A DNA stretch of 64,000 bases from Streptomyces sp. NBC_01224 (GTDB lineage: Bacteria > Actinomycetota > Actinomycetes > Streptomycetales > Streptomycetaceae), in contig NZ_CP108529.1 of assembly GCF_036002945.1 (NCBI RefSeq), positions 8,985,001-9,049,000 of the forward strand, in the 5' to 3' direction. Shown one piece after another: positions 1 to 64,000 of this stretch. Position 1 is the stretch's first letter. Each line of letters opens with the position of its first letter. The position numbers were made by a program, and so were the translations under genes. The notes beneath the pieces are model-generated. The model worked only from the letters and a program-made list of their open reading frames with translations, was not told the DNA's origin and made no database searches.

Positions 1-1
1 G

Positions 2-592
2 GACGACCCGAGGGAGACGGCCCTCACCTGGTCCCGGATCTTCGGCCACCCGCTCACCTGGGACGATCTGCCCTGGCTGCGCTCGCTCACCACGCTGCCC
101 CTGATCCTGAAAGGTATCTGCCACCCCGACGACGTACGGCGCGCCAAGGACCTCGGCGTGGACGGCGTCTACTGCTCCAACCACGGCGGCCGCCAGGCCA
201 ACGGCGGGCTGCCCGCGCTCGACGCCCTGCCCGGCGTCGTCGAGGCTGCCGACGGGCTCCCCGTCCTGTTCGACTCCGGAGTGCGCTCGGGCGCCGACAT
301 CATCAAGGCCCTCGCTCTGGGCGCCACTGCCGTCGGCGTCGGCCGCCCCTACACCTACGGCTTGGCCCTCGGCGGAACGGACGGCGCCGTGCACGTCTTG
401 CGCGCGCTGCTCGCGGAGGCGGACCTGATCACGGCCGTGGACGGCTATCCCACCGTCGCCGACCTCACTCCGACGGCCCTGCGGCGCGTGTGCTGCGGCA
501 CAGGGCAGCTGCTCGATTGCGGGGCCGACGGGGGTACTTCGAGCCACCACGTCCAGGCAGGTCGATCGCAGTGTCGGTGCGCCGCGTCATGA
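2..592 (+). CDS. lactate 2-monooxygenase-like FMN enzyme, 3' part
   Basis: This is the C-terminal part of an FMN-dependent alpha-hydroxy-acid oxidising enzyme; the 5' end lies outside the window. The frame shows the active-site segment SNHGGRQ followed by [20 protein letters not shown] and [12 protein letters not shown], the FMN phosphate-binding end of the family barrel. This family oxidises L-lactate; the lactate monooxygenase assignment rests on overall resemblance. Family-like sequence stops at about LTPTALRRV (position 490). The last 33 codons are cysteine- and serine-rich and unlike the family, so the natural stop was probably lost when the mobile DNA downstream arrived. Confidence 0.8.
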
Positions 593-715
593 GCCCCAGA
601 GCTCCCGGAGCAGGGACGCCGGGTTAGTGACCTGACCGGTCTCGGCGGGTAACTGGCAGGCCAGCGCTTGGGTCTCGGCGATCTGCACGGGGGTGAAGCG
701 GGCCGGACGCCCTGA
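590..715 (-). pseudogene. IS630-type transposase N-terminal remnant
   Basis: Read on the minus strand, the frame gives GRPARFTPVQIAETQALACQ followed by LPAETG, the start of the helix-turn-helix region of IS630-family transposases. It runs into unrelated residues and a stop after about 40 codons. There is no catalytic domain. It is a scrap left at the junction with the lactate monooxygenase gene. Confidence 0.55.
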
Positions 716-720
716 GCGTT

Positions 721-975
721 TACCATCCCGACAGGGATGAGCAGTTCCGCTATATCAACGAGCAGGCCAAGGAGTTCCAGGCCGCGAGAGACCCGCTGGT
801 GAGCGTCGACACGAAAAAGAAGGAGCCGGTCGGGAACTACAAGAACGCCGGACGTGAGTGGCATCGCGAGGGCGTTCCGGTCCAGGTCCGCACTCACGAC
901 TTCCCCGACGCCGATCTCGGCAAGGCGATCCCGTACGGAATCTATGACCTGACGGCGGAGTCTGGCTGGGTCATG
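721..975 (+). pseudogene. ISAzo13-family transposase internal fragment
   Basis: The frame from 721 reads HPDRDEQFRYINEQAKEFQA and then SVDTKKKEPVGNYKNAGREW, the start of the catalytic core of ISAzo13-type transposases (first Asp in SVDTKKKE). Similarity fades after about IPYGIYDLTA. Both ends of the gene are missing. An N-terminal fragment of the same family lies at 39490-39814 on the other strand. Confidence 0.7.
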
Positions 976-1244
976 CTGCAGGTGCTGCGTTCCAAGGGTT
1001 TCTTCACGCTCGCCGGCCGCGAGCACCGGAACCACCGTCCACCACACCGGAGTGCCTTCGCCACGTTCAAGGCCCACCAGTGTCAGCAATGCTCGTGATC
1101 AATACGTCTGGTAAGCACAGATGAACCTGCGATGACACACGCGCCCAGCGCGGAGCGTCTCGTCGCCCGCATCGCGAGCCGGCCGCGCACCCGGGTCCAG
1201 GCCAGTGCCTCCGCCTCCCCTCTCGCCTCGCCCTCACAACCGGG

Positions 1245-2147
1245 TCAGCCCAGCAGTGCGCTCAAAGAACCCTCGGTGGTGTGCTGTTCGCGGCGCATCG
1301 CGCTCCGGGCCAGATGTACCAGCTCTTCTGGCGTGAGGCCGGTGAGCGTGCGGTGAAAATGTGCGATGAGGTCGTTCGCGGCCACGGTCAGCGCTGCGTC
1401 GTCGTTGGGCCGGTCGGGCAGTCCGTCGCCGTCCAGCAGGAGTGCCTCAAGAACGGCGTACAAGTGGGCGGAGCCGGCCTCGCGGACCGTGAACGAGAGG
1501 TGAGCAGACGCGCTCCCCCCGGTGGCATCGGCCACATGCGCGAACCCCCTCGGTACGTAGAGGACTTCGCCCTGACGCAGAACCACGTCCAGCAGCGGAT
1601 CCCCCGGGTCGCCGTCCACGCGCTCGGGCTGCCAGTTCCCGCCGGGCGGTCCCGGATACACACGCCACCGCATCGAGCCGTGTATCTGCACGGCCAGCAC
1701 GTCGGCGTCGTCGCGGTGCACAGGACGGCCGTGCGTCCCTGGCGGGGTGAGAAAGAAGAACGCCTCCACCTGGCGTTGAAAACACTCCGCAAGCCCATTG
1801 GCCAGTTCCCGCACGCCTGCGTGCCACTGGTCGACGTACCGCAGAAGGAGCGTGGCTCCCTCCTTGCCGATCAGTCGGCGCACCGCCCCGGCATCCACGT
1901 AGCGGTTGTCGATCCCGCCCAGGACGACACGGGGGGAACAGTAACGCTCCTCCGGTACAGGACCGTCCTCCTGCACGAGCGTCGCGTAAGGGGTGGTGAG
2001 GAGACCTGCATCCAGGATCCTGTCCAGCTCGGCAACCGTCAGCATCTCCATCGGGGGTGTGCGGGGATGCAATACGGCGGGTGTGCGGCGCCACAGGGTG
2101 TGATGAAAAGCCTGCTCGTCATCCACAAATCGTGCAAGCGGGTCCAT
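1245..2147 (-). CDS. JmjC/cupin oxygenase B (complete iron site)
   Basis: A 300-aa JmjC-type (cupin_4-like) protein, expected to be a cytosolic Fe(II)/2-oxoglutarate hydroxylase. The metal motif is intact: HRDD gives His144 and Asp146, and the distal ligand is His204 in PRGFAHVAD. The later SAHLSF strand also fits the family. The chosen start (MDPLARF) has GGAGAGG about 6 bases upstream; a longer in-frame reading reaches into the preceding gene and is rejected. It is the last gene of a minus-strand run: peptide (3335-3144), oxygenase A (3051-2182), then this one after a 34-bp gap. Proteins A and B are clear paralogues, with matching N-terminal halves (LDAGLL, YVDQWH, VEAFFFL). The substrate is unknown; the adjacent peptide is the obvious candidate by position. 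A ribosomal-protein or other target remains possible. Confidence 0.85.
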   Translation of the reverse strand: MDPLARFVDDEQAFHHTLWRRTPAVLHPRTPPMEMLTVAELDRILDAGLLTTPYATLVQEDGPVPEERYCSPRVVLGGIDNRYVDAGAVRRLIGKEGATLLLRYVDQWHAGVRELANGLAECFQRQVEAFFFLTPPGTHGRPVHRDDADVLAVQIHGSMRWRVYPGPPGGNWQPERVDGDPGDPLLDVVLRQGEVLYVPRGFAHVADATGGSASAHLSFTVREAGSAHLYAVLEALLLDGDGLPDRPNDDAALTVAANDLIAHFHRTLTGLTPEELVHLARSAMRREQHTTEGSLSALLG

Positions 2148-2181
2148 CGTTGCCTCTCCATGTTCCATGCCGTCGGCGTGA

Positions 2182-3051
2182 TCAGACAGTCTGACGGTTG
2201 CTGTACGCACGCGGTCGTGCCCGGCCGATGACATCATCCGGGGTGACTGCGTCGAGCTGCGCGCTGAGATGGTCCAGGAGGTCGGCCGCGGTGCGCAGTA
2301 GAGTGTCATCGTCCAGCGGACGGCCCGGCAGAGCCAGGCCGTCGACGATCCCCGTCAGGAGAGCCGTGCGCAGATGCTCCGCACCGGCTTCCCTCACCAC
2401 CACTGTCAGATGAGCCGACGAGGAGTCGCCCACGGCCGCGGCGGTGTACGCGAAACCTCTGGGCACGTACAACACTTCACCGGCCTCAAGCACCGTGTCC
2501 AGCAGTGGCGCTCCCGGATTCTCCTCGCGGACCGGCGCCCAGTCGCCGTCGGCCGGACCCGTGTACACCTGCCAGTGCTTGGCACCGCTGAGTTGGATCG
2601 CCAGCAGGTCCCCGTCGTCCCGATGCACCGGACCTCGGCGGCCGGGACGACTCAGGAAAAAGAACGCCTCGACAAGACGGCCAAGTCGCTCGGCAACGCC
2701 CCTCGTGAGTTCACGCACCGGGGGATGCCATTGGTCGACGTAACGGAACTGCAGGGTCGCCCGTTCCTCATCGATCAGTCGTCGGACCGCCGCCGCATCA
2801 ACGTACCCCTGGGCAGGGCTCCCGGTGATGACGCGCGTCGGACAGAAACGCTCGTCGGCGATGCTCCCCTGCGCGGTGTACAGGCCGACATACGGAACGC
2901 GCAGCAGCCCCGCGTCGAGGAGCGCATCCACGTCCGAGAGTGCCAGCACCTCCAACGGCGGGTCCTGCGGCCGCAGAAGCACCGGTTCCTTCCGCCAATA
3001 TGTACCCAGGAGCTGCTCCACGTTCGGTACGCACCGTTCCAGCCAGTCCAT
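2182..3051 (-). CDS. JmjC/cupin oxygenase A (distal metal His replaced by Tyr)
   Basis: A 289-aa paralogue of the downstream oxygenase, with the same architecture and a good ribosome site (GAGAGGGACGG) before MDWLERC. The first half of the metal motif is present: HRDD gives His143 and Asp145. At the position of the third ligand it has Tyr202 (PRGFAYTAA) where its partner has His. This suggests altered metal binding, a catalytically inactive partner, or a regulatory or scaffolding subunit. The gene lies between the peptide gene and oxygenase B. A perfect 13-bp stem-loop (3072-3101) stands just upstream of its ribosome site, so expression relative to the peptide gene may be attenuated. The family call is firm; catalysis is uncertain. 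Confidence 0.85.
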   Translation of the reverse strand: MDWLERCVPNVEQLLGTYWRKEPVLLRPQDPPLEVLALSDVDALLDAGLLRVPYVGLYTAQGSIADERFCPTRVITGSPAQGYVDAAAVRRLIDEERATLQFRYVDQWHPPVRELTRGVAERLGRLVEAFFFLSRPGRRGPVHRDDGDLLAIQLSGAKHWQVYTGPADGDWAPVREENPGAPLLDTVLEAGEVLYVPRGFAYTAAAVGDSSSAHLTVVVREAGAEHLRTALLTGIVDGLALPGRPLDDDTLLRTAADLLDHLSAQLDAVTPDDVIGRARPRAYSNRQTV

Positions 3052-3071
3052 TGTTCCGTCCCTCTCTGAGC

Positions 3072-3101
3072 GGACCCGCCGGTGTGAGCACCGGCGGGTC
3101 C
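3072..3101 (-). promoter_or_regulatory. stem-loop between peptide and oxygenase genes
   Basis: Arms 3072-3084 (GGACCCGCCGGTG) and 3089-3101 pair perfectly over 13 bp with a 4-base loop. It sits between the peptide stop and the ribosome site of oxygenase A and has no T-tract. It could act as a processing or attenuation site that keeps peptide mRNA more abundant than enzyme mRNA. A second, smaller dyad (GCGCAC/GTGCGC) lies at 3115-3130. Confidence 0.6.
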
Positions 3102-3143
3102 CGGACGCGCTTGCGCGCACTCGCGTGCGCGTCGGTCAGCCGA

Positions 3144-3335
3144 TCACATGACGTCGGGGTAACAATCCCCGCACCCGGCCTCGATCTTCTGGTCCGAGGT
3201 CGGGGACGCGGCGGCATCCCCGACAGACGGCACGAAGAACGCCCCTCCGGCAACGGCGAGCGCCGCCACGCTCAGCGCGGCACGCTTGGAGATCTCCGCA
3301 CGCTTCAACGGCTCTACGGCCTGGGAATACGACAT
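3144..3335 (-). CDS. 63-aa candidate precursor peptide, CGDC tail
   Basis: A small peptide gene heading the JmjC operon. The start is set by AAAGGAG about 6 bases upstream of MSYSQAVEP; a longer in-frame upstream extension lacks such a site. Residues 1-20 are charged (EPLKRAEISKRAA), 20-36 hydrophobic (ALSVAALAVAGGAFFVP), then SVGDAAA, which resembles a signal peptidase site. The remaining tail is about 20 residues and ends in EAGCGDCYPDVM, with Cys55 and Cys58. Asp, Tyr, Pro and Asn-like side chains of this sort are usual hydroxylase targets, so the two downstream JmjC proteins may modify it. It could be a RiPP-like precursor or an exported thiol/metal peptide. I recognise no described family. 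Confidence 0.7.
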   Translation of the reverse strand: MSYSQAVEPLKRAEISKRAALSVAALAVAGGAFFVPSVGDAAASPTSDQKIEAGCGDCYPDVM

Positions 3336-3600
3336 GACCACTCCTTTTCCCCGGCAGCGGTTTCCGCCGCGCCCGGGTGTTCGCTCGGCCCCGGTTTCGA
3401 GGCCGAGACAGATCTTGCGTCGGCCCACGTACGGAGGAGAATCAGCACTGACGTATTCCATACGCCACTTACGGATCTCTGATGCGCCCTCTCCCTCTCC
3501 GACGGTGTCCTATGTTGTGAGTTCCCTCTCTGTCAGCCTTGGGTGAGACATCCCGTTCTGCGGGGTTGGCCTGAGAGGGCACGACAGGAGAACCGTCCCT
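3336..3600. other. 265-bp gap upstream of peptide operon
   Basis: No convincing gene lies here. On the minus strand it must contain the promoter of the peptide/JmjC operon; a weak CTGACA-N17-ATAGGA match occurs at about 3510-3540, too weak to call. The plus strand leads into the IS3-type element. Confidence 0.4.
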
Positions 3601-3601
3601 T

Positions 3602-3985
3602 ATGCCCAGCACAGAGCCTGTCGGGTCCGAGCCGGCGCCGAGGCCGAAGCGCCGCATTTTCACCTCGGAGTACAAGCTGCGGATCGGCGCCGAGTATGAC
3701 GCCGCGCCCAGGAACGAGAAGGGTGCGGTCCTGCGCCGGGAACGGCTCTACCACTCGCATGTCAAGGAATGGCGGGCCGCCCGGGACGCCGGGGCCCTGG
3801 AAAACCTGGTCGACCGCCGGACCAGCCCGGCCCGTGCGAAGAAGTCCGCCGCGGAGGTGGAGAACGAAAAGCTGCGGCAGCAGGTGGAGCGGTTGCAGAG
3901 GGACCTGGCACGGAACAAGGCCGCACTCGAGGTGATGGGAAAAGCTTCCGCGCTCTTGGAAATGATCTGCGAGAGCGCGGACTGA
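3602..3985 (+). CDS. IS3-family transposase OrfA
   Basis: A 127-aa OrfA: a basic helix-turn-helix (PKRRIFTSEYKLRI) followed by a leucine-zipper-like coiled coil (ENEKLRQQVERLQRDLARNK). The A-AAA-G string at 3940-3944 lies at the point where a -1 shift would enter the OrfB frame, as in normal IS3 programmed frameshifting. The OrfB partner is truncated, so the element is probably immobile. Confidence 0.8.
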   Translation: MPSTEPVGSEPAPRPKRRIFTSEYKLRIGAEYDAAPRNEKGAVLRRERLYHSHVKEWRAARDAGALENLVDRRTSPARAKKSAAEVENEKLRQQVERLQRDLARNKAALEVMGKASALLEMICESAD

Positions 3986-4662
3986 AGCCTGCCGCGGACC
4001 CTGTCGTGGACGAGGCGTTCACCAGCGTCGAGGTTCAGCTGGGCATCACGGCCGCCTGCCGGCTGACCGGCCGCTCCCGCGCCACGCATTACCGTCGGCT
4101 CCGGCCGGCACCACCACGCAGAACACGTGCCCCGCAGATGCAACCATCGGCCCTGACGGCCGAAGAGCGGTCTGCGGTACTCGAGTTGATGAACGGTGAC
4201 GAGTACGCCGAGCTGGCGCCCGCGCAGATCTGGGCCCGCGGGCTGGATGCCGGGCGCTATCACTGCTCCGTCTCGACGATGTACCGGATCCTGCGCGAGC
4301 AGGATCAGTCCGGTGAGCGCCGACGGCAGGCCACCCATCTGGCCAAGGCGGTGCCCGAGCTGGTCGCCACCGGGCCCTCGCAGGTGTTCACCTGGGACAT
4401 CACCAAGGCTGCCGGGCCGGCCAAGGGCGTCTGGTATCACGCCTACGTGATCATCGACATCTTCAGCCGGTATATCGTCGGCCACACCGTCGAGCGAGCC
4501 GAATCAGCTGTGCGGGCCGAGGAGCTGATCCGCGGGAACATCGCCCGCAACGGCATGGTGCCCCAGACCGTGCACGCGGACCGCGGCACCTCGATGACGT
4601 CGAAGATGGTCTCCCAACTACTGATCGATCTGGGCGTGACGCGGTCGCGTCCACAGGTGTCG
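3946..4662 (+). pseudogene. IS3-family transposase OrfB, 3' truncated
   Basis: Integrase-core protein in the -1 frame relative to OrfA. It shows the helix-turn-helix (ITAACRLTGRSRATHYRR), the first Asp in FTWDITKAAG and the second in VHADRGTSM. The frame then breaks down at about LGVTRSRPQVSW, before the catalytic Glu. From 4662 the DNA belongs to a different gene on the opposite strand, so the right end of this IS is lost. Confidence 0.8.
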
Positions 4663-5768
4663 TGGGCTCGTCGTCGGTCTCGGTGCGTGAGGGGAGCGGA
4701 AGGGGTTCCCAGACGTAGTCGTCGGTGTATGCGTACGCGGCGTCGGTGAGCCAGCCGAGGTCGAGCCGGTGGTCGCGGGCCAGGGCGGGGGTGGCGGCGG
4801 CCGTCCAGTCGGCGTCGGTCCAGCGGTCGTCGGTGGCGTTGTCCGCGGTGCGCAGGGTGGAGCGGGTCAGGGCGTGCAGGTGGTACGGCCACAGCGCGTA
4901 CGGGTTCTCGCGGACGAAGGGCCGCTCGGCAAGCCGGGCGGCCGCCGCCTGGTGGGGGAGGCCGGCTGTGGCGGTGGCCAGGCCAAGGTCGAAAGGCATC
5001 CAGCAGGGACACCGACCGCAGGATGTGGTGCTCGTCGGGGGTGAGGTCGGCCAGGGTGCGGGTGATCAGCGCGGGGAAGTCGGCGTTGAAGTCCGCCGGT
5101 GCGGGGGGTATGTCCGGACCGCCGCAGTTCCAGGAAGCGGAGCACGGCGAGATCGAGGTAGAGGGGCAGGCCGTGGGAGTGGTCGGTGATGACGGCCCGC
5201 AGTTCGGCGCTGATGGGGGCTGCCCGTCGCGGACCAGGCAGCGGGCGAGGTAGTCGTCGCAGTCCTGCGGGCTGAAGTCGCCGATGCGGACCTGCCGCCC
5301 GTTCCCGGGGGCGCGGGCCGGGAACCGCCTGCTGGGCCAGGCCGGGCCAGACGGTGGGGCCGGTGTAGTCGAGCTGGCCCTGCAGGGCGGGGTCGGCCCA
5401 CTGGAGGCGGCTGCGGCCGGTGACGATGAAGAACGCGTTAGGCATCAGCCGTTCCAGGTCGCGGTGGGTCCGGTCGCCGGTGTCCTCGAAGGTGTCCAGC
5501 AGGACCACGGGCACCACGGCTTTCTCGGTCGGGATCCGGGTGAGCTCCCAGGCGAGCAGGTACGAGTAGCACGACTGGGCGTCGATGTCCGGCTCGGCGT
5601 CCAGGAGGTCCGCGAGCAGGGAGCAGCCGGCCAGGGCGCGTACGGTCTGGCGGCGTTCGCGCAGCGCGGTGGCCTGGGTGCCAGTGAGCTGGCCGACGGC
5701 GCCGCCGATGGACCGGGCAGCATGAGTGCCTGGGCGACGTTGCCGAGCGCGGACTGGACCTGCTGTGG
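4663..5768 (-). pseudogene. STAND/ATP-binding-type protein, frameshifted and truncated
   Basis: Minus-strand coding sequence spread over at least three frames. Readable pieces in order are NVAQALMLPG, AGCSLLADLLDAEPDIDAQS, AVVPVVLLDTFEDTGDRTHR (a Walker B-like hhhhDxxE) and NAFFIVTGRSRLQWADPALQ, followed by an all-helical part (ISAELRAVITDHSHGLPLYL). This order resembles the NTPase part of large actinobacterial STAND-like proteins. Frame changes near 5705, 5300 and 5010 break it. The N-terminal P-loop part and the C-terminus are missing. Confidence 0.6.
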
Positions 5769-5940
5769 CAGGGTCCTGGCCGCCCTCGCCGCTGATCTCC
5801 CCAGCCCGATCCTCGCCGACGTGACCGGGATGCACCGCCACACCGCACTCCGCTGGGTCGCCTACGCCCGACGCGACTGGGCCGAGTACCTCGCCGCCCG
5901 AGCCGAGGACGAGGCCAACAAGCGGGAGAAGAAGGGGTGA
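5769..5940 (+). pseudogene. site-specific recombinase C-terminal remnant
   Basis: The last 57 codons read as the C-terminus of an actinobacterial phage-type integrase: LAADLPSPILADVTGMHRHT, ALRWVAYARRDWAEYLAARA, then a basic tail and stop. It starts abruptly at the end of the STAND-like remnant, which is on the opposite strand. Other recombinase scraps lie at 30808-31107 and 33682-33960. Confidence 0.55.
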
Positions 5941-5951
5941 TGGCGCATGCG

Positions 5952-6875
5952 TCACGCTGCTCTGTCGAGGAGGTCAGCGATCGCCTGGAACACGGCGTCC
6001 TGGCGCTCCTCGTGGAGCCAACCGTGGCCGGCATTCTCCAGGACCCGGTGCTCGCCGCGCAGGACCGAGGAGGCCAATTGCGTGTGCAGCGTGGTCTTGG
6101 CGTCGTTGATCTCGCGCAGCACTCCTTCCGGCCACAGATGCGCCTGCGCCGCGTCGTACCCCAGGGCGGTGAGCACGATCAGCGGCACATCGGGCAGGTC
6201 CGATGCGTGCCGGAGCTCACCGGAGACCACGTCGTAGAGGTTCCGGTCCTCGTGCAGGCCGGCCTTCCACGCCGCCGTGACGTGGTGCTCGATGAGCGGT
6301 CGGCGGACAGCGACGGGCCACTTCGCAAAGAGTGGTGCGGCCTGGTCCCGGGCCTGCTGCAGCTGTTCCTGAGTCAGCTCCGGAATCTCGTGAGCGTGCA
6401 GCTGCGCCAGCTTCTCTCGCGCTTGCCGGGGTGCGCGGTCGTGGAGGTCCTCGTGGAAGGGGTCCATGAGGAGCAGCCCGGCCGTCTCGTCGGGGAATCG
6501 CTGCGCGAAGTGGCGTGCGTAGGCTCCGCCCAGGGAGTGGCCCACCAGCAGGTACGGGGCAGGTACGCCGGCGGCGCACAGCAGGTCGCGGAGTTCACCG
6601 GTGACTTCTGCGGCGGTGCGGGGCAGTTTGGCCCCTTGGCTCCAGCCGGTGCCGGCGCGGTCGTAGAGCACGCTGGTAGTCAGCTCCGCCGCCCGGTCGT
6701 GGATGTTCAGGTAGTCGAGGCCGACCTGCCCGGCCCCCGGCAGGAACACCACGGCCGGGCCTCCGGTACCGGTGCGGTGCAGCATCAGCCGCCGTACCCC
6801 GACTTCGTACAGGTGCCCCAGCGGAGGCTCGGCCAGGGCGGCTTGAGGGCCGGGAGTGGGTGACGAGTGCGACAT
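5952..6875 (-). CDS. alpha/beta hydrolase
   Basis: A 307-aa cytosolic alpha/beta-fold hydrolase. The nucleophile elbow is GHSLGG (Ser114), the oxyanion region is FLPGAGQVGLDYL, and the catalytic His lies in ENAGHGWLHEE near the end. Start MSHSSPTPG is preferred; an in-frame ATG five codons upstream is an alternative. It is divergent from an ArsR-like regulator gene at 6942, and the 66-bp spacer has clear dyads, so this regulator probably represses it. The substrate is unknown. Confidence 0.9.
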   Translation of the reverse strand: MSHSSPTPGPQAALAEPPLGHLYEVGVRRLMLHRTGTGGPAVVFLPGAGQVGLDYLNIHDRAAELTTSVLYDRAGTGWSQGAKLPRTAAEVTGELRDLLCAAGVPAPYLLVGHSLGGAYARHFAQRFPDETAGLLLMDPFHEDLHDRAPRQAREKLAQLHAHEIPELTQEQLQQARDQAAPLFAKWPVAVRRPLIEHHVTAAWKAGLHEDRNLYDVVSGELRHASDLPDVPLIVLTALGYDAAQAHLWPEGVLREINDAKTTLHTQLASSVLRGEHRVLENAGHGWLHEERQDAVFQAIADLLDRAA

Positions 6876-6888
6876 GGTCGGTGACCTC

Positions 6889-6933
6889 ATTCTCAGTAGT
6901 CTCAATTTTGAGAAAGGTATTGAGGATGAGAAT
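6889..6933. promoter_or_regulatory. operator-like dyads in divergent spacer
   Basis: The inner palindrome TCTCAATTTTGAGA (6900-6913) is perfect. An outer pair, ATTCTCA (6889-6895) and TGAGAAT (6927-6933), repeats the same TCTCA/TGAGA half-site. The AT-rich spacer serves both the hydrolase and the regulator start, and is the likely binding site of the ArsR-like protein. Confidence 0.6.
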
Positions 6934-6941
6934 ATACATCC

Positions 6942-7487
6942 ATGGACACGGTTGAGCTCCTTCTGCACCCGGTACGGATGCGCATCGTGCACGCCATGCA
7001 CGACGGGCGGACACGCACGACCACCGAGCTCTGCGCCCTGCTGCCCGACGTCTCAAAGGCCACCGTCTACCGGCATGTCGGCCTCCTGGCCGACGGTGGA
7101 CTGTTGGCCGTGGAGGGCGAACAGCGGGTGCGCGGCTCCGTCGAGCGCCGCTACCAGCTGCATCGCGACCGGGCCGTGATCGACGCCGGAACGGCCGCGT
7201 CGCTGTCGCCGGAGGACTACCAGCGGGGCTTCGCCGTGGCCATGGCCACCTTGCTGGCCGAGTTCAACGCCTACCTCGACCGGGACGGGGCCGACCCGGT
7301 CGCCGACTTGGTGGGTTTCCGCCAGCACGCACTCTGGCTCAGCCGGGATGAACTCACCGAGATGATCGGCGAGATGCGCGAGGTGATCACGGCCCGCATG
7401 ACCCATGGCCCCTCACCGGAACGCACCCGCCACCTGCTCAGCCCGATCCTGTTCCCCGCCGAGACGCAGCTCCCGCGTAACGACTGA
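6942..7487 (+). CDS. ArsR-like winged-helix regulator
   Basis: A 181-aa DNA-binding protein. Residues 1-75 are a winged helix of the ArsR/HTH_20 type (LLLHPVRMRIVHAMHDG, then LPDVSKATVYRHVGLLADGG with the recognition helix). The C-terminal half is helical and likely for dimerisation or ligand sensing. It has no metal-binding Cys pair, so it is probably not a metal sensor. Divergent from the hydrolase gene; see the dyads between them. Confidence 0.85.
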   Translation: MDTVELLLHPVRMRIVHAMHDGRTRTTTELCALLPDVSKATVYRHVGLLADGGLLAVEGEQRVRGSVERRYQLHRDRAVIDAGTAASLSPEDYQRGFAVAMATLLAEFNAYLDRDGADPVADLVGFRQHALWLSRDELTEMIGEMREVITARMTHGPSPERTRHLLSPILFPAETQLPRND

Positions 7488-7617
7488 CTGACCAGCAAGA
7501 CAAGGCTCCGAACTCTCGGCTCTGCCGCAGCCCCTCGTTGAAGCCTGGAGCAAGTGGGGAGGCGAGCATGCTTGAGGGTTCATTCTCGATCTCGAAGATC
7601 CTCATCAGGGGAATAGT
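7488..7617. other. short gap before IS701 element
   Basis: No gene seen. The gap ends with AATAGT (7612-7617), the left copy of the direct repeat flanking the IS. Confidence 0.5.
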
Positions 7618-9059
7618 AGGGCTTTGTTAGGTACCCCAAGTGATCCTCGTTGGATAGATTGTGATCTTCTTTCAGTTGTGACTCCTGAGGAGATGGAAGA
7701 GGTCCGTCCGCGTCTGGAGGCGTTCGCGGCCGAGATGCTGGGCTCGTTGGCGCGTCGGGACCAGCGGGCCAAGGGTGAGTTGTACCTGCGCGGGCTGATG
7801 CTGGACGGCAAGCGCAAGTCGATGCAGCCGATGGCCGAGCGCCTGGGCGTGGACCACCAGCAGCTCCAGCAGTTCGTGTCCTCCTCCACCTGGGACTACG
7901 CCAAGGTCCGTGAGCGGCTGGCCCGTTGGGCCGCGGCGCACATCTCGCCCGAGGCGTACGCGATTGACGATGTCGGCTTCCCCAAGGACGGCTACGACTC
8001 GCCAGGGGTGGCGCGGATGTACTGCGGCGCGCTGGGCAAGCGGGGCAACTGCCAGATCGGGGTCAGTGTGAACCTGGTCAGCGACCGCGCCTCCTCGGCC
8101 GTCGACTGGCGTCTGTTCCTGCCCGAGGGCTGGGACGACACCAAACATACCGAGGACGCGCTGCTGGCTTCGGCGATCCGCCGGCGCCGCGCCAAGGCCG
8201 GCATCCCCGAGACTGCTCGCCACCGGGAGAAGTGGCGCCTGGCCCTGGACATGCTCGACGAGGTTCGCGGGGACTGGGAGTTGCCGGGCCTGCCGGTCGT
8301 CGCCGATGCCGGATACGGCGACGCCACGGGCTTTCGAGAGGGTCTGACCGAACGAGGCCTGACCTACGCGGTCGCGGTCAAGGCCACCACGACCGCGCAC
8401 CCGGGCGACGCCACGCCCGAGCGTCCGCCGTACTCCGGGCAGGGCCGCCCTCCCGTGTCCGCCTACCCCCAGCCGCACACCACCCTGCGCGTGCTGGCCC
8501 TGGCCGCCGGGCAAGCGGCCACCCGCACCGTTACCTGGCGTCAGGGCAGCAAGGCCACCAAGCACAACCCACGGGCCGAGATGCGCTCGCAATTCCTGGC
8601 CCTACGGGTCCGCCCGGCCAACCGGTCCATCCGCCGCGCCGCCGACGGCTCCCTGCCCGAATGCTGGCTGCTCGTCGAGTGGCCTCCCGACTCTGCCGAG
8701 CCCACCGACTACTGGCTCTCGACGCTGCCCGCCGACATCCCACTGCGCGAGCTGGTGCGAATCGCCAAGATCCGCTGGAGAGTTGAACACGACTACCGCG
8801 AGCTCAAGGACGGCCTCGGCCTGGACCACTTCGAGGGCCGCAACTACCTCGGCTGGCACCGCCACGTCACCCTCGCCTCCCTCGCCCAGGCCTTCTGCAC
8901 CCTGCTCAGACTCGACCCAAAAGCCCCTGCGCCGGCCTGACCCTCTACGCGGTCCTCCGCGAACTCCAGGCCCTCCTGGCCACCTGGACCGGCGCCTGCT
9001 CGATATGCGGCCAACCCGCACCAACCCCCGAACCCCACCACAGGACCTAACAAAGCCCT
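7618..9059 (+). mobile_element. intact IS701-type insertion sequence, 1442 bp
   Basis: Terminal inverted repeats AGGGCTTTGTTAGGT (7618-7632) and its complement (9045-9059) match perfectly. A 6-bp direct repeat AATAGT flanks both ends (7612-7617 and 9060-9065). A single undamaged transposase gene fills the element. It is the least degraded mobile element in the window and therefore probably a recent arrival. Confidence 0.88.
7624..8940 (+). CDS. IS701-family transposase
   Basis: A 438-aa DDE transposase of the IS4/IS701 type. The first Asp lies in YAIDDVGFPKDG, the second in VVADAGYGDATG, and the Glu in RWRVEHDYRELKDGLGLDHF. Length and motif spacing are normal. The frame is open throughout. 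A start slightly downstream (for example near EEMEEVRPR) is possible. Confidence 0.9.
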   Translation: MLGTPSDPRWIDCDLLSVVTPEEMEEVRPRLEAFAAEMLGSLARRDQRAKGELYLRGLMLDGKRKSMQPMAERLGVDHQQLQQFVSSSTWDYAKVRERLARWAAAHISPEAYAIDDVGFPKDGYDSPGVARMYCGALGKRGNCQIGVSVNLVSDRASSAVDWRLFLPEGWDDTKHTEDALLASAIRRRRAKAGIPETARHREKWRLALDMLDEVRGDWELPGLPVVADAGYGDATGFREGLTERGLTYAVAVKATTTAHPGDATPERPPYSGQGRPPVSAYPQPHTTLRVLALAAGQAATRTVTWRQGSKATKHNPRAEMRSQFLALRVRPANRSIRRAADGSLPECWLLVEWPPDSAEPTDYWLSTLPADIPLRELVRIAKIRWRVEHDYRELKDGLGLDHFEGRNYLGWHRHVTLASLAQAFCTLLRLDPKAPAPA

Positions 9060-9065
9060 AATAGT

Positions 9066-9316
9066 GCACGGTCGGAATAACCCCCTCCCGCCAGTAGTCA
9101 TGGGCCTGAACACAGGATGCTGTCCAGATCTGCCGTCCGGGCGCCATGTGATCCACGGGCGGGTCTTCAAGGGGGCCAGCGACCAGGACGGGAACCACAA
9201 CTCCGCCGGCAACCTGCTGGAAGTCCCCTGGGTGGCGATCGAGCCGGTCGTCTCCGCCGTCCGCGTCCTAGGAGCGTGGGTCAGTAAGCGGTACTCATGG
9301 GTTTCGTGATCGCTCG
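9066..9316. other. unassigned segment right of IS701
   Basis: An open frame of about 80 codons (9064-9309) exists but shows no family features or ribosome site. It may be transposase-derived debris. Confidence 0.3.
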
Positions 9317-9400
9317 TGCGGGATGATCTCGGTATGCGTGGTGAGGAGAGCCTGTTCGAGTCCGAGTCGGTCGAGACGAAGTTCTTCGCTGTCTTCGCGG
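9317..9400 (+). repeat. diverged copy of an IS1182-type leader and start region
   Basis: GTGCGGGATGATCTCGG and the following bases to about 9385 closely match 9930-9998 (differences scattered through both). The downstream copy runs into a recognisable IS1182-type transposase start (MRSGEGLFEVEP); this copy (MRGEESLFESES) does not. The two copies flank the SnoaL-like gene as direct repeats. Confidence 0.6.
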
Positions 9401-9477
9401 GGTCAGCATCTCGCGCAGGTCGCTACGGCTCTTCTCATAAGCTGATCCACGCCCATGTCCTGGACAGGAAGCGTGAG

Positions 9478-9837
9478 ATGACAGACGACGTAAGAGCCAT
9501 CGCACAGCGCATGTATGAGGCATTCAATGCCCGTGACCTCACCGCGGCGAAGACGATCTTCTCCGGCGACTTCGTGAGCCACCCGTTGGGCACCGTTGGC
9601 GTCGACAGCGTTGTGAAGGCGTGGAGCGGGCTCCACGCCATGTTCCCGGACATTCAGGTCATCGTCGAGGACATGCTCGTGGATGCAGACAAAGCCGCAG
9701 TCCGTACGAGCCTGCACGGCATCCCGGCGGGAGTTGAGGAACAGGCTCTCCCCTCGATGATGGAGATCTTCCGGGTACAGGACGGCCGCATCGCCGAGCT
9801 GTGGGGCCTATCTTCACTCAGCCGCCCCGGGCGCTGA
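9478..9837 (+). CDS. SnoaL-like ester cyclase/polyketide cyclase-type protein
   Basis: A 119-aa NTF2-fold protein with the SnoaL pattern: an N-terminal helix (AIAQRMYEAFNARDLTAAKT), FVSHPLG, a central AMFPDIQVIVEDMLVDADKA and a final strand (MEIFRVQDGRIAELWGL). AGGAAGCGTGAG precedes the chosen ATG. Members act on small molecules or are binding proteins; no specific role can be inferred here. It is isolated between transposase remnants. Confidence 0.75.
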   Translation: MTDDVRAIAQRMYEAFNARDLTAAKTIFSGDFVSHPLGTVGVDSVVKAWSGLHAMFPDIQVIVEDMLVDADKAAVRTSLHGIPAGVEEQALPSMMEIFRVQDGRIAELWGLSSLSRPGR

Positions 9838-9950
9838 ACTCAGCGTTCAGCCTCCACCCTCGGTTCACGCGTTGAGCAGAGAACCGGGTTTTCGCTGTTC
9901 GGCGGACAGCAGAGCGGCCGTGGGTGATCAGGTGCGGGATGATCTCGGCA

Positions 9951-10150
9951 TGCGTAGTGGGGAGGGTCTGTTCGAGGTCGAGCCGGTCGGGCCGAAGCAG
10001 CCGCAGGGCCGTCCGGCGGCGGTGGACAAGCGTTTTAGGGCGTTCGACCCGCACCAGGTCCTGCTGCTGCCCCCGTCGCTGGACGACTGGCTGCCCCAGG
10101 ACCATCTCGCCCGGTTCGGTCGGAGCCTCCACGGTCTGGGAGATCTTGAC
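9951..10150 (+). pseudogene. IS1182-type transposase N-terminal remnant
   Basis: The frame reads FRAFDPHQVLLLPPSLDDWL then PQDHLARF, the conserved start of IS1182 transposases. After about LHGLGDLD it joins an unrelated integrase-core gene in a different frame, so this is a truncated scrap. Confidence 0.7.
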
Positions 10151-10154
10151 TGTT

Positions 10155-10781
10155 GCCGGAGTAGGCCCTGCTCCCCGTAGAGGTGGGCCGACGTGGCGAG
10201 AGTTCCTGATGGTGCAGGCCGACGGCGTCATCGCCTGCGACTTCCTGCACATCGACCTGGTCGATCTTCGCCGGGTCTACGCGCTGGTCTTCCTCGAGCA
10301 CGGCACGCGCCGCCTGCACATCGCTGGTGTGACCGCGCATCCGACCGCGCAGTGGACGGTCCAGCAAGCCCGCAGCCTCGCCTTCGACCTGGGCCTGCGC
10401 TTGGAGTCGCTGCGCTTCTTGGTCTGCGACCGGGACCGCAAGTACACCGAGTCCTTCGACGCGGTCTTCGCGTCCGAAGGCATCGAGACCCTGAAGACGG
10501 CGCCGCGGGCCCCACGGATGAACGCGCACTGCGAAAGGGGCATCGGGACACTCCGGCGCGAGGCCCTTGACCACCTGCTGATCCTGAACGAAGCCCACGC
10601 TCGACGCGTGCTCGACGTCTACGCCTTCCACTGCAACGGCCATCGCCCCCACCAGGCCCGGGGACAACTTCCTCCCCTGGCCCAGGAGCACCCTGCGCCC
10701 TCGACCGACTTGACCGCGCACCGACTCCTCCGCACCCGAGTACTGGGCGGCGTCATCAACGAGTACAGATACGCGGCTTGA
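10155..10781 (+). pseudogene. integrase-core (DDE) transposase, N-terminus missing
   Basis: About 200 residues of retroviral-integrase-type core. The first Asp is in IACDFLHIDLV, the second in FLVCDRDRKYTES, and the Glu in MNAHCERGIGTLRREALD. It ends naturally with TRVLGGVINEYRYAA and a stop. The N-terminal helix-turn-helix is missing and fused to the IS1182 scrap. A second fragment with the same C-terminus lies at 57525-57919 on the minus strand. Confidence 0.75.
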
Positions 10782-10812
10782 CCAGCAGCGATGAGTTTCT
10801 GAACGGCACAGG

Positions 10813-11862
10813 GTGCTCACCGAACGGCTGCGGCTGCTGATGCGGGAGGACGCCCCACCCGCAAAGCTCGGCCCGTCCGAACGCACGCATGCGGTCAGCC
10901 GGATCACCTTGCGTCGGCTGCTGCTTGCAGGGCTGGACGGCATCGTCCACTTTGACAAGGAGTTCACCGGCTACAAGCAGAACGCGAACGGCACGGTCAC
11001 CGCCTTCTTCACCGACGGCACCACGGCCACCGGCGACCTGCTGGTCGGCGCGGACGGCGCCCGCTCACGCGTGCGACGGCAGCTCCTGCCACACGCCAAG
11101 CAGCACCACGCCCTCGGCGTCGGGATCGGCGGCAAGCTCCCACTCGGCCACGAGACGGCCTGGCTGCCCCAGGAGATGACCAGCACCAAGAACATGTTCC
11201 TGCCCAAGCGTGACTTCCTGTTCACCGCCGTGTTCCGGCGCCGGGAGGGCAGCGCCACCGTCGTCGAGCGAATCGGCGCCCCGCTGCGGGCCGTCGGCCT
11301 GGACCCGGAACTCGTCATCCAGGACACCAAGGATGACGACTACATCATGTGGGCCTACGTCGCCCACCCGCACGCCCTGCCCGCCGACGTGACCGGCCAG
11401 CGCGGGCAGCAGTTGCGCGATCTGGTCGCCTCCCGCCTGGCCGGCTGGCATCCCGACCTGCGCGAACTCATTGCCCAGACGCCCCCGGACACCATCGAGC
11501 AGTTCGACTTCGCAGCCGCAGCGCGGGTGAAACCCTGGCCCACCACGAACGTGACCCTGCTGGGCGACGCCATCCATCCCATGCCACCGGTCGGCGGGCT
11601 CGGCGGCAACGCCGCACTGTACGACGCCAACGCACTGCGCCGCGCACTGGTCGCGGTCAGCCGCAGTGAGCAGGAACTGCTTCCCGCTCTCGCCGCCTAC
11701 GAGCGCGCGATGCTGAAGAACGGCTTCGCCGCGGTACAGGCAGCGACGCTGTACCTACGCCTGGCCACCCTGCGCAGCCGTACGATCCGAGCGGCCGCAC
11801 GGACGCTCTTCCGGCTGTGTGGTGCCGTACCTCCTCTGCGCCGCGCCGTCTTCGCGGACTGA
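10813..11862 (+). pseudogene. FAD-dependent monooxygenase, 5' truncated
   Basis: 349 open codons of a PHBH-type flavoprotein. It keeps the DG motif (VGADGARSRVRRQLLP) and the second FAD motif (LLGDAIHPMPPVGGLGGNAA). The N-terminal GxGxxG dinucleotide-binding fold, about 60 residues, is absent because the integrase-core gene ends immediately upstream. The remaining frame is undamaged, so truncation is probably recent. It cannot bind FAD normally. Confidence 0.8.
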
Positions 11863-11904
11863 CAAGCAGCGGCCCGATGCACCGACCACCGGTTCACGAG
11901 CCTG

Positions 11905-12087
11905 GGCAACGAGTTGGAGGACGAGGCTGTCCAAGGGCGGTGGGAGCTCACCCAGGCCAAAGCCTCCCCGGCACTCGCTCTGGACCCCGACGTCCTGGAC
12001 GGCGACCCCTACGCCCTGTGCACCCCAGCCGACGTCGTCGACCTCCACACCGGCCACCTCCACAAGCCCGACCCCGAAGCCGAGCCG
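11905..12087 (+). pseudogene. phage/plasmid primase-type fragment
   Basis: A 60-codon stretch reads ALALDPDVLDGDPYALCTPA then DVVDLHTGHLHKPDPEAEPY, closely resembling the segment of D5/P4-type primases that follows the DNA-binding part. There is nothing of the helicase domain. It hints at a former plasmid or phage replication gene. Confidence 0.5.
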
Positions 12088-12610
12088 TATGCGCTCGGCT
12101 TCGTCGGCGTACTGGCGCAGCTGGGGATCGGCTCGCCGACGTCGGGGCCGACGGAGATGCGGTCCAGGGCGTGGCGTTGCATTTCTTCGCGGGCGACCTG
12201 CCGGGCGAGGACGTCGCGGTACGGGGCGACGGCGGCGAGGACCAGGCGCTCAGCGCCCCTCAGCGGGCGGGCGTCGCCGGTCCCGCCGCAGTGCGCGCAC
12301 CGTCCCGAGCGGGCTGTCCCGGGCGTTCCGATCCTGTGGGCGGCGCCCACAGGAGGCGGGTCGGTCCACGCAGATGGTCATCGTGCCCGGGCAGGTCCTG
12401 GCGCTTGCCCGCTCGAGTCCTCGGGACGGCCGGCCCAGGCCGCGGCGGGTAGGCCGTGCCCGCCGGCATTGGTCACCGTCCGGCCTGGACGAACCCTGCT
12501 GTGCGCGGTCACGTGCGCCGGACAGCCACCGTTCACGTGGCCCTCCTTGGAACCTACGACAGGCCACATGTCAAGCAGCGACTTGCCGACACTTCCCGGC
12601 ACCCCACCGC
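12088..12610. other. unassigned, no convincing gene
   Basis: On the minus strand a stretch at about 12110-12280 reads LRGAERLVLAAVAPYRDVLA and RQVAREEMQRHALDRISVGP, which has coding character but matches no family I recognise. Nothing intact is visible; probably debris. Confidence 0.3.
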
Positions 12611-12867
12611 CATAGCGGGTGAGTAGACGTCAGAAGATCACCTGCAAGGGCTAACGGTCTTTCAACCTCCCTAATTCAAAGTAAATTTGACGGTCACTCA
12701 GCTCTCTTCGGAGCGGCGTAAAGGGGTTCTGCGTACCCGATCAGCCCCACGAAACCGGGGGTCCTGATTTGCTCGATATGACAGCAATAGGGGGTGTTAG
12801 TACGTTCAATCACGCACCGGCTGTCACAGCGGGACTGTCTCTGAGTCCGAGAAGGAGAACAAGCGAC
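12611..12867 (+). promoter_or_regulatory. AT-rich leader of secreted protein gene
   Basis: About 250 bp without a gene, locally AT-richer than its surroundings (around 12660-12700), ending in GAAGGAG 11 bases before the start codon. The promoter of the downstream gene must lie here; no exact element is called. Confidence 0.4.
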
Positions 12868-13515
12868 ATGATCATGACCCGTTCCCACGCGATCGCCACG
12901 GCCGTCGCGGCCGCCGCGGCACTGACCGCGACCGGCATCACCTACGCCTCCGCCGTCCCCGCCCCCCAGGCCCAGGCCCAGGTGGCCCCGGTCGCCGTCC
13001 CCGCCCAGGCCCTCATGGGCGGGGAGGGCGGCAACACGGGCAAGGGCAACGAAGGCAACGAGCGCCGGGGCAACGAGCGCGAGGGCAACGAGCGCCAGGG
13101 CAAGCGCCATCACGAGGAGGGCAGGATCCACATCAACGAGCGCGAATACTCCGGCCGCCCCGACGGCTGCATCACCGTCGTCAGCGGCTTGGGCGCCAAG
13201 AGCTTCAACATCCGCAACGACAGCCGCAACGAGGTCGAGGTCTTCCGCGGAGCCGTGTGCGACAACGGCGCCCCCATCGCCACCGTCGGCCCGCACAGCT
13301 CCGCCGACGGCGTCTGCCCGGGCAAGGGCGAGGGCAAGGGCGAGGGCGAGGACGAGAACTGCGAGAACGGCGAGCACCACGAGAAGAAGCACCACGAGGA
13401 GATGAATGGCGGCGTGAAGGTCAAGAACGGAGTCATTGCCAGCTTCCGCGTCATCAAGCGCCACCACGACGAGAAGGGCGAGGGCGGCGACTTCGGCGAC
13501 TTCGGCGATTACTAA
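12868..13515 (+). CDS. secreted low-complexity Gly/Glu/His-rich protein
   Basis: A 215-aa protein with a Sec signal peptide (MIMTRSHAIATAVAAAAALT, cleavage likely near ASAVPAPQA). A repeated GNE-type segment follows (GNEGNERRGNEREGNERQGK), then a compact middle part (DGCITVVSGLGAKSFNIRND, DNGAPIATVGPHSSADGVCP) with four Cys. A second charged stretch (EGKGEGEDENCENGEHHEKK) and the tail EGGDFGDFGDY end it. The His- and Glu-rich runs suggest metal or polyanion binding outside the cell, but the function is unknown. GGAG at proper spacing fixes the start. Twin hairpins follow the stop. Confidence 0.75.
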   Translation: MIMTRSHAIATAVAAAAALTATGITYASAVPAPQAQAQVAPVAVPAQALMGGEGGNTGKGNEGNERRGNEREGNERQGKRHHEEGRIHINEREYSGRPDGCITVVSGLGAKSFNIRNDSRNEVEVFRGAVCDNGAPIATVGPHSSADGVCPGKGEGKGEGEDENCENGEHHEKKHHEEMNGGVKVKNGVIASFRVIKRHHDEKGEGGDFGDFGDY

Positions 13516-13548
13516 AACCAGCAACCGCCTGATGCGCATGCTGCAGAA

Positions 13549-13575
13549 CCCCGGCCCGCCGTAATCGGGCCGGGG
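13549..13575 (+). terminator. hairpin 1 after secreted protein gene
   Basis: A perfect 10-bp stem CCCCGGCCCG / CGGGCCGGGG around the loop CCGTAAT, 34 bp after the stop codon. It lacks a T-tract, as is common in Streptomyces. Confidence 0.7.
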
Positions 13576-13600
13576 CCCTCCGGCCAGGCGCACAACACAG

Positions 13601-13631
13601 AATCCCGGCCCGCCGTAATCGGGCCGGGATT
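13601..13631 (+). terminator. hairpin 2, near copy of hairpin 1
   Basis: AATCCCGGCCCG-CCGTAAT-CGGGCCGGGATT forms a 12-bp stem with the same core and loop as hairpin 1. The tandem duplication of an almost identical hairpin suggests a strong bidirectional terminator. Confidence 0.7.
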
Positions 13632-13735
13632 CTCGTCTGGCCCCCGGCCGAAGAATATCCCTTCTCGGAACATCCAGCTCGGGACCGCGGAGGTGCGTGG
13701 AGGCGTCGACGAGGGCGGTGTACAGCCGTACGGGC

Positions 13736-13945
13736 ATGGAACCGATCCACGCGCAGCACCTCATCGAGCCCGGGCTTGTCGTTCTCGACATCTCCGCAGC
13801 CGACGAAGCAACCGCCCAGGCGGTCATGACCGCACTCGAACAGCGGTGGGCCACATCAGGGATCGGGCCCGTACGGAAAGTGCCCGGTGAACCAGGAGTC
13901 GAAGCACGCATGTACGCGGACACCCGGCGGCTCCCTGCCGAGTAG
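13736..13945 (+). CDS. DUF6207 family protein
   Basis: A 69-aa protein with the family pattern: MEPIHAQHLIEPGLVVLDIS, AADEATAQAVMTALEQRWAT, then GEPGVEARMYADTRR. Short proteins of this kind are widespread in Streptomyces, often beside mobile DNA; their role is unknown. The start at MEPIH fits family length; a longer in-frame start upstream is unlikely. Confidence 0.75.
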   Translation: MEPIHAQHLIEPGLVVLDISAADEATAQAVMTALEQRWATSGIGPVRKVPGEPGVEARMYADTRRLPAE

Positions 13946-13989
13946 ACCGACCACCTTCACCAGGCGCCAAGCCGGAGCCCGGACCAGTC

Positions 13990-14345
13990 AGCCGCCGGGC
14001 GCGTGGCGGGTGAGGTGAGAGCGGGCACAGCTCCGCTCTCCTGCGCGCTCCATCACCGCCGAGCAGGAGGACAGTCTGTCTGCGCAGTGCTTCGTCGAGC
14101 TGGCCGCCGGTGACGGCATGCATGATGCGTCAGCTGGTCGAGTAGCCGAAGGCAGAGACGAGCGCCAGGTAGGCCGCGAGGCCGGCCGCATGAGCGGCGG
14201 TGTAGTCCCGGTACCCCGTCCGGCTGCGGTGGGCCGGCGGGACGATGCCGGCGTCCTCGTAGTTGCGGACCGCCTGCGTGGGCAGGCCATGGCGACGAGC
14301 CAGGTCCACGGGCCGCGTATGACCTCCGATTGAGGGTTCCGACAC
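13990..14345 (-). pseudogene. MerR-type regulator, frameshifted
   Basis: A GTG start at 14345 opens SEPSIGGHTRPVDLARRHGL then PTQAVRNYEDAGIVPPAHRS and TGYRDYTAAHAAGLAAYLAL, a MerR winged helix. The frame stops after SAFGYSTS. The family sequence seems to resume in another frame as VTGGQLDEALRRQ, so one indel near 14130 has broken the gene. Confidence 0.6.
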
Positions 14346-14406
14346 GGGTGAGCGGAGGATTCGTCGAAAAGTCTCCACCGAACGTTCAAGGATACGATTC
14401 AGGAAC

Positions 14407-15021
14407 ATGGCACAGAGCACGCACACCATGTCCGGAGACTTCGATCTGACGATGGACGAACTGCGCGTCGTGGCGCGTTACGTGGTTCGGCACGCAGAGG
14501 ACGTCCTGTCGGTCTTTGAGCAGGCTGTTCCCGATGATCCGCGCCCCCGTGCGGCAATCGACGCGGCCTGGGCGTTCATCAACGGTGCCAACAGGACGAA
14601 ATTGCAGCGCGTCACTTCCCTCGACGCTCATCGAGCCGCCCGGTCCGCGCCCTCCGAAGCCGCGCGACTGGCCGCGCGATCCGCCGGCGACGCCGCATCG
14701 GCCGCATACTTGCACCCCATCGCCCAGGTCAGCCAGGTCGGCCACATCCTGCGGGCCTGCGCGAGCGCTGCGCGCATCGGGGAGATGGAGGCGGGCGGTG
14801 ATCCCGCGATCGGGGATGCCCTGCTGGAACGGTCGCGGCAGCGTGCGACGCCGGTGCTCATCGATGTGCTCTGCCGCTACCCACCCGCGACAGGCGGCAG
14901 CAGCCGTGTCGCCCGGCTGATGAGCACTCTGGATCATTCCCTGCGCCAGGCGGCTGACCGGCCGCCAGGGCACACCGCAGCGAGCGGCGCCGATGCGCGC
15001 AGGAGGGAGTGCACGTCATGA
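14407..15021 (+). CDS. Imm5-like putative immunity protein, copy 1
   Basis: A 204-aa, mostly helical protein. The signature is DVLSVFEQAVPDDPRPRAAI then DAAWAFINGANRTKLQR and Ala-rich helices with SAGDAASAAYLHPIAQVSQV. This is the pattern of the Imm5-type immunity proteins of polymorphic toxin systems. A matching start has AGGA close upstream. Its stop overlaps the start of a paralogue by 4 bases (ATGA), indicating translational coupling. No linked toxin gene is adjacent, which fits orphan immunity genes. Confidence 0.7.
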   Translation: MAQSTHTMSGDFDLTMDELRVVARYVVRHAEDVLSVFEQAVPDDPRPRAAIDAAWAFINGANRTKLQRVTSLDAHRAARSAPSEAARLAARSAGDAASAAYLHPIAQVSQVGHILRACASAARIGEMEAGGDPAIGDALLERSRQRATPVLIDVLCRYPPATGGSSRVARLMSTLDHSLRQAADRPPGHTAASGADARRRECTS

Positions 15022-15533
15022 TCCTCCCGAAGGTCCGCGACCCTCGCTTCGTGACGATCCGCCGTGGTGGGACTCTCACTGATGCGGATCACCGTCTCCT
15101 CGCTCTATGGGCTGCCTCGTGTGCAGAGCACGTCCTTGGCCTCTTCGAGTCGGCCCAGCCCGGGGACCCGCGACCGCGCCAGGCGATCGAGCATGCCCGG
15201 GCCTGGGTACGTGGCGAGGTCAAGATGATGCAGGCCCGCGCGGCGGGCGGCCATGCGATGGGGGCAGCCAGAGACCTGCGTGGGGCAGCACGGCATGCCG
15301 CGTACGCCGCCGGCCAGGCCGGGGCCGTCGCCCACGTCGCCGCGCACGAGCTCGGCGCGGCCGCCTACGCGATCAAGGCCGCACGTGCAGCAGCACCGGA
15401 AGACGAGAGCGAGACCGCAGGACGACTCGAGTGCCAATGGCAGCGCAATCAGCTCCCGGAGGCGATCCGCGAGCTCGTACTTGATGACCAGCGGCTGCGC
15501 AACGACATCTGCTGGTCGGTGTTCGACTGTTGA
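15018..15533 (+). CDS. Imm5-like putative immunity protein, copy 2
   Basis: A 171-aa paralogue of the upstream gene: HVLGLFESAQPGDPRPRQAI, ARAWVRGEVKMMQARAAGGH, then Ala-rich helices. AGGAGG at 15001-15006 supports ATG 15018; a GTG at 15009 is too close to that site. The two copies share the DPRPR core but are otherwise well diverged, so the duplication is old. Confidence 0.7.
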   Translation: MILPKVRDPRFVTIRRGGTLTDADHRLLALWAASCAEHVLGLFESAQPGDPRPRQAIEHARAWVRGEVKMMQARAAGGHAMGAARDLRGAARHAAYAAGQAGAVAHVAAHELGAAAYAIKAARAAAPEDESETAGRLECQWQRNQLPEAIRELVLDDQRLRNDICWSVFDC

Positions 15534-15573
15534 AACCGAACCGTGCACGGCCCCTCATGGTTGGCCCAATCGG

Positions 15574-15750
15574 TCAGAGTTCCCCGCCTTGATGCCGGCG
15601 CTTGGACAGGGAGCCGGTGGCGCAGCCCACGTCCAGCACGCTGACCGGCGTGGCCGGCAGCCAGGAGGTCAGGCGGGTGGCCCATGCGGTGCGGGTGTGC
15701 TCGGCGGTCAGTCCGTGGTCGGGTTCGTCGTCAAAGGCGTCGGCGGCGGC
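15574..15750 (-). pseudogene. SAM methyltransferase N-terminal fragment
   Basis: The minus strand reads AFDDEPDHGLTAEHTRTAWA, TRLTSWLPATPVSVLDVGCA then TGSLSKR, covering the SAM-binding motif I (VLDVGCATGS) of class I methyltransferases. It stops 10 codons later, in KRRHQGGEL, before the rest of the fold. Confidence 0.65.
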
Positions 15751-15755
15751 GTGCC

Positions 15756-15986
15756 GGCCAGGAGCGCGTACGCCGACGGCTGGAGCGAGAGGGCTGGAGG
15801 CTCACCGGTGAGAACGTCTCCGACATGGGGTTCCGCTTCGAGTACCCGGACACCGACGACATCGTTGATGTGGACTGGTACGAGCCCACCAGGACGCTCG
15901 CCGTCAGTGTCTACGCCCCGTGCGGGAAGCTCCCGGCCGGCATCGACGAGTACGCATGGCCCGACTCCGAATGGAGCGCAGGGTGA
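15756..15986 (+). pseudogene. hypothetical protein 3' fragment
   Basis: An open frame ending EREGWRLTGENVSDMGFRFE, YPDTDDIVDVDWYEPTRTLA then GIDEYAWPDSEWSAG has good codon bias, but its 5' part overlaps the methyltransferase scrap. Probably the end of a small protein of unknown function. Confidence 0.4.
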
Positions 15987-16119
15987 GCGCTGCGCGGAGA
16001 CGGACCGGCACGTCGCCCCCTGAGGGAACGGCTCGTGGAGCGGCGTCGGCCGCGGTCCGGTGGTACCAGGCCGCGGCGGGCGAGCGGGGTCAGCGGGCGG
16101 AGAAGGCCGGGTCGCTGGT

Positions 16120-16595
16120 GCTCGCGTGGCCGCTCTCCGCATGGGCGGCCACGCGGCGACCACGCGGCGCATGCTGGAGGCGAGCTTCGGATACATCGAC
16201 CGTGTCAGCGAACGAGTCATCGAGGTCTACCAGCTCGAACGGGACCGCTGGCTGCTCAACCAGACCGCTGTACGCGCCGGACGCGTACGAGAGATCCTCG
16301 CCGAAAAGCAGGTGGACACCGACTGGGCGGAATCAGCCCTCGGCTACCGGCTGCGTCAACATCACATCGGGATGGTGTTCTGGCTGCCCGAGCGGCCCCA
16401 TGGCGATGAAGGACTCTCCCGGCTCGACCGGCTCACCAACGAGATCGCCGAAGAACTCAAGTGTTGTACCAAGCCGCTGTTCGTCGCCCGGGACGAGATC
16501 CTGTCCTGGTCCTGGCTTCCCTTCGGCTCACACCCGCCCCGAACTCGTCGTCGACATCAACCGCATCCCGGAGCTGGACCCCGCCTCGGCCAGGC
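16120..16595 (+). pseudogene. PucR-type regulator internal fragment
   Basis: LEASFGYIDRVSERVIEVYQ, LERDRWLLNQTAVRAGRVRE and TKPLFVARDEILSWSWLPFG match the GGDEF-like middle region of PucR/CdaR regulators. The natural sequence continues one frame over (TRPELVVDINRIPELDPASA), so a frameshift lies near 16530. It is then cut at about 16595 by an IS256-type transposase. The N-terminus and the C-terminal helix-turn-helix are missing. Confidence 0.65.
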
Positions 16596-16596
16596 C

Positions 16597-17214
16597 CGCT
16601 CCTGCGTCCTGGTCCTCATGGGCGTGCGCACCGACGGCAGTAAGGAGCTGATCGCGCTCGCCGAGGGTCTGCGCGAGTCGACTGAGTCCTGGGCCGACCT
16701 TCTGCGGGACTGCCGCCGGCGCGGCATGCGCGATCCCGAGCTCGTCGTCGGCGACGGAGCCATGGGTCTGTGGCGGGCCCTGGCCGAGGTGTTTCCGCAG
16801 GCCAGACATCAAAGGTGCTGGGTTCACAAAGCCCGGAACGTGGTCAACGCCCTGCCGAAATCGGCCCAGCCCGGCGCGAAGAAGGCGCTGCAGGAGATCT
16901 ACAACGCCGAGGACCGCGATCACGCCGAGAAGGCGGTGAAGGACTTCGGGCGCGCATACGGCGCGAAGTGGCCCAAGGCCGTCAAGAAGATCACCGACGA
17001 CGTCGATGAACTCCTGGCGTTCTACGACTTCCCGGCCGAGCACTGGGTCCACCTGGGCACGACAAATCCGATCGAGTCGACCTTCAGCACGGTGAAGTCG
17101 ACCTTCAGCACGGTAAAGCTGCGGACCAGGGTCACCCGCGGCGCCGGCAGCCCGGCCGCGGCCCTGGCGATGGTGTTCAAGCTCGCCGAGTCCGCCCAGG
17201 CCCGTTGGCGCGCG
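16597..17214 (+). pseudogene. IS256/mutator-type transposase C-terminal part
   Basis: Reads SCVLVLMGVRTDGSKELIAL, ESTESWADLLRDCRRRGM, VVGDGAMGLWRALAEVFPQA (second catalytic Asp), RCWVHKARNVVNALPKSA and TTNPIEST with the catalytic Glu, ending at ESAQARWRAQPV. The first catalytic Asp and the N-terminal half are missing. It is fused in frame to the upstream PucR piece and reads on into antisense of the next gene. An in-frame 21-bp duplication lies right after the Glu motif. Confidence 0.75.
17077..17118 (+). repeat. 21-bp tandem duplication in transposase remnant
   Basis: TCGACCTTCAGCACGGTGAA and its continuation occur twice in tandem with one base difference (GTGAAG/GTAAAG), giving STFSTVKSTFSTVK where other members have a single STFxTV. 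This inserts seven residues next to the catalytic Glu. Confidence 0.8.
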
Positions 17215-19334
17215 CAGCCGGTCGTCTGCCCACCCGGATGCCACACCCACGGCGGCCAGCTCGATGGCGCTTTCGAGGGAGCGGCCCTCGTCCCCCAGGA
17301 GCTCCAGGGCGTCCCACACGTCGACCGACACCGGCTCGAGTGCACCGTGGTCTGCCCAGTCTTCCAGGACGTGGCGGTAGCGGCCTGCCGAGTCCCGCGC
17401 GGCGTATGGGAGGGCCGGGTGTTCGGTCAGCCGCTCGATCTCAGCCTCGGTCAGGACGCCGGTGAGTTCAGCGGCTTCAACGGACAGGTCTTCGAGCGCC
17501 TGTGGTCCCTGGCCGGGAATGTCGACCCGCAGAGACCTGCAGACGGGCCCGCTCCAGGAGTGCCGCTTCCAGCGCGCCGACAGGGCGCGTCTTCGGCGGC
17601 ACCGACTGCTTCCAGTCCTACCAGCGTGGGGTTGCTGAAGCGGCCGGTGGCGTGGAGTAGCAACTTCCCGTGATGGTGTACGTCGCGGTTCTTCTCGGTG
17701 AGAGTCCATACGGCGTCGGTGAGGGGATCGTCCTGGACGACGTCCGACGCGACATCGAACACCGATGCCTGGTCGACGGACGGGCCGAAGGCCGCGTCGA
17801 GCAGCGCCGTGTACTCCGTGACGTACGCGGAATCCACTGCGGGAAGCAGGTGGCCGACTGCCTGAGAGGCTTCGTTGAAGGCGAGGGCCTCAGGGGTGAT
17901 CTCGTAGCGTGGGGCGTTGCTTCGGAGCACGGCAAGGGCGACTGCGGGGAGGCTGCCGAGCTGGGGCTCGATCCGCTCGGGGAGGCCGTGCCGGTCCAGT
18001 GCGCGGACGGAGCGTGGGAGCAGTGGCAGCCAGTCTGTGTTTGCCGGAGGCCAGGCGCCTGCCGCGACGGTCCAAAGGGGCAGCCGGACGACGAGCATGC
18101 GTTCCGGAGGGCCCAGGTGGGGAGCGAGGGCGACAAGGCGTTCCACCCAGCGGCGGTATCGGCGGCCTACTTCCTGGTCGGCCTGCCGGAGATTGGGCAG
18201 GGCGGCAGCGCCAGCTTCGGCACCGGCTGCCTCGGGGTCGTGCTCCGCTGCCACGGCCTCGGCGTCGTCCTCGTCGAAGGCGGCTTCGATGTCGTCGGTG
18301 AACCGCTCGTCCCAGGTGACGGGCAGCAGGTCTTGAAAGGGCGTGCCAGTGTCGGCGGGTAGGGGGAACCCCAGCGCGAAGCGCGTGAGCGGGTGCCCGA
18401 CGCGCCCGGCGCACTCGTCCAGATAACGCTCCCAGCCGCCCTCGTCGCCGTCCAGCAGGACCGTCGCGACAGCACCGCCGGTGATGCTGCTCGCGGATAC
18501 GCCTGCTGGGGCGGGGGCAGTCCCGTACGGAGGGTTTCCCGGTCGCCCAGGAACCGTTCGGCGAGCCGGGGGTCCGTGAACAGGCCGGGTGGCCGTGTCG
18601 TGGGGGCCTGGGACTGGGCCGGGGGCATTCGGCGCAGCGCACGGTTAGGGCCGACGACGAACACGATGTTGCCGAAGCTCGGCACGCCGTCGCTACCGAC
18701 GACGACAAGGCGCACACAGCTGCCAGCATCCGCCGGAGCCGTCACAGCAACTCCGGATGAGCGGTGTCGGAGAGGGGCCGGGCCATGCTGATCTCCAGGC
18801 CGTCCGATACGCGTAAGGCGCCGAGCAACAGCGGTCCACTGCCGTCGGTGGGGCGGGGGAGGGGCGCGACCGTGCGCCGCCGGGCAGCGGGCTCCTCGGT
18901 GCCGACAGGAAGGATGGTGGAGGTGATGGGGGTCATGACGCCGGGTTCGCAGTTGCTGCCCTCGCCCTGGGAAAGCAGCAGGGCTGCGGCGGAAAGGTTT
19001 GGGCTGCCGGTCAGGGCCCACCGTTGCCCGCCAGAGGCCAACTCGACGAGTTTCCCGTGGCGGTACCGCTGGCCGTTGTCACTGATGACGCGTCCGTCGT
19101 ACTCCTTCACCAGGGCGGCGACCGACGGGCGGTCGAGATTGCTGAGTCCGGGCTGGTAGGCGAGGGTGAACCAGCTCGGACGGAAGCGTTCGAGCAGCTG
19201 CCGCAGTGCCATGGAAGGGTTTCCGGACGGCGCCGGACGGGGGCGAATGAGACCAGAGCTGAGACCACCGCGCACGGAGCGGTCGCCTGTCTGGCCATAC
19301 AGGCGAGATGCTCGTGGGCCAACATGAAGTTCAA
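17215..19334 (-). pseudogene. phospholipase D-like domain protein, frameshifted
   Basis: Minus-strand coding sequence of about 690 codons in at least four frames. The first part (19275-18742) has an HKD-like site, RYRHGKLVELASGGQRWALT then GSPNLSAAALLLSQ. Further pieces are LVVVGSDGVPSFGNIVFVVG, EITPEALAFNEASQAVGHLL and RYRHVLEDWADHGALEPVSV. Frame changes near 18740, 18490 and 17575 break it, and its 3' end abuts the IS256 piece. Related intact proteins are large and nuclease- or lipase-like; no activity can remain here. Confidence 0.6.
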
Positions 19335-19381
19335 GATGCCTGTCTTACGAGAAGGGGCTGCGCGGCCCTCCTCCTGTTGGC

Positions 19382-19696
19382 ATGGTGGTCCCCGTGTCTC
19401 GTCGAAATGCAGCCCAAGATCACGCAGTCATCACCAACGCCATGACGCTTGCGTTCGGCCATCAGTTGGCCGCCACCTGGTTGGAGCTGCACCCGGAGGC
19501 AAGTGCTGCCCAATTGGTTGAGTTTCTGGAGCAGCAGTGGCTCAGGGCTCGGGCGGTTGCTGCCGAGGTGTACGTGGCGAGGGAGGGGACGAGCAAGGAG
19601 GAGGCGATGGCCCTCCTTGAACGGGAGAGCCGGAGTTGCCGGGATCTGATGCAGAGCGAGCTGTCCACCGGCGAGCTCAGCCTGCCCAGTCCCTGA
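19382..19696 (+). CDS. hypothetical 104-aa helical protein
   Basis: An open frame with good third-position GC and a helical, charged product (LAFGHQLAATWLELHPEASA, AEVYVAREGTSKEEAMALLE). No family is recognised and the ribosome site is weak. It ends just before a HAD-like remnant on the same strand. Confidence 0.45.
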   Translation: MVVPVSRRNAAQDHAVITNAMTLAFGHQLAATWLELHPEASAAQLVEFLEQQWLRARAVAAEVYVAREGTSKEEAMALLERESRSCRDLMQSELSTGELSLPSP

Positions 19697-19739
19697 GCAG
19701 CCCGACCTGGGGACGCACCGTCGGGGTGGTACCGGCTCT

Positions 19740-20224
19740 CCACGTCGACGGCAGAGTTGTGGCGTGCGTACTGCGACGGCATCGCAGCCTTGGTGTCGTG
19801 CCCGGCCGAGGTCCTCGACGGCTTGGACGAGCTGCGTGCGGGCGGCTGGCGAGTAGGGGTGGCGGCCAACGCGCGGTGGACATCCAGCGTGCCAAGCTGC
19901 GGGCCACCGGTATCTCCGAGCGCGTGGATGGAGTATTCGTCTCCGAGGAGGCCGACGCGCGCAAACCGCAGGCCCGGCACTTCGCTCTTGTAGCGGCCAG
20001 CTGCGGCACCGTGCTGGGCGATGGCGGCTGGATGGTCGGTGCGGCAACCCGGTCAACGACATCGGCGGGTGGACGCTCAGCGGGGCTGCACACCATCTGG
20101 ATCAGCAACGGCGGCTCCTGGCCATCGGACGATCCTGGGCCGGACCACGTGGTACCGCATGCACCGCGCCGCTGTCGACCTGTTGCTTCTGCACTCCGCC
20201 GACCCCGTGAGGACCACGACATGA
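19740..20224 (+). pseudogene. HAD-superfamily hydrolase, frameshifted
   Basis: Pieces in three frames assemble a HAD-like C-terminal half: WRAYCDGIAALVSCPAEVLD, LDELRAGGWRVGVAAN, AKLRATGISERVDGVFVSEE, ADARKPQARHFALVAASCG, then LGDGGWMVG and SAGLHTIWISNG. Indels lie near 19865, 20035 and 20150. Its stop overlaps the next start (ATGA), as in a former operon. Confidence 0.6.
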
Positions 20225-20664
20225 CGGACACCATCGGGCTGCTGCACCCCGGCAGCATGGGATCCTCCTTCGGCGCCCAGCTGCGCGCCCGCGGCCACAT
20301 CGTGCTGTGGTGCCCCGACGGACGCAGCGATACATCCCGCAGCCGGGCCGAGCGCGTGGGCCTCGAACCCGAGGCACTGCCTGAGCTCGTCTCGCGATCC
20401 GACGTGCTGCTCTCCCTGTGTCCTCCTGCCGCCGCGGGGAAGAATGCCGCCCGGGTAGCCGAGCTCGTCATGGCCGGCGCGGGCACGATCTACATCGAAG
20501 CGAACGCCGTCTCGCCATCGCGCTGCAGCGCATTGCCGACCGCCTGGGCCCGATGCCGGTCATCGATTCCGGACTGGCAACGTCCTGGTGATCGTCTCCG
20601 GTGCACCGGGGCTCGTGGACGCCAACCTGGAGAAGGCGCTCGATAAGGCTCAGGCAGCCTTCTG
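20221..20664 (+). pseudogene. NAD(P)-binding 6PGDH/HIBADH-like protein, broken
   Basis: Opens with TDTIGLLHPGSMGSSFGAQL (GxxGxMG Rossmann motif) and continues LPELVSRSDVLLSLCPPAAA, typical of the 3-hydroxyisobutyrate dehydrogenase-like fold. Two frame changes (about 20520 and 20575) are needed to follow the natural sequence (RIADRLGPMPVIDSG, then NVLVIVSGAPGLVDANLE) to the stop. The product would be shorter than the family norm. Confidence 0.6.
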
Positions 20665-20847
20665 ATCACCCTGCCCCTTCGGCTCCCTAAAATCGCGCCC
20701 CAGCCAGCTGAGGGCATCCCACGCTTTGAGACGCCATCCGCTTTCCGAACGTGATCGGTTGGTTCGAGGCGGGTGGGCATGAACTCCGGTCGGTGGAGGG
20801 AGAGATGGGCGTGATTCGTCTGCTCGTCTCGTTCGTGGAGGTGGCTG

Positions 20848-21366
20848 GTGCCGTCGGTGCTCGGTTTGTTGGAGGCCCGGGAGAAGAGGGTCCGGGAAGA
20901 GATCGCGCAGTTGCGAGAGGAGGCCGAGCGGGCGCAGGCCGCGCTCGGCGACGCAGAACGCGCGCTTCAGCGGCTGGTGGATGCTCGTGTAACGGTGGCC
21001 GAGGTGCTGGCCGGGCCGCATTCCGCGGTCGCGGAGCCGACGCAGAGCGCGGTGGCGCGGTCACTGGTGCCGCAGCGGGCCGAGGGCATGGCGGTGTCGG
21101 TCCTCACGGCGGACTACCAGCGGATTTTGTCGTTGCTGGAGTCGGAAGCGGGCCGGGAGGGCATGCGCTGCCAGCAGCTGGCCGTAGCCCTGGGGATGGA
21201 GGCGGTCCCGGCGAAGGTCGAGGGGCTGCGGTCGAAGGCGAAACGTTGCCGCGTCGGAGGGTGTCCAGTTGGAGCGCCCGCAGGCCGCGAGGGACGAGCG
21301 GGCGAGGACGAACGAGCTGGACACCGACGTGCGGCGACCGATGATGGTCTGCCGGGGACGTCATGA
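20848..21366 (+). CDS. coiled-coil protein, C-terminus doubtful
   Basis: A 172-codon frame starting at GTG. The first 65 residues are a strong coiled coil (LEAREKRVREEIAQLREEAE, RAQAALGDAERALQRLVDAR), followed by VTVAEVLAGP and a helix-turn-helix-like part (REGMRCQQLAVALGMEAVPA, KVEGLRSKAKR). Similar proteins occur widely in Streptomyces near mobile DNA. After KAKR the sequence becomes Gly/Arg-rich, so a frameshift near 21245 is likely. Confidence 0.5.
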   Translation: MPSVLGLLEAREKRVREEIAQLREEAERAQAALGDAERALQRLVDARVTVAEVLAGPHSAVAEPTQSAVARSLVPQRAEGMAVSVLTADYQRILSLLESEAGREGMRCQQLAVALGMEAVPAKVEGLRSKAKRCRVGGCPVGAPAGREGRAGEDERAGHRRAATDDGLPGTS

Positions 21367-21423
21367 ACGTGCTTTTGGTGACAGCGGGTTGGTGTTCCCC
21401 TGGGGCGTGGTCGATGCGTGTCG

Positions 21424-22305
21424 TCACAGATCCGGGAGCGTTGCACGCGTGTGCCCGATCAGTGCTCGGGCTGCCGGGCTGATGGGCCCTTGTGATCTCC
21501 AGGCCAGCGTCAGGCGTACCTGCGGAGCTCGCATGAGGGGAACCACTCGCAGCTGGGGGGAGCGCAGGGCGAAAGTGGTTTCGGGCAGTACGGCGATGCC
21601 CAAGCCGTGGGCGGCAAACCGGGCCACCATGTGCGGGTCCCCGGCCTCGAAGGCGATACGCGGGCGGAATCCGGCCTTCTGGCACGCCTGCTCGAGGCAC
21701 GCCCGCACACCGGTTTCCTTCGGCAGGCAAACCAGGGGCCGCTCACGTAGCAGCTCCAAGGGGACGGGTTGTGGCCCGGCGAGCACATCGGACACGGGGA
21801 TTCCGAGGGCCAGTGCCTCATGGGCGATGACCTGGGTGGCGGTGCCTGTGAGCAGCGGGGCCTCGCCGATGATGGCCAAGTCCAGGTGTCCGGCGCGGAG
21901 GGCCTGAGCCAGCTGGCCAGACGGTCCTTCCGACAGGAACAGGGTCACCCCCGGGTATTGATGATGGAAGTCGGCGAACACCGCAGGCAGGTCGATGGGG
22001 GCGATGGAGGCGACCGTGCCCACGCGCACCTGTCCGCGCACCAGCCCGGCGAGTTCATCGACGGCGGCGCGGGCGCAGTCCACGGCGGCCAGGGCGGCGC
22101 GCGCGTGAGGCAGCAGAGCGGCGCCGGCCGCGGTGGTCCGCACCATGTGTCCTTGGCGGTCGAGCAGTTCCTCGCCCAGCTCTCGTTCCAGGTGCCGGAT
22201 CTGGGCGCTGACGTTGGGCTGGGTGACGCCCAGCCGGATGGCGGCATGGGTGAAGCTCTCCTCCTCCACCACTGCCACCAAGTACCGCAATTGGCGAAGC
22301 TCCAT
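21424..22305 (-). CDS. LysR-family transcriptional regulator
   Basis: A complete 293-aa LysR protein. The N-terminal helix-turn-helix reads MELRQLRYLVAVVEEESFTH then AAIRLGVTQPNVSAQIRHLE; the effector domain carries GHLDLAIIGEAPLLTG and AAHGLGIAVLPETTF. Transcribed away from an MFS permease and an M29/NicX-like gene, so it most likely controls them in response to their substrate. Both intergenic starts share a 227-bp spacer. Confidence 0.93.
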   Translation of the reverse strand: MELRQLRYLVAVVEEESFTHAAIRLGVTQPNVSAQIRHLERELGEELLDRQGHMVRTTAAGAALLPHARAALAAVDCARAAVDELAGLVRGQVRVGTVASIAPIDLPAVFADFHHQYPGVTLFLSEGPSGQLAQALRAGHLDLAIIGEAPLLTGTATQVIAHEALALGIPVSDVLAGPQPVPLELLRERPLVCLPKETGVRACLEQACQKAGFRPRIAFEAGDPHMVARFAAHGLGIAVLPETTFALRSPQLRVVPLMRAPQVRLTLAWRSQGPISPAARALIGHTRATLPDL

Positions 22306-22411
22306 AAGTGAAAACTATAAAGCACATGATCGGTAGTTCTTTTACACATGCGGCTCGCGGGAGGCAGGCTGACCTGGAACCCAAGCCGAACCCCTCTGAA
22401 AGGACGGCACA

Positions 22412-22558
22412 TTGGCCTTCCACGACCATCCCGAGTCCAGTGACGACCCGGTTGACCACTTCGTCGTCGCCCTGATCCCCGATACGACCCCCAGTTCCCC
22501 AACAGGCTGGACGGCGAGGAGGGACGGCTTGCATGAGCTCGCGCACCGCTGCGGCTGA
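22412..22558 (+). CDS. possible 48-aa leader ORF (TTG start)
   Basis: A TTG preceded by GAAAGGAC opens MAFHDHPESSDDPVDHFVVA and overlaps the permease start by 26 bases. It could be a translated leader in the permease mRNA or a chance frame; no family recognised. Confidence 0.3.
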   Translation: MAFHDHPESSDDPVDHFVVALIPDTTPSSPTGWTARRDGLHELAHRCG

Positions 22559-23765
22559 CCGCGAGCGCGTGCCCACCCCGCGGGTGGCAGCGGGTGCGGG
22601 GGCGCTCACAGGCATCGTGCTCATCGGGGCCAACCTGCGGGCCGCGCTGACCGGCGTCGGCTCCCTGCTGCCCGGCATCGAGCACTCGACGGGGCTGTCG
22701 GGGGCCTGGGGCGGGCTGCTGGGCGCGTTGCCGCTGCTGACCTTCGCGGCCACCTCGCCGCTGGTCGGCCGGATCTCCCACCGCTACGGAACGCCTCGAG
22801 TCCTGGGCGGCTCTCTGCTGCTGCTGATAGTCGGGCTGCTGGTTCGCTCGCTGCCTGGGGCGGTGTTCCTGTTCGGCGGCACGGTTATCGTCTCCGCCGC
22901 CATCGCCGGCGGCAATGTCCTGTTGCCCGCAGTGGTCAAGGGTGCCGTTCCCCCCGCGCGCGTCGGCCAGGTGACCGGCCTGTACGTCACGGCGATGGGC
23001 CTGGTCGCCGCGGTGTCGTCGGGGGTGTCGGTGCCACTGGCCGAAGCCCTGCCCGGAGGCTGGCACACCGCGCTGGGCTGTTGGGCCCTTCTTGCCGCGG
23101 CGGCCCTGCTCGTGTGGCTGCCGCAGCAAGGACGGCTGAACACGATGTCCTCCAGCGCGCGAGCACGGGCCCGTAGTCCGTGGCGATCCTGGCTGGCCTG
23201 GCAGGTCAGCGTGTTCATGGGACTACAGTCCCTGTGCTTCTACTCCACCATCGCCTGGCTGCCCAGCATCGTGCACGACCACGGGACCGGCGAAAGCGCC
23301 GCAGGCTGGCTGCTGTTCGTCTTCCAGCTCGCGGGGCTGCTCTCCAGCAGCGCACTTCCCGTCCTCACCCGCCGATGGACCAACCAACGCAGTCTCGCAG
23401 CGGCGGCATCGACACTGTGTGCTCTCGGCTTCGCACTGCTGGCGGCCGACCCCGGCCTGGTCCTCGTCGCCGGCGTGTTGCTCGGCCTGGGCGGCGGCGC
23501 CTGCCTGGTCCTTGCTTTGACCTTCCAAGGCCAACGGGCGGCCGACGAGCCCCAGGCCGCAGCCCTGGCCGCCATGGCCCAGTCGATCGGCTACCTGGTG
23601 GCCGCCGCCGGTCCGCTGCTGCTCGGCGTCCTCCACGATCTGACCGGCACCTGGACGACCCCGCTCCTGGTCCTGGTGGCCCTGGCTCTCCTCCAGGCGG
23701 CCGTCGGCACCGGTGCCGGCCGAGACCTGACCATCCTCCCCACAGGAAAGGAACAACCCTCATGA
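22533..23765 (+). CDS. MFS permease, CynX/NimT type
   Basis: A 410-aa inner-membrane transporter with about 12 hydrophobic segments, typical of the cyanate/nitroimidazole (CynX/NimT) branch. It opens with TGIVLIGANLRAALTGVGSL and has the loop motif GRISHRYGTPRVLG. Its stop overlaps the next start (ATGA), so it is translationally coupled to the M29/NicX-like gene. It probably imports or exports the compound that enzyme acts on. LysR control from the divergent gene is likely. Confidence 0.88.
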   Translation: MSSRTAAADRERVPTPRVAAGAGALTGIVLIGANLRAALTGVGSLLPGIEHSTGLSGAWGGLLGALPLLTFAATSPLVGRISHRYGTPRVLGGSLLLLIVGLLVRSLPGAVFLFGGTVIVSAAIAGGNVLLPAVVKGAVPPARVGQVTGLYVTAMGLVAAVSSGVSVPLAEALPGGWHTALGCWALLAAAALLVWLPQQGRLNTMSSSARARARSPWRSWLAWQVSVFMGLQSLCFYSTIAWLPSIVHDHGTGESAAGWLLFVFQLAGLLSSSALPVLTRRWTNQRSLAAAASTLCALGFALLAADPGLVLVAGVLLGLGGGACLVLALTFQGQRAADEPQAAALAAMAQSIGYLVAAAGPLLLGVLHDLTGTWTTPLLVLVALALLQAAVGTGAGRDLTILPTGKEQPS

Positions 23766-24859
23766 CCACGTTCTTCAGCTATCTCGACACCCCGACGGCC
23801 TCGCCCCTGTCCATCGCCGAGTTGATGCCCGGAACCCACAACCTCATGGAGTACGCGGCGGTCAAGCCGGGCGAGCAGGTACTCGTCCTGACGGAGCACG
23901 GCGTCGATCCCGTGGTAATCCAGGCCATCGAGGCCGCGGCTGCCTACCGCCTGGCCGACGTGCACATCCTGTCCGTGCCGGCCTTCAGCGCGGGTGGCCA
24001 CGACCGGCAGCCGACCTCGCCGCTCCTGCCCGCCGCCCATGCCGCGGCCGACGTGGTGATCTCACTGACCTGGTGGGGAGAGGTGCACACGGCCGGACTG
24101 TTCTTCGATGAGATCGCCCGGCACAAGGCCAGGTTCGTTTCACTGCACCAGACCGCGACCGCCGCAGCCCTGGCCACCGGCGCCCGCTTCCCCCTCGACC
24201 TCTACTTCGCGATCGAGGCCAAAGCCACCGCCAAGCTCGCCGCAGCGTCCGAAATCCGCGTGACCACCGCTCTCGGCACCGACCTGACCTTCCGTGACTT
24301 CACGACCTCGGGACACCACGCCCCGCTCACCTCCGGCATGTGGCGCCCTTTTCCCTACGGCGGCGTCAACTTCTACCCCGATCGCACTGATGGGATCGCC
24401 GTCATCGAGGAATCCACAGCCACCGGCGTCCCCGCCCAGCGAACCACCGTCGAGCTGACCGCCAACCAGGTAACTGACATTCAAGGGGCGGCCGAGCTCA
24501 AGCAATACTCTCCCAACGGTTACTACATGCGGCACGCACTGATCGGCCTCAACCCCAAGGTGCGTCTGGCAGGCGGCACTCAGTTCGAACGCGAGAAGCA
24601 CGCAGGCGCGTTCTACTTCGGCCTCGACGGTCTCACACCCGGCAGCACGGCCGATCGTCGTGGTCCCGGCCACGCACACTGCGACTGCCAGTTCGAGGCA
24701 CCCACCATCGTCGTCGACGGCGAACTGCTCGTTGACGAGGGCCGTCTGCTCCTGCTCGACGCCCCCAACATCCGCGAACTCGCTGAAAGGCATGGCCCGG
24801 CCGACACACTCCTCGACCCCAACCCCCGCCTTGTCCTTCCGTCGCGCTACAGCCGCTGA
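23762..24859 (+). CDS. M29 peptidase-fold enzyme, NicX-like
   Basis: A 365-aa protein starting MTTFFSYLDTPTASPLSIAE. Length and the C-terminal GHAHCDCQFEAPTIVVDG, with a His306-x-Asp308 pair, fit the fold shared by M29 aminopeptidases and 2,5-dihydroxypyridine 5,6-dioxygenase (NicX). Another candidate metal ligand is His280 (EREKHAGAFYFG). A much longer upstream reading in this frame lies inside the permease gene and is rejected. The LysR/MFS context favours a catabolic ring-opening or hydrolytic role over proteolysis, but the substrate cannot be named. Confidence 0.75.
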   Translation: MTTFFSYLDTPTASPLSIAELMPGTHNLMEYAAVKPGEQVLVLTEHGVDPVVIQAIEAAAAYRLADVHILSVPAFSAGGHDRQPTSPLLPAAHAAADVVISLTWWGEVHTAGLFFDEIARHKARFVSLHQTATAAALATGARFPLDLYFAIEAKATAKLAAASEIRVTTALGTDLTFRDFTTSGHHAPLTSGMWRPFPYGGVNFYPDRTDGIAVIEESTATGVPAQRTTVELTANQVTDIQGAAELKQYSPNGYYMRHALIGLNPKVRLAGGTQFEREKHAGAFYFGLDGLTPGSTADRRGPGHAHCDCQFEAPTIVVDGELLVDEGRLLLLDAPNIRELAERHGPADTLLDPNPRLVLPSRYSR

Positions 24860-24874
24860 ATCCCAAGGATGAGG

Positions 24875-25085
24875 GTCGGCCCCAAGCCGGCCATCATCAG
24901 CCGGATCTTGCCCAGGTCGTGCACCGCACGCGGCTTACGTCAGTGCTGGAGAGCAGCTGACAGCGCCGTATCCAGGCCGCTTCTGCGGACCGTCTCCACC
25001 AGCAGAACCGAGCCGGCTTGTGAGACGACCCCGCGACCGTTGCCCTCGACACAGACACGCGGGTACGACCCGGTAGTGTTCACCT
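24875..25085 (-). pseudogene. IS1380-type transposase N-terminal remnant
   Basis: The minus strand reads QAGSVLLVETVRRSGLDTAL then SAALQH, an in-frame stop, and RKPRAVHDLGKIRL. This is the conserved start of IS1380 transposases with an internal stop. A larger broken IS1380 gene lies at 60779-61702. Confidence 0.6.
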
Positions 25086-25483
25086 GAGAAGTGCTTCTTT
25101 CCACGCAGCTGACTGGACCCTAGACATGTCCAATCGTTGCAGGTCAGGAGCACTTTTCTCCTTTCTGATCACCCATCGGACAACAGTCGCCGTGAAGGCC
25201 CGAGGCTAGAGCTCGTTACACGATCTTGTAATCCTCGCTTACTGCGGCGTGCACGACAGCGGCTGTGGCTCTCCGCGCCGCATCGCTGACGTCGGGGGCC
25301 GCGACAGGGCGGGGTGTGGGCTGTTGTTCATCGAGGTTCTGTCCGACAAGTGGGATGTCGGCGAGCGCAACCCGGGACGATCGGATGGTGCGAGTTTGCC
25401 GGGAGGGGGTGAGGGCCGCGAGGCCTTGTGGGCTGTCAGGCCGTCCGGCGTGATCGCGAGCATGATGTCCAACCGAAAGGCCC
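25086..25483. other. gap with no recognised gene
   Basis: About 400 bp with lower coding character. Short frames exist on both strands but none has a ribosome site or a family match. Confidence 0.4.
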
Positions 25484-25948
25484 ATGCCGCGTAGACGGCC
25501 TGGCGCGCTTCGCGCCGAAAATCCGGTCCCGCCCGTCTGGAGCCCTTGGACCTATCGAATTCCCGGGTTGTCCGAGCGCACCTGCGCCGAGATCCAGCGC
25601 ACGGAGGGTGAGCACGGTGACTCCTGGGCCGGGCTGTGGGACGGCTTGTGGGATGGGGCGGTGGAAGCCGCGCTCAGGCACTACCGGGCGTTCCTGCGAC
25701 AGCCCGGCCGCTACCTGGACCTGTGCTTCCCAGCCTCTCCCCATCCGGAGTCCTCGCTTGTCGACGTGGCGAACGCCCGGGACATTCCGCAAGAAGCGTT
25801 GCGTTCGCTTCCACAGCCGTCCCGCGCTGAACTTGGGCGGGTGGTGGCGTGTCTGGACGCAGAGCTTCGCCGCCGGACCCTGCCCGACCCACACGCCTAC
25901 CGGCGCCTGCGGTGGCATGGCGAATGGTGGCATCGACGACGACGGTGA
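25484..25948 (+). CDS. hypothetical 154-aa protein
   Basis: An open frame with a Trp-rich segment (DSWAGLWDGLWDGAVEAALR) and helical remainder (ARDIPQEALRSLPQPSRAEL). Nothing recognisable. It converges on the STAND-WD40 gene. Codon bias is acceptable; the start is uncertain. Confidence 0.4.
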   Translation: MPRRRPGALRAENPVPPVWSPWTYRIPGLSERTCAEIQRTEGEHGDSWAGLWDGLWDGAVEAALRHYRAFLRQPGRYLDLCFPASPHPESSLVDVANARDIPQEALRSLPQPSRAELGRVVACLDAELRRRTLPDPHAYRRLRWHGEWWHRRRR

Positions 25949-26027
25949 ATTCCGGTGGTGAGGGGCTGCAACCCGTCCTAAATTTCTCACACCGTCGGTA
26001 CTTCTCACCGCGATGTCTCCGATCGAC

Positions 26028-29000
26028 TCAGGGCGGGCATTGCCGGCTGGTCGGCTGGCCTGGAAGAAACTCTGCCCGTTCCCTTGCCGTGAGGTTCCGG
26101 CCGACTGCCTCACAAATCTTCTTGATCGCCTGCGTTTGGTCAGGCAGGTCTACGTCCCACAGCCGCACCGTGCCGTCCCTGCTCGCGGTGGCGAGGGTGC
26201 GGCCGTCCGGACTGAACGCCACCGACTCCACGTAGCGCCTGTGGCCGGTGAGGGCGGTGCGGATTTGGCCGATGGTCAAGTCCCACAGGCGTACGGTGCC
26301 GTCATGGCTGCCAGTGGCCAGGGTGCGACCGTCCGGGCTGAATGCCAGGGGCACGCCCCAGGCGTTGTAGCCGGCGAGCGTCGCGAGGGTGGTGCGGATA
26401 CGGCCGGTGCCCACATCCCACAGGCGCACCGTGCCGCCGTTGCTACCCGTGGCGAGGGTGTGGCCGTCCGGACTGAACGCCACCGACACGCCAAGGCTTG
26501 TGCGGCCGGTAAGGATGGTGCGGGGGTGGCCGGTAGCTACATCCCACAGCTTGACCGTGCCGCTGGTGTCGCCAGTGGCGAGGCTGCTGCCGTCTGGGCT
26601 AAACGCTACCGAGGCTATGACGGTGTCGGCGGTGAAGGTGGTGCGGGTACGGCCGGTGGTCACATCCCACAGTTTCACCGTGCTGTAGGAGTCGTCCCCA
26701 CCGGCCAGGGTGCGACTGTCCGGGCTGAATACCACTGGCACAGTTGAGCCGCTGAGGGCGGTGAGGGTGGTGCGGGTGCGGCCGGTGGCCACGTCCCAAA
26801 GCTGCACCTTTCCGTCGACGCGCATGTCCGCCAGGGTGCGGCCGTCCGGGCTGAACGCCACTGACGACACCCACTCGCGGTGGCCGGTGAGCGTGGTGCG
26901 GGTACGGTCGGTGGCTACGTCCCACAGCAGCACGTTCTTGTCGGCACCGCCGGTGGCCAGGGTGCGGCCGTCCGGGCTGAACGCCACCGTCCCGGCAGCT
27001 AGGCCGGTGAGGGTGGTGCGGCTGGTGGCCACATCCCACAAAGCTATGGTGCGGCCGCTGCGGGTGGCGAGGGTGCGGCCGTCCGGGCTGAACGCCACCG
27101 GCTGCGCACTCTGGTCGGTGAGAGTAACGAGGGATAGGCCGGTGGCCACGTCCCATAGCTGCAGCTTTTCGTTGGAGCCGCCAGTGGCCAGGGTACGACC
27201 GTCCGGGCTGAACGCTACCTCGATGCTATCGCCGATCAATCCGGTGAGGGTGGTGCGGGTACGGCCGGTGGCCACGTCCCACAACCGCACCGTGCGGAAG
27301 TCGCCAATGGCGAGGGTGCGGCCGTCTGGGCTGAACGCCACCGATTCTATGAAAGCCGCCTTGGTGCCGGTGCCGGTGCCGGTGCCGGTGATGGTGGTGC
27401 GGGTGCGGCCGGTGGCCACGTCCCACAACCGCACCTTCCCGTCCGTGCCCCCGGTGGCGAGGGTGCGGCTATCCGGGCTGAACGCCACCGACAGCACATT
27501 ATCGGCATGGCCGACGAGGGGGGTACGGGAATGGCCGGTGCCCGCGTCCCACAGCTCTACGGTGCCGTCGTCGCCACGAGTGGCGATGGTACGGCCGTCC
27601 GGGCTAAACGCCATCGACGACACGAAGGCGTCAGAGACGTCGGTGTGATGGGTGAGGAACACTCGGGTGGTTGCGCCGGTGGCCGCATCCCGCAGCTCTA
27701 CGGTGCCGTCAGCTCTGCCGGTGGCAAGGATGCGGCCGTCCGGACTGAACGCCACCGAGTACACGCCACCGTGTGGGTCGGTCTCGCTGGTGAAGGCGCG
27801 GCGGGCTCGGCCGGTGGCCACGTCCCACCGCTCTACGGTGCCGTCGGCGCTGCCGGTGGCCACGGTGTGGCCGTCCGGACTGAGTGCCAGACCGTTAACG
27901 TCGGTAATCTGTGCGGTGATACGGCGTTTGAGGGGGATGGCGGCGGCTGCGTAGAGGCTTTGGCTGGCTTCCCCTGTGTGGCTGGTGCGGTAGGCCTCGA
28001 TAGCGAGCAGGGAAGCCAGGTCTGGATCAGCTCTGATGAGGGCGCTGGACTGGGCGGCGAACTGTCGGGACAGAGCCCGTTGTTGTGCCTCGACGGCGGT
28101 CTGGCGTTGCCAGAAGGCCAGCCCGGCGGCGATGAGGACGACGATGAGCGAGCCGACCAGGATGGTGTTGAGGCGTCTAGTGCGGCGGAGGGCTGCTTGC
28201 TGGTTGCGCCGACTGGCGTCGACGAACTCCGCGATATCGCTGGGCAGTCCGCGTTTCCGGGACCAGTCCACTCCTTCGGCGAGGTCGGTGCCATGCAGTA
28301 GGTCGTCAGGGTTGGGGTGTTGATTCCAACGGGTGCGTTGTCCCTCGGCGCGGTGGACCCAGGTGTGGAACTTGCGATCCAGGGCCACCCACTCACGTAG
28401 ATCGCCCCAGTCCCTGATGAGGATGTCGTGGATGAGTTCGGCGACTCGACCGGCGGGGGGCGGCCCGGGGTCGCGCGCGTGAGTGGTGATGATCCGGTGG
28501 CCAGCGAGCGCAGCCAGTACTGCATCAGCAGTGTCGCCAGCGGCTGAATCCGCCTGGTGGGTTGTATCGGTGGCGAGGTCGCGCAGCGTGTCGAGGGGGA
28601 CCTGTTGACGGGTAGCAGGGATTTGGCGAGCGGGGTCGGCCGGACGTACCAGGGCAGTGAGGATGCGGCGGGCGGTGTCCCGATGGCTTGAGGGCAGTTC
28701 ATTGACGGCGGCGTTGCACCAACTGGTGAGGGCTCCGGTTATCTGACCGACGCGTTCGTAGGCGGCGTGAGTAAGAAGACCATCAGGACAGCGTTCAGGC
28801 TCACACAGTTGCTGCAGGGTCAGTTGCAGAGGCGTGAGCAGGGTGGCGGGCGCTGTTCCGGTGGCGGCCCGCGGATCGGCAGCCAGAACGTCGCGGATGA
28901 TGCGCTCGGTCAGTCGTCCTTCGAGCCGTAGGCCGACGGCTCGGGCGGGTTCGGTGATGATGGCGTGCAGGTCTTGTCTGCTCAACGTGGCGGGTACGTT

Positions 29001-30296
29001 GAGCAGGCCGGGAGCGGCGGCCTCCAGCAGGTCTGGGGCTTGCGCGGCGAGGTGCGGATAGAAGTCATCCCGCATGATCAGGATGACCGTGGCTGCCACG
29101 GGGGCCTTGACTAGTGACGTCAACTGGTCGAGCACCGTCTTCGGGGTGTGGCTGGTCGATTCCGTTTCGTCCTGCTGTCGTGTCTGCGTGGGCTGAGAGC
29201 TGGCGAAGCGGGCGAGGAGCTCTTCGAATTGGTCGATGACGAGCAGGAGACGCTCGCAGGTCGGGTCGGCGGCCAAGCGGTTCTGCACCGCGGCGACGAG
29301 GCCGTTGGTCGTGGCGTCTGCCAGGCCCTGTCGTTCCAGCTCGGCCGCTAGGTCCTCTCCGGGGCGGGGAACCAGGATGGTTTGCCACCGATCGCTGCCC
29401 GGCAGCTCTGCGAGCTCAGGGAGTTCAGGCAGAAAGCCGGCCTGGATCAGTGAGGACTTGCCCGAGCCTGACGGGCCCAGGAGCAGCAGGATGCGGCGCT
29501 GCCCGGCCAGCGCAGCCACTACGGCGTTCTTGGCGGTGTCGCGGCCGTGGAACCAGGCCGCATGTTCGGCAGTGAGCGGCTCTAGGCCGAGGTACGGGCA
29601 CACCTGGCGCACGGCCAGGTCAGGCCACGCCCGACGCAGGATCTGCGTGGGAGTCGCGTAGGCGATGTCCTGCCCCCGCAAGTGCCCGTCGGGTGTGGTG
29701 ATGGCGTTGACCATGCCGATCACCAGGCCAGTGACGTCGTCGACGACCGGCCCACCGCTGAATCCTCGGGTCAGATCGTTGGCCGCGGTCAGCTGCAACA
29801 ACAGTCCTTCACCGTCGTCATCAGCCGCTTCAGCATCGCCGAGCTCGCCGTCACCGCCTGTGGACAAGAGGTCGGCGGACACTGCGTAGCCGAAGTGTCC
29901 GGCGGGTGGCGCCTGGTTGGGAAACCCGAAGCAGCGCACCCGGTGCCCCTGACATCCGGCAGAGGACCCCACTTCCAAGGCATGCACCGCTGACGGGGTG
30001 TCCTGCAGTCGGATCACCGCGACATCATTGCCCTCTGGGGCCCGCCACGGCTCGGCCAGCACCTCTCCTTCGGCCTGCGGAGCCCCCGCCGCCTGGGGAA
30101 ACCTGAGCCGCAGGACGTCGCCGGGCCCGTACCCGGCATCCCGCACCACATGCGCGCAGGTGAACACCACGCCTTCAGCCGTCAGGAAAGCTGCTCCGGC
30201 CACCGCACCTGCTACCGACAGCACCTGTGCGACCGCTGCCTGCATTTTGGCGCTGGGCTCATGGCTGGGACGTGAAGCAGCTATATCCGCGGACAC
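26028..30296 (-). CDS. trypsin-STAND-WD40 giant protein
   Basis: A 1422-aa protein. Residues about 15-225 form a trypsin-like serine protease with His49 (TCAHVV), Asp91 (GNDVAVIRL) and Ser180 (RGFSGGPVV). A STAND NTPase follows: P-loop GPSGSGKSS (273-281) and Walker B LLVIDQFEE (351-359). A single membrane segment at about 708-727 (ILVGSLIVVLIAAGLAFW) precedes 14 WD40 repeats (about 797 to the end), enough for two seven-bladed propellers. The GTG start has GAGGAGG upstream. The small CU044_2847-type gene just upstream is the usual partner of such proteases. STAND proteins of this type act as ligand-triggered switches, often in defence or signalling; the propellers would sense and the protease would be the effector. 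That role is inference. Confidence 0.9.
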   Translation of the reverse strand: MSADIAASRPSHEPSAKMQAAVAQVLSVAGAVAGAAFLTAEGVVFTCAHVVRDAGYGPGDVLRLRFPQAAGAPQAEGEVLAEPWRAPEGNDVAVIRLQDTPSAVHALEVGSSAGCQGHRVRCFGFPNQAPPAGHFGYAVSADLLSTGGDGELGDAEAADDDGEGLLLQLTAANDLTRGFSGGPVVDDVTGLVIGMVNAITTPDGHLRGQDIAYATPTQILRRAWPDLAVRQVCPYLGLEPLTAEHAAWFHGRDTAKNAVVAALAGQRRILLLLGPSGSGKSSLIQAGFLPELPELAELPGSDRWQTILVPRPGEDLAAELERQGLADATTNGLVAAVQNRLAADPTCERLLLVIDQFEELLARFASSQPTQTRQQDETESTSHTPKTVLDQLTSLVKAPVAATVILIMRDDFYPHLAAQAPDLLEAAAPGLLNVPATLSRQDLHAIITEPARAVGLRLEGRLTERIIRDVLAADPRAATGTAPATLLTPLQLTLQQLCEPERCPDGLLTHAAYERVGQITGALTSWCNAAVNELPSSHRDTARRILTALVRPADPARQIPATRQQVPLDTLRDLATDTTHQADSAAGDTADAVLAALAGHRIITTHARDPGPPPAGRVAELIHDILIRDWGDLREWVALDRKFHTWVHRAEGQRTRWNQHPNPDDLLHGTDLAEGVDWSRKRGLPSDIAEFVDASRRNQQAALRRTRRLNTILVGSLIVVLIAAGLAFWQRQTAVEAQQRALSRQFAAQSSALIRADPDLASLLAIEAYRTSHTGEASQSLYAAAAIPLKRRITAQITDVNGLALSPDGHTVATGSADGTVERWDVATGRARRAFTSETDPHGGVYSVAFSPDGRILATGRADGTVELRDAATGATTRVFLTHHTDVSDAFVSSMAFSPDGRTIATRGDDGTVELWDAGTGHSRTPLVGHADNVLSVAFSPDSRTLATGGTDGKVRLWDVATGRTRTTITGTGTGTGTKAAFIESVAFSPDGRTLAIGDFRTVRLWDVATGRTRTTLTGLIGDSIEVAFSPDGRTLATGGSNEKLQLWDVATGLSLVTLTDQSAQPVAFSPDGRTLATRSGRTIALWDVATSRTTLTGLAAGTVAFSPDGRTLATGGADKNVLLWDVATDRTRTTLTGHREWVSSVAFSPDGRTLADMRVDGKVQLWDVATGRTRTTLTALSGSTVPVVFSPDSRTLAGGDDSYSTVKLWDVTTGRTRTTFTADTVIASVAFSPDGSSLATGDTSGTVKLWDVATGHPRTILTGRTSLGVSVAFSPDGHTLATGSNGGTVRLWDVGTGRIRTTLATLAGYNAWGVPLAFSPDGRTLATGSHDGTVRLWDLTIGQIRTALTGHRRYVESVAFSPDGRTLATASRDGTVRLWDVDLPDQTQAIKKICEAVGRNLTARERAEFLPGQPTSRQCPP
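26110..27905 (-). repeat. 14 tandem WD40-coding repeats
   Basis: Units of about 120-135 bp repeat the codons for FSPDGRTLATG and LWDVATGRTRTTLTG. Nucleotide identity between units is high (for example GTGCGGCCGTCCGGGCTGAA recurs), so recent expansion or gene conversion is likely. The 5' units are the more diverged. Confidence 0.85.
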
Positions 30297-30323
30297 CCCG
30301 CGAGTCCTCCTCGTTCCGCAGGG

Positions 30324-30659
30324 TCAGCGGGCCTCGTTGTTGGACTCGCGCTGCCAGGCCACAGTCACCTTCAGGTGACAACTCGCCTCACTTCGGGCAA
30401 TCACCGCGCCCGCCTGAGTCGCGAGGTCCACCCCGAACTCGATCTCCACCGAATCCGGCCCCGCCTCCCTCAACTGCTGCACCGCCGTCCGAGCCATCTC
30501 CGTGACCGGGCGCAGGGCTGCCTGCACACTCAGTGGAAGCTCACGAATCGCATCGCCGACTCGACCGGCTGGCACCGGCCCTGTCCCCTCGGATACGTCC
30601 GGGGCTTCGACCAAGATCGAGCTGCCATCCTCCAACGCAAGACGCCCAAGACTCCGCAC
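30324..30659 (-). CDS. CU044_2847-type trypsin-co-occurring protein
   Basis: A 111-aa protein that fits the small domain regularly encoded next to trypsin-STAND proteins: LALEDGSSILVEAPDV near the start, FEE-like helices, then VEIEFGVDLATQAGAVIARS and HLKVTVAWQR at the end. A GTG at 30659 with GGGGAGAGG 8 bases upstream is the best start; longer in-frame starts have no such site. It lies 27 bp upstream of the giant gene and is surely co-transcribed. It may be the substrate or regulator of the protease domain. Confidence 0.78.
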   Translation of the reverse strand: MRSLGRLALEDGSSILVEAPDVSEGTGPVPAGRVGDAIRELPLSVQAALRPVTEMARTAVQQLREAGPDSVEIEFGVDLATQAGAVIARSEASCHLKVTVAWQRESNNEAR

Positions 30660-30807
30660 TAGGCCAACCCTCTCCCCGTTGAATCCCAATTGCCGCAAGG
30701 CTATCTGATCGCGCATCAGACATTTTGCGGTTCGGGTAAACCTGCGCGGATCTTCGTGTGACACATAGCCACACCACCCAAGTCGGTGAACTGCAGGTGA
30801 CGCCCGG

Positions 30808-31107
30808 TCAGGGCGAAGGAGGGCTCGGGGTCGGCAGGACCGCGACGTTCTCGCCGGAGTGCCGCAGCCGTTCGAGGAAACGGGCGTGCCGTGCCTCCAG
30901 TTCGGCGTTGCGCAAGGTCAGGGCCTGGATCTGGTTGGCGTAGATGGCCAGGGTGTCCTTCAGCTCGCGGAACTCGGCAGCCTGCTCGCTGCGAAGCTCG
31001 CGCTCGTTCTTCTTCAGCCGGAATACCTCCGCCCGCAACTCCCTCCGGCTCCGGCCGACGGGTCTGCGGCGCTTCAAGGATGGGCCCTGACCCCGGATCT
31101 TGAGCAC
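30808..31107 (-). pseudogene. recombinase-helper-type coiled-coil protein, 5' truncated
   Basis: Reads RRELRAEVFRLKKNERELRS, FRELKDTLAIYANQIQALTL and RNAELEARHARFLERLRHSG, matching the C-terminal end of the small third protein of three-gene recombinase cassettes. Its 5' end is cut off by the IS3 element that begins at 31088. Confidence 0.5.
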
Positions 31108-31156
31108 CGGAGAGACTTGGATCTTGATGGTCCAGGAGAACGGAGTCCCTGTGGGG

Positions 31157-31462
31157 ATGAAGCACTACCCCGCCGAGTTCAAGGCGGACGCGGTCGCGTT
31201 GTACCGGTCCCGTCCAGGAGCGACGATCAAGTCGGTCGCCACCGACCTCGGAGTGAACACCGAGACGCTGCGGAACTGGATCCGGGCCGCTGACGGACGC
31301 CGGTCCGGCGCTCACTCCACACCTGCGGCGGCGCCGCGGCCTGACGGTGACGGGGTTCAGGCGGAGCTGGCCGCCGCGAGGAAGAGGATCCGCGAGCTGG
31401 AGGAGGAGCGCGACATCCTCCGCAAGGCGGCCCGGTATTTCGCGGGAGAGACGCGCTGGTGA
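31157..31462 (+). CDS. IS3 element 1 OrfA
   Basis: A 101-aa OrfA: MKHYPAEFKADAVALYRSRP, helix-turn-helix SVATDLGVNTETLRNWIRAA, and the coiled-coil end ELEEERDILRKAARYFAGET. It overlaps OrfB by 4 bases, so coupling or frameshifting joins them. In-frame starts a few codons upstream are possible. Confidence 0.85.
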   Translation: MKHYPAEFKADAVALYRSRPGATIKSVATDLGVNTETLRNWIRAADGRRSGAHSTPAAAPRPDGDGVQAELAAARKRIRELEEERDILRKAARYFAGETRW

Positions 31463-32361
31463 ACCGCTGCCAGTTCGTTGAGGATCACCAGCGCCGGTTC
31501 GACGTCAAGCGGCTCTGCGACATCTTGGGCATCGCCCGCTCGAGTTTCTATTACTGGCGCCGCACCGCCCCGGACCGCGCGGCCCGGCAGGCCGCCGATG
31601 ACCGGCTCGCGGCCCGGATACGCAAGGTCCACCGCAACTCCGACGGCACCTACGGAGCCCCGAAAGTCACCGCCGAGCTCCGCGACGAGGGCGGTCAGAC
31701 GGTCAATCACAAGCGTGTCGCCCGGATCATGCGGGCCATCGGCCTTGAGGGTGTGCGCCTGCGGCGTCGGCACCGCACCACCGTCCCGGACCCGGCCGCG
31801 GCGAAGGCGCCGGACCTGATCGGCCGGGACTTCACCGCCGAGGCCCCGAACACGAAGTACGTCGGCGACATCACCTACCTGAGCGTCGGCAGCGGGAGGT
31901 TCTGCTACCTCGCGACCGTCATCGATCTCTGTTCACGAGGTCTGGCCGGGTGGGCGATCGCCGACCACATGCGCACAGAGCTCGTCACCGGCGCCCTGGC
32001 GGCGGCCGAGCGGACGCGCGGCAGCCTCGCCGGAGCAGTGATGCACACCGATCACGGGGCCCAGTACACGAGCCGGGCCTTCGCCGACGCCTGCCGCCTC
32101 GCCGGCGTCCGCCAGAGCATGAGCGCAGTGGGCAGCAGCGCGGACAACGTCGCCGCGGAATCGTTCAACGCGACCTTCAAAAGGGAGACGTTGAAGGGGC
32201 GAAAGGGCTGGTCGAGCGAGCGTGATGCCCGCCTCGACGCCTTCCGACGGCTGTCCCGCTACAACACCCGACGCCAGCATTCCCGGCTCGGCCAGCGATC
32301 CCCGATCGCTTACGAGAACACCTTCCACTCAACATCAACTACCCTGACCCGAGCCGCATAG
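31459..32361 (+). CDS. IS3 element 1 OrfB transposase
   Basis: A 300-aa integrase-core transposase with all catalytic residues: Asp in TKYVGDITYLSVG, Asp in VMHTDHGAQYTS, and Glu in SADNVAAESFNATFKRETL. It ends normally (HSRLGQRSPIAYENTF). Looks functional. Confidence 0.9.
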   Translation: MNRCQFVEDHQRRFDVKRLCDILGIARSSFYYWRRTAPDRAARQAADDRLAARIRKVHRNSDGTYGAPKVTAELRDEGGQTVNHKRVARIMRAIGLEGVRLRRRHRTTVPDPAAAKAPDLIGRDFTAEAPNTKYVGDITYLSVGSGRFCYLATVIDLCSRGLAGWAIADHMRTELVTGALAAAERTRGSLAGAVMHTDHGAQYTSRAFADACRLAGVRQSMSAVGSSADNVAAESFNATFKRETLKGRKGWSSERDARLDAFRRLSRYNTRRQHSRLGQRSPIAYENTFHSTSTTLTRAA

Positions 32362-32425
32362 ACGTGTTCAAGACCCGGGGTCAAGGCCCGATTGAAGCTT
32401 CCCCGTGATCTTGGACACGTCCGTG

Positions 32426-33322
32426 TTACGCCGCGAGGGTCTGGTCTTGTTGGTAGCGCAGGCGTGTCTCGTGGGGCGTGAGGTAGCCCCAGTTGATGTG
32501 TTTGCGTAGTCTGCGGCGGTTGTAAAAGGTCTCGATGAACGTGAAGATCTCGGCTCGGGCGGTGGCCCGGTCGGGCCAGAAGCGGGTGCCGATCTCCTCC
32601 TTGAGGACAGCCCAGGAGCACTCGGCCGCGGCATTGTCGTAGCAGATCCCGGTCCGGCCCATGCTCTGTCGACCGTTCAACTCTCTTATGTTTGCCCGTA
32701 GTTGAGTCGACGTGTATTCTGATCCGCGATCCGAATGGATCACGCAGTGGGGCTGCAGGCGACCGAGGTTCGCGGCCATGTCGAGTGCATCGACGACGAG
32801 TTCGGCCCGGTGGTGGTCGGCCATCGAGTAGCCGATGATCTCGCGGGTGGCGAGGTCGAGCCACGCGGCGAGGTAGAGCCAGCCCTCGGCGGTAGGGATG
32901 TAGGTGATATCTCCGACGATTTTCGTGCCGGGGCGGCCGGCATGAAAATCGCGGCCGACCAGGTCGGGGGCCGGGGCGGCCTTCGTGTCCTGTTTGGTCA
33001 GGCTGTGCCGTCCGGTGCGCCGGGTGTGGCCGGCGATCCCGTGCTTGCGCATGACCCGTTCGACGCGTTTGCGGTTGACCTGTCGGCCCTGGCGACGCAG
33101 TTCGGCCGTGACGCGGGGCACGCCGTAAGTGCCCCGCGAAGCGATGTGGACCACGGTGATCTCGTGGGCCAACTCCTCATCTGCCCGGCGTCTGGCCTCG
33201 CGGGTTTCGGCCCCGGCGGCCCAGGCGTAGTACGTGGAGCGGGCGGTCTTCATCACACGGCACAGCAGAACGATGGTGTAGTGCGCCTTCTCCGCGTGGA
33301 TGAACCGGCATACCGCGCTCAC
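32426..33322 (-). CDS. IS3 element 2 OrfB transposase
   Basis: A 298-aa integrase-core transposase. Catalytic Asp in TKIVGDITYIPTAEG, Asp in CVIHSDRGSEYTS, Glu in CYDNAAAECSWAVLKEEIG. It overlaps OrfA by 4 bases. It is related to the IS3 at 62068-63382 (both have TKAAPAPDLVGRDF) but clearly a different element. Confidence 0.9.
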   Translation of the reverse strand: MSAVCRFIHAEKAHYTIVLLCRVMKTARSTYYAWAAGAETREARRRADEELAHEITVVHIASRGTYGVPRVTAELRRQGRQVNRKRVERVMRKHGIAGHTRRTGRHSLTKQDTKAAPAPDLVGRDFHAGRPGTKIVGDITYIPTAEGWLYLAAWLDLATREIIGYSMADHHRAELVVDALDMAANLGRLQPHCVIHSDRGSEYTSTQLRANIRELNGRQSMGRTGICYDNAAAECSWAVLKEEIGTRFWPDRATARAEIFTFIETFYNRRRLRKHINWGYLTPHETRLRYQQDQTLAA

Positions 33323-33618
33323 CGATTGCTCTCCTTCGCGAAGAAAGCTGTCGCTTTTTTTAGGATCTCAATTGTTTTCGCCTGTTCCGCGGTGAGCTTC
33401 CGGAGCCGCTTCAACTCCTCGTCCCGGCCGTCCGCGTCCCGCTCGGCCACTGGTGCGGCCTCGGCGGCCCGGGCCTTCTTCACCCATCCACGCAGACTCT
33501 CCGAGCTGATCCCGAGTTCGCGAGCGACGTCGGTCACCGTCCGCCCGGACGACCGCACGAGCTCGAGCGCATCGCGCTTGTACTCATCGGAGTACCGCTT
33601 CGAGTAGTTGCTTCCCAC
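33319..33618 (-). CDS. IS3 element 2 OrfA
   Basis: A 99-aa OrfA: YSKRYSDEYKRDALELVRSS, helix-turn-helix TVTDVARELGISSESLRGWV, coiled coil LKRLRKLTAEQAKTIEILKK. A run of A/T at the 3' end (AAAAAAAGC on the coding strand) offers a frameshift site into OrfB. Confidence 0.85.
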   Translation of the reverse strand: MGSNYSKRYSDEYKRDALELVRSSGRTVTDVARELGISSESLRGWVKKARAAEAAPVAERDADGRDEELKRLRKLTAEQAKTIEILKKATAFFAKESNR

Positions 33619-33681
33619 CTGGCTCTACTTCCTCTGGAACCTCAGGTCCCAGTCTCCAGGTGTCCGTGATCAAGGGGAAGC

Positions 33682-33960
33682 TTCACCGGTGTGCGGGCCT
33701 CGGAGCTGTGCCAGGTCCGGCTGGGCGAGTTGTTCTGGGACCAGGGGCAGTGGGGGCGGTTCCTGGTGAAGGGCAAGGGCAAGGGCAAGGGCGAGGAGAT
33801 CCGGGGTCTGTTCCCCGACAACCCGTCCGACCCGCACGCGCCGCTGTTCCCGTCCGAGCGGCTGGCGACGACGCTTGTCGATGTGCCGGTGGCGCCGGCG
33901 ATCCACCTGGACACCTTCCGGCGGGCGCTGAGGGAGGCGTCGCTGGGAGTGTCCGACGGA
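33682..33960 (+). pseudogene. tyrosine recombinase internal fragment
   Basis: Begins at the right edge of IS3 element 2 with TGVRASELCQVRLGELFWDQ (catalytic Arg region), then a GKGKGKGEE insert, HAPLFPSERLATT and LDTFRRALREASL. The catalytic His/Arg box and Tyr are missing. Its 5' part may have been removed by the IS3 pair. Reading on in this frame to 34977 is antisense to the two-component genes and not real. Confidence 0.65.
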
Positions 33961-34080
33961 GCCCCGAAGGGACCAGGATTCGGGGGCCGACACGTGTTGA
34001 GAGCGCTCCCAGAACCTGCGGCACCGACGCGGGGCTCACGGAGCTGTGGGAGCTGCTGGACGGTGCCCGGGGGCCAATCC

Positions 34081-34746
34081 TCAGTTGTATTCGAACCAGG
34101 TCAGAATGGCCTTGACGCGTCGATTGTCCTCGTCGGGAGGCATGCCGAGCTTCACGAAAACGTTCGCCACATGCTTACTCACGGCAGCGCCGGAAAGAAA
34201 CAGCTCCGTCGCGATTTCTGCGTTGGAGCGCCCTTCGGCCATGTGGGCGAGCACTTCCCTTTCACGAGCGGTGAGCCGGGCAAGCGGCCCCTGTGGCGAG
34301 TCCGCGCGGGTGACGTGGCGAACAACCTCGGGGTCGATCACGACGCCACCTGCGGAGACCGTCTCGACAGCTCGCAGGAAGTCGGCGACTCTGCCCACTT
34401 TCTCCTTGAGAAGGTACCCGACGGCTCCGTCGGCACCCGGGCCGTTCAGAAGCTCCCTCACATAGGGGCCCGTGACGTAGGCGGAGAGAACCAACACCGG
34501 CAGGTCCCGGTGACGGGAGCGCAGATCGATCGCGGCACGCAGTCCGTCGTCGGTGTTTCTGGGGGGCATGCGGACATCCGTGATCACCATGTTCGGGGCG
34601 GCTCCGGCACGCACCAGCTCGTCGACCGCGGCAACCAGTTCGTCGGCGTCCTCGCATTCGCGGATGACATCATGAGCGTGGGAGGTCAAGATTTCCCGGA
34701 TGCCGGCCCTTATCAGCACGCTGTCATCTGCCAGAACAATTCTCAT
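34081..34746 (-). CDS. NarL/LuxR-type response regulator
   Basis: A 221-aa response regulator. The receiver domain has the acidic pair (VLADDS), phospho-acceptor Asp57 (VITDVRMPP) and Lys in GYLLKEKVG. The LuxR helix-turn-helix is LTAREREVLAHMAEGRSNAE through VSKHVANVFVKLGM. It follows its kinase gene by 37 bp on the same strand. Likely target: the 24-bp palindrome at 35994-36017 between this operon and the ABC genes. Confidence 0.93.
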   Translation of the reverse strand: MRIVLADDSVLIRAGIREILTSHAHDVIRECEDADELVAAVDELVRAGAAPNMVITDVRMPPRNTDDGLRAAIDLRSRHRDLPVLVLSAYVTGPYVRELLNGPGADGAVGYLLKEKVGRVADFLRAVETVSAGGVVIDPEVVRHVTRADSPQGPLARLTAREREVLAHMAEGRSNAEIATELFLSGAAVSKHVANVFVKLGMPPDEDNRRVKAILTWFEYN

Positions 34747-34782
34747 GCCCCCCTCCCCGGGGGAACGTCCTGCTTCAATTTA

Positions 34783-35970
34783 TCACCATGGGGGTTCGCT
34801 GGGAGCGGACGCCACAACCAGCGTCCCGCCACCCGGTGGGCTGAGAATTTCGAGATTCCCGCCGACACTTCGCATTCGCTCGCGCAGTCCGGCGAGCCCG
34901 GAGCCCGCGTAGATTCTCGCACCGCCGACACCATCGTCATGCACACGCACGTGTACGTCGGTCGTGGCGCATCGTAGGTCGATCCGAGCGCTTCCCACAC
35001 CTGCGTGTTTCGAGATGTTCGTCAGGGCTTCGGACACCGTGAAGTATACGGCGTTCGCAGTCGGTGACGAAAGCTGGGCGTCATCGCCGGTGCTGGTCAA
35101 TTCGACCCGCAAAGGCGATCGCGCGGCCAGCTCTCGGACGGCGGCGATGAGACCTAGGTCGCTCAGTTCACGGGGATGGATGTTGCGCACCGTGTCCCTC
35201 AGCCGTTCGAGTGCGCGCTCCGCGTGAGCCTGGGCCTGCCGTGCCAGCCGCACGATTCGTTCCTGGTCGGCGGCTGCGGCTGCGGCTGTGGCCGTGGCTT
35301 CCAGCATCCCGAGACGCATGACGACGGCGACGAGTTCCTGTTGGGCGCCGTCGTGCAGATCGCGTTCGATGCGCTGTCGCTCGAATTCGAAGGCCGCGGT
35401 CAGCGAAGCCCGACTGGTCCGGAGCTCCTCCAGTTTCGCGAGCAGATCCGGGTCCCGGCTTCTGGAGAAGGCGCGCAGGAGAAGGTCGCGAAGAAATGAT
35501 GTGCCGGTCAGTACGGTAGTGGTGACCGCGCCGAGAACGATGCCTGCGGGCATCGCCAGGAGGGTTTCCCCAACGGATTCAGGGGTGAATGGACCGACCT
35601 GCGCGGCGATGCCGAAGAGCCAGAAGACGGGGGAGAACACCAACGCGGCAGCGCCGATGAATCCGAAGAAGGCCACCAGCAGTGACAGTGCGGACAGGAG
35701 CACGGCGGTCACGAAAACCGGGAGGTCGGTGCGCCACATCGACCGTGAACGCAGCCGGGGTGCCACCCACTGGGCCCAGCTGTGGTCAGAGGGTTTCAGG
35801 GGCATCGTCTCGACGCCGCACCACCGGGCTCTCGAACGGTCCGTCTCCGCCACCACCGGGGCCGAGACCGGCGCAACGAGAATGGAAAGCAGCAGAATCG
35901 GAAAAGCCATTGCCGCGATGCATTCCGTCAGCACCCTCCGGGCAATACGAATCTGCGCCATGCCCGCCAT
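34783..35970 (-). CDS. NarL-type sensor histidine kinase
   Basis: About 395 aa. An N-terminal hydrophobic segment, then two to three membrane segments (VFVTAVLLSALSLLVAFFGF, ETLLAMPAGIVLGAVTTTVL) without a large extracellular loop, as in intramembrane envelope sensors. The HisKA_3 box is FERQRIERDLHDGAQQELVA (His about 206) and the ATPase end has VHDDGVGG and GSGLAGLRERM. ATG 35970 or 35961 is the likely start; a longer frame begins at a TTG inside the palindrome and is rejected. First gene of the kinase-regulator operon. Confidence 0.9.
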   Translation of the reverse strand: MAGMAQIRIARRVLTECIAAMAFPILLLSILVAPVSAPVVAETDRSRARWCGVETMPLKPSDHSWAQWVAPRLRSRSMWRTDLPVFVTAVLLSALSLLVAFFGFIGAAALVFSPVFWLFGIAAQVGPFTPESVGETLLAMPAGIVLGAVTTTVLTGTSFLRDLLLRAFSRSRDPDLLAKLEELRTSRASLTAAFEFERQRIERDLHDGAQQELVAVVMRLGMLEATATAAAAAADQERIVRLARQAQAHAERALERLRDTVRNIHPRELSDLGLIAAVRELAARSPLRVELTSTGDDAQLSSPTANAVYFTVSEALTNISKHAGVGSARIDLRCATTDVHVRVHDDGVGGARIYAGSGLAGLRERMRSVGGNLEILSPPGGGTLVVASAPSEPPW

Positions 35971-35993
35971 TGTCACATACTGTGGATCGCGCA

Positions 35994-36017
35994 AAAGGTA
36001 GACCTAGGTCTACCTTT
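35994..36017. promoter_or_regulatory. 24-bp perfect palindrome, operator candidate
   Basis: AAAGGTAGACCT followed directly by its exact complement AGGTCTACCTTT. It sits between the divergent kinase operon (24-33 bp before its start) and the ABC operon (53 bp before its start). A palindrome this long and perfect in a divergent promoter is a strong candidate for the response regulator's binding site or a repressor operator. Confidence 0.75.
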
Positions 36018-36069
36018 AAGCAGTGCAGGCACCCGTGTGGCTCCCGCCGTGCCCTGCTTAGCTCGATGC

Positions 36070-36849
36070 ATGCCTATCTCAGCTGCTGCTTCCGTGCCGT
36101 GCATCCGTTTGCGCGGCCTTCATATGGACTTCCCCGTTCCGGGCCGTCGACGCGAGACGGCGCGCGTCCTGCACGATATCGACCTGGACATTCCCGAAGG
36201 CCGGCTGACCGCCATCGTCGGCCCCTCCGGGTCGGGCAAGTCGACGCTTCTGCTCTGCATTGCTGGTCTGGAGCAAGCGACCGCGGGTTCCATCGAGGTC
36301 CTGGGAACGAATGTCCTGTCGCTCCCCCCTCGCAAGCAGGCCGCATTCCGCAGTGAGAACGTCGGATTCATCTTCCAGGAGTACAACCTCGTCAGCTCGC
36401 TGACGGTCGAGGACAACATCGCCCTGCCGGCGCGACTCGCCGGCCATCAGGTGCCCAGGTCGAGGGTCGGCGACGCCATGTCGAGGCTCGGTATCGCCCA
36501 GCACGCGCGGCGGCGCCCCGACCGGCTCTCCGGAGGTGAACGCCAGCGCGTCGCGGTGGCCCGGGTCGTCGCGAATCAGCCGCGGATCGTCTTCGCCGAC
36601 GAGCCGACCGGCGCGCTCGACCTCAAGTCGGGTCACGTCGTGCTCGGTTGGCTGCAGGCACTTCCCGCGCAGGGAACCACGGTCCTCATGGTCACACACG
36701 ACCCTCATGCGGCCGCACGTGCTGACCAGGTCGTGGTGCTGGGGTCCGGGCAAGTGCACGCCGTCATTCCTGGTGGCGACTCCCACGCGGTGAGCGATGC
36801 CGTCCTCGCGGCGCAGTCGGAGGACGAAGCGGGTGAGCAGGCGTCGTGA
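36070..36849 (+). CDS. ABC transporter ATPase, MacB/LolD type
   Basis: A 259-aa ATP-binding subunit: Walker A GPSGSGKS (51-58), Q-loop Gln103 (IFQEYN), signature LSGGERQR (153-160), Walker B IVFADEP (173-179). Its stop overlaps the permease start, so the two are translationally coupled. Together they form a MacB-like exporter or mechanotransmission complex. Reading upstream in this frame is antisense to the kinase and not used. Confidence 0.93.
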   Translation: MPISAAASVPCIRLRGLHMDFPVPGRRRETARVLHDIDLDIPEGRLTAIVGPSGSGKSTLLLCIAGLEQATAGSIEVLGTNVLSLPPRKQAAFRSENVGFIFQEYNLVSSLTVEDNIALPARLAGHQVPRSRVGDAMSRLGIAQHARRRPDRLSGGERQRVAVARVVANQPRIVFADEPTGALDLKSGHVVLGWLQALPAQGTTVLMVTHDPHAAARADQVVVLGSGQVHAVIPGGDSHAVSDAVLAAQSEDEAGEQAS

Positions 36850-38186
36850 TGCGACTTGTCCTGTCGGACATTCGGATGCAGGCGTCCATGTGGTTGTGGA
36901 CGTTCCTGTGCGCAGTGGTCGGTGCGGCATGCTCAGCGGGCTCGGTCATCGCCATGTTCACCGCCGTCTCGACAGCGCGGGCGGCGGGTGATGCGCGGAT
37001 GGTCTCCGCGTCGATCGCGCTCGGCGGCAACATCGTCTTCTTCACCGTGCTTGCCGCCGTGGGCATCGTCGCATCCACCGTCGGTCTGACCTTGACGACC
37101 CAGCGACGCGATCATGCTCTGTGGGCGATCCTCGGGATCCCGCGCAATCGCATCAGATTCATTCTGCGCACGGAACTGGTCGTGCTCGGCGCTGCAGCCG
37201 GCGCGCTGGCAGTACCGCTGGCCCCTCTCGTCGCGAGCACCGCCCTCGCACAGTGGACGACCACGGGACTCGACCTGCACGGAGCCACGGCCGGATTCCA
37301 GCTCTGGCACGTCGGGGCGAGCGTGCTGTCCGGGGTGGTTCCGTGTCTGCTCGGCGGCTGGGGAGTGACGCGCCGCGCCGCCAAGACACCGGAGATGCGC
37401 GCGTTCCGAGACCTCTCCGATCCACCGGCGCGGCCCGGCGTCACGCGCAGCGTTCTCGCCCTCTGCCTCCTCGCTGGTGTGGTCGGGATGTGGATTCCCG
37501 GGCTGGGACTCGAACTCGAGGGCGGGATCGAACAGCGGACGGCCTTCGCTTTCGCCGGCGACCTCTTTCTCATCTGCCTGTTGCTGCTGATGGGGCCGTG
37601 GGTGCTCACACCTCTGATGAGGTTCTGGACCGCACTCGTGCCCTCGCGTGGTGTCGCCTGGCACCTTGCCGTGCAATCGTGCCGCACCCGCGCGGCGAGA
37701 AGCGTCGCCACGGTGCTGCCCTTCGCCCTCTCCCTGTCGTTCGTCGGACTCTTCATGGTCATGGGGAACGTCATGCCCGGAAGCACCGCCGGGCTGGACG
37801 ATGTCCTGGTCGTACTGGGCTGGGTCTTCGTCGTGTCCTGGGTCGGCGGCCTTGCTGTGATCGCTCTGGTCGGGCGGGAACGCACACGTGATTCCGCCAT
37901 CGTGACGGTCGCCGGTGCGCGACCAGGCGTGGTCACCCGATCAACGATCTATGAGGGAGTGATCTACGCGGGGACGGCGATCGTCTTCGGCGCGATCGCC
38001 ATCGCGGTGACGAGTGCCACTATCGCCGTGGGCGCCGAGATCAGCGTCGTCCGGGTTCTGGACGGCCTCCCCTGGGCGACTCTCGGCGTGCTCGCCGGCG
38101 TGACGCTCGTGACCACCTGCCTCGCTCTGGCCCTCCAAGCCGCCCGTGTGTCGCGCACGGTCGCAGCCCGGGCTCTGCGCTCGTGA
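36849..38186 (+). CDS. FtsX-like ABC permease
   Basis: A 445-aa membrane protein with about 8-10 hydrophobic segments and the two-part FtsX architecture (TM at the N-terminus, LTLTTQRRDHALWAILGIPR cytoplasmic loop, second block from MRFWTALVPSRG on, ending VSRTVAARALRS). Start at ATG 36849 or the GTG 3 bases upstream. Pairs with the ATPase; likely exports lipids, peptides or an antimicrobial, or moves an envelope enzyme. Confidence 0.9.
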   Translation: MRLVLSDIRMQASMWLWTFLCAVVGAACSAGSVIAMFTAVSTARAAGDARMVSASIALGGNIVFFTVLAAVGIVASTVGLTLTTQRRDHALWAILGIPRNRIRFILRTELVVLGAAAGALAVPLAPLVASTALAQWTTTGLDLHGATAGFQLWHVGASVLSGVVPCLLGGWGVTRRAAKTPEMRAFRDLSDPPARPGVTRSVLALCLLAGVVGMWIPGLGLELEGGIEQRTAFAFAGDLFLICLLLLMGPWVLTPLMRFWTALVPSRGVAWHLAVQSCRTRAARSVATVLPFALSLSFVGLFMVMGNVMPGSTAGLDDVLVVLGWVFVVSWVGGLAVIALVGRERTRDSAIVTVAGARPGVVTRSTIYEGVIYAGTAIVFGAIAIAVTSATIAVGAEISVVRVLDGLPWATLGVLAGVTLVTTCLALALQAARVSRTVAARALRS

Positions 38187-38361
38187 AGCAGGGCGACGTC
38201 CGTACCGCCGCGACAGCAGAATCCCCCGGCCGGTATTCAGGTTGCCTGCTGACTCCACGGAACGAACTCGCCACCGACGCGATCGCATCCTTCGAACCAA
38301 CCACCACCACCATGAACGGCATGCGTCACCTGCATGTCCAGAATTATGAAGGAATGAATCA
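38187..38361 (+). other. 175-bp spacer before lipoprotein gene
   Basis: A 62-codon frame beginning at the overlapping GTG 38183 runs through here but has no recognisable features and clashes with the next start. More likely an untranslated spacer with a possible second promoter. Confidence 0.4.
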
Positions 38362-39123
38362 ATGGGAATGAGGCCTCACACTGTGCTCGCCCTCGGGGGC
38401 GTCGCGATCCTCGCTGTCGCAGCAACGGGATGCAGCCCGGACGGTACCCCGGCGGACACAGTCGTGGAATCGAAAATGTTTGATTTCAGTGGGGACAGCC
38501 TGACCGTGAAGTCCGACTCCGCCGACCTGGAACTCGTAGCCGCCGATGTCAAGGGCGTTCGGGTGACGCGGCAGGTCAGCGGTACGAAAGTAGGCGGCGA
38601 AATAGAATCCGGATGGAAGCTCGAAGGGGGCGTTCTCACGCTCTCGCTGGACTGCACGGGTCTCTCCGTCAACTGCGGTGCGAAGTACACCGTGAAGGTA
38701 CCGCGCGACGTCGCGATCACTGCCGAGAACGACAAGGGTCTTGTTGAAGCCACGGGCTTCACCGCAGATTTCTCGGCCAAAGCCGGCGACATGCGGTTGT
38801 CGGACCTCAGCGGGCCCCATCTGGATCTGGAAGGCCGCGACGGAACCATCGAGGGCGACAGGATCTCCGCAAGGTCGGTCACCGTCGCCTCACGGAACGG
38901 CGACAACGAGCTGAACTTCGTCTCCGCACCTGACCTCGTCGATGTGCGAAGCCAGGACGGCGACGTTCGGCTCGGCCTGCCGGAGGCGACGTACGCAGTC
39001 GACACGGCCGCCAAGAAGGGCGACATCACAGCGGATGTCATGAAAGACGACACAAGTGACCATGCCGTGAGGATTCACACCCGTAACGGAGACATCGTCA
39101 TCGGCAAGAGGGAGGCGCCTTGA
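38362..39123 (+). CDS. DUF4097-type beta-repeat lipoprotein
   Basis: A 253-aa lipoprotein: lipobox AVAATGC with Cys24 as lipid anchor. The mature part is a series of short beta repeats (FTADFSAKAGDMRLSDLSGP, GTIEGDRISARSVTVASRNG, GDVRLGLPEATYAVDTAAKK, GDITADVMKDD, NGDIVIGKREAP), the DUF4097 solenoid. AAGGA supports the ATG. DUF4097 proteins occur with LiaRS-type envelope stress systems, which matches the linked kinase, regulator and exporter. Confidence 0.88.
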   Translation: MGMRPHTVLALGGVAILAVAATGCSPDGTPADTVVESKMFDFSGDSLTVKSDSADLELVAADVKGVRVTRQVSGTKVGGEIESGWKLEGGVLTLSLDCTGLSVNCGAKYTVKVPRDVAITAENDKGLVEATGFTADFSAKAGDMRLSDLSGPHLDLEGRDGTIEGDRISARSVTVASRNGDNELNFVSAPDLVDVRSQDGDVRLGLPEATYAVDTAAKKGDITADVMKDDTSDHAVRIHTRNGDIVIGKREAP

Positions 39124-39489
39124 TGGCTGTACCGTAAATGATCCCTGGAGCGGTGTCAGTGGGGCGTGCGACGTTCCAGGACATGATCGTTTCGCTGGAT
39201 GCCCTGCTGCCCACCGCAGCCGGGCCACCTACGGAAGTACGGTCGACGTGCGGGACTGCGCCGAAATTCGAACACCTGATTGAATAAGTGGATGGCATCC
39301 TTCCGCTTCCCCGACGGCCTGATCGGTCTCAGGCGTCGGCAGATCCGCATCTACAACTAGCTCGCCCTGCACCCCGCCGTCGGGGCGGCCGAGCTGCGAC
39401 GGAAGCTGATCCGGCTGCCCTGCCTGATCAGCTCGCACCCGTACTGGGCGGAGCGCGGCTGGAGCATGGCGGGCCGGATCGAACTGGTG
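39124..39489. other. remnant-containing gap
   Basis: No intact gene. On the plus strand FPDGLIGLRRRQIRIYN, a stop, and LALHPAVGAAELRRKLIRLP look like decayed coding sequence of unknown type. Confidence 0.35.
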
Positions 39490-39814
39490 GCTCGACCAGC
39501 GTGAGGAGCACCTCTCGAACGGCTGGGTTCAGATCGACCACGCGTTTGCGGCCACCTCCGAGCCAGCAGATGCGCCCGAGCGGGGCTTCTCCAGAGTCGG
39601 GCTCCCTCATTCCGACAGACACAGTGGCTTCACGGACACCGGCGGCCACTCTGGTCCCGCCGTGGCCGAGGGACCGGGCTTCCGCTCCTTTCAAAAAGCG
39701 ACGTTGTCGCTTGTCCAGGTGCGGCAGAATCTCCATGAACTTGGCTGCCAGCACGACTTGTTTCCCTTCCAACCTGCTCATGCCAGACCAGCGAATCAGC
39801 GAGGGGAAAGCCAC
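39490..39814 (-). pseudogene. ISAzo13-family transposase N-terminal fragment
   Basis: Reads VVLAAKFMEILPHLDKRQRR, FLKGAEARSLGHGGTRVAAG, VREATVSVGMREPDSGEAPL and GGGRKRVVDLNPAVREVLLT, the N-terminal third of ISAzo13 transposases, then breaks off. Same family as the scrap at 721-975, which covers a later part of the protein, so the two could derive from one element. Confidence 0.75.
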
Positions 39815-40195
39815 GAGTTAGAGATCTGCACGCCCTTAGTTGGATATGAGGTACGGGGGTTTTCCCTACCATGCTCTCTCCTGCTGCCCGCATTGTTCGG
39901 GCGATTCCCTTCGGCCAGACTGGACGAGTCCGATGGTTGTCCGGTTCAGCTGGGTGAGCGCCGCCACTGGCAGTGCAGGGAGTCGCGCGCCCGCGGTTTC
40001 CACTGATTCCCGAATATTCCTTGGCTATCCCATCAAGGCAGAAAAGGAATTTATCGGTGGCGCGGATTGACATTACGTTCCTGAAATTGTGCTCCATGCG
40101 GTGGCGCCGGGCGTATCTCGATCGCCTAAAGCGCGACCGCCGGCATTCATGGCATCCCCCTCGTTTAACGCTAGAAATTAAAAGGTATCCTCGCA
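39815..40195 (+). other. gene-free upstream region of dacB-like gene
   Basis: About 380 bp, AT-richer near 40170-40200, with no supported gene. It should hold the promoter of the carboxypeptidase gene; AAAAGGTATCC lies just before its start. Confidence 0.4.
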
Positions 40196-41926
40196 ATGTT
40201 TATAAAAGTCCCTGATCTCATGCGAAATCGCATCCGAAGGGAGCCCAGGGCCGCAGTCCACCGGAGGGCGGGAACCACACGGCGGGAGGCTGCTGGATAC
40301 GGATCACGCCGGCTGCGTACCCGCGCAGCCGCAGTAGCTGTGGCATCGGCCCTTGCGGCCGTCACGATGTCGGCGTGCTCCAATGACTCAAAGGATCACT
40401 CGAATTCCGCGTCCCCGAACGCTCCAGGTGTGAGCGCCGAGCTGCAAAAGCTCATGGACACCTCACCGTGGGCAACAGGCGACTGGGGCGTGCAGGTCGC
40501 CGACCTGAAGACAGGAAAAGTCCTCCAGTCGAAGAACGCCGAATCCAAGTTCATGACTGGATCGACAGCCAAGACCTTCGCGGTAGGCGCAGCCCTCGAC
40601 GACCTCGGCAGCGACCACCGTTTCCGTACGCCAATCGTGCACAGCGGTTCGATATCGGAGGCCGGACGACTCACGGGCAACCTGATCATGGTGGGAAGCG
40701 GCGATCTGACTCTCGGCGGACGGACGACTGCAGCAGGACAACTGGACGTCCCCGACTTCGACCACTACGACGCAAACGCCGTGCCGGGAATGGCAACCAT
40801 CACCCGGGAAGACCCGCTGGCAGGCATCAATGACCTGGCTCGTCAGGTCGCGGCAAGCGGCATCCGTCAAGTGGACGGCAACGTGATCATCGACAATCGG
40901 CTCTGGGACCCGGTGTCGATCGGTGGGACGCCTGTTACGCCAACGGTGGTCAACGACAACCTCATTGACTTGCTCATCACGCCCGGCACGCCCGGCAACC
41001 CGGCGAAGGTCGACTGGCGGCCCAAGACGGCAGCCTTCACCGTCGACGCGAACGTCACAACCACGCCCGCCGGCACGAAGCCGACGGTGAAGACCGAAAG
41101 CAACGCCCCCGGGCACATCCGGGTTCGAGGCTCGGTGCCCGCTGACGCCACCGCACCATTCGTGGCGACATTCCAAGTACCCGACCCCGCAGCATTTGCC
41201 CGCACCGTACTCATCGAGGCTCTTGAGCGGAATGGTGTCACCGTCAGCGCCCCGACGCTCGGATCCAACCCCGGCTCCGACCTTCCGTCATCGGAGGAGG
41301 TGAAGGCCTTGCCTGTCTCGGCGACGTACACGTCACCGCCCTTCAGGGAATACGCCAAGTTGATCAATAAGGTCAGCCACAATCTCGGCGCCAACCTCTT
41401 GCCACCGCTGATGGCAGTCCATCACGGCAAGCACACCTATTCCGACGGAATGCAGATCGAGCGGAACTTTCTCGCCGACGCAGGTATTGACCCGAATTCG
41501 TTCACTCTCGTCGATGCCCAAGGCTTGACCGGGGACAAGGCCACACCAGCCGCACAGACAGAGTTGCTGCGGCATCTTTCCCGCAGTCGCGACTTCAGCA
41601 CCTTCTACGACTCTATGCCGAGCCTGGGCGTCGATGGATCACTCGCGGATGTCATCGCGCACACCGACCCTGCCGCAGGACACATTCGCGCGAAAACCGG
41701 CACCCTGGTCGGCGCTTTCAAGGGCAAGCTGGCTCTCACCACCAAGGCGCTTGCAGGATACGTTGACGCGAAGAATGGTCACCGTCTCGTCTTCGCAATC
41801 TACGTGAACAACGTCCCGGTCCCCAGTAACAGCGTCAGCGACGCGATCGACCTGGCACTAAAGGCCAACAAGCAATTGGGATCAATGGCCGCCAGCATCT
41901 ACCAGAACCCCGAAGGGAGCAACTAA
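40196..41926 (+). CDS. dacB: D-Ala-D-Ala carboxypeptidase, PBP4 (S13) type lipoprotein
   Basis: A 576-aa penicillin-binding protein of family S13. A basic N-terminus and hydrophobic stretch lead to lipobox VTMSAC (Cys61), so it is anchored outside the membrane. Catalytic motifs: S123-T-A-K126, S394-H-N396, K500-T-G502. It trims or hydrolyses peptidoglycan stem peptides and cross-links. The stop codon TAA is part of CTAA, the duplicated target of the IS701 element that follows immediately, so the protein is unaffected by the insertion, but its natural 3' region now lies beyond 43881. Confidence 0.92.
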   Translation: MFIKVPDLMRNRIRREPRAAVHRRAGTTRREAAGYGSRRLRTRAAAVAVASALAAVTMSACSNDSKDHSNSASPNAPGVSAELQKLMDTSPWATGDWGVQVADLKTGKVLQSKNAESKFMTGSTAKTFAVGAALDDLGSDHRFRTPIVHSGSISEAGRLTGNLIMVGSGDLTLGGRTTAAGQLDVPDFDHYDANAVPGMATITREDPLAGINDLARQVAASGIRQVDGNVIIDNRLWDPVSIGGTPVTPTVVNDNLIDLLITPGTPGNPAKVDWRPKTAAFTVDANVTTTPAGTKPTVKTESNAPGHIRVRGSVPADATAPFVATFQVPDPAAFARTVLIEALERNGVTVSAPTLGSNPGSDLPSSEEVKALPVSATYTSPPFREYAKLINKVSHNLGANLLPPLMAVHHGKHTYSDGMQIERNFLADAGIDPNSFTLVDAQGLTGDKATPAAQTELLRHLSRSRDFSTFYDSMPSLGVDGSLADVIAHTDPAAGHIRAKTGTLVGAFKGKLALTTKALAGYVDAKNGHRLVFAIYVNNVPVPSNSVSDAIDLALKANKQLGSMAASIYQNPEGSN

Positions 41927-42025
41927 TACTCCGGCTGTAGATCGTGATCACGATGGCTTACGGCTGGGTTTCCTGGGCTCGTGCGGGGGCTGTCCCGAAG
42001 CGGTCTGAGCAGACACCATGCACGG

Positions 42026-42460
42026 GTGAGCATCATCAAGTACTTCATCGCCCCTGACGACACCTCGGCGGCAAGCACCGTGGATAGCGGGCCGGACGAA
42101 GTCTTCGGCTCATTGAGCTGCGGTAACTTCGATGCCCCCGAGGCGGTGATCGAGTGGGAGAGCCTGCTCACCGGGCAGAGCTTCGAGGCGCTCGTCGCAT
42201 CCGACGAGCCGCATACGATTGCTGATCCGGGAGAAGAAGGCGGCCCGCTTTTGTTCGTCATCTCGGCTGCGCTTCAAGGAGCGCTCGCCGGTGCTTCGGC
42301 GGATCGCCTTGCCGGGGTCGGCGAGCTGTGGATCCAGGAACGGGCCGCCGAGGGCGAGGCGTTCGACCCGGAGATGGTGGGGGATCTCCTGAGTGATCTG
42401 GCGGACCTGGCCCGCTCCGCCGAGGTGCGGGGGCACGGCCTGTACTGCTGGATGGCCTAG
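42026..42460 (+). CDS. IS701 passenger: uncharacterised 144-aa protein
   Basis: Starts at GTG (SIIKYFIAPDDTSAASTVDS) and ends GHGLYCWMA. Internal features: GNFDAPEAVIEWESLLTGQS and an Ala-rich helix (LFVISAALQGALAGASADRL). Similar single-domain proteins occur in Streptomyces without known function; size and style resemble immunity-type proteins, but that is a guess. It lies inside the inverted repeats, so it moves with the IS. Confidence 0.65.
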   Translation: MSIIKYFIAPDDTSAASTVDSGPDEVFGSLSCGNFDAPEAVIEWESLLTGQSFEALVASDEPHTIADPGEEGGPLLFVISAALQGALAGASADRLAGVGELWIQERAAEGEAFDPEMVGDLLSDLADLARSAEVRGHGLYCWMA

Positions 42461-42563
42461 CATCCCGGCCGTCGCCGCGCGGCCCCGCCATGCGAACTGG
42501 GAACGAGATGGTTGCGGCCACCGGTGATCATCGTGGTTTGCGAAGACAACGAACGATCAAGCG

Positions 42564-43856
42564 GTGGCCGCAGGTCACAGCGTAGACCTGGCCCGATGGC
42601 AGGACGCATTCGAGGGCCTGATGAACCGGATCGCGGGTCGTTTCGCGCGCGTGGAACCCCCGGCGGCGAGTTAAGCGGTTGGTGCTCGGACTCCTATCGG
42701 ACCTCCCGCGCAAGAACTGCTGGACGATCGCCGAGTGGGTCGGGGAGTCCACTCCGGATGCCATGCACCACCTGCTCAGCCGGGCCAAATGGGATGCCGA
42801 CGCGGTCCGTGACGACGTGCGGGGCTATGTGGTGGAACATCTGTACGACGAGCGGGCGGTGCTGGTGGTCGACGAGACCGGCGACGTGCAGAAGGGCACC
42901 GGCACCGTCGGCGTCCAGCGCCAGTACACCGGCACCGTCGGCAGGATCGAGAATGCCCAGGTTGCCGTCTACCTGGTCTACGCCGGTCGGCGCGGGCACG
43001 CCGCGGTTGACCGGGAGTTGTACGTCCCACGTTCCTGGACCTCCGATCCCGACCGCTGTCGTGCCGCCGGGCTCGGCGAAGACACCACTTTCGCCACCAA
43101 GCCGGAACTGGCCGCGCGCATGGTCGCCCGGTTCCTGGCCGCCGGCCACCCTGCTGCGTGGGTGGCGGGCGACGAGGTCTACGGCGGCAACCCGAAACTG
43201 CGCACCGCACTGGAGGAATGCGGCACCGGCTACGTTCTCGCGGTGGCCTGCTCACACGAAGTCGCCACCGCGGCACGGAAGTTCCGCGCCGACGCCCTGG
43301 CCAAGAAGGTACCCAAACGCGGCTGGCAGAAGCTGTCGGCCGGAGCCGGAGCGAAGGGCCACCGCTATTACGACTGGCCGTCATCGACCTCGCCGACCCC
43401 CGGCCCGGGAGTCGGCAGCTGCTGATCCGACGGAACCGTAGCAGCGGCGAACTCGCCTACTACCGTTGCTATTCGCCCACACCAGTGCCGCTGACTGAAC
43501 TGGTACGAGTGGCTGGATCGAGGTGGCGGGTGGAGGAGTTCTTCCAGTCCGGCAAGGGCCTGGCCGCCCTGGACGAGCACCAGGTCCGCCGCTACACGTC
43601 CTGGTCCCGATGGGGCACCCTCGCCATGCTTGCCCACGCCTTCCTCGCTGTCGTCCGAGCCGACGAGCACGACCGGCAACCGATACCGCAAGGCCTGATA
43701 CCCCTCACCTGCAACGAGATCCAGCGCCTGTTCATCACCCTCGTCATCCGGCCCACGCACGACGCCGCCCACCGGCTCGGTTGGTCCGACTGGCGACGCC
43801 GACACCAGGCCCGATCCCAAGCCAGTCACTACCAGCGACAAGCCGCTGAAGCATGA
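42564..43856 (+). pseudogene. IS701-family transposase, two frameshifts
   Basis: Starts VAAGHSVDLARWQDAFEGLM. A run of five C at about 42655 shifts the frame (RVEPPAAS then stop; the natural sequence RRVKRLVLGLLSDLPRKNCW continues one frame over). A second shift lies near 43375 (HRYYDW to AVIDLADPRPGSRQLL). Catalytic parts are present: LVVDETGDVQKG, WVAGDEVYGGNP and RWRVEEFFQSGKGLAALDEH. Without corrections it is inactive. Confidence 0.85.
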
Positions 43857-44002
43857 AGATCACGATCTACAGCCGGAGTACTAAGTTACCGGTATTGAGG
43901 TTAGGGGTACCGTTTAGAAGAGATACCCGACGATGAGGAGGACGAATCCATCCCTGCCAGCTGATGTAGCAATAACACCAACGACCTGTAACGCAAAGCA
44001 AG

Positions 44003-44030
44003 CCCCCGCGGATTACCGAGGGGGCGTCGT
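44003..44030. terminator. hairpin GCCCCC/GGGGGC
   Basis: GCCCCCGCGG-ATTA-CCGAGGGGGC forms an imperfect stem followed by GTCGTTTA on the plus strand. It may be the original terminator of the carboxypeptidase gene, separated from it by the IS701, or end the minus-strand gene. Confidence 0.5.
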
Positions 44031-44300
44031 TTACCGGCTTTCGAGTCCTCCGTGCAGGATCACTGACACGGAGGGCGGTGCATTTGTCTTGGCATGCTCA
44101 GCGCCTGGCAGAGCAGTCCGGAAGATGACTTCATCAGAGATTACTTCGGGGCGGGTACGCCAGCGCCAGCTCTGATCTGCATATTCATAGACATAGCAAT
44201 GGCCGCAGGCAAGATCGCACCTGCTGTAAACCTTGAGCACGATTTCACGGAAGGGGACCAGGGGTCCTGTCCTTCCGTAGTTCAGGGAGCCGAGACGAAA
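44031..44300 (-). pseudogene. FxsB-type radical SAM/SPASM protein, N-terminal fragment
   Basis: Reads PLVPFREIVLKVYSRCDLAC then GHCYVYEYADQSWRWRT and SVSVILHGGLESR before a stop. The CxxxCxxC cluster motif (CDLACGHC), YVYE and VILHGG are those of FxsB-type radical SAM enzymes that mature FxSxx-COOH peptides. About 70 of some 400 residues remain, so the enzyme is dead. No precursor peptide gene was found nearby. Confidence 0.7.
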
Positions 44301-44306
44301 ACCTAA

Positions 44307-44564
44307 CTAGCGGCGAACTCCGTCGCAGCCTTCGTCGTCGTCCGGGTCATTCTCTCTGTTCTCCTGCAGTTGGTTCTGGTCCAACTCTGGGGGATCGAAG
44401 CGCTTCGCCCTGTCCAGTTCGTCGCGTACCTCCACGTAGGATTGGATCACCGAGATGATCCTTTCCTTCAGTAGCTCGACTTCGTCGAGCACTCGATGGA
44501 AGCCGTACAGCACGGCCAGGATCATCGTAACGATGACGTAGATGTTCACTTGCTCTCGTTCCAC
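44307..44564 (-). CDS. 85-aa single-TM coiled-coil protein
   Basis: GTG 44564 with GGAGAG about 10 bases upstream opens a membrane segment (VNIYVIVTMILAVLYGFHRV), a coiled coil (LDEVELLKERIISVIQSYVE, VRDELDRAKRF) and an acidic tail (ENDPDDDEGCDGVRR). A longer in-frame reading to 44816 lacks a better start. No family known. It precedes the FxsB fragment by a few bases on the same strand. Confidence 0.55.
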   Translation of the reverse strand: MEREQVNIYVIVTMILAVLYGFHRVLDEVELLKERIISVIQSYVEVRDELDRAKRFDPPELDQNQLQENRENDPDDDEGCDGVRR

Positions 44565-44579
44565 GTTGGCGACTCTCCG

Positions 44580-44606
44580 CCAGCACCAGCAACATTCTGG
44601 TGCTGG
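44580..44606 (-). promoter_or_regulatory. stem-loop at ribosome site of 85-aa gene
   Basis: CCAGCACCAG-CAACATT-CTGGTGCTGG is a perfect 10-bp stem immediately upstream of the GGAGAG site. It could modulate translation or end an upstream transcript. Confidence 0.5.
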
Positions 44607-44716
44607 TGCGTTGAAGGTACGAAGTAGCGCCGCCGGCAGCAAGTTCTGGCCAACGATTCTTTCGGTGTAATCGTTGGATGATCTTGTCCGGGCCGCGATG
44701 CCGCCAGCTCCAAACG

Positions 44717-44767
44717 CAACAAATACCCCATCCTGGCCCATTGCGGACCGGGAGGGGGTATTTGTTG
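44717..44767. repeat. 13-bp inverted repeat around 25-bp loop
   Basis: CAACAAATACCCC at 44717-44729 and its exact complement at 44755-44767. The AT-rich ends and position upstream of the minus-strand gene suggest an operator or the end of a lost mobile element. Confidence 0.55.
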
Positions 44768-44937
44768 TTTGACCCAAAGGTGGCATGAACATGGTCGTAT
44801 TCGTTAATTCATTCAAGGTCGTTCTCTCATACTCCCCCGAGACGTACCTCTACATAGCGCTGACGAGAACTTGTCCCTACGGGCACTGTTCCTGGTTCCC
44901 CCTCTAAGGGCTGTCCCGTAAGTGATCTTGCTCTGCG

Positions 44938-45717
44938 GTGATCTCGACCGTGTCAGGCGTGATCACGGCGTCCGAGCCGTTCTGGATAGCTCCGTTCACC
45001 GGTCTGAGTCCCCGCGTCTTCGGCAGGTTGGTGACCGCGCTGCGACGCGAGGGTGCCGACTCTCCGGGCCGGGGCCGGCCGTGGAAGCTGTCGTTGGAGG
45101 ACCGGGTGCTGCTGGTCGCCACGTACTGGCGGACGAACTTGACGATGCGGCAACTGGCCCTGCTGTTCGGGGTGTCGAAGTCGGCCGTGGACCGGGTGAT
45201 CGACGACCTCGGCCCGAGGTTTGCACTGCATCCCCGCCAGCGGTTCGCCAAGGACGCGGTGCTGATCGTGGACGGCACCCTGGTGCCCACCCGGGACCAT
45301 AAGGTGGCCGAGCAGTCGAAGAACTATCGCTATTCCACCAACCATCAGGTGGTCATCGACGCCGACACCCGCCTGGTCGTGGTGGTCGGCCGGCCGTTGC
45401 CGGGCAATCGCAACGACTGCCGGGCCTGGGCGGAGTCCGGCGCGAAGGCCGCCGTCGGCAACACGATGACCATCGCCGATGGCGGCTACCCGGGCACTGG
45501 GCTCGTAATGCCGCATCGCCGCCGCAAGGGGGAGGATCTGCCCGACTGGGAACAGGAACACAACAAGTCTCACAAGTCGGTTCGCGCCCGCGTCGAGCAC
45601 GCCTTCGCCCGGATGAAGACCTGGAAGATCCTGCGCGACTGCCGCCTGAGAGGCGATGGAGTGCAGCACGCGATGCACGGCATCGCCCGCCTGCACAACC
45701 TGGCCCTCACCGGATAG
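44938..45717 (+). CDS. IS5-family transposase
   Basis: A 259-aa single-frame transposase: helix-turn-helix LTMRQLALLFGVSKSAVDRV, Asp in VLIVDGTLVPTRDH, Asp in TIADGGYPGTGL, and Glu in VRARVEHAFARMKTWKILRD. All catalytic positions are present and the frame is open, so it may be active. A hairpin (GCCCC...GGGGC, about 45717-45741) follows the stop. Confidence 0.9.
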   Translation: MISTVSGVITASEPFWIAPFTGLSPRVFGRLVTALRREGADSPGRGRPWKLSLEDRVLLVATYWRTNLTMRQLALLFGVSKSAVDRVIDDLGPRFALHPRQRFAKDAVLIVDGTLVPTRDHKVAEQSKNYRYSTNHQVVIDADTRLVVVVGRPLPGNRNDCRAWAESGAKAAVGNTMTIADGGYPGTGLVMPHRRRKGEDLPDWEQEHNKSHKSVRARVEHAFARMKTWKILRDCRLRGDGVQHAMHGIARLHNLALTG

Positions 45718-45855
45718 CCCCACCTTGCAGGGGAGCGGGGCCGCCTTGCCCGAATGGCGTCGCACGGTAGCTGTCCTCGGACAGCGCACTTGGACCGATT
45801 GTCGTCGAAGCTGGATCTCGGGCTCTTGTCAGTGGAGTGCGCTTTCCTGTCCTCC

Positions 45856-46653
45856 ATGGAGTTCACTCATTCGATGCTCAACAACCTGCTGGACCGGATT
45901 CCCCGGCCGAGCGGGGTTCTGTACCTCTCGCAGGACATCGACCCCCACGCGCTGGTCAAGAAGCTGGCTTCCCGCCACGGGGCACCACGGACCCTGGTCC
46001 TGGACGGCATCACGGACCCGGGCGTGAGCGAGGTTCATGGCGCAGGTCTCCTCGACTTCCTCGAAGGCCGTGCCGAGACGGTAGTGGCCTGGGCCCATGC
46101 AGGGCAGTGGCTCGGCGCGGGGACCGCACTGGATGCGCAGGGCGACATCGTGCCGGTGCTGGCAGTCACCCCGCGGCAGGTACAAGCGCTGCCCGCGGGG
46201 ATCGCCGGCCAGGACGAAGACTGGGTCGAGCGGCTCATCGGCATCACCGGCTGGATCCTGCCGCCCCAGCGACCGGACGTCGACTGGGCGCAGATCGAGG
46301 CGCGCATGGGCGCGCGTCTTCCCCGCGACTACAAGCGCATGGTGGAGACGTTCGGGGAGGGTGCCTTCGACGCGTACCTCCATCTGAACCAGGAACCGTG
46401 GACCGACTTGAAGAAGGACGGCCTGCTTGTCTGGGCAAACACCGAGCACGAGAATCTGTACTGCTGGCAGATCGACGACGGAGACCCTGACCACTGGCCC
46501 GTCACCATGCGGGCATTCGACGGCGAGAACGTCGCCTTCGAATGTTCAACCGCAGAGTTCGTCTGCCGCATCCTCCTTGAGAAGGACCATCCCTTCACGA
46601 TGGCCCACTACTTCGACACCCACTGGTTCATGACCTATCGCACGAACGAATGA
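45856..46653 (+). CDS. SMI1/KNR4 (SUKH) domain protein
   Basis: About 265 aa from MEFTHSMLNN; in-frame starts upstream (45754) or at 45874 are possible, as no strong ribosome site is visible. The C-terminal half is a SUKH fold: VDWAQIEARMGARLPRDYKR, MVETFGEGAFDAYLHL, LLVWANTEHENLYCWQIDDG and VTMRAFDGENVAFECSTAEF. SUKH proteins are immunity proteins of polymorphic toxins. Its place between IS5-type inverted repeats makes it a candidate mobile immunity gene. Confidence 0.75.
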   Translation: MEFTHSMLNNLLDRIPRPSGVLYLSQDIDPHALVKKLASRHGAPRTLVLDGITDPGVSEVHGAGLLDFLEGRAETVVAWAHAGQWLGAGTALDAQGDIVPVLAVTPRQVQALPAGIAGQDEDWVERLIGITGWILPPQRPDVDWAQIEARMGARLPRDYKRMVETFGEGAFDAYLHLNQEPWTDLKKDGLLVWANTEHENLYCWQIDDGDPDHWPVTMRAFDGENVAFECSTAEFVCRILLEKDHPFTMAHYFDTHWFMTYRTNE

Positions 46654-46726
46654 AGCCTCACGGCCACGGCCAAGGCCACGCAGGAAACCGGTCCAAGTTC
46701 AGTGGCAACCGATCCAGGGCGGATGG

Positions 46727-47398
46727 TTACGGGACAGCCTTTAGGGAGAGAGCCTGAGTTACCTGCATTTCGGTGAGGGTGGCGCTGTTGCGGAGGCAGT
46801 AGTCCAGAAAATCCCGGTCATGCCTTCTTCCCTCCTCGTCCTTGCGTGCCCACTCGACGAGGAATTCCCAGGCTACGTACGCCGCGCTATGACGATCGTC
46901 GGTGCAATCTTCTGGGTCGCCGGGACACCAGCCTGCTTCCAGGGAGCTGATTGTCGCGCGCAATACCGCGCGATCGAGCGCGCAGCGTTCCAAGAGGCGG
47001 CATTGCGAGAGAAGGCACTCTGCGGCTGTAAGGACATCAGGAGGGGCGAGGAGCTCCAGTGAGGCGTAACGGGTTTCCACCGGGATAGCGTGCTTGGCCA
47101 CGAGCGCCTGGCGTTCATCGTGATTGAGGCTCGGGAGTCGCTTCACCACACCCACCAGGGTGTCGGAGACGCTCAGGAACTCCATGCACGCGCTGCCGAG
47201 TGCAATGTGCCGTTGCTGATCCCGGTTGAGGAGGCTCTGGGTCTGTACCGCCGAGATGGTCGTGTCGGCCTGGATACGCCCGGCGAGGAGCGCGGCAGAC
47301 GTTGCGCCTTCTGCGCTGCGCTTGGTCCACCATGCTGCGACTACGGCAGTGGGAACGGAGAGAAGGGCTGCGATCGCACCCAGGTCGACCATGTCCAT
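46727..47398 (-). CDS. 223-aa membrane-anchored hypothetical protein
   Basis: An N-terminal membrane segment (LGAIAALLSVPTAVVAAWW) is followed by a helical cytosolic part (SAVQTQSLLNRDQQRHIALG, LLAPPDVLTAAECLLSQCRL, EFLVEWARKDEEGRRHDRDF). No family is recognised. Its stop codon TAA lies inside the IS inverted repeat at 46727-46739 (KAVP then stop), so the original C-terminus may have been replaced by IS sequence. Most of the gene is repeated at 57920-58438 in broken form. Confidence 0.65.
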   Translation of the reverse strand: MDMVDLGAIAALLSVPTAVVAAWWTKRSAEGATSAALLAGRIQADTTISAVQTQSLLNRDQQRHIALGSACMEFLSVSDTLVGVVKRLPSLNHDERQALVAKHAIPVETRYASLELLAPPDVLTAAECLLSQCRLLERCALDRAVLRATISSLEAGWCPGDPEDCTDDRHSAAYVAWEFLVEWARKDEEGRRHDRDFLDYCLRNSATLTEMQVTQALSLKAVP

Positions 47399-47522
47399 AG
47401 ATCAATGCTGGGCGAAGAAGAGCTGCCGTGCGGGCAGTTCGGTGCAGATCGATAAGGTCGGACATTTGTTCCCGCTTGCCCTGCTGTTGAGGCGGTCCGT
47501 TTCGATGAGACGCCAGCAGCGT
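46880..47522. repeat. 643-bp direct repeat, copy 1
   Basis: Nearly identical to 57920-58560; I saw a few substitutions and a 2-bp deletion in copy 2. It covers most of the 223-aa gene, its upstream region and about 125 bp up to the reverse transcriptase junction. Ends: CGCCGCGCTATGACG and GACGCCAGCAGCGT. Confidence 0.9.
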
Positions 47523-48430
47523 CTGCTCACGAGTCCCAGTCACGGCGATCAGAAAGTCGTCCGCATACCGGATGAGCCGGTAGTTGGGCAGATTCTGCCG
47601 ACGTCGTCGGGCCCGCTGGCCCTGTGTGGAGTTCGGCCCGCCCGGGCCCGCCGCGATGAACTCATCGAGGACGGACAGGGCGATGTTGGCCAGCAGCGGC
47701 GAGAGAATCCCACCCTGCGGAGTGCCGGTGTCGGTGTCCTTGGACTGGCCGCCCTCGCTGAGGATGCCCGCCTTCAAGAACGCCTTCACCAGGTCAAGAA
47801 CGCGTCGGTCCCCGACTCGGCGGCGCTCCCGGCCCATCAGAGCCGTGTGGTCGATCGAGTCGAAACACGCCTCGATATCCCCCTCCACCATCCACTCATA
47901 GGAGCTCTTGGCGAAGTGGTGTGCCTCGGCGAGCGCGTCATGAGCCCGGCGTCTGGGGCGGAATCCGTAGGAACACGGGAGGAAATCCGCCTCAAAGATC
48001 GGCTCCAGCACCAGCTTCAGGGACGCCTGGACCACCCGGTCCCGCACGGTGGGGATCCCCAGCCGACGGCGCTTGGCCGTCCCCGGCTTGGGGATCGCCC
48101 GCTTCCCGCACGGGAAGCGGGCGGAAACTACGGTCCTTCAGGTCGGACCGCACTTCGTTGAGGAAGACCTCAACCCCTTGCCCGTCCTCTACGGAGCGGG
48201 CGGTCTGCCCGTCCACTCCGGCCGAGCGGGCGCCCTTGTTTCTTCGCACCCGAGCCCACGCGACCAGCAAGAACGCGGGATCGGCAACGAGATTGAACAG
48301 GTCATCGAACCGGCGATCACGATCGTCGGTCGCCCAACAGTGCAGCTTGGTCTACATCTCCAGTACCCGGCGCTCGGCCTTGAGCAGCGCGAACTCCAGC
48401 GCGTCGGTATTCACCAGCGGCCTCCCGGCA
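47523..48430 (-). pseudogene. group II intron reverse transcriptase/maturase
   Basis: Frames join as LVNTDALEFALLKAERRVLE, an in-frame stop, LLVAWARVRRNKGARSAGVD, then after a shift near 48110 MRDRVVQASLKLVLEPIFEA, DFLPCSYGFRPRRRAHDALA, SSYEWMVEGDIEACFDSIDH, TPQGGILSPLLANIALSVLD and LIRYADDFLIAVTG. The RYADD catalytic box is present but the thumb, maturase (X) and DNA-binding domains are lost. Confidence 0.85.
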
Positions 48431-49027
48431 TTGCAGCATCCTCCCTGCTGTCTTGCTGGCCCCCTTCGCCATGTACGGAGCTTTCCTCCGCTCGGACTAC
48501 TACGGGGCCTCCGCCCCACCTGCGGACCTCAGCCGGCAACGGGCCTGCCCTCGATCTCCGGACCGGATGCCCGGAAAGTGGGGGCGACCGCAGGCGGTTC
48601 CCACGTTCACCATGTGCCGATCGGCCAGGTCGGCGTCCCGCTACTACCCCGGCAGCATCGCCACGCCTACGCCGCAGACCTTCAGCGTGGCCTCCCCACC
48701 GGCAGTTGGAGACCGGCTTCGGAGTTGACCACCCCTGTCGAAGCGAGCGGTCACGCACTGCACCCCGGGCCCATATCCGCCAGATTTGAGCCCGGCGCAA
48801 GACTTACGGGGCTTTACACGGGTTCCTCTTCGTACGCCTTCTGGCCTTGCTTGCCGAACCCGACGCGTCTGGCAGTACCGCGCCGTCCCGGCGTTGTCAG
48901 GGCTGCTTTCCGTCCTCACCGGCGTTTCCCCGGCTCGGACTGCCCTCAGCTTCTACCCGGCCGCTGCGACGGCCCGGCGGTAGAGGTCTTCCACCTCCAC
49001 TCGGTCACATGGCGCCTCGTGGCGCAC
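47523..49027 (-). mobile_element. group II intron, 3' truncated
   Basis: The minus strand begins at 49027 with GTGCGCC, the group II 5' consensus (GUGYG), directly after the exon AAGAACTGCTGG of an IS701 transposase gene. About 500-600 bp without a gene (intron RNA domains) precede a reverse transcriptase frame that is cut off at 47523 by foreign DNA. The catalytic 3' domains V and VI are missing, so it cannot splice. The intron call rests on the reverse transcriptase plus the exact 5' junction. Confidence 0.7.
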
Positions 49028-49331
49028 CCAGCAGTTCTTGCGGCCCACCGGGCCAAGGAGCCCACGGACGTAGTCCCGCACCCGGCGCCGAGATTCCACG
49101 CGGGCAAAACGCCTTCCGATCCGCAAGAGCAGCTCAGCAAGTCCCTCTTCCCACACGCCCGTTGGTTCATGACTCATGCGAGCGAGCTGCCCGGAACGTT
49201 GCCACGACAAGCAGCGCGGCCACACCTTCGCGGGACGACCCGGCAAAGACCGCCCCACCCCCATTCCAGCCCACTACACTCCCCACACCCAAGCCGCTGA
49301 CCAGCACGAATGAAGAAGTCCGGCTGGAGTA
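49028..49331 (-). pseudogene. IS701-family element 5' part (intron host)
   Basis: The element end TACTCCAGCCGGAC starts at 49331 after CTAA. ATG 49177 opens SHEPTGVWEEGLAELLLRIG then RRFARVESRRRVRDYVRGLL and GPVGRKNCW, the start of an IS701 transposase. It is interrupted after the Trp codon by the group II intron. The rest of the element is gone. Confidence 0.75.
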
Positions 49332-49640
49332 TTAGTCCGCGACCTTGCTGCGGCTCTGATAGGCGAGGTCCTGATAGTCGGGGTGCCGGACCATCCAGGC
49401 GGTGATGAACGGGCACACCGAGAGCACGCGCAGCCCGTCCGCCCGCGCGGCATCCAGGCCCGCGCGGGCCAGCGCCGAGCCGACGCCCTGTCCGTTGAAC
49501 TCCGGGTCGACCTCGGTGTGCGTGAAGACGACAAGCGCGCTCTCGCTGGTGCGCAGGTACTCGGCGAAGCCGGCGAGCTGCCCGTCCACGCGGGCCTCGT
49601 AGCGGTGCGTGTCGGGGGAGTCAGTGATTTCGATAGTCAT
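49332..49640 (-). CDS. GNAT-type N-acetyltransferase (YjdJ-like)
   Basis: A 102-aa small acetyltransferase: YEARVDGQLAGFAEYLRTSE, VVFTHTEVDPEFNGQGVGSA (acetyl-CoA loop), LARAGLDAARADGLRVLSVC, PFITAWMVRHPDYQDL. GAAAGG stands before the ATG. Its TAA stop is part of the CTAA target of the adjacent IS701 remnant. The substrate is unknown. Confidence 0.88.
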   Translation of the reverse strand: MTIEITDSPDTHRYEARVDGQLAGFAEYLRTSESALVVFTHTEVDPEFNGQGVGSALARAGLDAARADGLRVLSVCPFITAWMVRHPDYQDLAYQSRSKVAD

Positions 49641-49709
49641 CGTGAGCCTTTCGGGCGTGGGGTCCGGTGTCCGGCCATGCGGAAATGTAGGTGCGAGGAG
49701 TTCGTACGG

Positions 49710-50219
49710 TCACCTGAGCGCCGGCTGTGGCGTGGCGGTCTGCCGTACGGGGTGCTTGCTAAGGATAGAGACCCGGTTGAAGGTGTTGATGGTGATCGCC
49801 GCCCAGATCACGGCGGAGATCTCGGCCTCGGTGAAGACCTCCCGGGCCGTCGCGTACGCCGACTCCTGCGCGGCGGCGTCGTCCAGGTTCGTCACCGCCT
49901 CGGCCAGGGCGAGTGCCGCCCGCTCCCGTACGGTGAACACCTCCGTGTCGCGCCAGCCCGGCAGGACTCCCAGGCGCATCGGGGACTCCCCGGCGCGCAG
50001 GGCCGTCCGGGTGTGGGCGTTGAGGCAGAAGGCGCAGCCGTTGAGCTGGGAGGCGCGGATGTTGACCAGTTCCAGCAGGGAGGGTTCCAGGCCGGCCGCG
50101 ACGGCTTCAGCATGCACCGCCTCGGCGGCGCGCCGGAACGCCTGGTACGACTCGGGCGAGGCCTTGTCGATGTAGACCCGTCGGGCACCCTGCTCCTGTA
50201 CAGCCGTAGCGTCACTCAC
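49710..50219 (-). CDS. carboxymuconolactone decarboxylase/AhpD-like protein
   Basis: A 169-aa CMD-family protein with the redox CxxC in LNGCAFCLNAHTRTALRAGE and helices LALAEAVTNLDDAAAQESAY. A GTG with AGGAGGGG upstream is the start; the longer frame upstream is rejected. Members of this type are AhpD-like peroxidase-linked enzymes. The gene lies just upstream of the GNAT gene on the same strand and is probably co-transcribed. Confidence 0.88.
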   Translation of the reverse strand: MSDATAVQEQGARRVYIDKASPESYQAFRRAAEAVHAEAVAAGLEPSLLELVNIRASQLNGCAFCLNAHTRTALRAGESPMRLGVLPGWRDTEVFTVRERAALALAEAVTNLDDAAAQESAYATAREVFTEAEISAVIWAAITINTFNRVSILSKHPVRQTATPQPALR

Positions 50220-50398
50220 CGCTCTGCCCCTCCTTTGCTTGGGCCGCCGGCTGATCGGAACGGCGACCCCGAAATCGCTCGGTTTAATATTCAATCACTT
50301 TTAGCGGGAGAACCAAAGGCAGACCCCAAGAGATCCCGAAGGGGCCGCGATGAGTGACGAGATGAACTTGCAAGACGGGTGGCGGAACGGGTGACGGG

Positions 50399-50872
50399 AT
50401 GAGCCGGGACCTGGCCGGATCCGGCGGCCGTGCAGGTGCTGTCCGCCCGCGAGGTGCCGCTCGGCAGCCGGACATCCACGGCCGCAGCCGCCCGCACCCC
50501 CCGCCCGGCACCACCGGACGACGTCCGGAACCGAAACAGCGCAGACGAGGACTGATCGGCAAATGGCGGGACCAGCCCGCCAACCCCTCCATGATCAAGG
50601 CGGCTGACCGGCTGGGCTACGACCTCAGCACCCACCGAGCCCAGCAGATCACGCTGGAGATGCTGGACTGGGCCGACACCGTGCTGACGATGGACGCCGC
50701 GGTCCTCGAAACGCTCCGCACGATCTGCACCGAGGACAACGCACAGAAGCTCGGCCTGTACCTCGGCAACCGCGACGTCCCTGACCCGATGGGCCAGGGC
50801 GACGACGTGTTCAACGATTGCGCCGTGCTGATCGAGACCGGCACGGCCCTGCACTTCGGCCGTCTCCCGTAA
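50399..50872 (+). pseudogene. low-molecular-weight phosphatase-like, N-terminus degraded
   Basis: The last 95 codons match the C-terminal half of LMW phosphatases: MIKAADRLGYDLSTHRAQQI, MLDWADTVLTMDAAVLETLR, YLGNRDVPDPMGQGDDVFND (the general-acid DP loop). The N-terminal CxxxxxR loop is missing; upstream codons are Arg/Pro-rich and a shift near 50545 separates RNSADED-like residues. The active site is therefore absent. Confidence 0.6.
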
Positions 50873-50885
50873 CGCCCCGCGCCGG

Positions 50886-51449
50886 TCAGCCGGACGCAGC
50901 GGACAGGATCACGTCCACGAGCCTGTCCGCCGCGTCAGGCCTCCCGTGCGCACGGGCCCGTTCCGCCATCGCCACCCGCCGTACGGGGTCGGTGAGCAGC
51001 GGGCCGGTCGCGTCCTTGAGCCGGTCGGCGCTGACATCACCCAGCAGGGCAACGGCCGCACCGGCCTCTTCGGGGTGGCGGGCGTTGTGCGACTGCTCGT
51101 TCCCGGCCGAGGTGGCGAGCGGGATGAACACAGCCGGTTTGCCCAGCGCGGTCAGCTCGGCGAGTGTCCCGGCGCCGCTACGGGACACCACGACGTCGGC
51201 CAGTGCCAGCACGTCGGGGAGCTCCGGGCCGACGAACCCGGCGAGATAGTAGCGGCCCGCCAGCTCCGGCGGCAGACCCGTCGCGTGCTGCCGCAGGCCC
51301 TCGACGTTGGCTGGCCCGCACTGGTGGACCGCGTTCGCGCGCTCCAGCAGCCACGTCAGCGAGTCCCGCACGACGTCGTTGATCTGCTGCGAGCCCTGTG
51401 CGCCGCCGGTGACGTACACGGTCGGCAGACGCCGTGCAGCCAGGGGCAT
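50886..51449 (-). pseudogene. MurG-like glycosyltransferase, 5' truncated
   Basis: Reads RLPTVYVTGGAQGSQQINDV, PDVLALADVVVSRSGAGTLA then ELTALGKPAVFIPLATSAGN and EQSHNARHPEEAGAAVALLG. These are the UDP-GlcNAc-binding motifs of the C-terminal domain of MurG-like transferases. The acceptor-binding N-terminal half is lost at the junction with IS3 sequence near 51450. Confidence 0.75.
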
Positions 51450-51729
51450 CCCCGTACACGCACCACCACTTCAGTCGCGACTGCGACGACGGGACGTGGT
51501 GCGACTCCCTCGCCGGGGCCGCACGTCGCGGCATTCCGCAGCGCGCCACTCGCGTGACGGACCGTCAGTAGTCGCTGCCTTCGGTGATGGTTCGTCAGGA
51601 AGGGTCCGCGCACGTTGCATGCGACTGGCGGACCGTCGACGGCCGGGCCGTAGGCGGGTGATCGCCGATCGCCTCGACGTGGCAGGAGTGACGGGTGTGC
51701 CGGACAGTGGACGCAGGAGGCTTCCTTTC
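51450..51729. other. unassigned segment between MurG and IS3 pieces
   Basis: No gene supported. Several short GACGGACCGTC-like dyads occur (for example near 51555 and 51635), of unknown meaning. Confidence 0.3.
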
Positions 51730-52236
51730 TCGCGGAGCTCGGCCGTCGCTCGCGGGGAGCCGTAGGCGCCGTCGGACTCGCCGTGGACCTCGCGGATCTC
51801 CTCGGCCAGGATCCGGTCCTCCCGCTGCCGGGTGGCCCGGGCCTCGGCGCCGGCGAGCCACTTGTAGTAGCTGGACCGGTTCACGTCCAGGACTTGGCAG
51901 AGCCGCTTCACCTCGTAGGTGTTCCGATGGTCGTCAACGAACCGGAAGCGGCTCCTCACCAGTTCGTCTCTCGGGCGAAATACTTGGCCGCCTTGCGGAG
52001 GATGTCCCGCTCGGTGGCGAGCTTGCGCTCACTTGCCTCAAGCTCGGCCACCCGGGCCTCCAACTGCCGCACCCGCTCGTCCGGATCAGCGGACGGCACC
52101 GCCTCCCGAGGCCGGGCGCCCGGCTTCGCAATTGCCGCGGTGATGCCACGGCGTTCGCGGTCCCGCGGCACCCACTCACGCAGAGTCGCCCGGTTGACGC
52201 CCAGGTCAGCAGCGATGCTCTTGTAGATCGCCCCGG
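51730..52236 (-). pseudogene. IS3-family remnant: OrfA end and OrfB start
   Basis: OrfA C-terminal part (YKSIAADLGVNRATLREWVP, coiled coil VRQLEARVAELEASERKLAT, ILRKAAKYFARETNW) overlaps the OrfB start (MRSRFRFVDDHRNTYEVKRL, CQVLDVNRSSYYKWLAGAEA, REVHGESDGAYGSPRATAEL). OrfA is cut at its 5' end by the IS4 gene and OrfB stops making sense after ELREKG. No catalytic core remains. Confidence 0.75.
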
Positions 52237-53714
52237 GTGTGGACTCGTACGCGGGGGCGCCAGAGGCGGGTGGGGTTCTCCTGGAGCAGGGCCAGGATCC
52301 GGTGCCTGCGGCGCCGGGTGGGGAGGACATACCGGTCGTCACGGGAGCGGGTGGGCAGGGCTGGCTGCGATTCCGGGGGTTCGTGGATGGAGATGTCGAG
52401 GCTGGTGACGGCAAGGGTGACGTCAGGCCGTCCGTCGTCATGATGCTCGCTGTAGCGGGACATCGGTGATTTGACCTTGCGGGTACTCACCCGCTGCCGG
52501 CGGGCCGGGAGCAGGCCGGCGAGAAGCTTCTGTCCGATGCGGCCGTCTGCGGCGTAGTTTGCTGTGCCGACGCCGGCGGCCTGGACGACCTGGTCGCGAG
52601 CTGCCTGGAAGGCGATGGTGAAGCCGCAGCGGTCCGGGTCGGTGCCCGGAACGGACTCGGCGGCATCGACCATGACCGTCCGCAGGGCCTGGTAGAGCGT
52701 CAGCAGCGCCCACATCTCCTGTTCGACGCCGACGGGGTCGCCGGAACGCAGGACGCGTCCGGCCGTGATCGTGTGTCGGAGCGCGTAATACGCCGATTCG
52801 TGTTCCCACCGCTGGTGGTAGAGGCGCGTCAGCGAGTCGGCGGGGTAGCGTCGGGAGTCGGTCAGGCTGGTGGCCAGGCGGTAGGAACCGGTGAAGCACG
52901 TGCCGTCGGCGCACGTCACGGTGATCTGCGCGTCGATGACCCGCACCCTCACGGTGCCGATCACCGACAGGTACGAGCCGTCGGCCAGACGTGTGAGGAC
53001 CGGGGTACGCCGGTTGCTGCGGAGCCGGCCCAGGAACTGGGCACGGGTGGCACTCACCGCGACGAGGAAGGCATTGCCGTCGAAACCCTTGTCCCACAGC
53101 ACCAGCATGTCCGGCCGCAGCAGGTGCAGAAGGCGGGAGGCATAGCTGGTCTCGCCCTCGTCGGTGGGGCCGAAGACCACACCGAGGAGGGCCCGTGTCC
53201 CGGTCTCGACGAGTGTCATCAACTCAAGCGTGGGATAGCCGTGATGGGAGGTCCGGCCGAGCCATGCCCGGTTGCGCTCCGTGTCGGAGACCTTCTGCGA
53301 ACTGCAGCCGTCGAACGACACCGTCCGGTACGGGCCGAAGCTCACTCCTGGGGTCGTCGGCCGCGCCAGCGGCCCGGCCAGTACGTCGAACAACGCCCGC
53401 ACCGGTGTGGCTCCCAGCCTGCGCCGCAGGTCCCGCAGCGCCTTTGGAGTCGGAGAAGCGACCGGCACGTCGGCCAGCCCTGCCGTCAGCTTGTCCCAGA
53501 CGAGCCGGTAACCGACTTCGGGAAAGAGACACATCGCCAGCAGAAAGTAGATGCCGACACGGGACGGGAGATCACGCAGTCGCCTCTGGAGGCGACGGGT
53601 CTCGTGAAGGACAGCGTCGACCAACTCGAACGGTACGACGGCCGTCAGCTCGCCCAGATGACCGGGCGCGAACTTGCCCGCAGCCACGGTGACCGAACGG
53701 GTGATGGCCATCAT
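52237..53714 (-). CDS. IS4-family transposase, C-terminal end replaced
   Basis: About 490 aa from MMAITRSVTVAAGKFAPG. Helical N-terminal domain (VGIYFLLAMCLFPEVGYRLV, SPTPKALRDLRRRLGATPVR), Asp in YRTVSFDGCSSQKV, Asp in DMLVLWDKGFDG, and Glu in RLYHQRWEHESAYYALRHTI. The last codons (HTRGDLQEHRC) belong to the IS3 remnant, so the true end of the gene is missing or only slightly shortened. Boundaries of the IS are not visible. Confidence 0.8.
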
Positions 53715-53821
53715 CGGCGCATGCAGGAGATGATGAGACGGCCGACGCGCACGCAGGCGCAGCACGAAGCAGAGACGCCAAATACACACTCCAACTCGTC
53801 AAACCTGAGGCACGGAGGTTC

Positions 53822-55010
53822 GCGAAGTGACCGGCTCCGCCCGAAGCAGGCAGCTCGGCGAGCGGCACTCCGCCGAGCCGGACCGAGACGGCTTCGCCGG
53901 CCTCCGCGGGATGCCCGCCGAGCCGTTCGGCGAGTCGGTCGGCGTCGTCGGGGCCGCCGCACACCACCGCGGTGAAGCAGCCGGCCGGGGCGAGCAGCTC
54001 GGTCACCGGGTCGTACAGATCGCCGCTCGGGAATCTCGGCGCTGTCCAGGGTGTCGGTCGTGGTGCGCTCCAGCGACAGCACCCGGGCCGTCCGCTTCGC
54101 GGAGGGTCGGGAGGAGGAGTACGCCATGGCGATCTCCTCGGAGTGCCGCAGGGAAAAGTCATCAGGGTCACCGCGGAGTAGACGGTGACGAGTTCACCGA
54201 TGGAGATCCGGCCGTCGAGGGCGAGCCTCGCGCCGTACCCGACCACGGTGATCAGCAGCCCCGGCAGCAGCACCTGGACCGCGGAGATCAGCGACCACAT
54301 CCGAGCGCTGCGGACGGCCGCCTTGCGCACCTCCTGGGAGGCCTGCCGGTAGCGGCCGAGGAACAGCTCCTCGCCGCCGATGCCTCGCAGCACGCGCAGG
54401 CCGGCGACGGCGTCGGAGGTCAGTTCGGCGGCGCGGCCCGCCTTTTCGCGCTGGATGTCGGCGCGTCGGGTGGACCGGGGCAGCAGCGGCAGTACGGCGA
54501 GGGCCAACAGGGGCACGCCGCCGGCGACCACCGCACCCAGCGTGGGCTGGTACACGACCAGCGCGACGCAGACCAGGGCGAGGGCGGTCGCGGCGGCGGC
54601 GAAAGCGCGACAGTGCTTCGACGAACCAGCCGATCTTCTCGACGTCGCCGGTGGAGACCGCGACCATCTCGCCCGCGGCGACCCTCCGGGTGAGTACCGA
54701 GCCGAGTTCGGCGGTCTTACGGGCCAGCAGGTGCTGGACCCGGGCGGCCGCCGTGATCCAGTTGGTGATGGCGGTGCGGTGCAGCAGGGTGTCGCCGACG
54801 GCGATGGCGGCGCCGAACAGCAGGATCAGCCCGCCCGCGAGCGCCAGCCTGCTGCCGGAGCGGTCCACGACGGCCTGCGCGGCGACGCCCACGGCGAGCG
54901 GCAGGCCGGCGATTCCGCACTGGTGCAGCAGCCCACAGCCGGGTGACTTCAGCTGGCCGCCGAGCTGTTGCCGGGCAAGCCACAGCAGAAAGCGGCTGCC
55001 TGACCGTACG
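53822..55010 (-). pseudogene. ABC exporter (TMD and start of NBD), frameshifted
   Basis: Pieces in order: FLLWLARQQLGGQLKSPGCG, LAGGLILLFGAAIAVGDTLL, TRRVAAGEMVAVSTGDVEKI, then after a shift near 54610 MYQPTLGAVVAGGVPLLALA, LRVLRGIGGEELFLGRYRQA and ISIGELVTVYSAVTLMTFP. After another shift near 54150 come fragments of the ATPase (LYDPVTELLAPAGCFTAVVC). No Walker motifs survive. Resembles a type I exporter half-transporter. Confidence 0.7.
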
Positions 55011-55220
55011 TCGGGATCACCGGGATCGGAAACGGAAGATCGCGAATCTGCATGACGTCCCACGGATCGCTGAGAGGGTGGCGAGTGGCTCAAACCGTGC
55101 AAGGTTCGCGTTCCGCTGGCAGTCGCGGCAATTAATTTTTGCGCATGAGGGAACAAAACGCGCCAAGGTCGAATTTTCGCCTCTGGCGCATTTGTTCGTC
55201 CCGCGCTTCACTCCTGACCC
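55011..55220 (+). other. leader region of PNGase gene
   Basis: Gene-free, with an AT-rich stretch (AATTAATTTTTGCGC at about 55130) suitable for a promoter. Confidence 0.4.
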
Positions 55221-56822
55221 ATGAAGAGTAAGATCACGTCCATGCTCGCCGGACTGGTGCTGGCCGCCGGTTCGGTGCTCGGCGCGAGCCCGGCGGTCGC
55301 TGCCGAGCCGGTCCCCCCGGAGTTCGGCACCGACTGGCACGACCCGCTGACCGCGGCGCCGCCCGTCGCGAAGCCCCCGACCCGCTCCTGCCAAGTCACC
55401 GTCGCCGAGACACAGTTTCGCAACTTCACGCCGTACAGGGGCAGTTACACTCCGCCCGAGGAGTGCGGCGACCGCTGGAGCAAGGTGGTGCTGCGCCTCG
55501 ACGGAAAGGTCGAGGGGCGCCAGTTCGACCGGCTCGGCTACCTCCGCATCGGCGGCGTGGAGATGTTCCGTACGTCCACGCCCGAGCCCTCGGTCGACGG
55601 CATCAACTGGTCGGTGGAGAAGGACGTCACGCACTACAGCGACACGCTTCGCCGCGGGCAGGACGTCGACATGCTCATCGGCAACGTTGTCAATGAGACG
55701 TACACCGGCGTCATCGACGTCGAGGTCACGCTGACCTTCTACGCCGCCGAGGGGCGTACGAAGCCGGCGGCGACGCCCGACAAGGTGATCCCGCTGGACG
55801 GCGCCCGGCTCACCACCCCGCGCAACTCGGAGCGCATCGTCGCCGAGGTGTACGCCACCGGCTCGGGCGGCGGCTGCGAGGAGTTCTGGTACCTCACCGT
55901 GCCGGACTCCGCTCCGTACTCCTGCAAGGCGGACAACGGCCCGTACCGTGAGGTGCAGATCAAGGTCGACGGCCAACTTGCCGGAATAGCAGCGCCGTTC
56001 CCGAACGTATGGACCGGAGGATGGTCCAACCCCTTCCTCTGGTACGTCGTTCCGGCGCCGCGTGCCTTCGACGTGAAGCCGATCGAGTACGACCTGACGC
56101 CGTTCGCGGGCATCCTCAACGACGGGCGCGAGCACCGCGTCGAGGTGTCCGTCGCCGGACTGCCCGCCGGACAGAGCGGCTGGAACACGCCCGCCAACGT
56201 GCTGGTCTGGCAGGACGAGGGCAGCGAGCACGTCACCGGGGCGCTAACGAAGCACGATCAGAGTGATCTTTCCAACTCGACGACGGTCACGCCCGGTTCG
56301 CTGAACCGGCTCGACACCAAGGGTGGCCACCGGTTGACCGTCGCCGGCTATGTCGACACCTCGCACGGGCGCGTCGAGACCACCGTCTCGCGCACCCTCG
56401 CCAATACCTCCGTCCACCGCTGGACGGAGGACGAGAACACCGACGGGCTCACGTCACGCTGGGACGACGACGAGACGGTGACCGTGGACGGCCGAGGCCC
56501 GGCGCGCGTCGCGCACACCCACCGCGTCTACACCATGGACGGCGAGATCACGATCGGCACGGACAACCGGCTGCGCACCGTCCTCACGCTCGGGGACCGC
56601 GCCGATACCTCGGTCGTACGCGCCGGCAAGCGCATCTCCTGGTCGCGGCTCGACGACACCTACACCGGCGACGCCGCCTGGACGCTGGGTGTCCCGCGTG
56701 ACCAGCGCCATGCTGTCGGCACGTCGAGCGAGCGCTACCGGCTGGACGGGTCGGAAGGCTGCTACGACCGCACACTGCGGACCGAGCAGGGCACCCTGAC
56801 GGAGGACCGTACGGGCTGCTGA
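55221..56822 (+). CDS. secreted peptide-N-glycosidase A-like amidase
   Basis: A 533-aa exported protein: Sec signal MKSKITSMLAGLVLAAGSVL with cleavage near AVAAEP. The mature part follows the PNGase A family: CQVTVAETQFRNFTPYRGSY, SKVVLRLDGKVEGRQFDRLG, YLRIGGVEMFRTSTPEPS, GINWSVEKDVTHYSDTLR and EFWYLTVPDSAPYSC. Such enzymes remove N-glycans from glycopeptides, suggesting use of host or plant glycoproteins. The frame is intact and a strong terminator follows. The family was first known from plants and fungi, with many bacterial members. Confidence 0.85.
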   Translation: MKSKITSMLAGLVLAAGSVLGASPAVAAEPVPPEFGTDWHDPLTAAPPVAKPPTRSCQVTVAETQFRNFTPYRGSYTPPEECGDRWSKVVLRLDGKVEGRQFDRLGYLRIGGVEMFRTSTPEPSVDGINWSVEKDVTHYSDTLRRGQDVDMLIGNVVNETYTGVIDVEVTLTFYAAEGRTKPAATPDKVIPLDGARLTTPRNSERIVAEVYATGSGGGCEEFWYLTVPDSAPYSCKADNGPYREVQIKVDGQLAGIAAPFPNVWTGGWSNPFLWYVVPAPRAFDVKPIEYDLTPFAGILNDGREHRVEVSVAGLPAGQSGWNTPANVLVWQDEGSEHVTGALTKHDQSDLSNSTTVTPGSLNRLDTKGGHRLTVAGYVDTSHGRVETTVSRTLANTSVHRWTEDENTDGLTSRWDDDETVTVDGRGPARVAHTHRVYTMDGEITIGTDNRLRTVLTLGDRADTSVVRAGKRISWSRLDDTYTGDAAWTLGVPRDQRHAVGTSSERYRLDGSEGCYDRTLRTEQGTLTEDRTGC

Positions 56823-56829
56823 AGTGAAG

Positions 56830-56855
56830 CGGGGCCCTGCGCGCGCAGGGCCCCG
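56830..56855 (+). terminator. GC-rich terminator hairpin
   Basis: CGGGGCCCTGCGC and its exact complement GCGCAGGGCCCCG meet at the centre of a 26-bp perfect palindrome 7 bp after the PNGase stop. Confidence 0.8.
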
Positions 56856-56873
56856 CGTACCTCGCCGGAGTTA

Positions 56874-57047
56874 TGCCGGCACACGGTCGTCCTGCCGCAG
56901 CGCACCGCGTACGGTCAGACCGAAATGAGTGCGCAGTCGGCGCAGTTCCCACAGCGAGAGAAGCGTGACGGACAGCGGCGGCCCGACCAGACCGGCACCG
57001 AGTCCTACCGCTTCCAGGCCACCCAGGAAACCCTGTTCACGGCCCCG
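56874..57047 (-). pseudogene. membrane protein C-terminal fragment
   Basis: Reads REQGFLGGLEAVGLGAGLVG, PPLSVTLLSLWELRRLRTHF and GLTVRGALRQDDRVPA before a natural-looking stop. It looks like the last membrane helix and tail of a larger protein whose 5' part is missing. Not assigned to a family. Confidence 0.4.
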
Positions 57048-57049
57048 AA

Positions 57050-57330
57050 GTGACGCCCCACCAGCCCTGGATGCCCCGCGGCCTGGACCTGGCCGCCCAG
57101 CGGCGGATCGTCGACGACACCCACCGCGCGGGCATCAGCGACTTCCAGGTTCTGGCCCTGGTCCACCGTGCCGGGCACGCGCGCGCGTCCTGTTACTCGA
57201 CCAGCACGGCGACGGCGCCCGGGCCCTCCCGACCGCCTGGGCCCAACCCGGCGCGTCCCTGGCCGACGCCCTCGACCAGCTCTGCAGCGAGATGCGCCGC
57301 TGGCTGTGGTCGCCCATCACTTCGTGGCAG
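57050..57330 (+). pseudogene. NUDIX-like protein fragment, frameshifted
   Basis: GTG 57050 opens TPHQPWMPRGLDLAAQRRIV then DDTHRAGISDFQVLALVHRA; one frame over it continues RVLLLDQHGDGARALPTAWA and QPGASLADALDQLCSEMRRW. The arrangement resembles the first part of a NUDIX domain, without the complete NUDIX box. Frameshift near 57180. Confidence 0.45.
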
Positions 57331-57524
57331 GCAAGGCGGCTCTCCCGCCTGACCGGCCTGGCTCACGACACTGCGTGGGTCAGGCTTCGCTCGGCCACTC
57401 ACCCAGAGGAAGCCAGCGCCTTCGGCAGTCGGTTTACCGTCCGCCCGCACAAAAAGGTCCGGACACATCGCCCAAAGCGCGGAAGCTGGCCACCCTGTGG
57501 GGCTCGAAAAGTCGTCGTTGCAGG

Positions 57525-57919
57525 TCACGCGGCGTATCGATACTCGTTGATGACGCCGCCGAGGACCCTGGTGCGGAGCAGGCTTCGGTCGTCGAGGTCG
57601 TGCACGATTGCGGGCTGCTCGGTCGCGCTGGGCGGTAGCTGTTGCCGGGATTGGTGCGGCCGGTGTCCGTTGTAGTGGTCCTGGCAGTCAGTCAGGACCT
57701 TCCTGGCGTGGCTCTCGCCCAGGATCAGGACGTGGTCGGGGGCCTCGCGGCGGATGGTGCCGATCACGCGTTCGCAATGCGCGTTCATGCGCGGTGCCCG
57801 GGGCGCGCTGAGCAGCACCTGAGTGTCCTCGGCGGTGAAGACGGCATCGAAGGCGTCGGTGTACTTGCTGTCGCGGTCGCGTAGCAGGAACCGTGGCCCG
57901 GCGCCCCGCTCGCCGAGGT
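57525..57919 (-). pseudogene. integrase-core transposase C-terminal fragment
   Basis: Reads LLRDRDSKYTDAFDAVFTAE, LLSAPRAPRMNAHCERVIGT and TRVLGGVINEYRYAA with stop. Close relative of the gene at 10155-10781. It is cut at 57919 by copy 2 of the 641-bp repeat. Confidence 0.8.
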
Positions 57920-58438
57920 CGCCGCGCTATGACGATCGTCGGTGCAATCTTCTGGGTCGCCGGGACACCAGCCTGCTTCCAGGGAGCTGATTGTCGCGCG
58001 CAATACCGCGCGATCGAGCGCGCAGCGTTCCAAGAGGCGGCATTGCGAGAGAAGGCACTCTGCGGCTGTAAGGACATCAGGAGGGGCGAGGAGCTCCAGT
58101 GAGGCGTAACGGGTTTCCACCGGGATAGCGTGCTTGGCCGCGAGCGCCTGGCGTTCATCGTGATTGAGGCTCGGGAGTCGCTTCACCACACCCACCAGGG
58201 TGTCGGAGACTCAGGAACTCCATGCACGCGCTGCCGAGTGCAATGTGCCGTTGCTGATCCCGGTTGAGGAGGCTCTGGGTCTGTACCGCCGAGATGGTCG
58301 TGTCGGCCTGGATACGCCCGGCGAGGAGTGCGGCAGACGTTGCGCCTTCTGCGCTGCGCTTGGTCCACCATGCTGCGACTACGGCAGTGGGAACGGAGAG
58401 AAGGGCTGCGATCGCACCCAGGTCGACCATGTCCATAG
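57920..58438 (-). pseudogene. second copy of 223-aa protein gene, broken
   Basis: Starts identically (MDMVDLGAIAALLSVPTAVV) but a 2-bp deletion near 58211 shifts the frame, and the 3' end (about 50 codons) is missing because the repeat ends at 57920. Not functional. Confidence 0.85.
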
Positions 58439-58560
58439 ATCAATGCTGGGCGAAGAAGAGCTGCCGTGCGGGCAGTTCGGTGCAGATCGATAAGGTCGGA
58501 CATTCGTTCCCGCTTGCCCTGCTGTTGAGGCGGTCCGTTTCGATGAGACGCCAGCAGCGT
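57920..58560. repeat. 641-bp direct repeat, copy 2
   Basis: See 46880-47522. This copy is inserted into an integrase-core gene on its left and ends after GACGCCAGCAGCGT on its right, a point that lies within reverse transcriptase-derived sequence in copy 1. Copy 2 therefore derives from a copy 1-like arrangement. Confidence 0.9.
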
Positions 58561-58689
58561 GTAGGGAGATCCTGAAACCTACCGCCAGGGCAGCGTGGGC
58601 GAAAGCAGACGAGGATGCGTGAGCCACGGTGCGGGCGGCACGGGCGATTGAAACTCACTGCAGTCATACCGCGCGCACGGGCTCACGCG

Positions 58690-59036
58690 GCGCACCCAGG
58701 GTCAGTTCCATATCAGCGCCTTCGGCCGGGGGCTTTGGACTACTGGCGCCTGGGGGAGTGAACTGGTCTGACGGCTTGGTGCGGTGATGCGGCGGAGTTG
58801 CTCAGCCGTGAGTGGACCGTCGGGGATCTCACCGATCAGTTGATCGACTCCAGGGTCGGTCCGCGGCCTGATCGGGTGAACAGGCTGATGATCAGGGCGA
58901 ATTCACCACCGACAAGGGCGGTCTGCACATCGCCGTCAGGGGTGGCCCAGAAGTGACCGCCTAGCCATAGCCGAGGCCTGACCTCGTCCCACGGTGTCTG
59001 TGGTTCGGGGGCACCGCGGTCACTCCGACGTGTCAT
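58690..59036 (-). pseudogene. dual-specificity phosphatase-like protein, frameshifted
   Basis: Start MTRRSDRGAPEPQTPWDEVR then PRLWLGGHFWATPDGDVQTA and GGEFALIISLFTRSGRGP resembles small actinobacterial tyrosine/dual-specificity phosphatases. The frame ends at ESIN; the natural continuation LIGEIPDGPLTAEQLRRITA lies one frame over. The HCxxGxxR loop is missing, so it is inactive. Confidence 0.6.
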
Positions 59037-59224
59037 CACGGACGCTCCTCGCCGGGTGGACCAACGACACGGTCAGACGGTCGCGTTCCCTGCTCGATGC
59101 GCTGTCGTCGTTCCCTGACCGTCAGGTCACGCCTCCCGGTAGAGACGCGGGCCCATCCCGTAGATCGCTCCCAGGCCATCTCATACGTCAGTGCCCGTCG
59201 AGTCGTCGACGTTCCGGTCAGCAC
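59036..59224 (-). CDS. possible 62-aa protein upstream of phosphatase remnant
   Basis: Opens MLTGTSTTRRALTYEMAWER and ends overlapping the phosphatase start by 4 bases (ATGA-type). It also overlaps the end of the 74-aa gene upstream. Highly basic; no family. The coupled arrangement supports it, but codon evidence is weak. Confidence 0.35.
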   Translation of the reverse strand: MLTGTSTTRRALTYEMAWERSTGWARVSTGRRDLTVRERRQRIEQGTRPSDRVVGPPGEERP

Positions 59225-59405
59225 TCTGGTACATCCGCTGGACCTTGCGCCAGGCGATGATGATTTCGGGCAGCTGGTCGAGCAGTCCCCGGGCGACGAA
59301 TAGGAAGATGCTCAGCACGCCGGAGGCTGCCAGCAGCCAGAGAATGATGGAGTCCACCCGTTCGAGTCCCTCGTGATCCAGGGGTCGAACATGGGTGACG
59401 TCCAC
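59181..59405 (-). CDS. 74-aa single-TM protein
   Basis: Contains one membrane helix (SIILWLLAASGVLSIFLFVA) followed by a charged tail (LPEIIIAWRKVQRMYQSADR). Likely the first gene of a small minus-strand group ending in the phosphatase remnant. No family recognised. Confidence 0.5.
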   Translation of the reverse strand: MDVTHVRPLDHEGLERVDSIILWLLAASGVLSIFLFVARGLLDQLPEIIIAWRKVQRMYQSADRNVDDSTGTDV

Positions 59406-59948
59406 TCAGTTCGACCACCGATTTGTGTGGTCAGAACTGAGGTCTACGCCGACAGTAAAGCTCAGGTGCTGCTATCCCATGGGTAATGCGAGCACGCTCT
59501 GAGGCGCCCGCGGTGAGCGGTGAGGTAGCAGGTGGCCGGGTCGTTGTTCACGGCTCGAACAGCTACCCCTCGACATGTCGGCTCGGGGGGAGCTGATCCT
59601 GCGCTGCTCCTGAAGCTACCTCCAGATCAGGACACGGCAGCCACAAACGCCATACGTGAGACAGGCCCTCGGCAATGAGGTATTGGGGTCCAACACTGCC
59701 GAGGCGCAGCCGAACAGATCGGGCTTTCAACGGCAGCGAGGGCACCGACTTGCCCCCGCGAACTCTGTGCCAGCGTTCACTGGTACAGGTCAGGGCCTGT
59801 CCACCGTCATGAAACACCGCTGTCGACCCTCACGGCTGGCAGCTGCTCACGCCCGCCGACAGACACCCGGCCGCGCGCCGTCCGGCGAACCCGAGCTGGC
59901 TCCTGGGAAGTGGCTGATATCCCGGGTGCCATAGCGTTGCGGGAATGG
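59406..59948. other. 540-bp region without a supported gene
   Basis: Short frames on both strands but none with a ribosome site or recognisable content. Confidence 0.4.
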
Positions 59949-60155
59949 CTACTGCCCCAGCGCAGCGAGGGCTTGCTCGGCCATCTGAACGCTCATCGTG
60001 GCCGCGATGGTGGTGCCGGCCTCCAGGAGCTTGTCCTTGAACTGGGTGGCGAACTGGCGCAGGCGACCCGGTTCAGGGTTCTCGGAGGTTGCCTCAGCGT
60101 GCAGGTCCTGGGCGACGCGTTCTAGTTCCACGCGGTCCGTGTCGGTAAATGTCAT
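59949..60155 (-). CDS. 68-aa helical protein
   Basis: MTFTDTDRVELERVAQDLHA, EATSENPEPGRLRQFATQFK, then DKLLEAGTTIAATMSVQMAE ending in QALAALGQ. The amphipathic helices and good codon bias suggest a real small protein. It resembles the C-terminal helical tails of some effector-linked proteins in Streptomyces, but no function can be given. Confidence 0.55.
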   Translation of the reverse strand: MTFTDTDRVELERVAQDLHAEATSENPEPGRLRQFATQFKDKLLEAGTTIAATMSVQMAEQALAALGQ

Positions 60156-60324
60156 GTGGGGTGTGGTGCTGCTGGCTGCTGGGGGAGCGTTCGTGCGGTG
60201 GGGCTCCGTTCAGCTCCGCGTCGGGCAGGACAAGCAGCAGGGCGTCGTGAAAGCACATATCGGGACGATGATGCACAAGGCGCCGAACGGCCAGTCGGGA
60301 GCGGACATGTGGGCAACTCATTAG

Positions 60325-60590
60325 TTGGTGCTGGGCACCAGCATGTTCGGCACTCGCGTGTCCTGGACCTTTCCCGCGCGATATCCTCGGGCGGATCGCA
60401 CGGCCTCACGCCATCCACTGGTGAGGACGGCGTATGCAACATTCGCATTGGCTTCGGGGGTGTGATGGCGGCGGGCAATGGTCAACGATCTGCGGTCCAA
60501 GACGGTGCTGTTTCGGATGGTCAGGGCGGTACCGTCATCCGTTTCTCTTATGGGCAGGCCGGCAATGAGGTTCCTGGTACCTCTACAGCA
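60325..60590 (-). pseudogene. unidentified gene, 3' fragment
   Basis: A minus-strand frame reads LIAGLPIRETDDGTALTIRN, STVLDRRSLTIARRHHTPEA, NANVAYAVLTSGWREAVRSA and KVQDTRVPNMLVPSTN before a stop. Codon use is coding-like. The 5' end is not visible; an IS1380 element starts about 100 bp beyond. Confidence 0.4.
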
Positions 60591-60778
60591 GTCGCACAGT
60601 GCCTAGCGGAAATTCGCCTCCACCTCGCGGCTGGTTCGGATGACCAGACGGCTAAGCCTTGATCCACCGATCTGATGGCTGTGGATGACTCTTCGAGAAA
60701 CAAGGAAGTGCCTTGTGACCTGCGATGATGGGAGTTCTTGAGGCTTCCAGCACGCACGATCGGCAAGGCACTTCCGAG

Positions 60779-61702
60779 ATGCAAGTTTCCCATACTCCAG
60801 CGGCGGTCTCCGCTGCGTTCGATGACCCGAATCTGGTCGCGCATGCCGGGCTGGTTCCGGTGATGCGGCTGGCCGAACGGTGCGGGCTGTCGGGCCTGGT
60901 GGCGCAGAAGGTGAAGCTGAGCGGGACGAGGAACGGCGCGGGTGCGTCGGCGGACGTCAAGGTCAGCAGCATCGTGGCCGGCATGGCGGCGGGCGCGGAC
61001 AGTATCGACGACCTCCATATCCTGCGGCACGGCGCGATGCCGGCCCTGTTCCGGGGGCCCGTGCGCCGTCCACGCTGGGCACCTTCCTCCGTTCGTTCAC
61101 CCACGGTCACGCACTCCAACTCCACGCTGTCCACCGCAGGTTCCTCGGTCAACTGGCCGCGCACGCCCCGCTGCTGCCCGGTGCCGGCGACAAGGCGTTC
61201 ATTGATATCGACTCCACCCACAAGCGGGTCTACGGCCGGGCCAAGCAGGGTGCCGAGTACGGCCGGTTCAAGGGCATCCGCACCCTGCACCCCCTGCTCG
61301 CCACGATCTGCACCCCGCACGCGCGGCCGGTGATCGCCACAGTACGGATGCGCCGCGGCAAGGCAGCCGATTCCCGTGGGGCCCCGAAGTTCGTCAGTGA
61401 GGCGCTGTCCACCGCCGTCGAGGCGGGCTGCACCGGCACCCGGATCCTGCGAGCGGACTCGCAGTTCTACAACGCCGGGGTGATCTCGGCCTGCCGCCGG
61501 GCCGGAGCCCACTTCTCGATTACCTGCGGGTTGAACCCCTCCATCAAACGGGCCGTCCTCGGCATTCCCGACCAGGCCTGGCAGCAGATCACATACCCGA
61601 CCGCGGTGCCCGATCCTGCAACCGGTGAGCTCGTCTCGGACGCCGAAGTCGCCGAGATACCCGCCTACACCGCCTTCGCCAGCCGCACGAAAGCGGAGCG
61701 GG
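60779..61702 (+). pseudogene. IS1380-family transposase, frameshifted and truncated
   Basis: N-terminal part MQVSHTPAAVSAAFDDPNLV, AHAGLVPVMRLAERCGLSGL, ADSIDDLHILRHGAMPALFR; after a shift near 61060 it continues STLGTFLRSFTHGHALQLHA, KAFIDIDSTHKRVYG (first Asp), RILRADSQFYNAGVI (second Asp). It is cut at 61702 by an IS3 end before the catalytic Glu. GGAAGTGCCTTG upstream (60705) has an inverted partner at about 60764, probably part of the IS end. Confidence 0.8.
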
Positions 61703-62067
61703 TGAAGTTCCCCCCTGGTCTTGGACAGCGGTTGCTTACGCTGCGGGGGTGAAGTCGTGCTGCAGCCTGGCTCGGGTTTCGAGTGGGGTGAGGTACCCGA
61801 ACTCGGGGTGCTTGCGGAGCCTGGTGCGGTTGTACTCGACCTCGATGAAGCGGAAGATGTCAGCGCGGGCCGCCTCGCGGCTCTCCCAGACGGCGGTGCC
61901 GATCTCCGCTTTCAGCAGTCCGAAGAAGCTCTCGGCTGCGGCGTTATCGTAGCATATGCCGGTTCTTCCCATGCTCTGCCTCAGGTTCAACTCCTGTAGT
62001 TCGCGGCGGAATTCGCCACTCGTGTACTCGCTTCCGCGATCGGTGTGCATGATGCAGCCACCCTGAA
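61703..62067 (-). mobile_element. partial inverted copy of the adjacent IS3
   Basis: 365 bp identical, in reverse, to 63018-63382: the right IS end and the last 104 codons of OrfB (from MHTDRGSEYTSGEFRRELQE). It is joined tail-to-head to the left end of the complete IS3 at 62068. Confidence 0.9.
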
Positions 62068-62153
62068 TGAAGTTCCCCCTCTGAAGTGGACAGCCTGATA
62101 CTGGGACGGATCAGTCCCGGAGGAAGCAGTCCAGGTTGAGTGGCAAGAGCAAC

Positions 62154-62441
62154 ATGAGCAAGCGGTACACGTCGGAGTTCAAGCGGGACGCGGTGGCACT
62201 GGTCCGGTCGTCAGGGCGGAACGTCACCGAGGTCGCCCGGGAACTCGGTGTGAGTGCGGAGGGGCTTCGCGGCTGGGTGAAGCAGGCGAAGGTCGACTGC
62301 GGCGAGGGGGCGCCCGGCGCGCTGACCACGGCGGAGAAGGATGAGCTCCAGCGGCTGCGCAGGGAGAACCGGGAACAGCAGCAGACGATCGAGATCTTGA
62401 AAAAAGCAGCGGCCTTCTTCGCGAAGGAGACGATGAAGTAG
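62154..62441 (+). CDS. IS3 OrfA
   Basis: 95 aa: MSKRYTSEFKRDAVALVRSS, helix-turn-helix NVTEVARELGVSAEGLRGWV, coiled coil LQRLRRENREQQQTIEILKK. TTGAAAAAAGC at 62397 gives a likely -1 slippage site into OrfB. An in-frame TTG at 62136 is an alternative start. Confidence 0.85.
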   Translation: MSKRYTSEFKRDAVALVRSSGRNVTEVARELGVSAEGLRGWVKQAKVDCGEGAPGALTTAEKDELQRLRRENREQQQTIEILKKAAAFFAKETMK

Positions 62442-63349
62442 GCACGCTGTGCCGTTTCATCGACGCGGAGAAGGCCGCCGAGGCCAACCCTGGCGGCTAC
62501 AGCGTGGCTTTGCTGTGCCGTGTCACGGGGATCAACCGCTCCACCTTCTACTCCTGGCTGGCGGCCCGGCCGACAGCGGCCGAACGACAGTGCGCCGAGG
62601 ACGAGTTGAGCGAGGAGATCCGTGAGATCCACGCCTCCTCGCGGGGTGCCTACGGCGCCCCGCGCGTGCACGCCGCGCTGCGGCGCAAGGGACATGCGAT
62701 CAACCGGAAGAAGGTCGAGCGGATCATGCGCGAGCGCGACATCCGCGGCATCACCCGCCGCAGACGCCGCCACCTGACGCAACAGGACACCAAGGCCGCA
62801 CCGGCTCCGGACCTGGTCGGCCGCGACTTCACCGCTAACCGGCCCGGCATGAAGCTCGTCGGTGACATCACCTATCTGCCGACGATCGACGGCTGGTGGT
62901 ATCTCGCGACCGTCATCGACCTGGCGACGCGCGAGGTGATCGGTTACGCGATGGCCGAACACCATCGTGCCGAGCTGGTCACCGACGCGCTGCGGATGGC
63001 CGCCGGCCGCGGTGACCTTCAGGGTGGCTGCATCATGCACACCGATCGCGGAAGCGAGTACACGAGTGGCGAATTCCGCCGCGAACTACAGGAGTTGAAC
63101 CTGAGGCAGAGCATGGGAAGAACCGGCATATGCTACGATAACGCCGCAGCCGAGAGCTTCTTCGGACTGCTGAAAGCGGAGATCGGCACCGCCGTCTGGG
63201 AGAGCCGCGAGGCGGCCCGCGCTGACATCTTCCGCTTCATCGAGGTCGAGTACAACCGCACCAGGCTCCGCAAGCACCCCGAGTTCGGGTACCTCACCCC
63301 ACTCGAAACCCGAGCCAGGCTGCAGCACGACTTCACCCCCGCAGCGTAA
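62438..63349 (+). CDS. IS3 OrfB transposase
   Basis: Family-like sequence begins at TLCRFIDAEKAAEANPGG, just after OrfA, so it is probably made by frameshifting; the first standard in-frame start is GTG 62504. Catalytic Asp in MKLVGDITYLPTIDG, Asp in CIMHTDRGSEYTS, Glu in CYDNAAAESFFGLLKAEIG. All intact. Confidence 0.88.
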   Translation, partial: VGTLCRFIDAEKAAEANPGGYSVALLCRVTGINRSTFYSWLAARPTAAERQCAEDELSEEIREIHASSRGAYGAPRVHAALRRKGHAINRKKVERIMRERDIRGITRRRRRHLTQQDTKAAPAPDLVGRDFTANRPGMKLVGDITYLPTIDGWWYLATVIDLATREVIGYAMAEHHRAELVTDALRMAAGRGDLQGGCIMHTDRGSEYTSGEFRRELQELNLRQSMGRTGICYDNAAAESFFGLLKAEIGTAVWESREAARADIFRFIEVEYNRTRLRKHPEFGYLTPLETRARLQHDFTPAA

Positions 63350-63382
63350 GCAACCGCTGTCCAAGACCAGGGGGGAACTTCA

Positions 63383-64000
63383 TTCGGCGTGAACGGATCA
63401 TCACTGTGATGCCAGGCAGCACCGGCGTAGTCGTAGGCGTGCTCGATCGCCTCGTTCTGGCCGGTGGGGTCGGCGACGCCGACGGCCAGAACGCGGTACT
63501 TGTGGAACCAGTCCACCGACGCCTTGGTGGCGCCGTTGATGTTCCAGAACTGCGGGTAGCAGGAGCGGGTGTTGGTGTCCTGCGCGGCGCCGAGGACTTC
63601 GCTGCGCTTGCACTCGGGCTGCGACAGCGTGACCGTCGTGATCGATCCGGTCTCGGAAGTGATCGTCTCGATGCGGTGCCGCTTCAGCGGCAGGATATCG
63701 TCCGTGCCATCGACCCGGTTCGGGCGCAACTGGTAGGTGAAAGTCACCGGGTTGACATCGACCGCCGCAGGACCGGCCTTGGCCGTACGCTTGATCGACT
63801 CCAGGACCAGGACGTGGTCGGTGGTGTCACCGATGTCACCTGCGTCGTAGTAGTCCTGGGTCAGCGCCCACGTGTCCACCGGGTCGAACGCCTTGCTGGT
63901 GGCGTTCCAGGAGAAGGTGCTGATGCCCGTGAGGCGCTTGCGGGAGAAGAAGGACGGGCCCGCAGCATTGCATTCGCTGTCACTGCTGCTGCAGATGGCA
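63383..64000 (-). pseudogene. RHS-type polymorphic toxin, truncated by IS3
   Basis: Enters from the window edge: CNAAGPSFFSRKRLTGISTF, DTWALTQDYYDAGDIGDTTD, VTFTYQLRPNRVDGTDDILP, KRHRIETITSETGSITTVTL and ASVDWFHKYRVLAVGVADPT. This matches the region before the YD repeats in large secreted actinobacterial RHS toxins. It is cut off at 63383, so the repeat shell and toxin tip are missing here. The 5' part lies outside the window. Confidence 0.75.

Follow-up and report, generated by a model that had tools for sequence, protein, structure and literature searches.

A peptide gene followed by two JmjC genes

Within the window, a stretch of 64,000 nucleotides from Streptomyces sp. NBC_01224, a conserved unit of about 2.27 kb lies on the minus strand (1242..3495), its boundaries being set by homology across six genomes. 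All parts of the unit are on that strand. At its upstream end is a conserved 5' region (3336..3495) that reaches the left homology limit in the six genomes, with the promoter presumably further up. Next is a gene for a precursor-like peptide of 63 aa (3144..3335), a translated ORF with orthologues in 15/15 cassettes, whose ATG stands five bases after a ribosome site (AAGGAG, 3341-3346). It is followed by J1 (JmjC-1, 289 aa; 2182..3051) and J2 (JmjC-2, 300 aa; 1245..2147), both with purine-rich ribosome sites ahead of them. Pfam assigns both proteins to PF08007 (JmjC_2; J1, 3e-14 and 53.1 bits; J2, 3e-18 and 66 bits; cut-off 22), and they are 50% identical to each other. The ORFs, the Pfam matches and this identity bear out the original prediction of a 63-aa reading frame with a ribosome site and a CGDCYPDVM tail, accompanied by two paralogous JmjC genes on the same strand.

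The window unit is 86-96% identical to its counterparts in five other genomes, with sharp ends and mostly unrelated flanks. The peptide, J1 and J2 are the sole genes of the block shared by the six genomes, which ends just past J2. Neighbours were clustered as ORFs of at least 90 aa over flanks of 7-11 kb (the right side of the window extends 1.2 kb past J2). Among the 40 largest groups from 15 loci, no enzyme gene other than J1 and J2 recurs directly beside the unit. The predicted minimal, hydroxylase-only pathway stands in this respect, but it has to accommodate a LuxR-type regulator that adjoins 8/15 cassettes. Similarly, no protease or transporter recurs directly beside the unit, as had been claimed, although a Sec signal peptide could account for both export and cleavage.

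One ORF family occurs in six of the 15 loci (L012, L046-L050), 3-7 kb away and in varying positions and orientations; being distant and variable in position, it was not counted as a member of the unit. The other recurring groups are opposite-frame shadows of the JmjC, peptide and regulator genes, and groups limited to four loci (L047-L050) reflect plain synteny rather than linked genes. The unit contains neither YcaO nor TfuA, by which thioamidated or azole RiPPs are recognized, nor the MNIO and partner protein of bufferins, its Pfam matches being JmjC/cupin only.

Recurrence of the unit and conservation of the peptide tail

The peptide gene is directly upstream of all 15 J1-J2 pairs examined, and in three loci it is present in two or three tandem copies. 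The original prediction had proposed searching for the three-gene order and aligning the tails, and had named JmjC pairs regularly lacking the peptide, or an unconserved tail, as outcomes that would speak against it. None of the 15 loci lacks the peptide, and the tail proved to be fixed. Since the same order is seen in every one of these loci, which do not represent 15 independent events, it is not a chance arrangement.

The unit recurs in Streptomyces and relatives, in few genomes. By scores on a capped number of first-look candidates per genome, the basis of our class, family and order surveys, pair and peptide are confined to the same 9/394 genomes of the family, and full-length peptide profile matches (E<1e-20) occur in these nine only, among the matches listed. 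Three further family genomes (G308, G051 and G181) gave weak, mostly leader-only matches and were rejected. In the class survey (394 genomes), the profile matched 52 genomes at E<=0.01, and full-length matches were restricted to the window's own genome (G000) and G110, both among the matches listed; the remaining matches (best E 5e-6, versus 2e-25 or better) mostly involve an alanine-rich leader and were set aside. A strict tail pattern was found in 391 genomes of the order only in G000 (two copies) and G256 (one), among the matches listed, and undercounts, since it requires TGA as the stop along with fixed residues and misses known copies.

The first 43 residues of the window peptide (3207..3335) form a predicted Sec-signal-like leader, with a basic n-region, a hydrophobic stretch and AxA before residue 44. 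By the same feature count, an AxA-type site is present in 15/17 peptides (GHA in the other two), the n-region is net positive in 16/17 (0 in L017), and mean hydropathy over 15 residues is 1.9-2.4. The 'hydrophobic middle' noted earlier is probably shaped like a Sec signal peptide with a cleavage site of the AxA type. The NCBIfam match of the peptide is weak and falls in the leader part.

The window peptide ends in GCGDCYPDVM, of which CGDCYPDVM (residues 55-63; 3147..3173) is the conserved tail in an alignment of 16 peptides. C55, C58, D61 and V62 are invariant in these, and the stop follows the final I/M directly in all. Over the 15 loci, the consensus is C-x-x-C-(Y/H/P)-(P/L)-D-V-(I/M), fixed at the C-terminus, with Met as the last residue in 4/15 cassettes. 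Purifying selection is strongest at the tail, the most conserved part of the peptide: over the 15 pairs formed by the six closest copies, pN/pS is 0.12 for the last 14 codons, a value based on few substitutions, versus 0.38 for the leader, 0.20 for JmjC-1 and 0.26 for JmjC-2. Conservation over 15 loci and this ratio exclude a chance ORF. The peptide has two features by which RiPPs are recognized, a conserved leader joined to a core-like segment and, in 15/15 loci, linkage of the encoded precursor to modifying enzymes.

J1, J2 and their single homologues

J1 proteins form one clade in the tree and J2 proteins another. The predicted fold of J2 (mean pLDDT 84.5) has Foldseek matches to NO66, MINA53, YxbC and YcfD. 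Neither protein has a Pfam match to a RiPP recognition element, and NCBIfam has no family for either. The Fe triad HxD...H is complete in the window J2 (H144, D146, H204). Comparison of J1 sequences shows that the window J1 retains HxD but has Tyr202 (codon 2446..2448, minus strand; motif PRGFAY) in place of the distal His, the residue found there in 14/15 J1 proteins. Both this replacement and the Sec-like form of the leader were overlooked in the first reading of the sequence. With a Fe ligand missing from J1, two active oxygenases are not to be assumed in the window copy, which may be half-inactive, J2 alone being active; the JmjC pair of the predicted two-oxygenase pathway is present, but activity of both members is not assured.

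It is possible, although we would not favor it, that the window copy is in decay, a relic that a second complete cassette in the same genome (G000:C1:4.81 Mb) has made redundant. That cassette has both triads intact and encodes a peptide with a diverged leader and an identical tail, EAGCGDCYPDV. Transposase-type genes, an rve integrase core (3769-4749) and a DDE transposase (7624-8940), lie on one side of the window unit and, like the H>Y change in J1, fit with decay. However, none of the three frames is interrupted, J2 and the peptide remain intact, and the window J1 is 98% identical to the J1 of G256.

Alternatively, J1 and J2 could work only as a heterodimer, with catalysis by one partner and mainly peptide binding by the other, so that loss of a Fe ligand in one of them is tolerated. 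The change affects one partner only (J1 in the window, J2 in L046, with the same H>Y), and in two distant tandem pairs the second JmjC shows no Fe triad in the alignment (VGE, AAR). Distant tandem JmjC pairs, too, have a short peptide ahead of them. We regard this arrangement as unlikely: both triads are kept in 13/15 cassettes, and the two distant pairs sit on long branches and align uncertainly.

Single JmjC homologues offer a second view of these enzymes. Six of ten typed single homologues adjoin recognized genes for the maturation or export of RiPPs (TfuA in three loci, two of them also with YcaO; LanB/LanC; radical SAM-SPASM; C39-ABC), and one adjoins a P450 with a short peptide. For the other three (L114, L118 and L120), the neighbours tested include neither a recognized RiPP enzyme nor a P450. 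These neighbours support the view that JmjCs of the J1/J2 type tailor RiPP precursors. A P450 and a short peptide occur in 19/50 loci with a JmjC homologue; the peptide (MKMxKAxxKKFKKDEDLANHAWVLHVI) was first spotted by its V-I ending, and a P450 homologue next to it in 19/19 loci bore it out. The CxxC...DV tail is absent from all 21 single-homologue loci L022-L042. Wider stretches around some of them contain other precursor types, and once these appeared we dropped the missing tail as a contrast to the cassette.

Most of the precursors that could be identified for the JmjC clade share a C-terminal Ile although they are largely unrelated in other respects, compared with 0.9-1.2% of control small ORFs having this ending; exceptions are L147 (Leu), L109 (Val) and the distant tandem clade (Ala or Gln). 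The pattern that picked out the GG-leader types took no account of the last residue. A binomial calculation on the Ile ending (8/9 precursor types) is post hoc and a rough guide only, since it omits L109 (a long branch) and the distant tandem clade and counts GG-leader peptides sharing a leader as separate types. We tentatively propose that the clade could be a class-independent, C-terminus-directed tailoring family. Its members would recognize a free Ile (or Met) at the C-terminus of RiPP precursors from machineries as different as YcaO/TfuA, LanB, radical SAM and P450, and would oxidise the final residue or the final two. The present unit would then be the minimal natural form of this family, yielding a secreted peptide whose C-terminus is oxidised or trimmed.

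The Ile ending common to otherwise different precursors of several RiPP types also suggests a reaction other than simple hydroxylation, in which the JmjCs oxidise the alpha-carbon at the last residue (or at V-I) of the peptide, leading to loss of the C-terminal residue or to an amide. I or M as the last residue would fit a side-chain-tolerant reaction. Nevertheless, Ile may be a recognition element only, L147 and L109 depart from it, and Met occurs in four of the cassettes; we know of no JmjC enzyme that performs alpha-carbon C-terminal oxidation, and we consider this chemistry quite improbable.

A proposed pathway and its relation to known systems

The genomic context strongly suggests that the JmjCs oxidise the tail. 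We favor a reading of the unit, with a probability of roughly 0.7, as a hydroxylase-only RiPP-like operon with a Sec-type leader, in which the JmjCs would act on the C-terminal tail before export. For this unit we infer the hydroxylation, its site, the order of steps and the export. The precursor encoded by the small gene would have the leader as its N-terminal part and the last ~20 residues as its product region. J1 and J2, an old duplicate pair of putative Fe(II)/2-oxoglutarate oxygenases, would work in the cytosol on the tail at the extreme C-terminus, C-x-x-C-Y-P-D-V-I/M, most likely at the invariant D-V or at the final residue. The peptide could then be exported by Sec and trimmed by signal peptidase, and its two tail Cys would probably form a disulfide outside the cell. 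Candidate roles are a secreted signal or a metal-binding peptide.

A peptide that is simply secreted, for example as a pheromone for the LuxR-type regulator, while the JmjCs modify some other protein, would also account for its signal-peptide form and for the regulator beside eight cassettes. We think this very unlikely given that the peptide is linked to the pair in 15/15 cassettes versus a regulator missing in seven, and that several single JmjC homologues adjoin RiPP genes and precursor peptides. A regulatory upstream ORF (attenuator), as its place ahead of two enzyme genes might suggest, is hardly credible for a small ORF with a conserved amino-acid tail under purifying selection, tandem copies and the form of a signal peptide.

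If tail oxidation by the pair is correct, JmjC oxygenases alone can mature ribosomal peptides that Sec then exports, in a three-gene pathway. A role would be explained for a group of 'cupin domain-containing proteins' in Streptomyces RiPP clusters, and a sharp prediction, the C-terminal residue, would apply to many clusters at once. The unit has the look of a peptide natural-product pathway reduced to an unusual degree. As the original prediction had held, no cassette of this form appears to be described: we found no account of a peptide with a JmjC pair in the open-licence literature, and no match for the combination of Sec, cupin and RiPP. For JmjC or cupin together with YcaO/TfuA, a single paper was listed. 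For YxbC, the matches listed are transcription and physiology papers only, and the main text of two thioamide mining papers (PMC6511847, PMC8120280) contains neither 'cupin' nor 'JmjC'.

The closest chemical precedents are biphenomycin-type RiPPs, in which a residue of the ribosomally made precursor is hydroxylated by a JmjC oxygenase: the JmjC protein BipG acts there as an Orn hydroxylase (PMC12707348), and the cupin-like PbsQ adds 15.99 Da (PMC12257519). There, the oxygenase is one late tailoring enzyme amid MNIO, rSAM and other genes, whereas the present unit has the JmjC pair only. Bufferins (PMC12452194) share a Cys-containing precursor, a Sec-type signal peptide (predicted in the present unit), a small operon and an iron-dependent enzyme, but rely on an MNIO and partner protein where the present unit has a JmjC pair and no MNIO. 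The PF08007-fold proteins NO66, MINA53, YcfD and B. subtilis YxbC match the present JmjCs in sequence and fold; the first three, at 373-489 residues, act on ribosomal proteins according to their PDB titles, in contrast to the 289-300 aa, peptide-linked proteins of this unit. YcaO-TfuA RiPP clusters with one or two JmjC genes likewise place a JmjC beside RiPP genes, and in the tree the singles nearest to J1/J2 come from TfuA loci, 2/3 of them also with YcaO; the present unit differs in having no YcaO, TfuA or S9 peptidase. In the 19 P450-JmjC loci, the JmjC is 41-46% identical to J2 and the peptide ends in V-I (L-I in one), but these loci combine a P450 with a single JmjC and a peptide without a signal peptide.

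The three-gene unit and its recurrence

The unit lies on the minus strand of the window and consists of a precursor-like peptide gene (3335-3144; MSYSQAVEPLKRAEISKRAALSVAALAVAGGAFFVPSVGDAAASPTSDQKIEAGCGDCYPDVM), JmjC-1 (J1; 3051-2182) and JmjC-2 (J2; 2147-1245). The original prediction of three ORFs with a paralogous JmjC pair is confirmed; J1 and J2 are 50% identical and both match PF08007. Sequence comparison gives NO66, MINA53 and YcfD as the relatives of J2 with solved structures, and a Foldseek search with its AlphaFold2 model (mean pLDDT 84.5) retrieved NO66, MINA53, YxbC and YcfD. Transposase-type genes occur nearby (an rve integrase core at 3769-4749 and a DDE transposase at 7624-8940), and positions 1-592 hold the end of a gene for an FMN-dependent dehydrogenase (PF01070) that the start of the window truncates.

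Within a genome of 10.0 Mb, the window spans 8.985-9.049 Mb on the main contig (9.66 Mb). The genome has another complete cassette at 4.811-4.814 Mb, whose peptide combines the tail EAGCGDCYPDVI with a leader unlike that of the window copy. Five loci of named Streptomyces genomes (L001-L005) and eight sites, one in each of eight further family genomes, have an identical gene order. Peptide, J1 and J2 were all present in 15 of 15 loci examined, and a check for JmjC pairs without the peptide found none among them. Tandem peptide genes occur in three loci (two in L018, three in L020 and two in L021).

A J1 homologue (E<=1e-15) is encoded in 103 of 394 family genomes and the J1-J2 pair in 9 of 394, the same 9 that give full-length matches to the peptide profile (E<1e-20). 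At the class level (394 genomes surveyed), full-length profile matches were restricted to the window's own genome (G000) and G110. As far as sampled, the cassette is confined to the Streptomyces family, with two genera among the 9 genomes. The cassette is also carried by Streptomyces plasmids: of 11 plasmid records with a match, 7 reach at least 61% in their match to J2; two of these seven were inspected, and both are linear. The linear plasmid of Streptomyces sp. NBC_00048 encodes a 'hypothetical protein' (64 aa, ...GCAECYPDVI), two cupins and an HTH regulator, and that of S. atratus NBC 01545 has an annotated 63-aa peptide and J1, with J2 absent from the plasmid database gene table.

In the window, genome G256 and L001-L004, a conserved block extends from ~444 bases before J1 to just past the J2 stop; window positions ~1242-3495 are 86-96% identical in DNA to the other five (L002 has a masked run of 401 N between peptide and J1). 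Outside this block the flanks are unrelated, except that L003 and G256 have 6.6 kb of left flank in common, and L001 and L002 match each other over 456 bp beyond J2 and over 76 bp on the left. One other gene recurs immediately next to the unit in several contexts among the 15 loci; its product is a regulator whose C-terminal HTH is of the LuxR type (GerE in both members tested). It precedes the unit in seven loci and follows it in one, and the window type has none nearby. Another ORF family appears in 6 of the 15 loci, but kilobases away and at varied positions.

Conservation of the peptide and of the metal ligands

Alignment of 16 peptides shows a conserved C-terminal tail, C-x-x-C-(Y/H/P)-(P/L)-D-V-(I/M), with no variation at C55, C58, D61 or V62 and with I or M immediately before the stop. 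Across 15 pairs from the six closest copies, pN/pS is 0.12 for the last 14 codons (few substitutions), 0.21 for residues 45-63 and 0.38 for the leader, with values of 0.20 for J1 and 0.26 for J2. The leader start is net positive in 16 of 17 peptides and is accompanied by a 15-residue hydrophobic stretch, and AxA stands ahead of the tail in 15 of 17 (GHA in the other two). We infer a putative Sec signal peptide; read this way, the leader would require no dedicated transporter or protease. According to a passage in PMC12452194, Sec signal peptides are rare among bacterial RiPP precursors, and experimental proof of Sec export is limited to bufferins.

H-x-D is kept in all 30 JmjC proteins (15 J1 and 15 J2), and the distal His, the third Fe ligand, in 14 of 15 J1 and 14 of 15 J2. 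The same His-to-Tyr change has affected different partners, J1 of the window (PRGFAY; codon 2446-2448) and J2 of L046. Both losses fall among the four cassettes with Met-ending peptides (window, L043, L003 and L046) and none among the 11 Ile-ending ones, an association that is suggestive only (chance 6 in 105, ignoring relatedness among loci).

JmjC homologues in other biosynthetic contexts

In a JmjC tree of 68 rows, J1 (100/100), J2 (95/88) and J1 plus J2 (96/89) each form one clade. The nearest proteins are single JmjCs, from outside J1-J2 pairs, of the TfuA loci L022 (= L111), L024 (= L113) and L026 (= L115), with YcaO also present in L111 and L113; L023 (= L112), a locus with radical SAM-SPASM and ABC genes, falls nearby with weak support. 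RiPP-type genes were found at 6 of the 10 single-JmjC loci with typed neighbours (L111-L120), namely TfuA (L111, L113, L115), radical SAM-SPASM (L112), LanB/LanC (L117) and a C39-peptidase ABC transporter (L116). L119 has a P450 neighbour, L114 and L118 have condensation-domain genes, and L120 has only general genes among the neighbours tested, none of RiPP type. On plasmid NBC_00715, a more distant single JmjC adjoins YcaO and a TOMM leader-binding protein. JmjC homologues of L132, L144 and L145 lie, in our reading, near carrier-protein-like ORFs. Given these ORFs or the condensation-domain genes, and GG-leader peptides in L114 and L118, the five loci are possible RiPP-NRPS hybrids.

A short peptide also precedes more distant tandem JmjC pairs: L091, L092 and L110 (...SQINEA), L094 and L101 (...SEINEA; the second JmjC of L101 matches PF08007 weakly), L093 (...NQISAA), L104 (...NIDFA) and L106 (...KNIQ). 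No such peptide lies directly upstream in 9 of 16 fetched stretches (L095-L100, L102, L103, L105); in L097, a GG-leader peptide is located ~0.6 kb upstream. YcaO is encoded downstream in L092, L094, L104 and L110, with TfuA in three of these four and a prolyl oligopeptidase (S9 peptidase) in two. Because the peptide plus tandem loci (L091-L094, L101, L104, L110) branch apart from J1/J2, tandem JmjC pairs seem to have more than one origin. The second JmjC of the YcaO loci L094 and L104 lacks the metal triad in the alignment (VGE, AAR) and may be a pseudo-enzyme partner, though its branch is long. Next to its JmjC genes, L106 has two copies of the short peptide VEFDDIEFIETAEELLATSYYKNIQ, with a relative downstream in L095; no known type was recognised for it.

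V-I is the ending of 25 of the 2958 small ORFs around homologues outside the J1-J2 clade (50 stretches, L111-L160, 458 kb). The 125-kb control (the window beyond 3600 plus unrelated loci) has 2 such ORFs among 1170, and a final Ile occurs there in 10 of 1170 (6 of 486 in the high-GC3 subset). Eighteen of the 25 are one peptide family and four others are precursor-like (L112 twice, L118, L141); the remaining three (L130, L144 and a second in L141) are taken for chance. This family (MKMVKAIVKKFKKDEDLANHAWVLHVI and related forms, with HLI as the ending in L137) and P450 homologues occur at one and the same set of 19 loci among the 50 (L119, L121-L124, L126, L127, L129, L133, L135-L139, L142, L149, L151, L152, L154). 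The three-gene set of peptide (MKMxKAxxKKFKKDEDLANHAWVLHVI), P450 and JmjC is conserved. These loci probably make P450-crosslinked RiPPs.

GG-type leader peptides, picked by a pattern that is blind to the last residue and has zero matches in control DNA, end in ELVI (L141), LEVI (L097), HCVI (L118), RNCI (L114) and KACI (L116, L160), with RYLL (L147) the exception; two further ORFs with the pattern, in L141 and L147, are taken for chance. Peptides of the radical SAM locus end in ...SVI and ...EVI, that of the LanB locus in ...CKTTI, that of L109 in ...NCV, and those of the distant tandem clade in Ala or Gln. The search identified no precursor at many JmjC loci, for example L111, L113, L115, L120, L125, L130 and L131. 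Still, the identified precursors of this JmjC clade, otherwise largely unrelated, appear to have their last residue in common, and this shared residue, together with the D-V-I/M ending of the cassette peptide, suggests the C-terminus or its vicinity as the reaction site.

Proposed pathway and relation to known systems

Most likely, J1 and J2 would hydroxylate the peptide tail in the cytosol, with Sec export, signal peptidase cleavage and disulfide formation following in that order. A less likely reading is an oxidative loss of the C-terminal residue. Side-chain hydroxylation, our preferred reading, has precedents in BipG acting on Orn (as stated in a passage of PMC12707348) and in PbsQ (likewise in PMC12257519).

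No such unit came up among the open-licence papers listed on JmjC, cupin or PF08007 with RiPP, precursor peptide, YcaO/TfuA or P450. A link between JmjC proteins and RiPPs in general is already published, since PMC12710340 remarks that RRE-JmjC fusions of fish and algae have bacterial homologues in RiPP-like contexts. We rate as new in the cassette the combination of a RiPP-like unit having JmjC oxygenases alone with a putative Sec-type leader.
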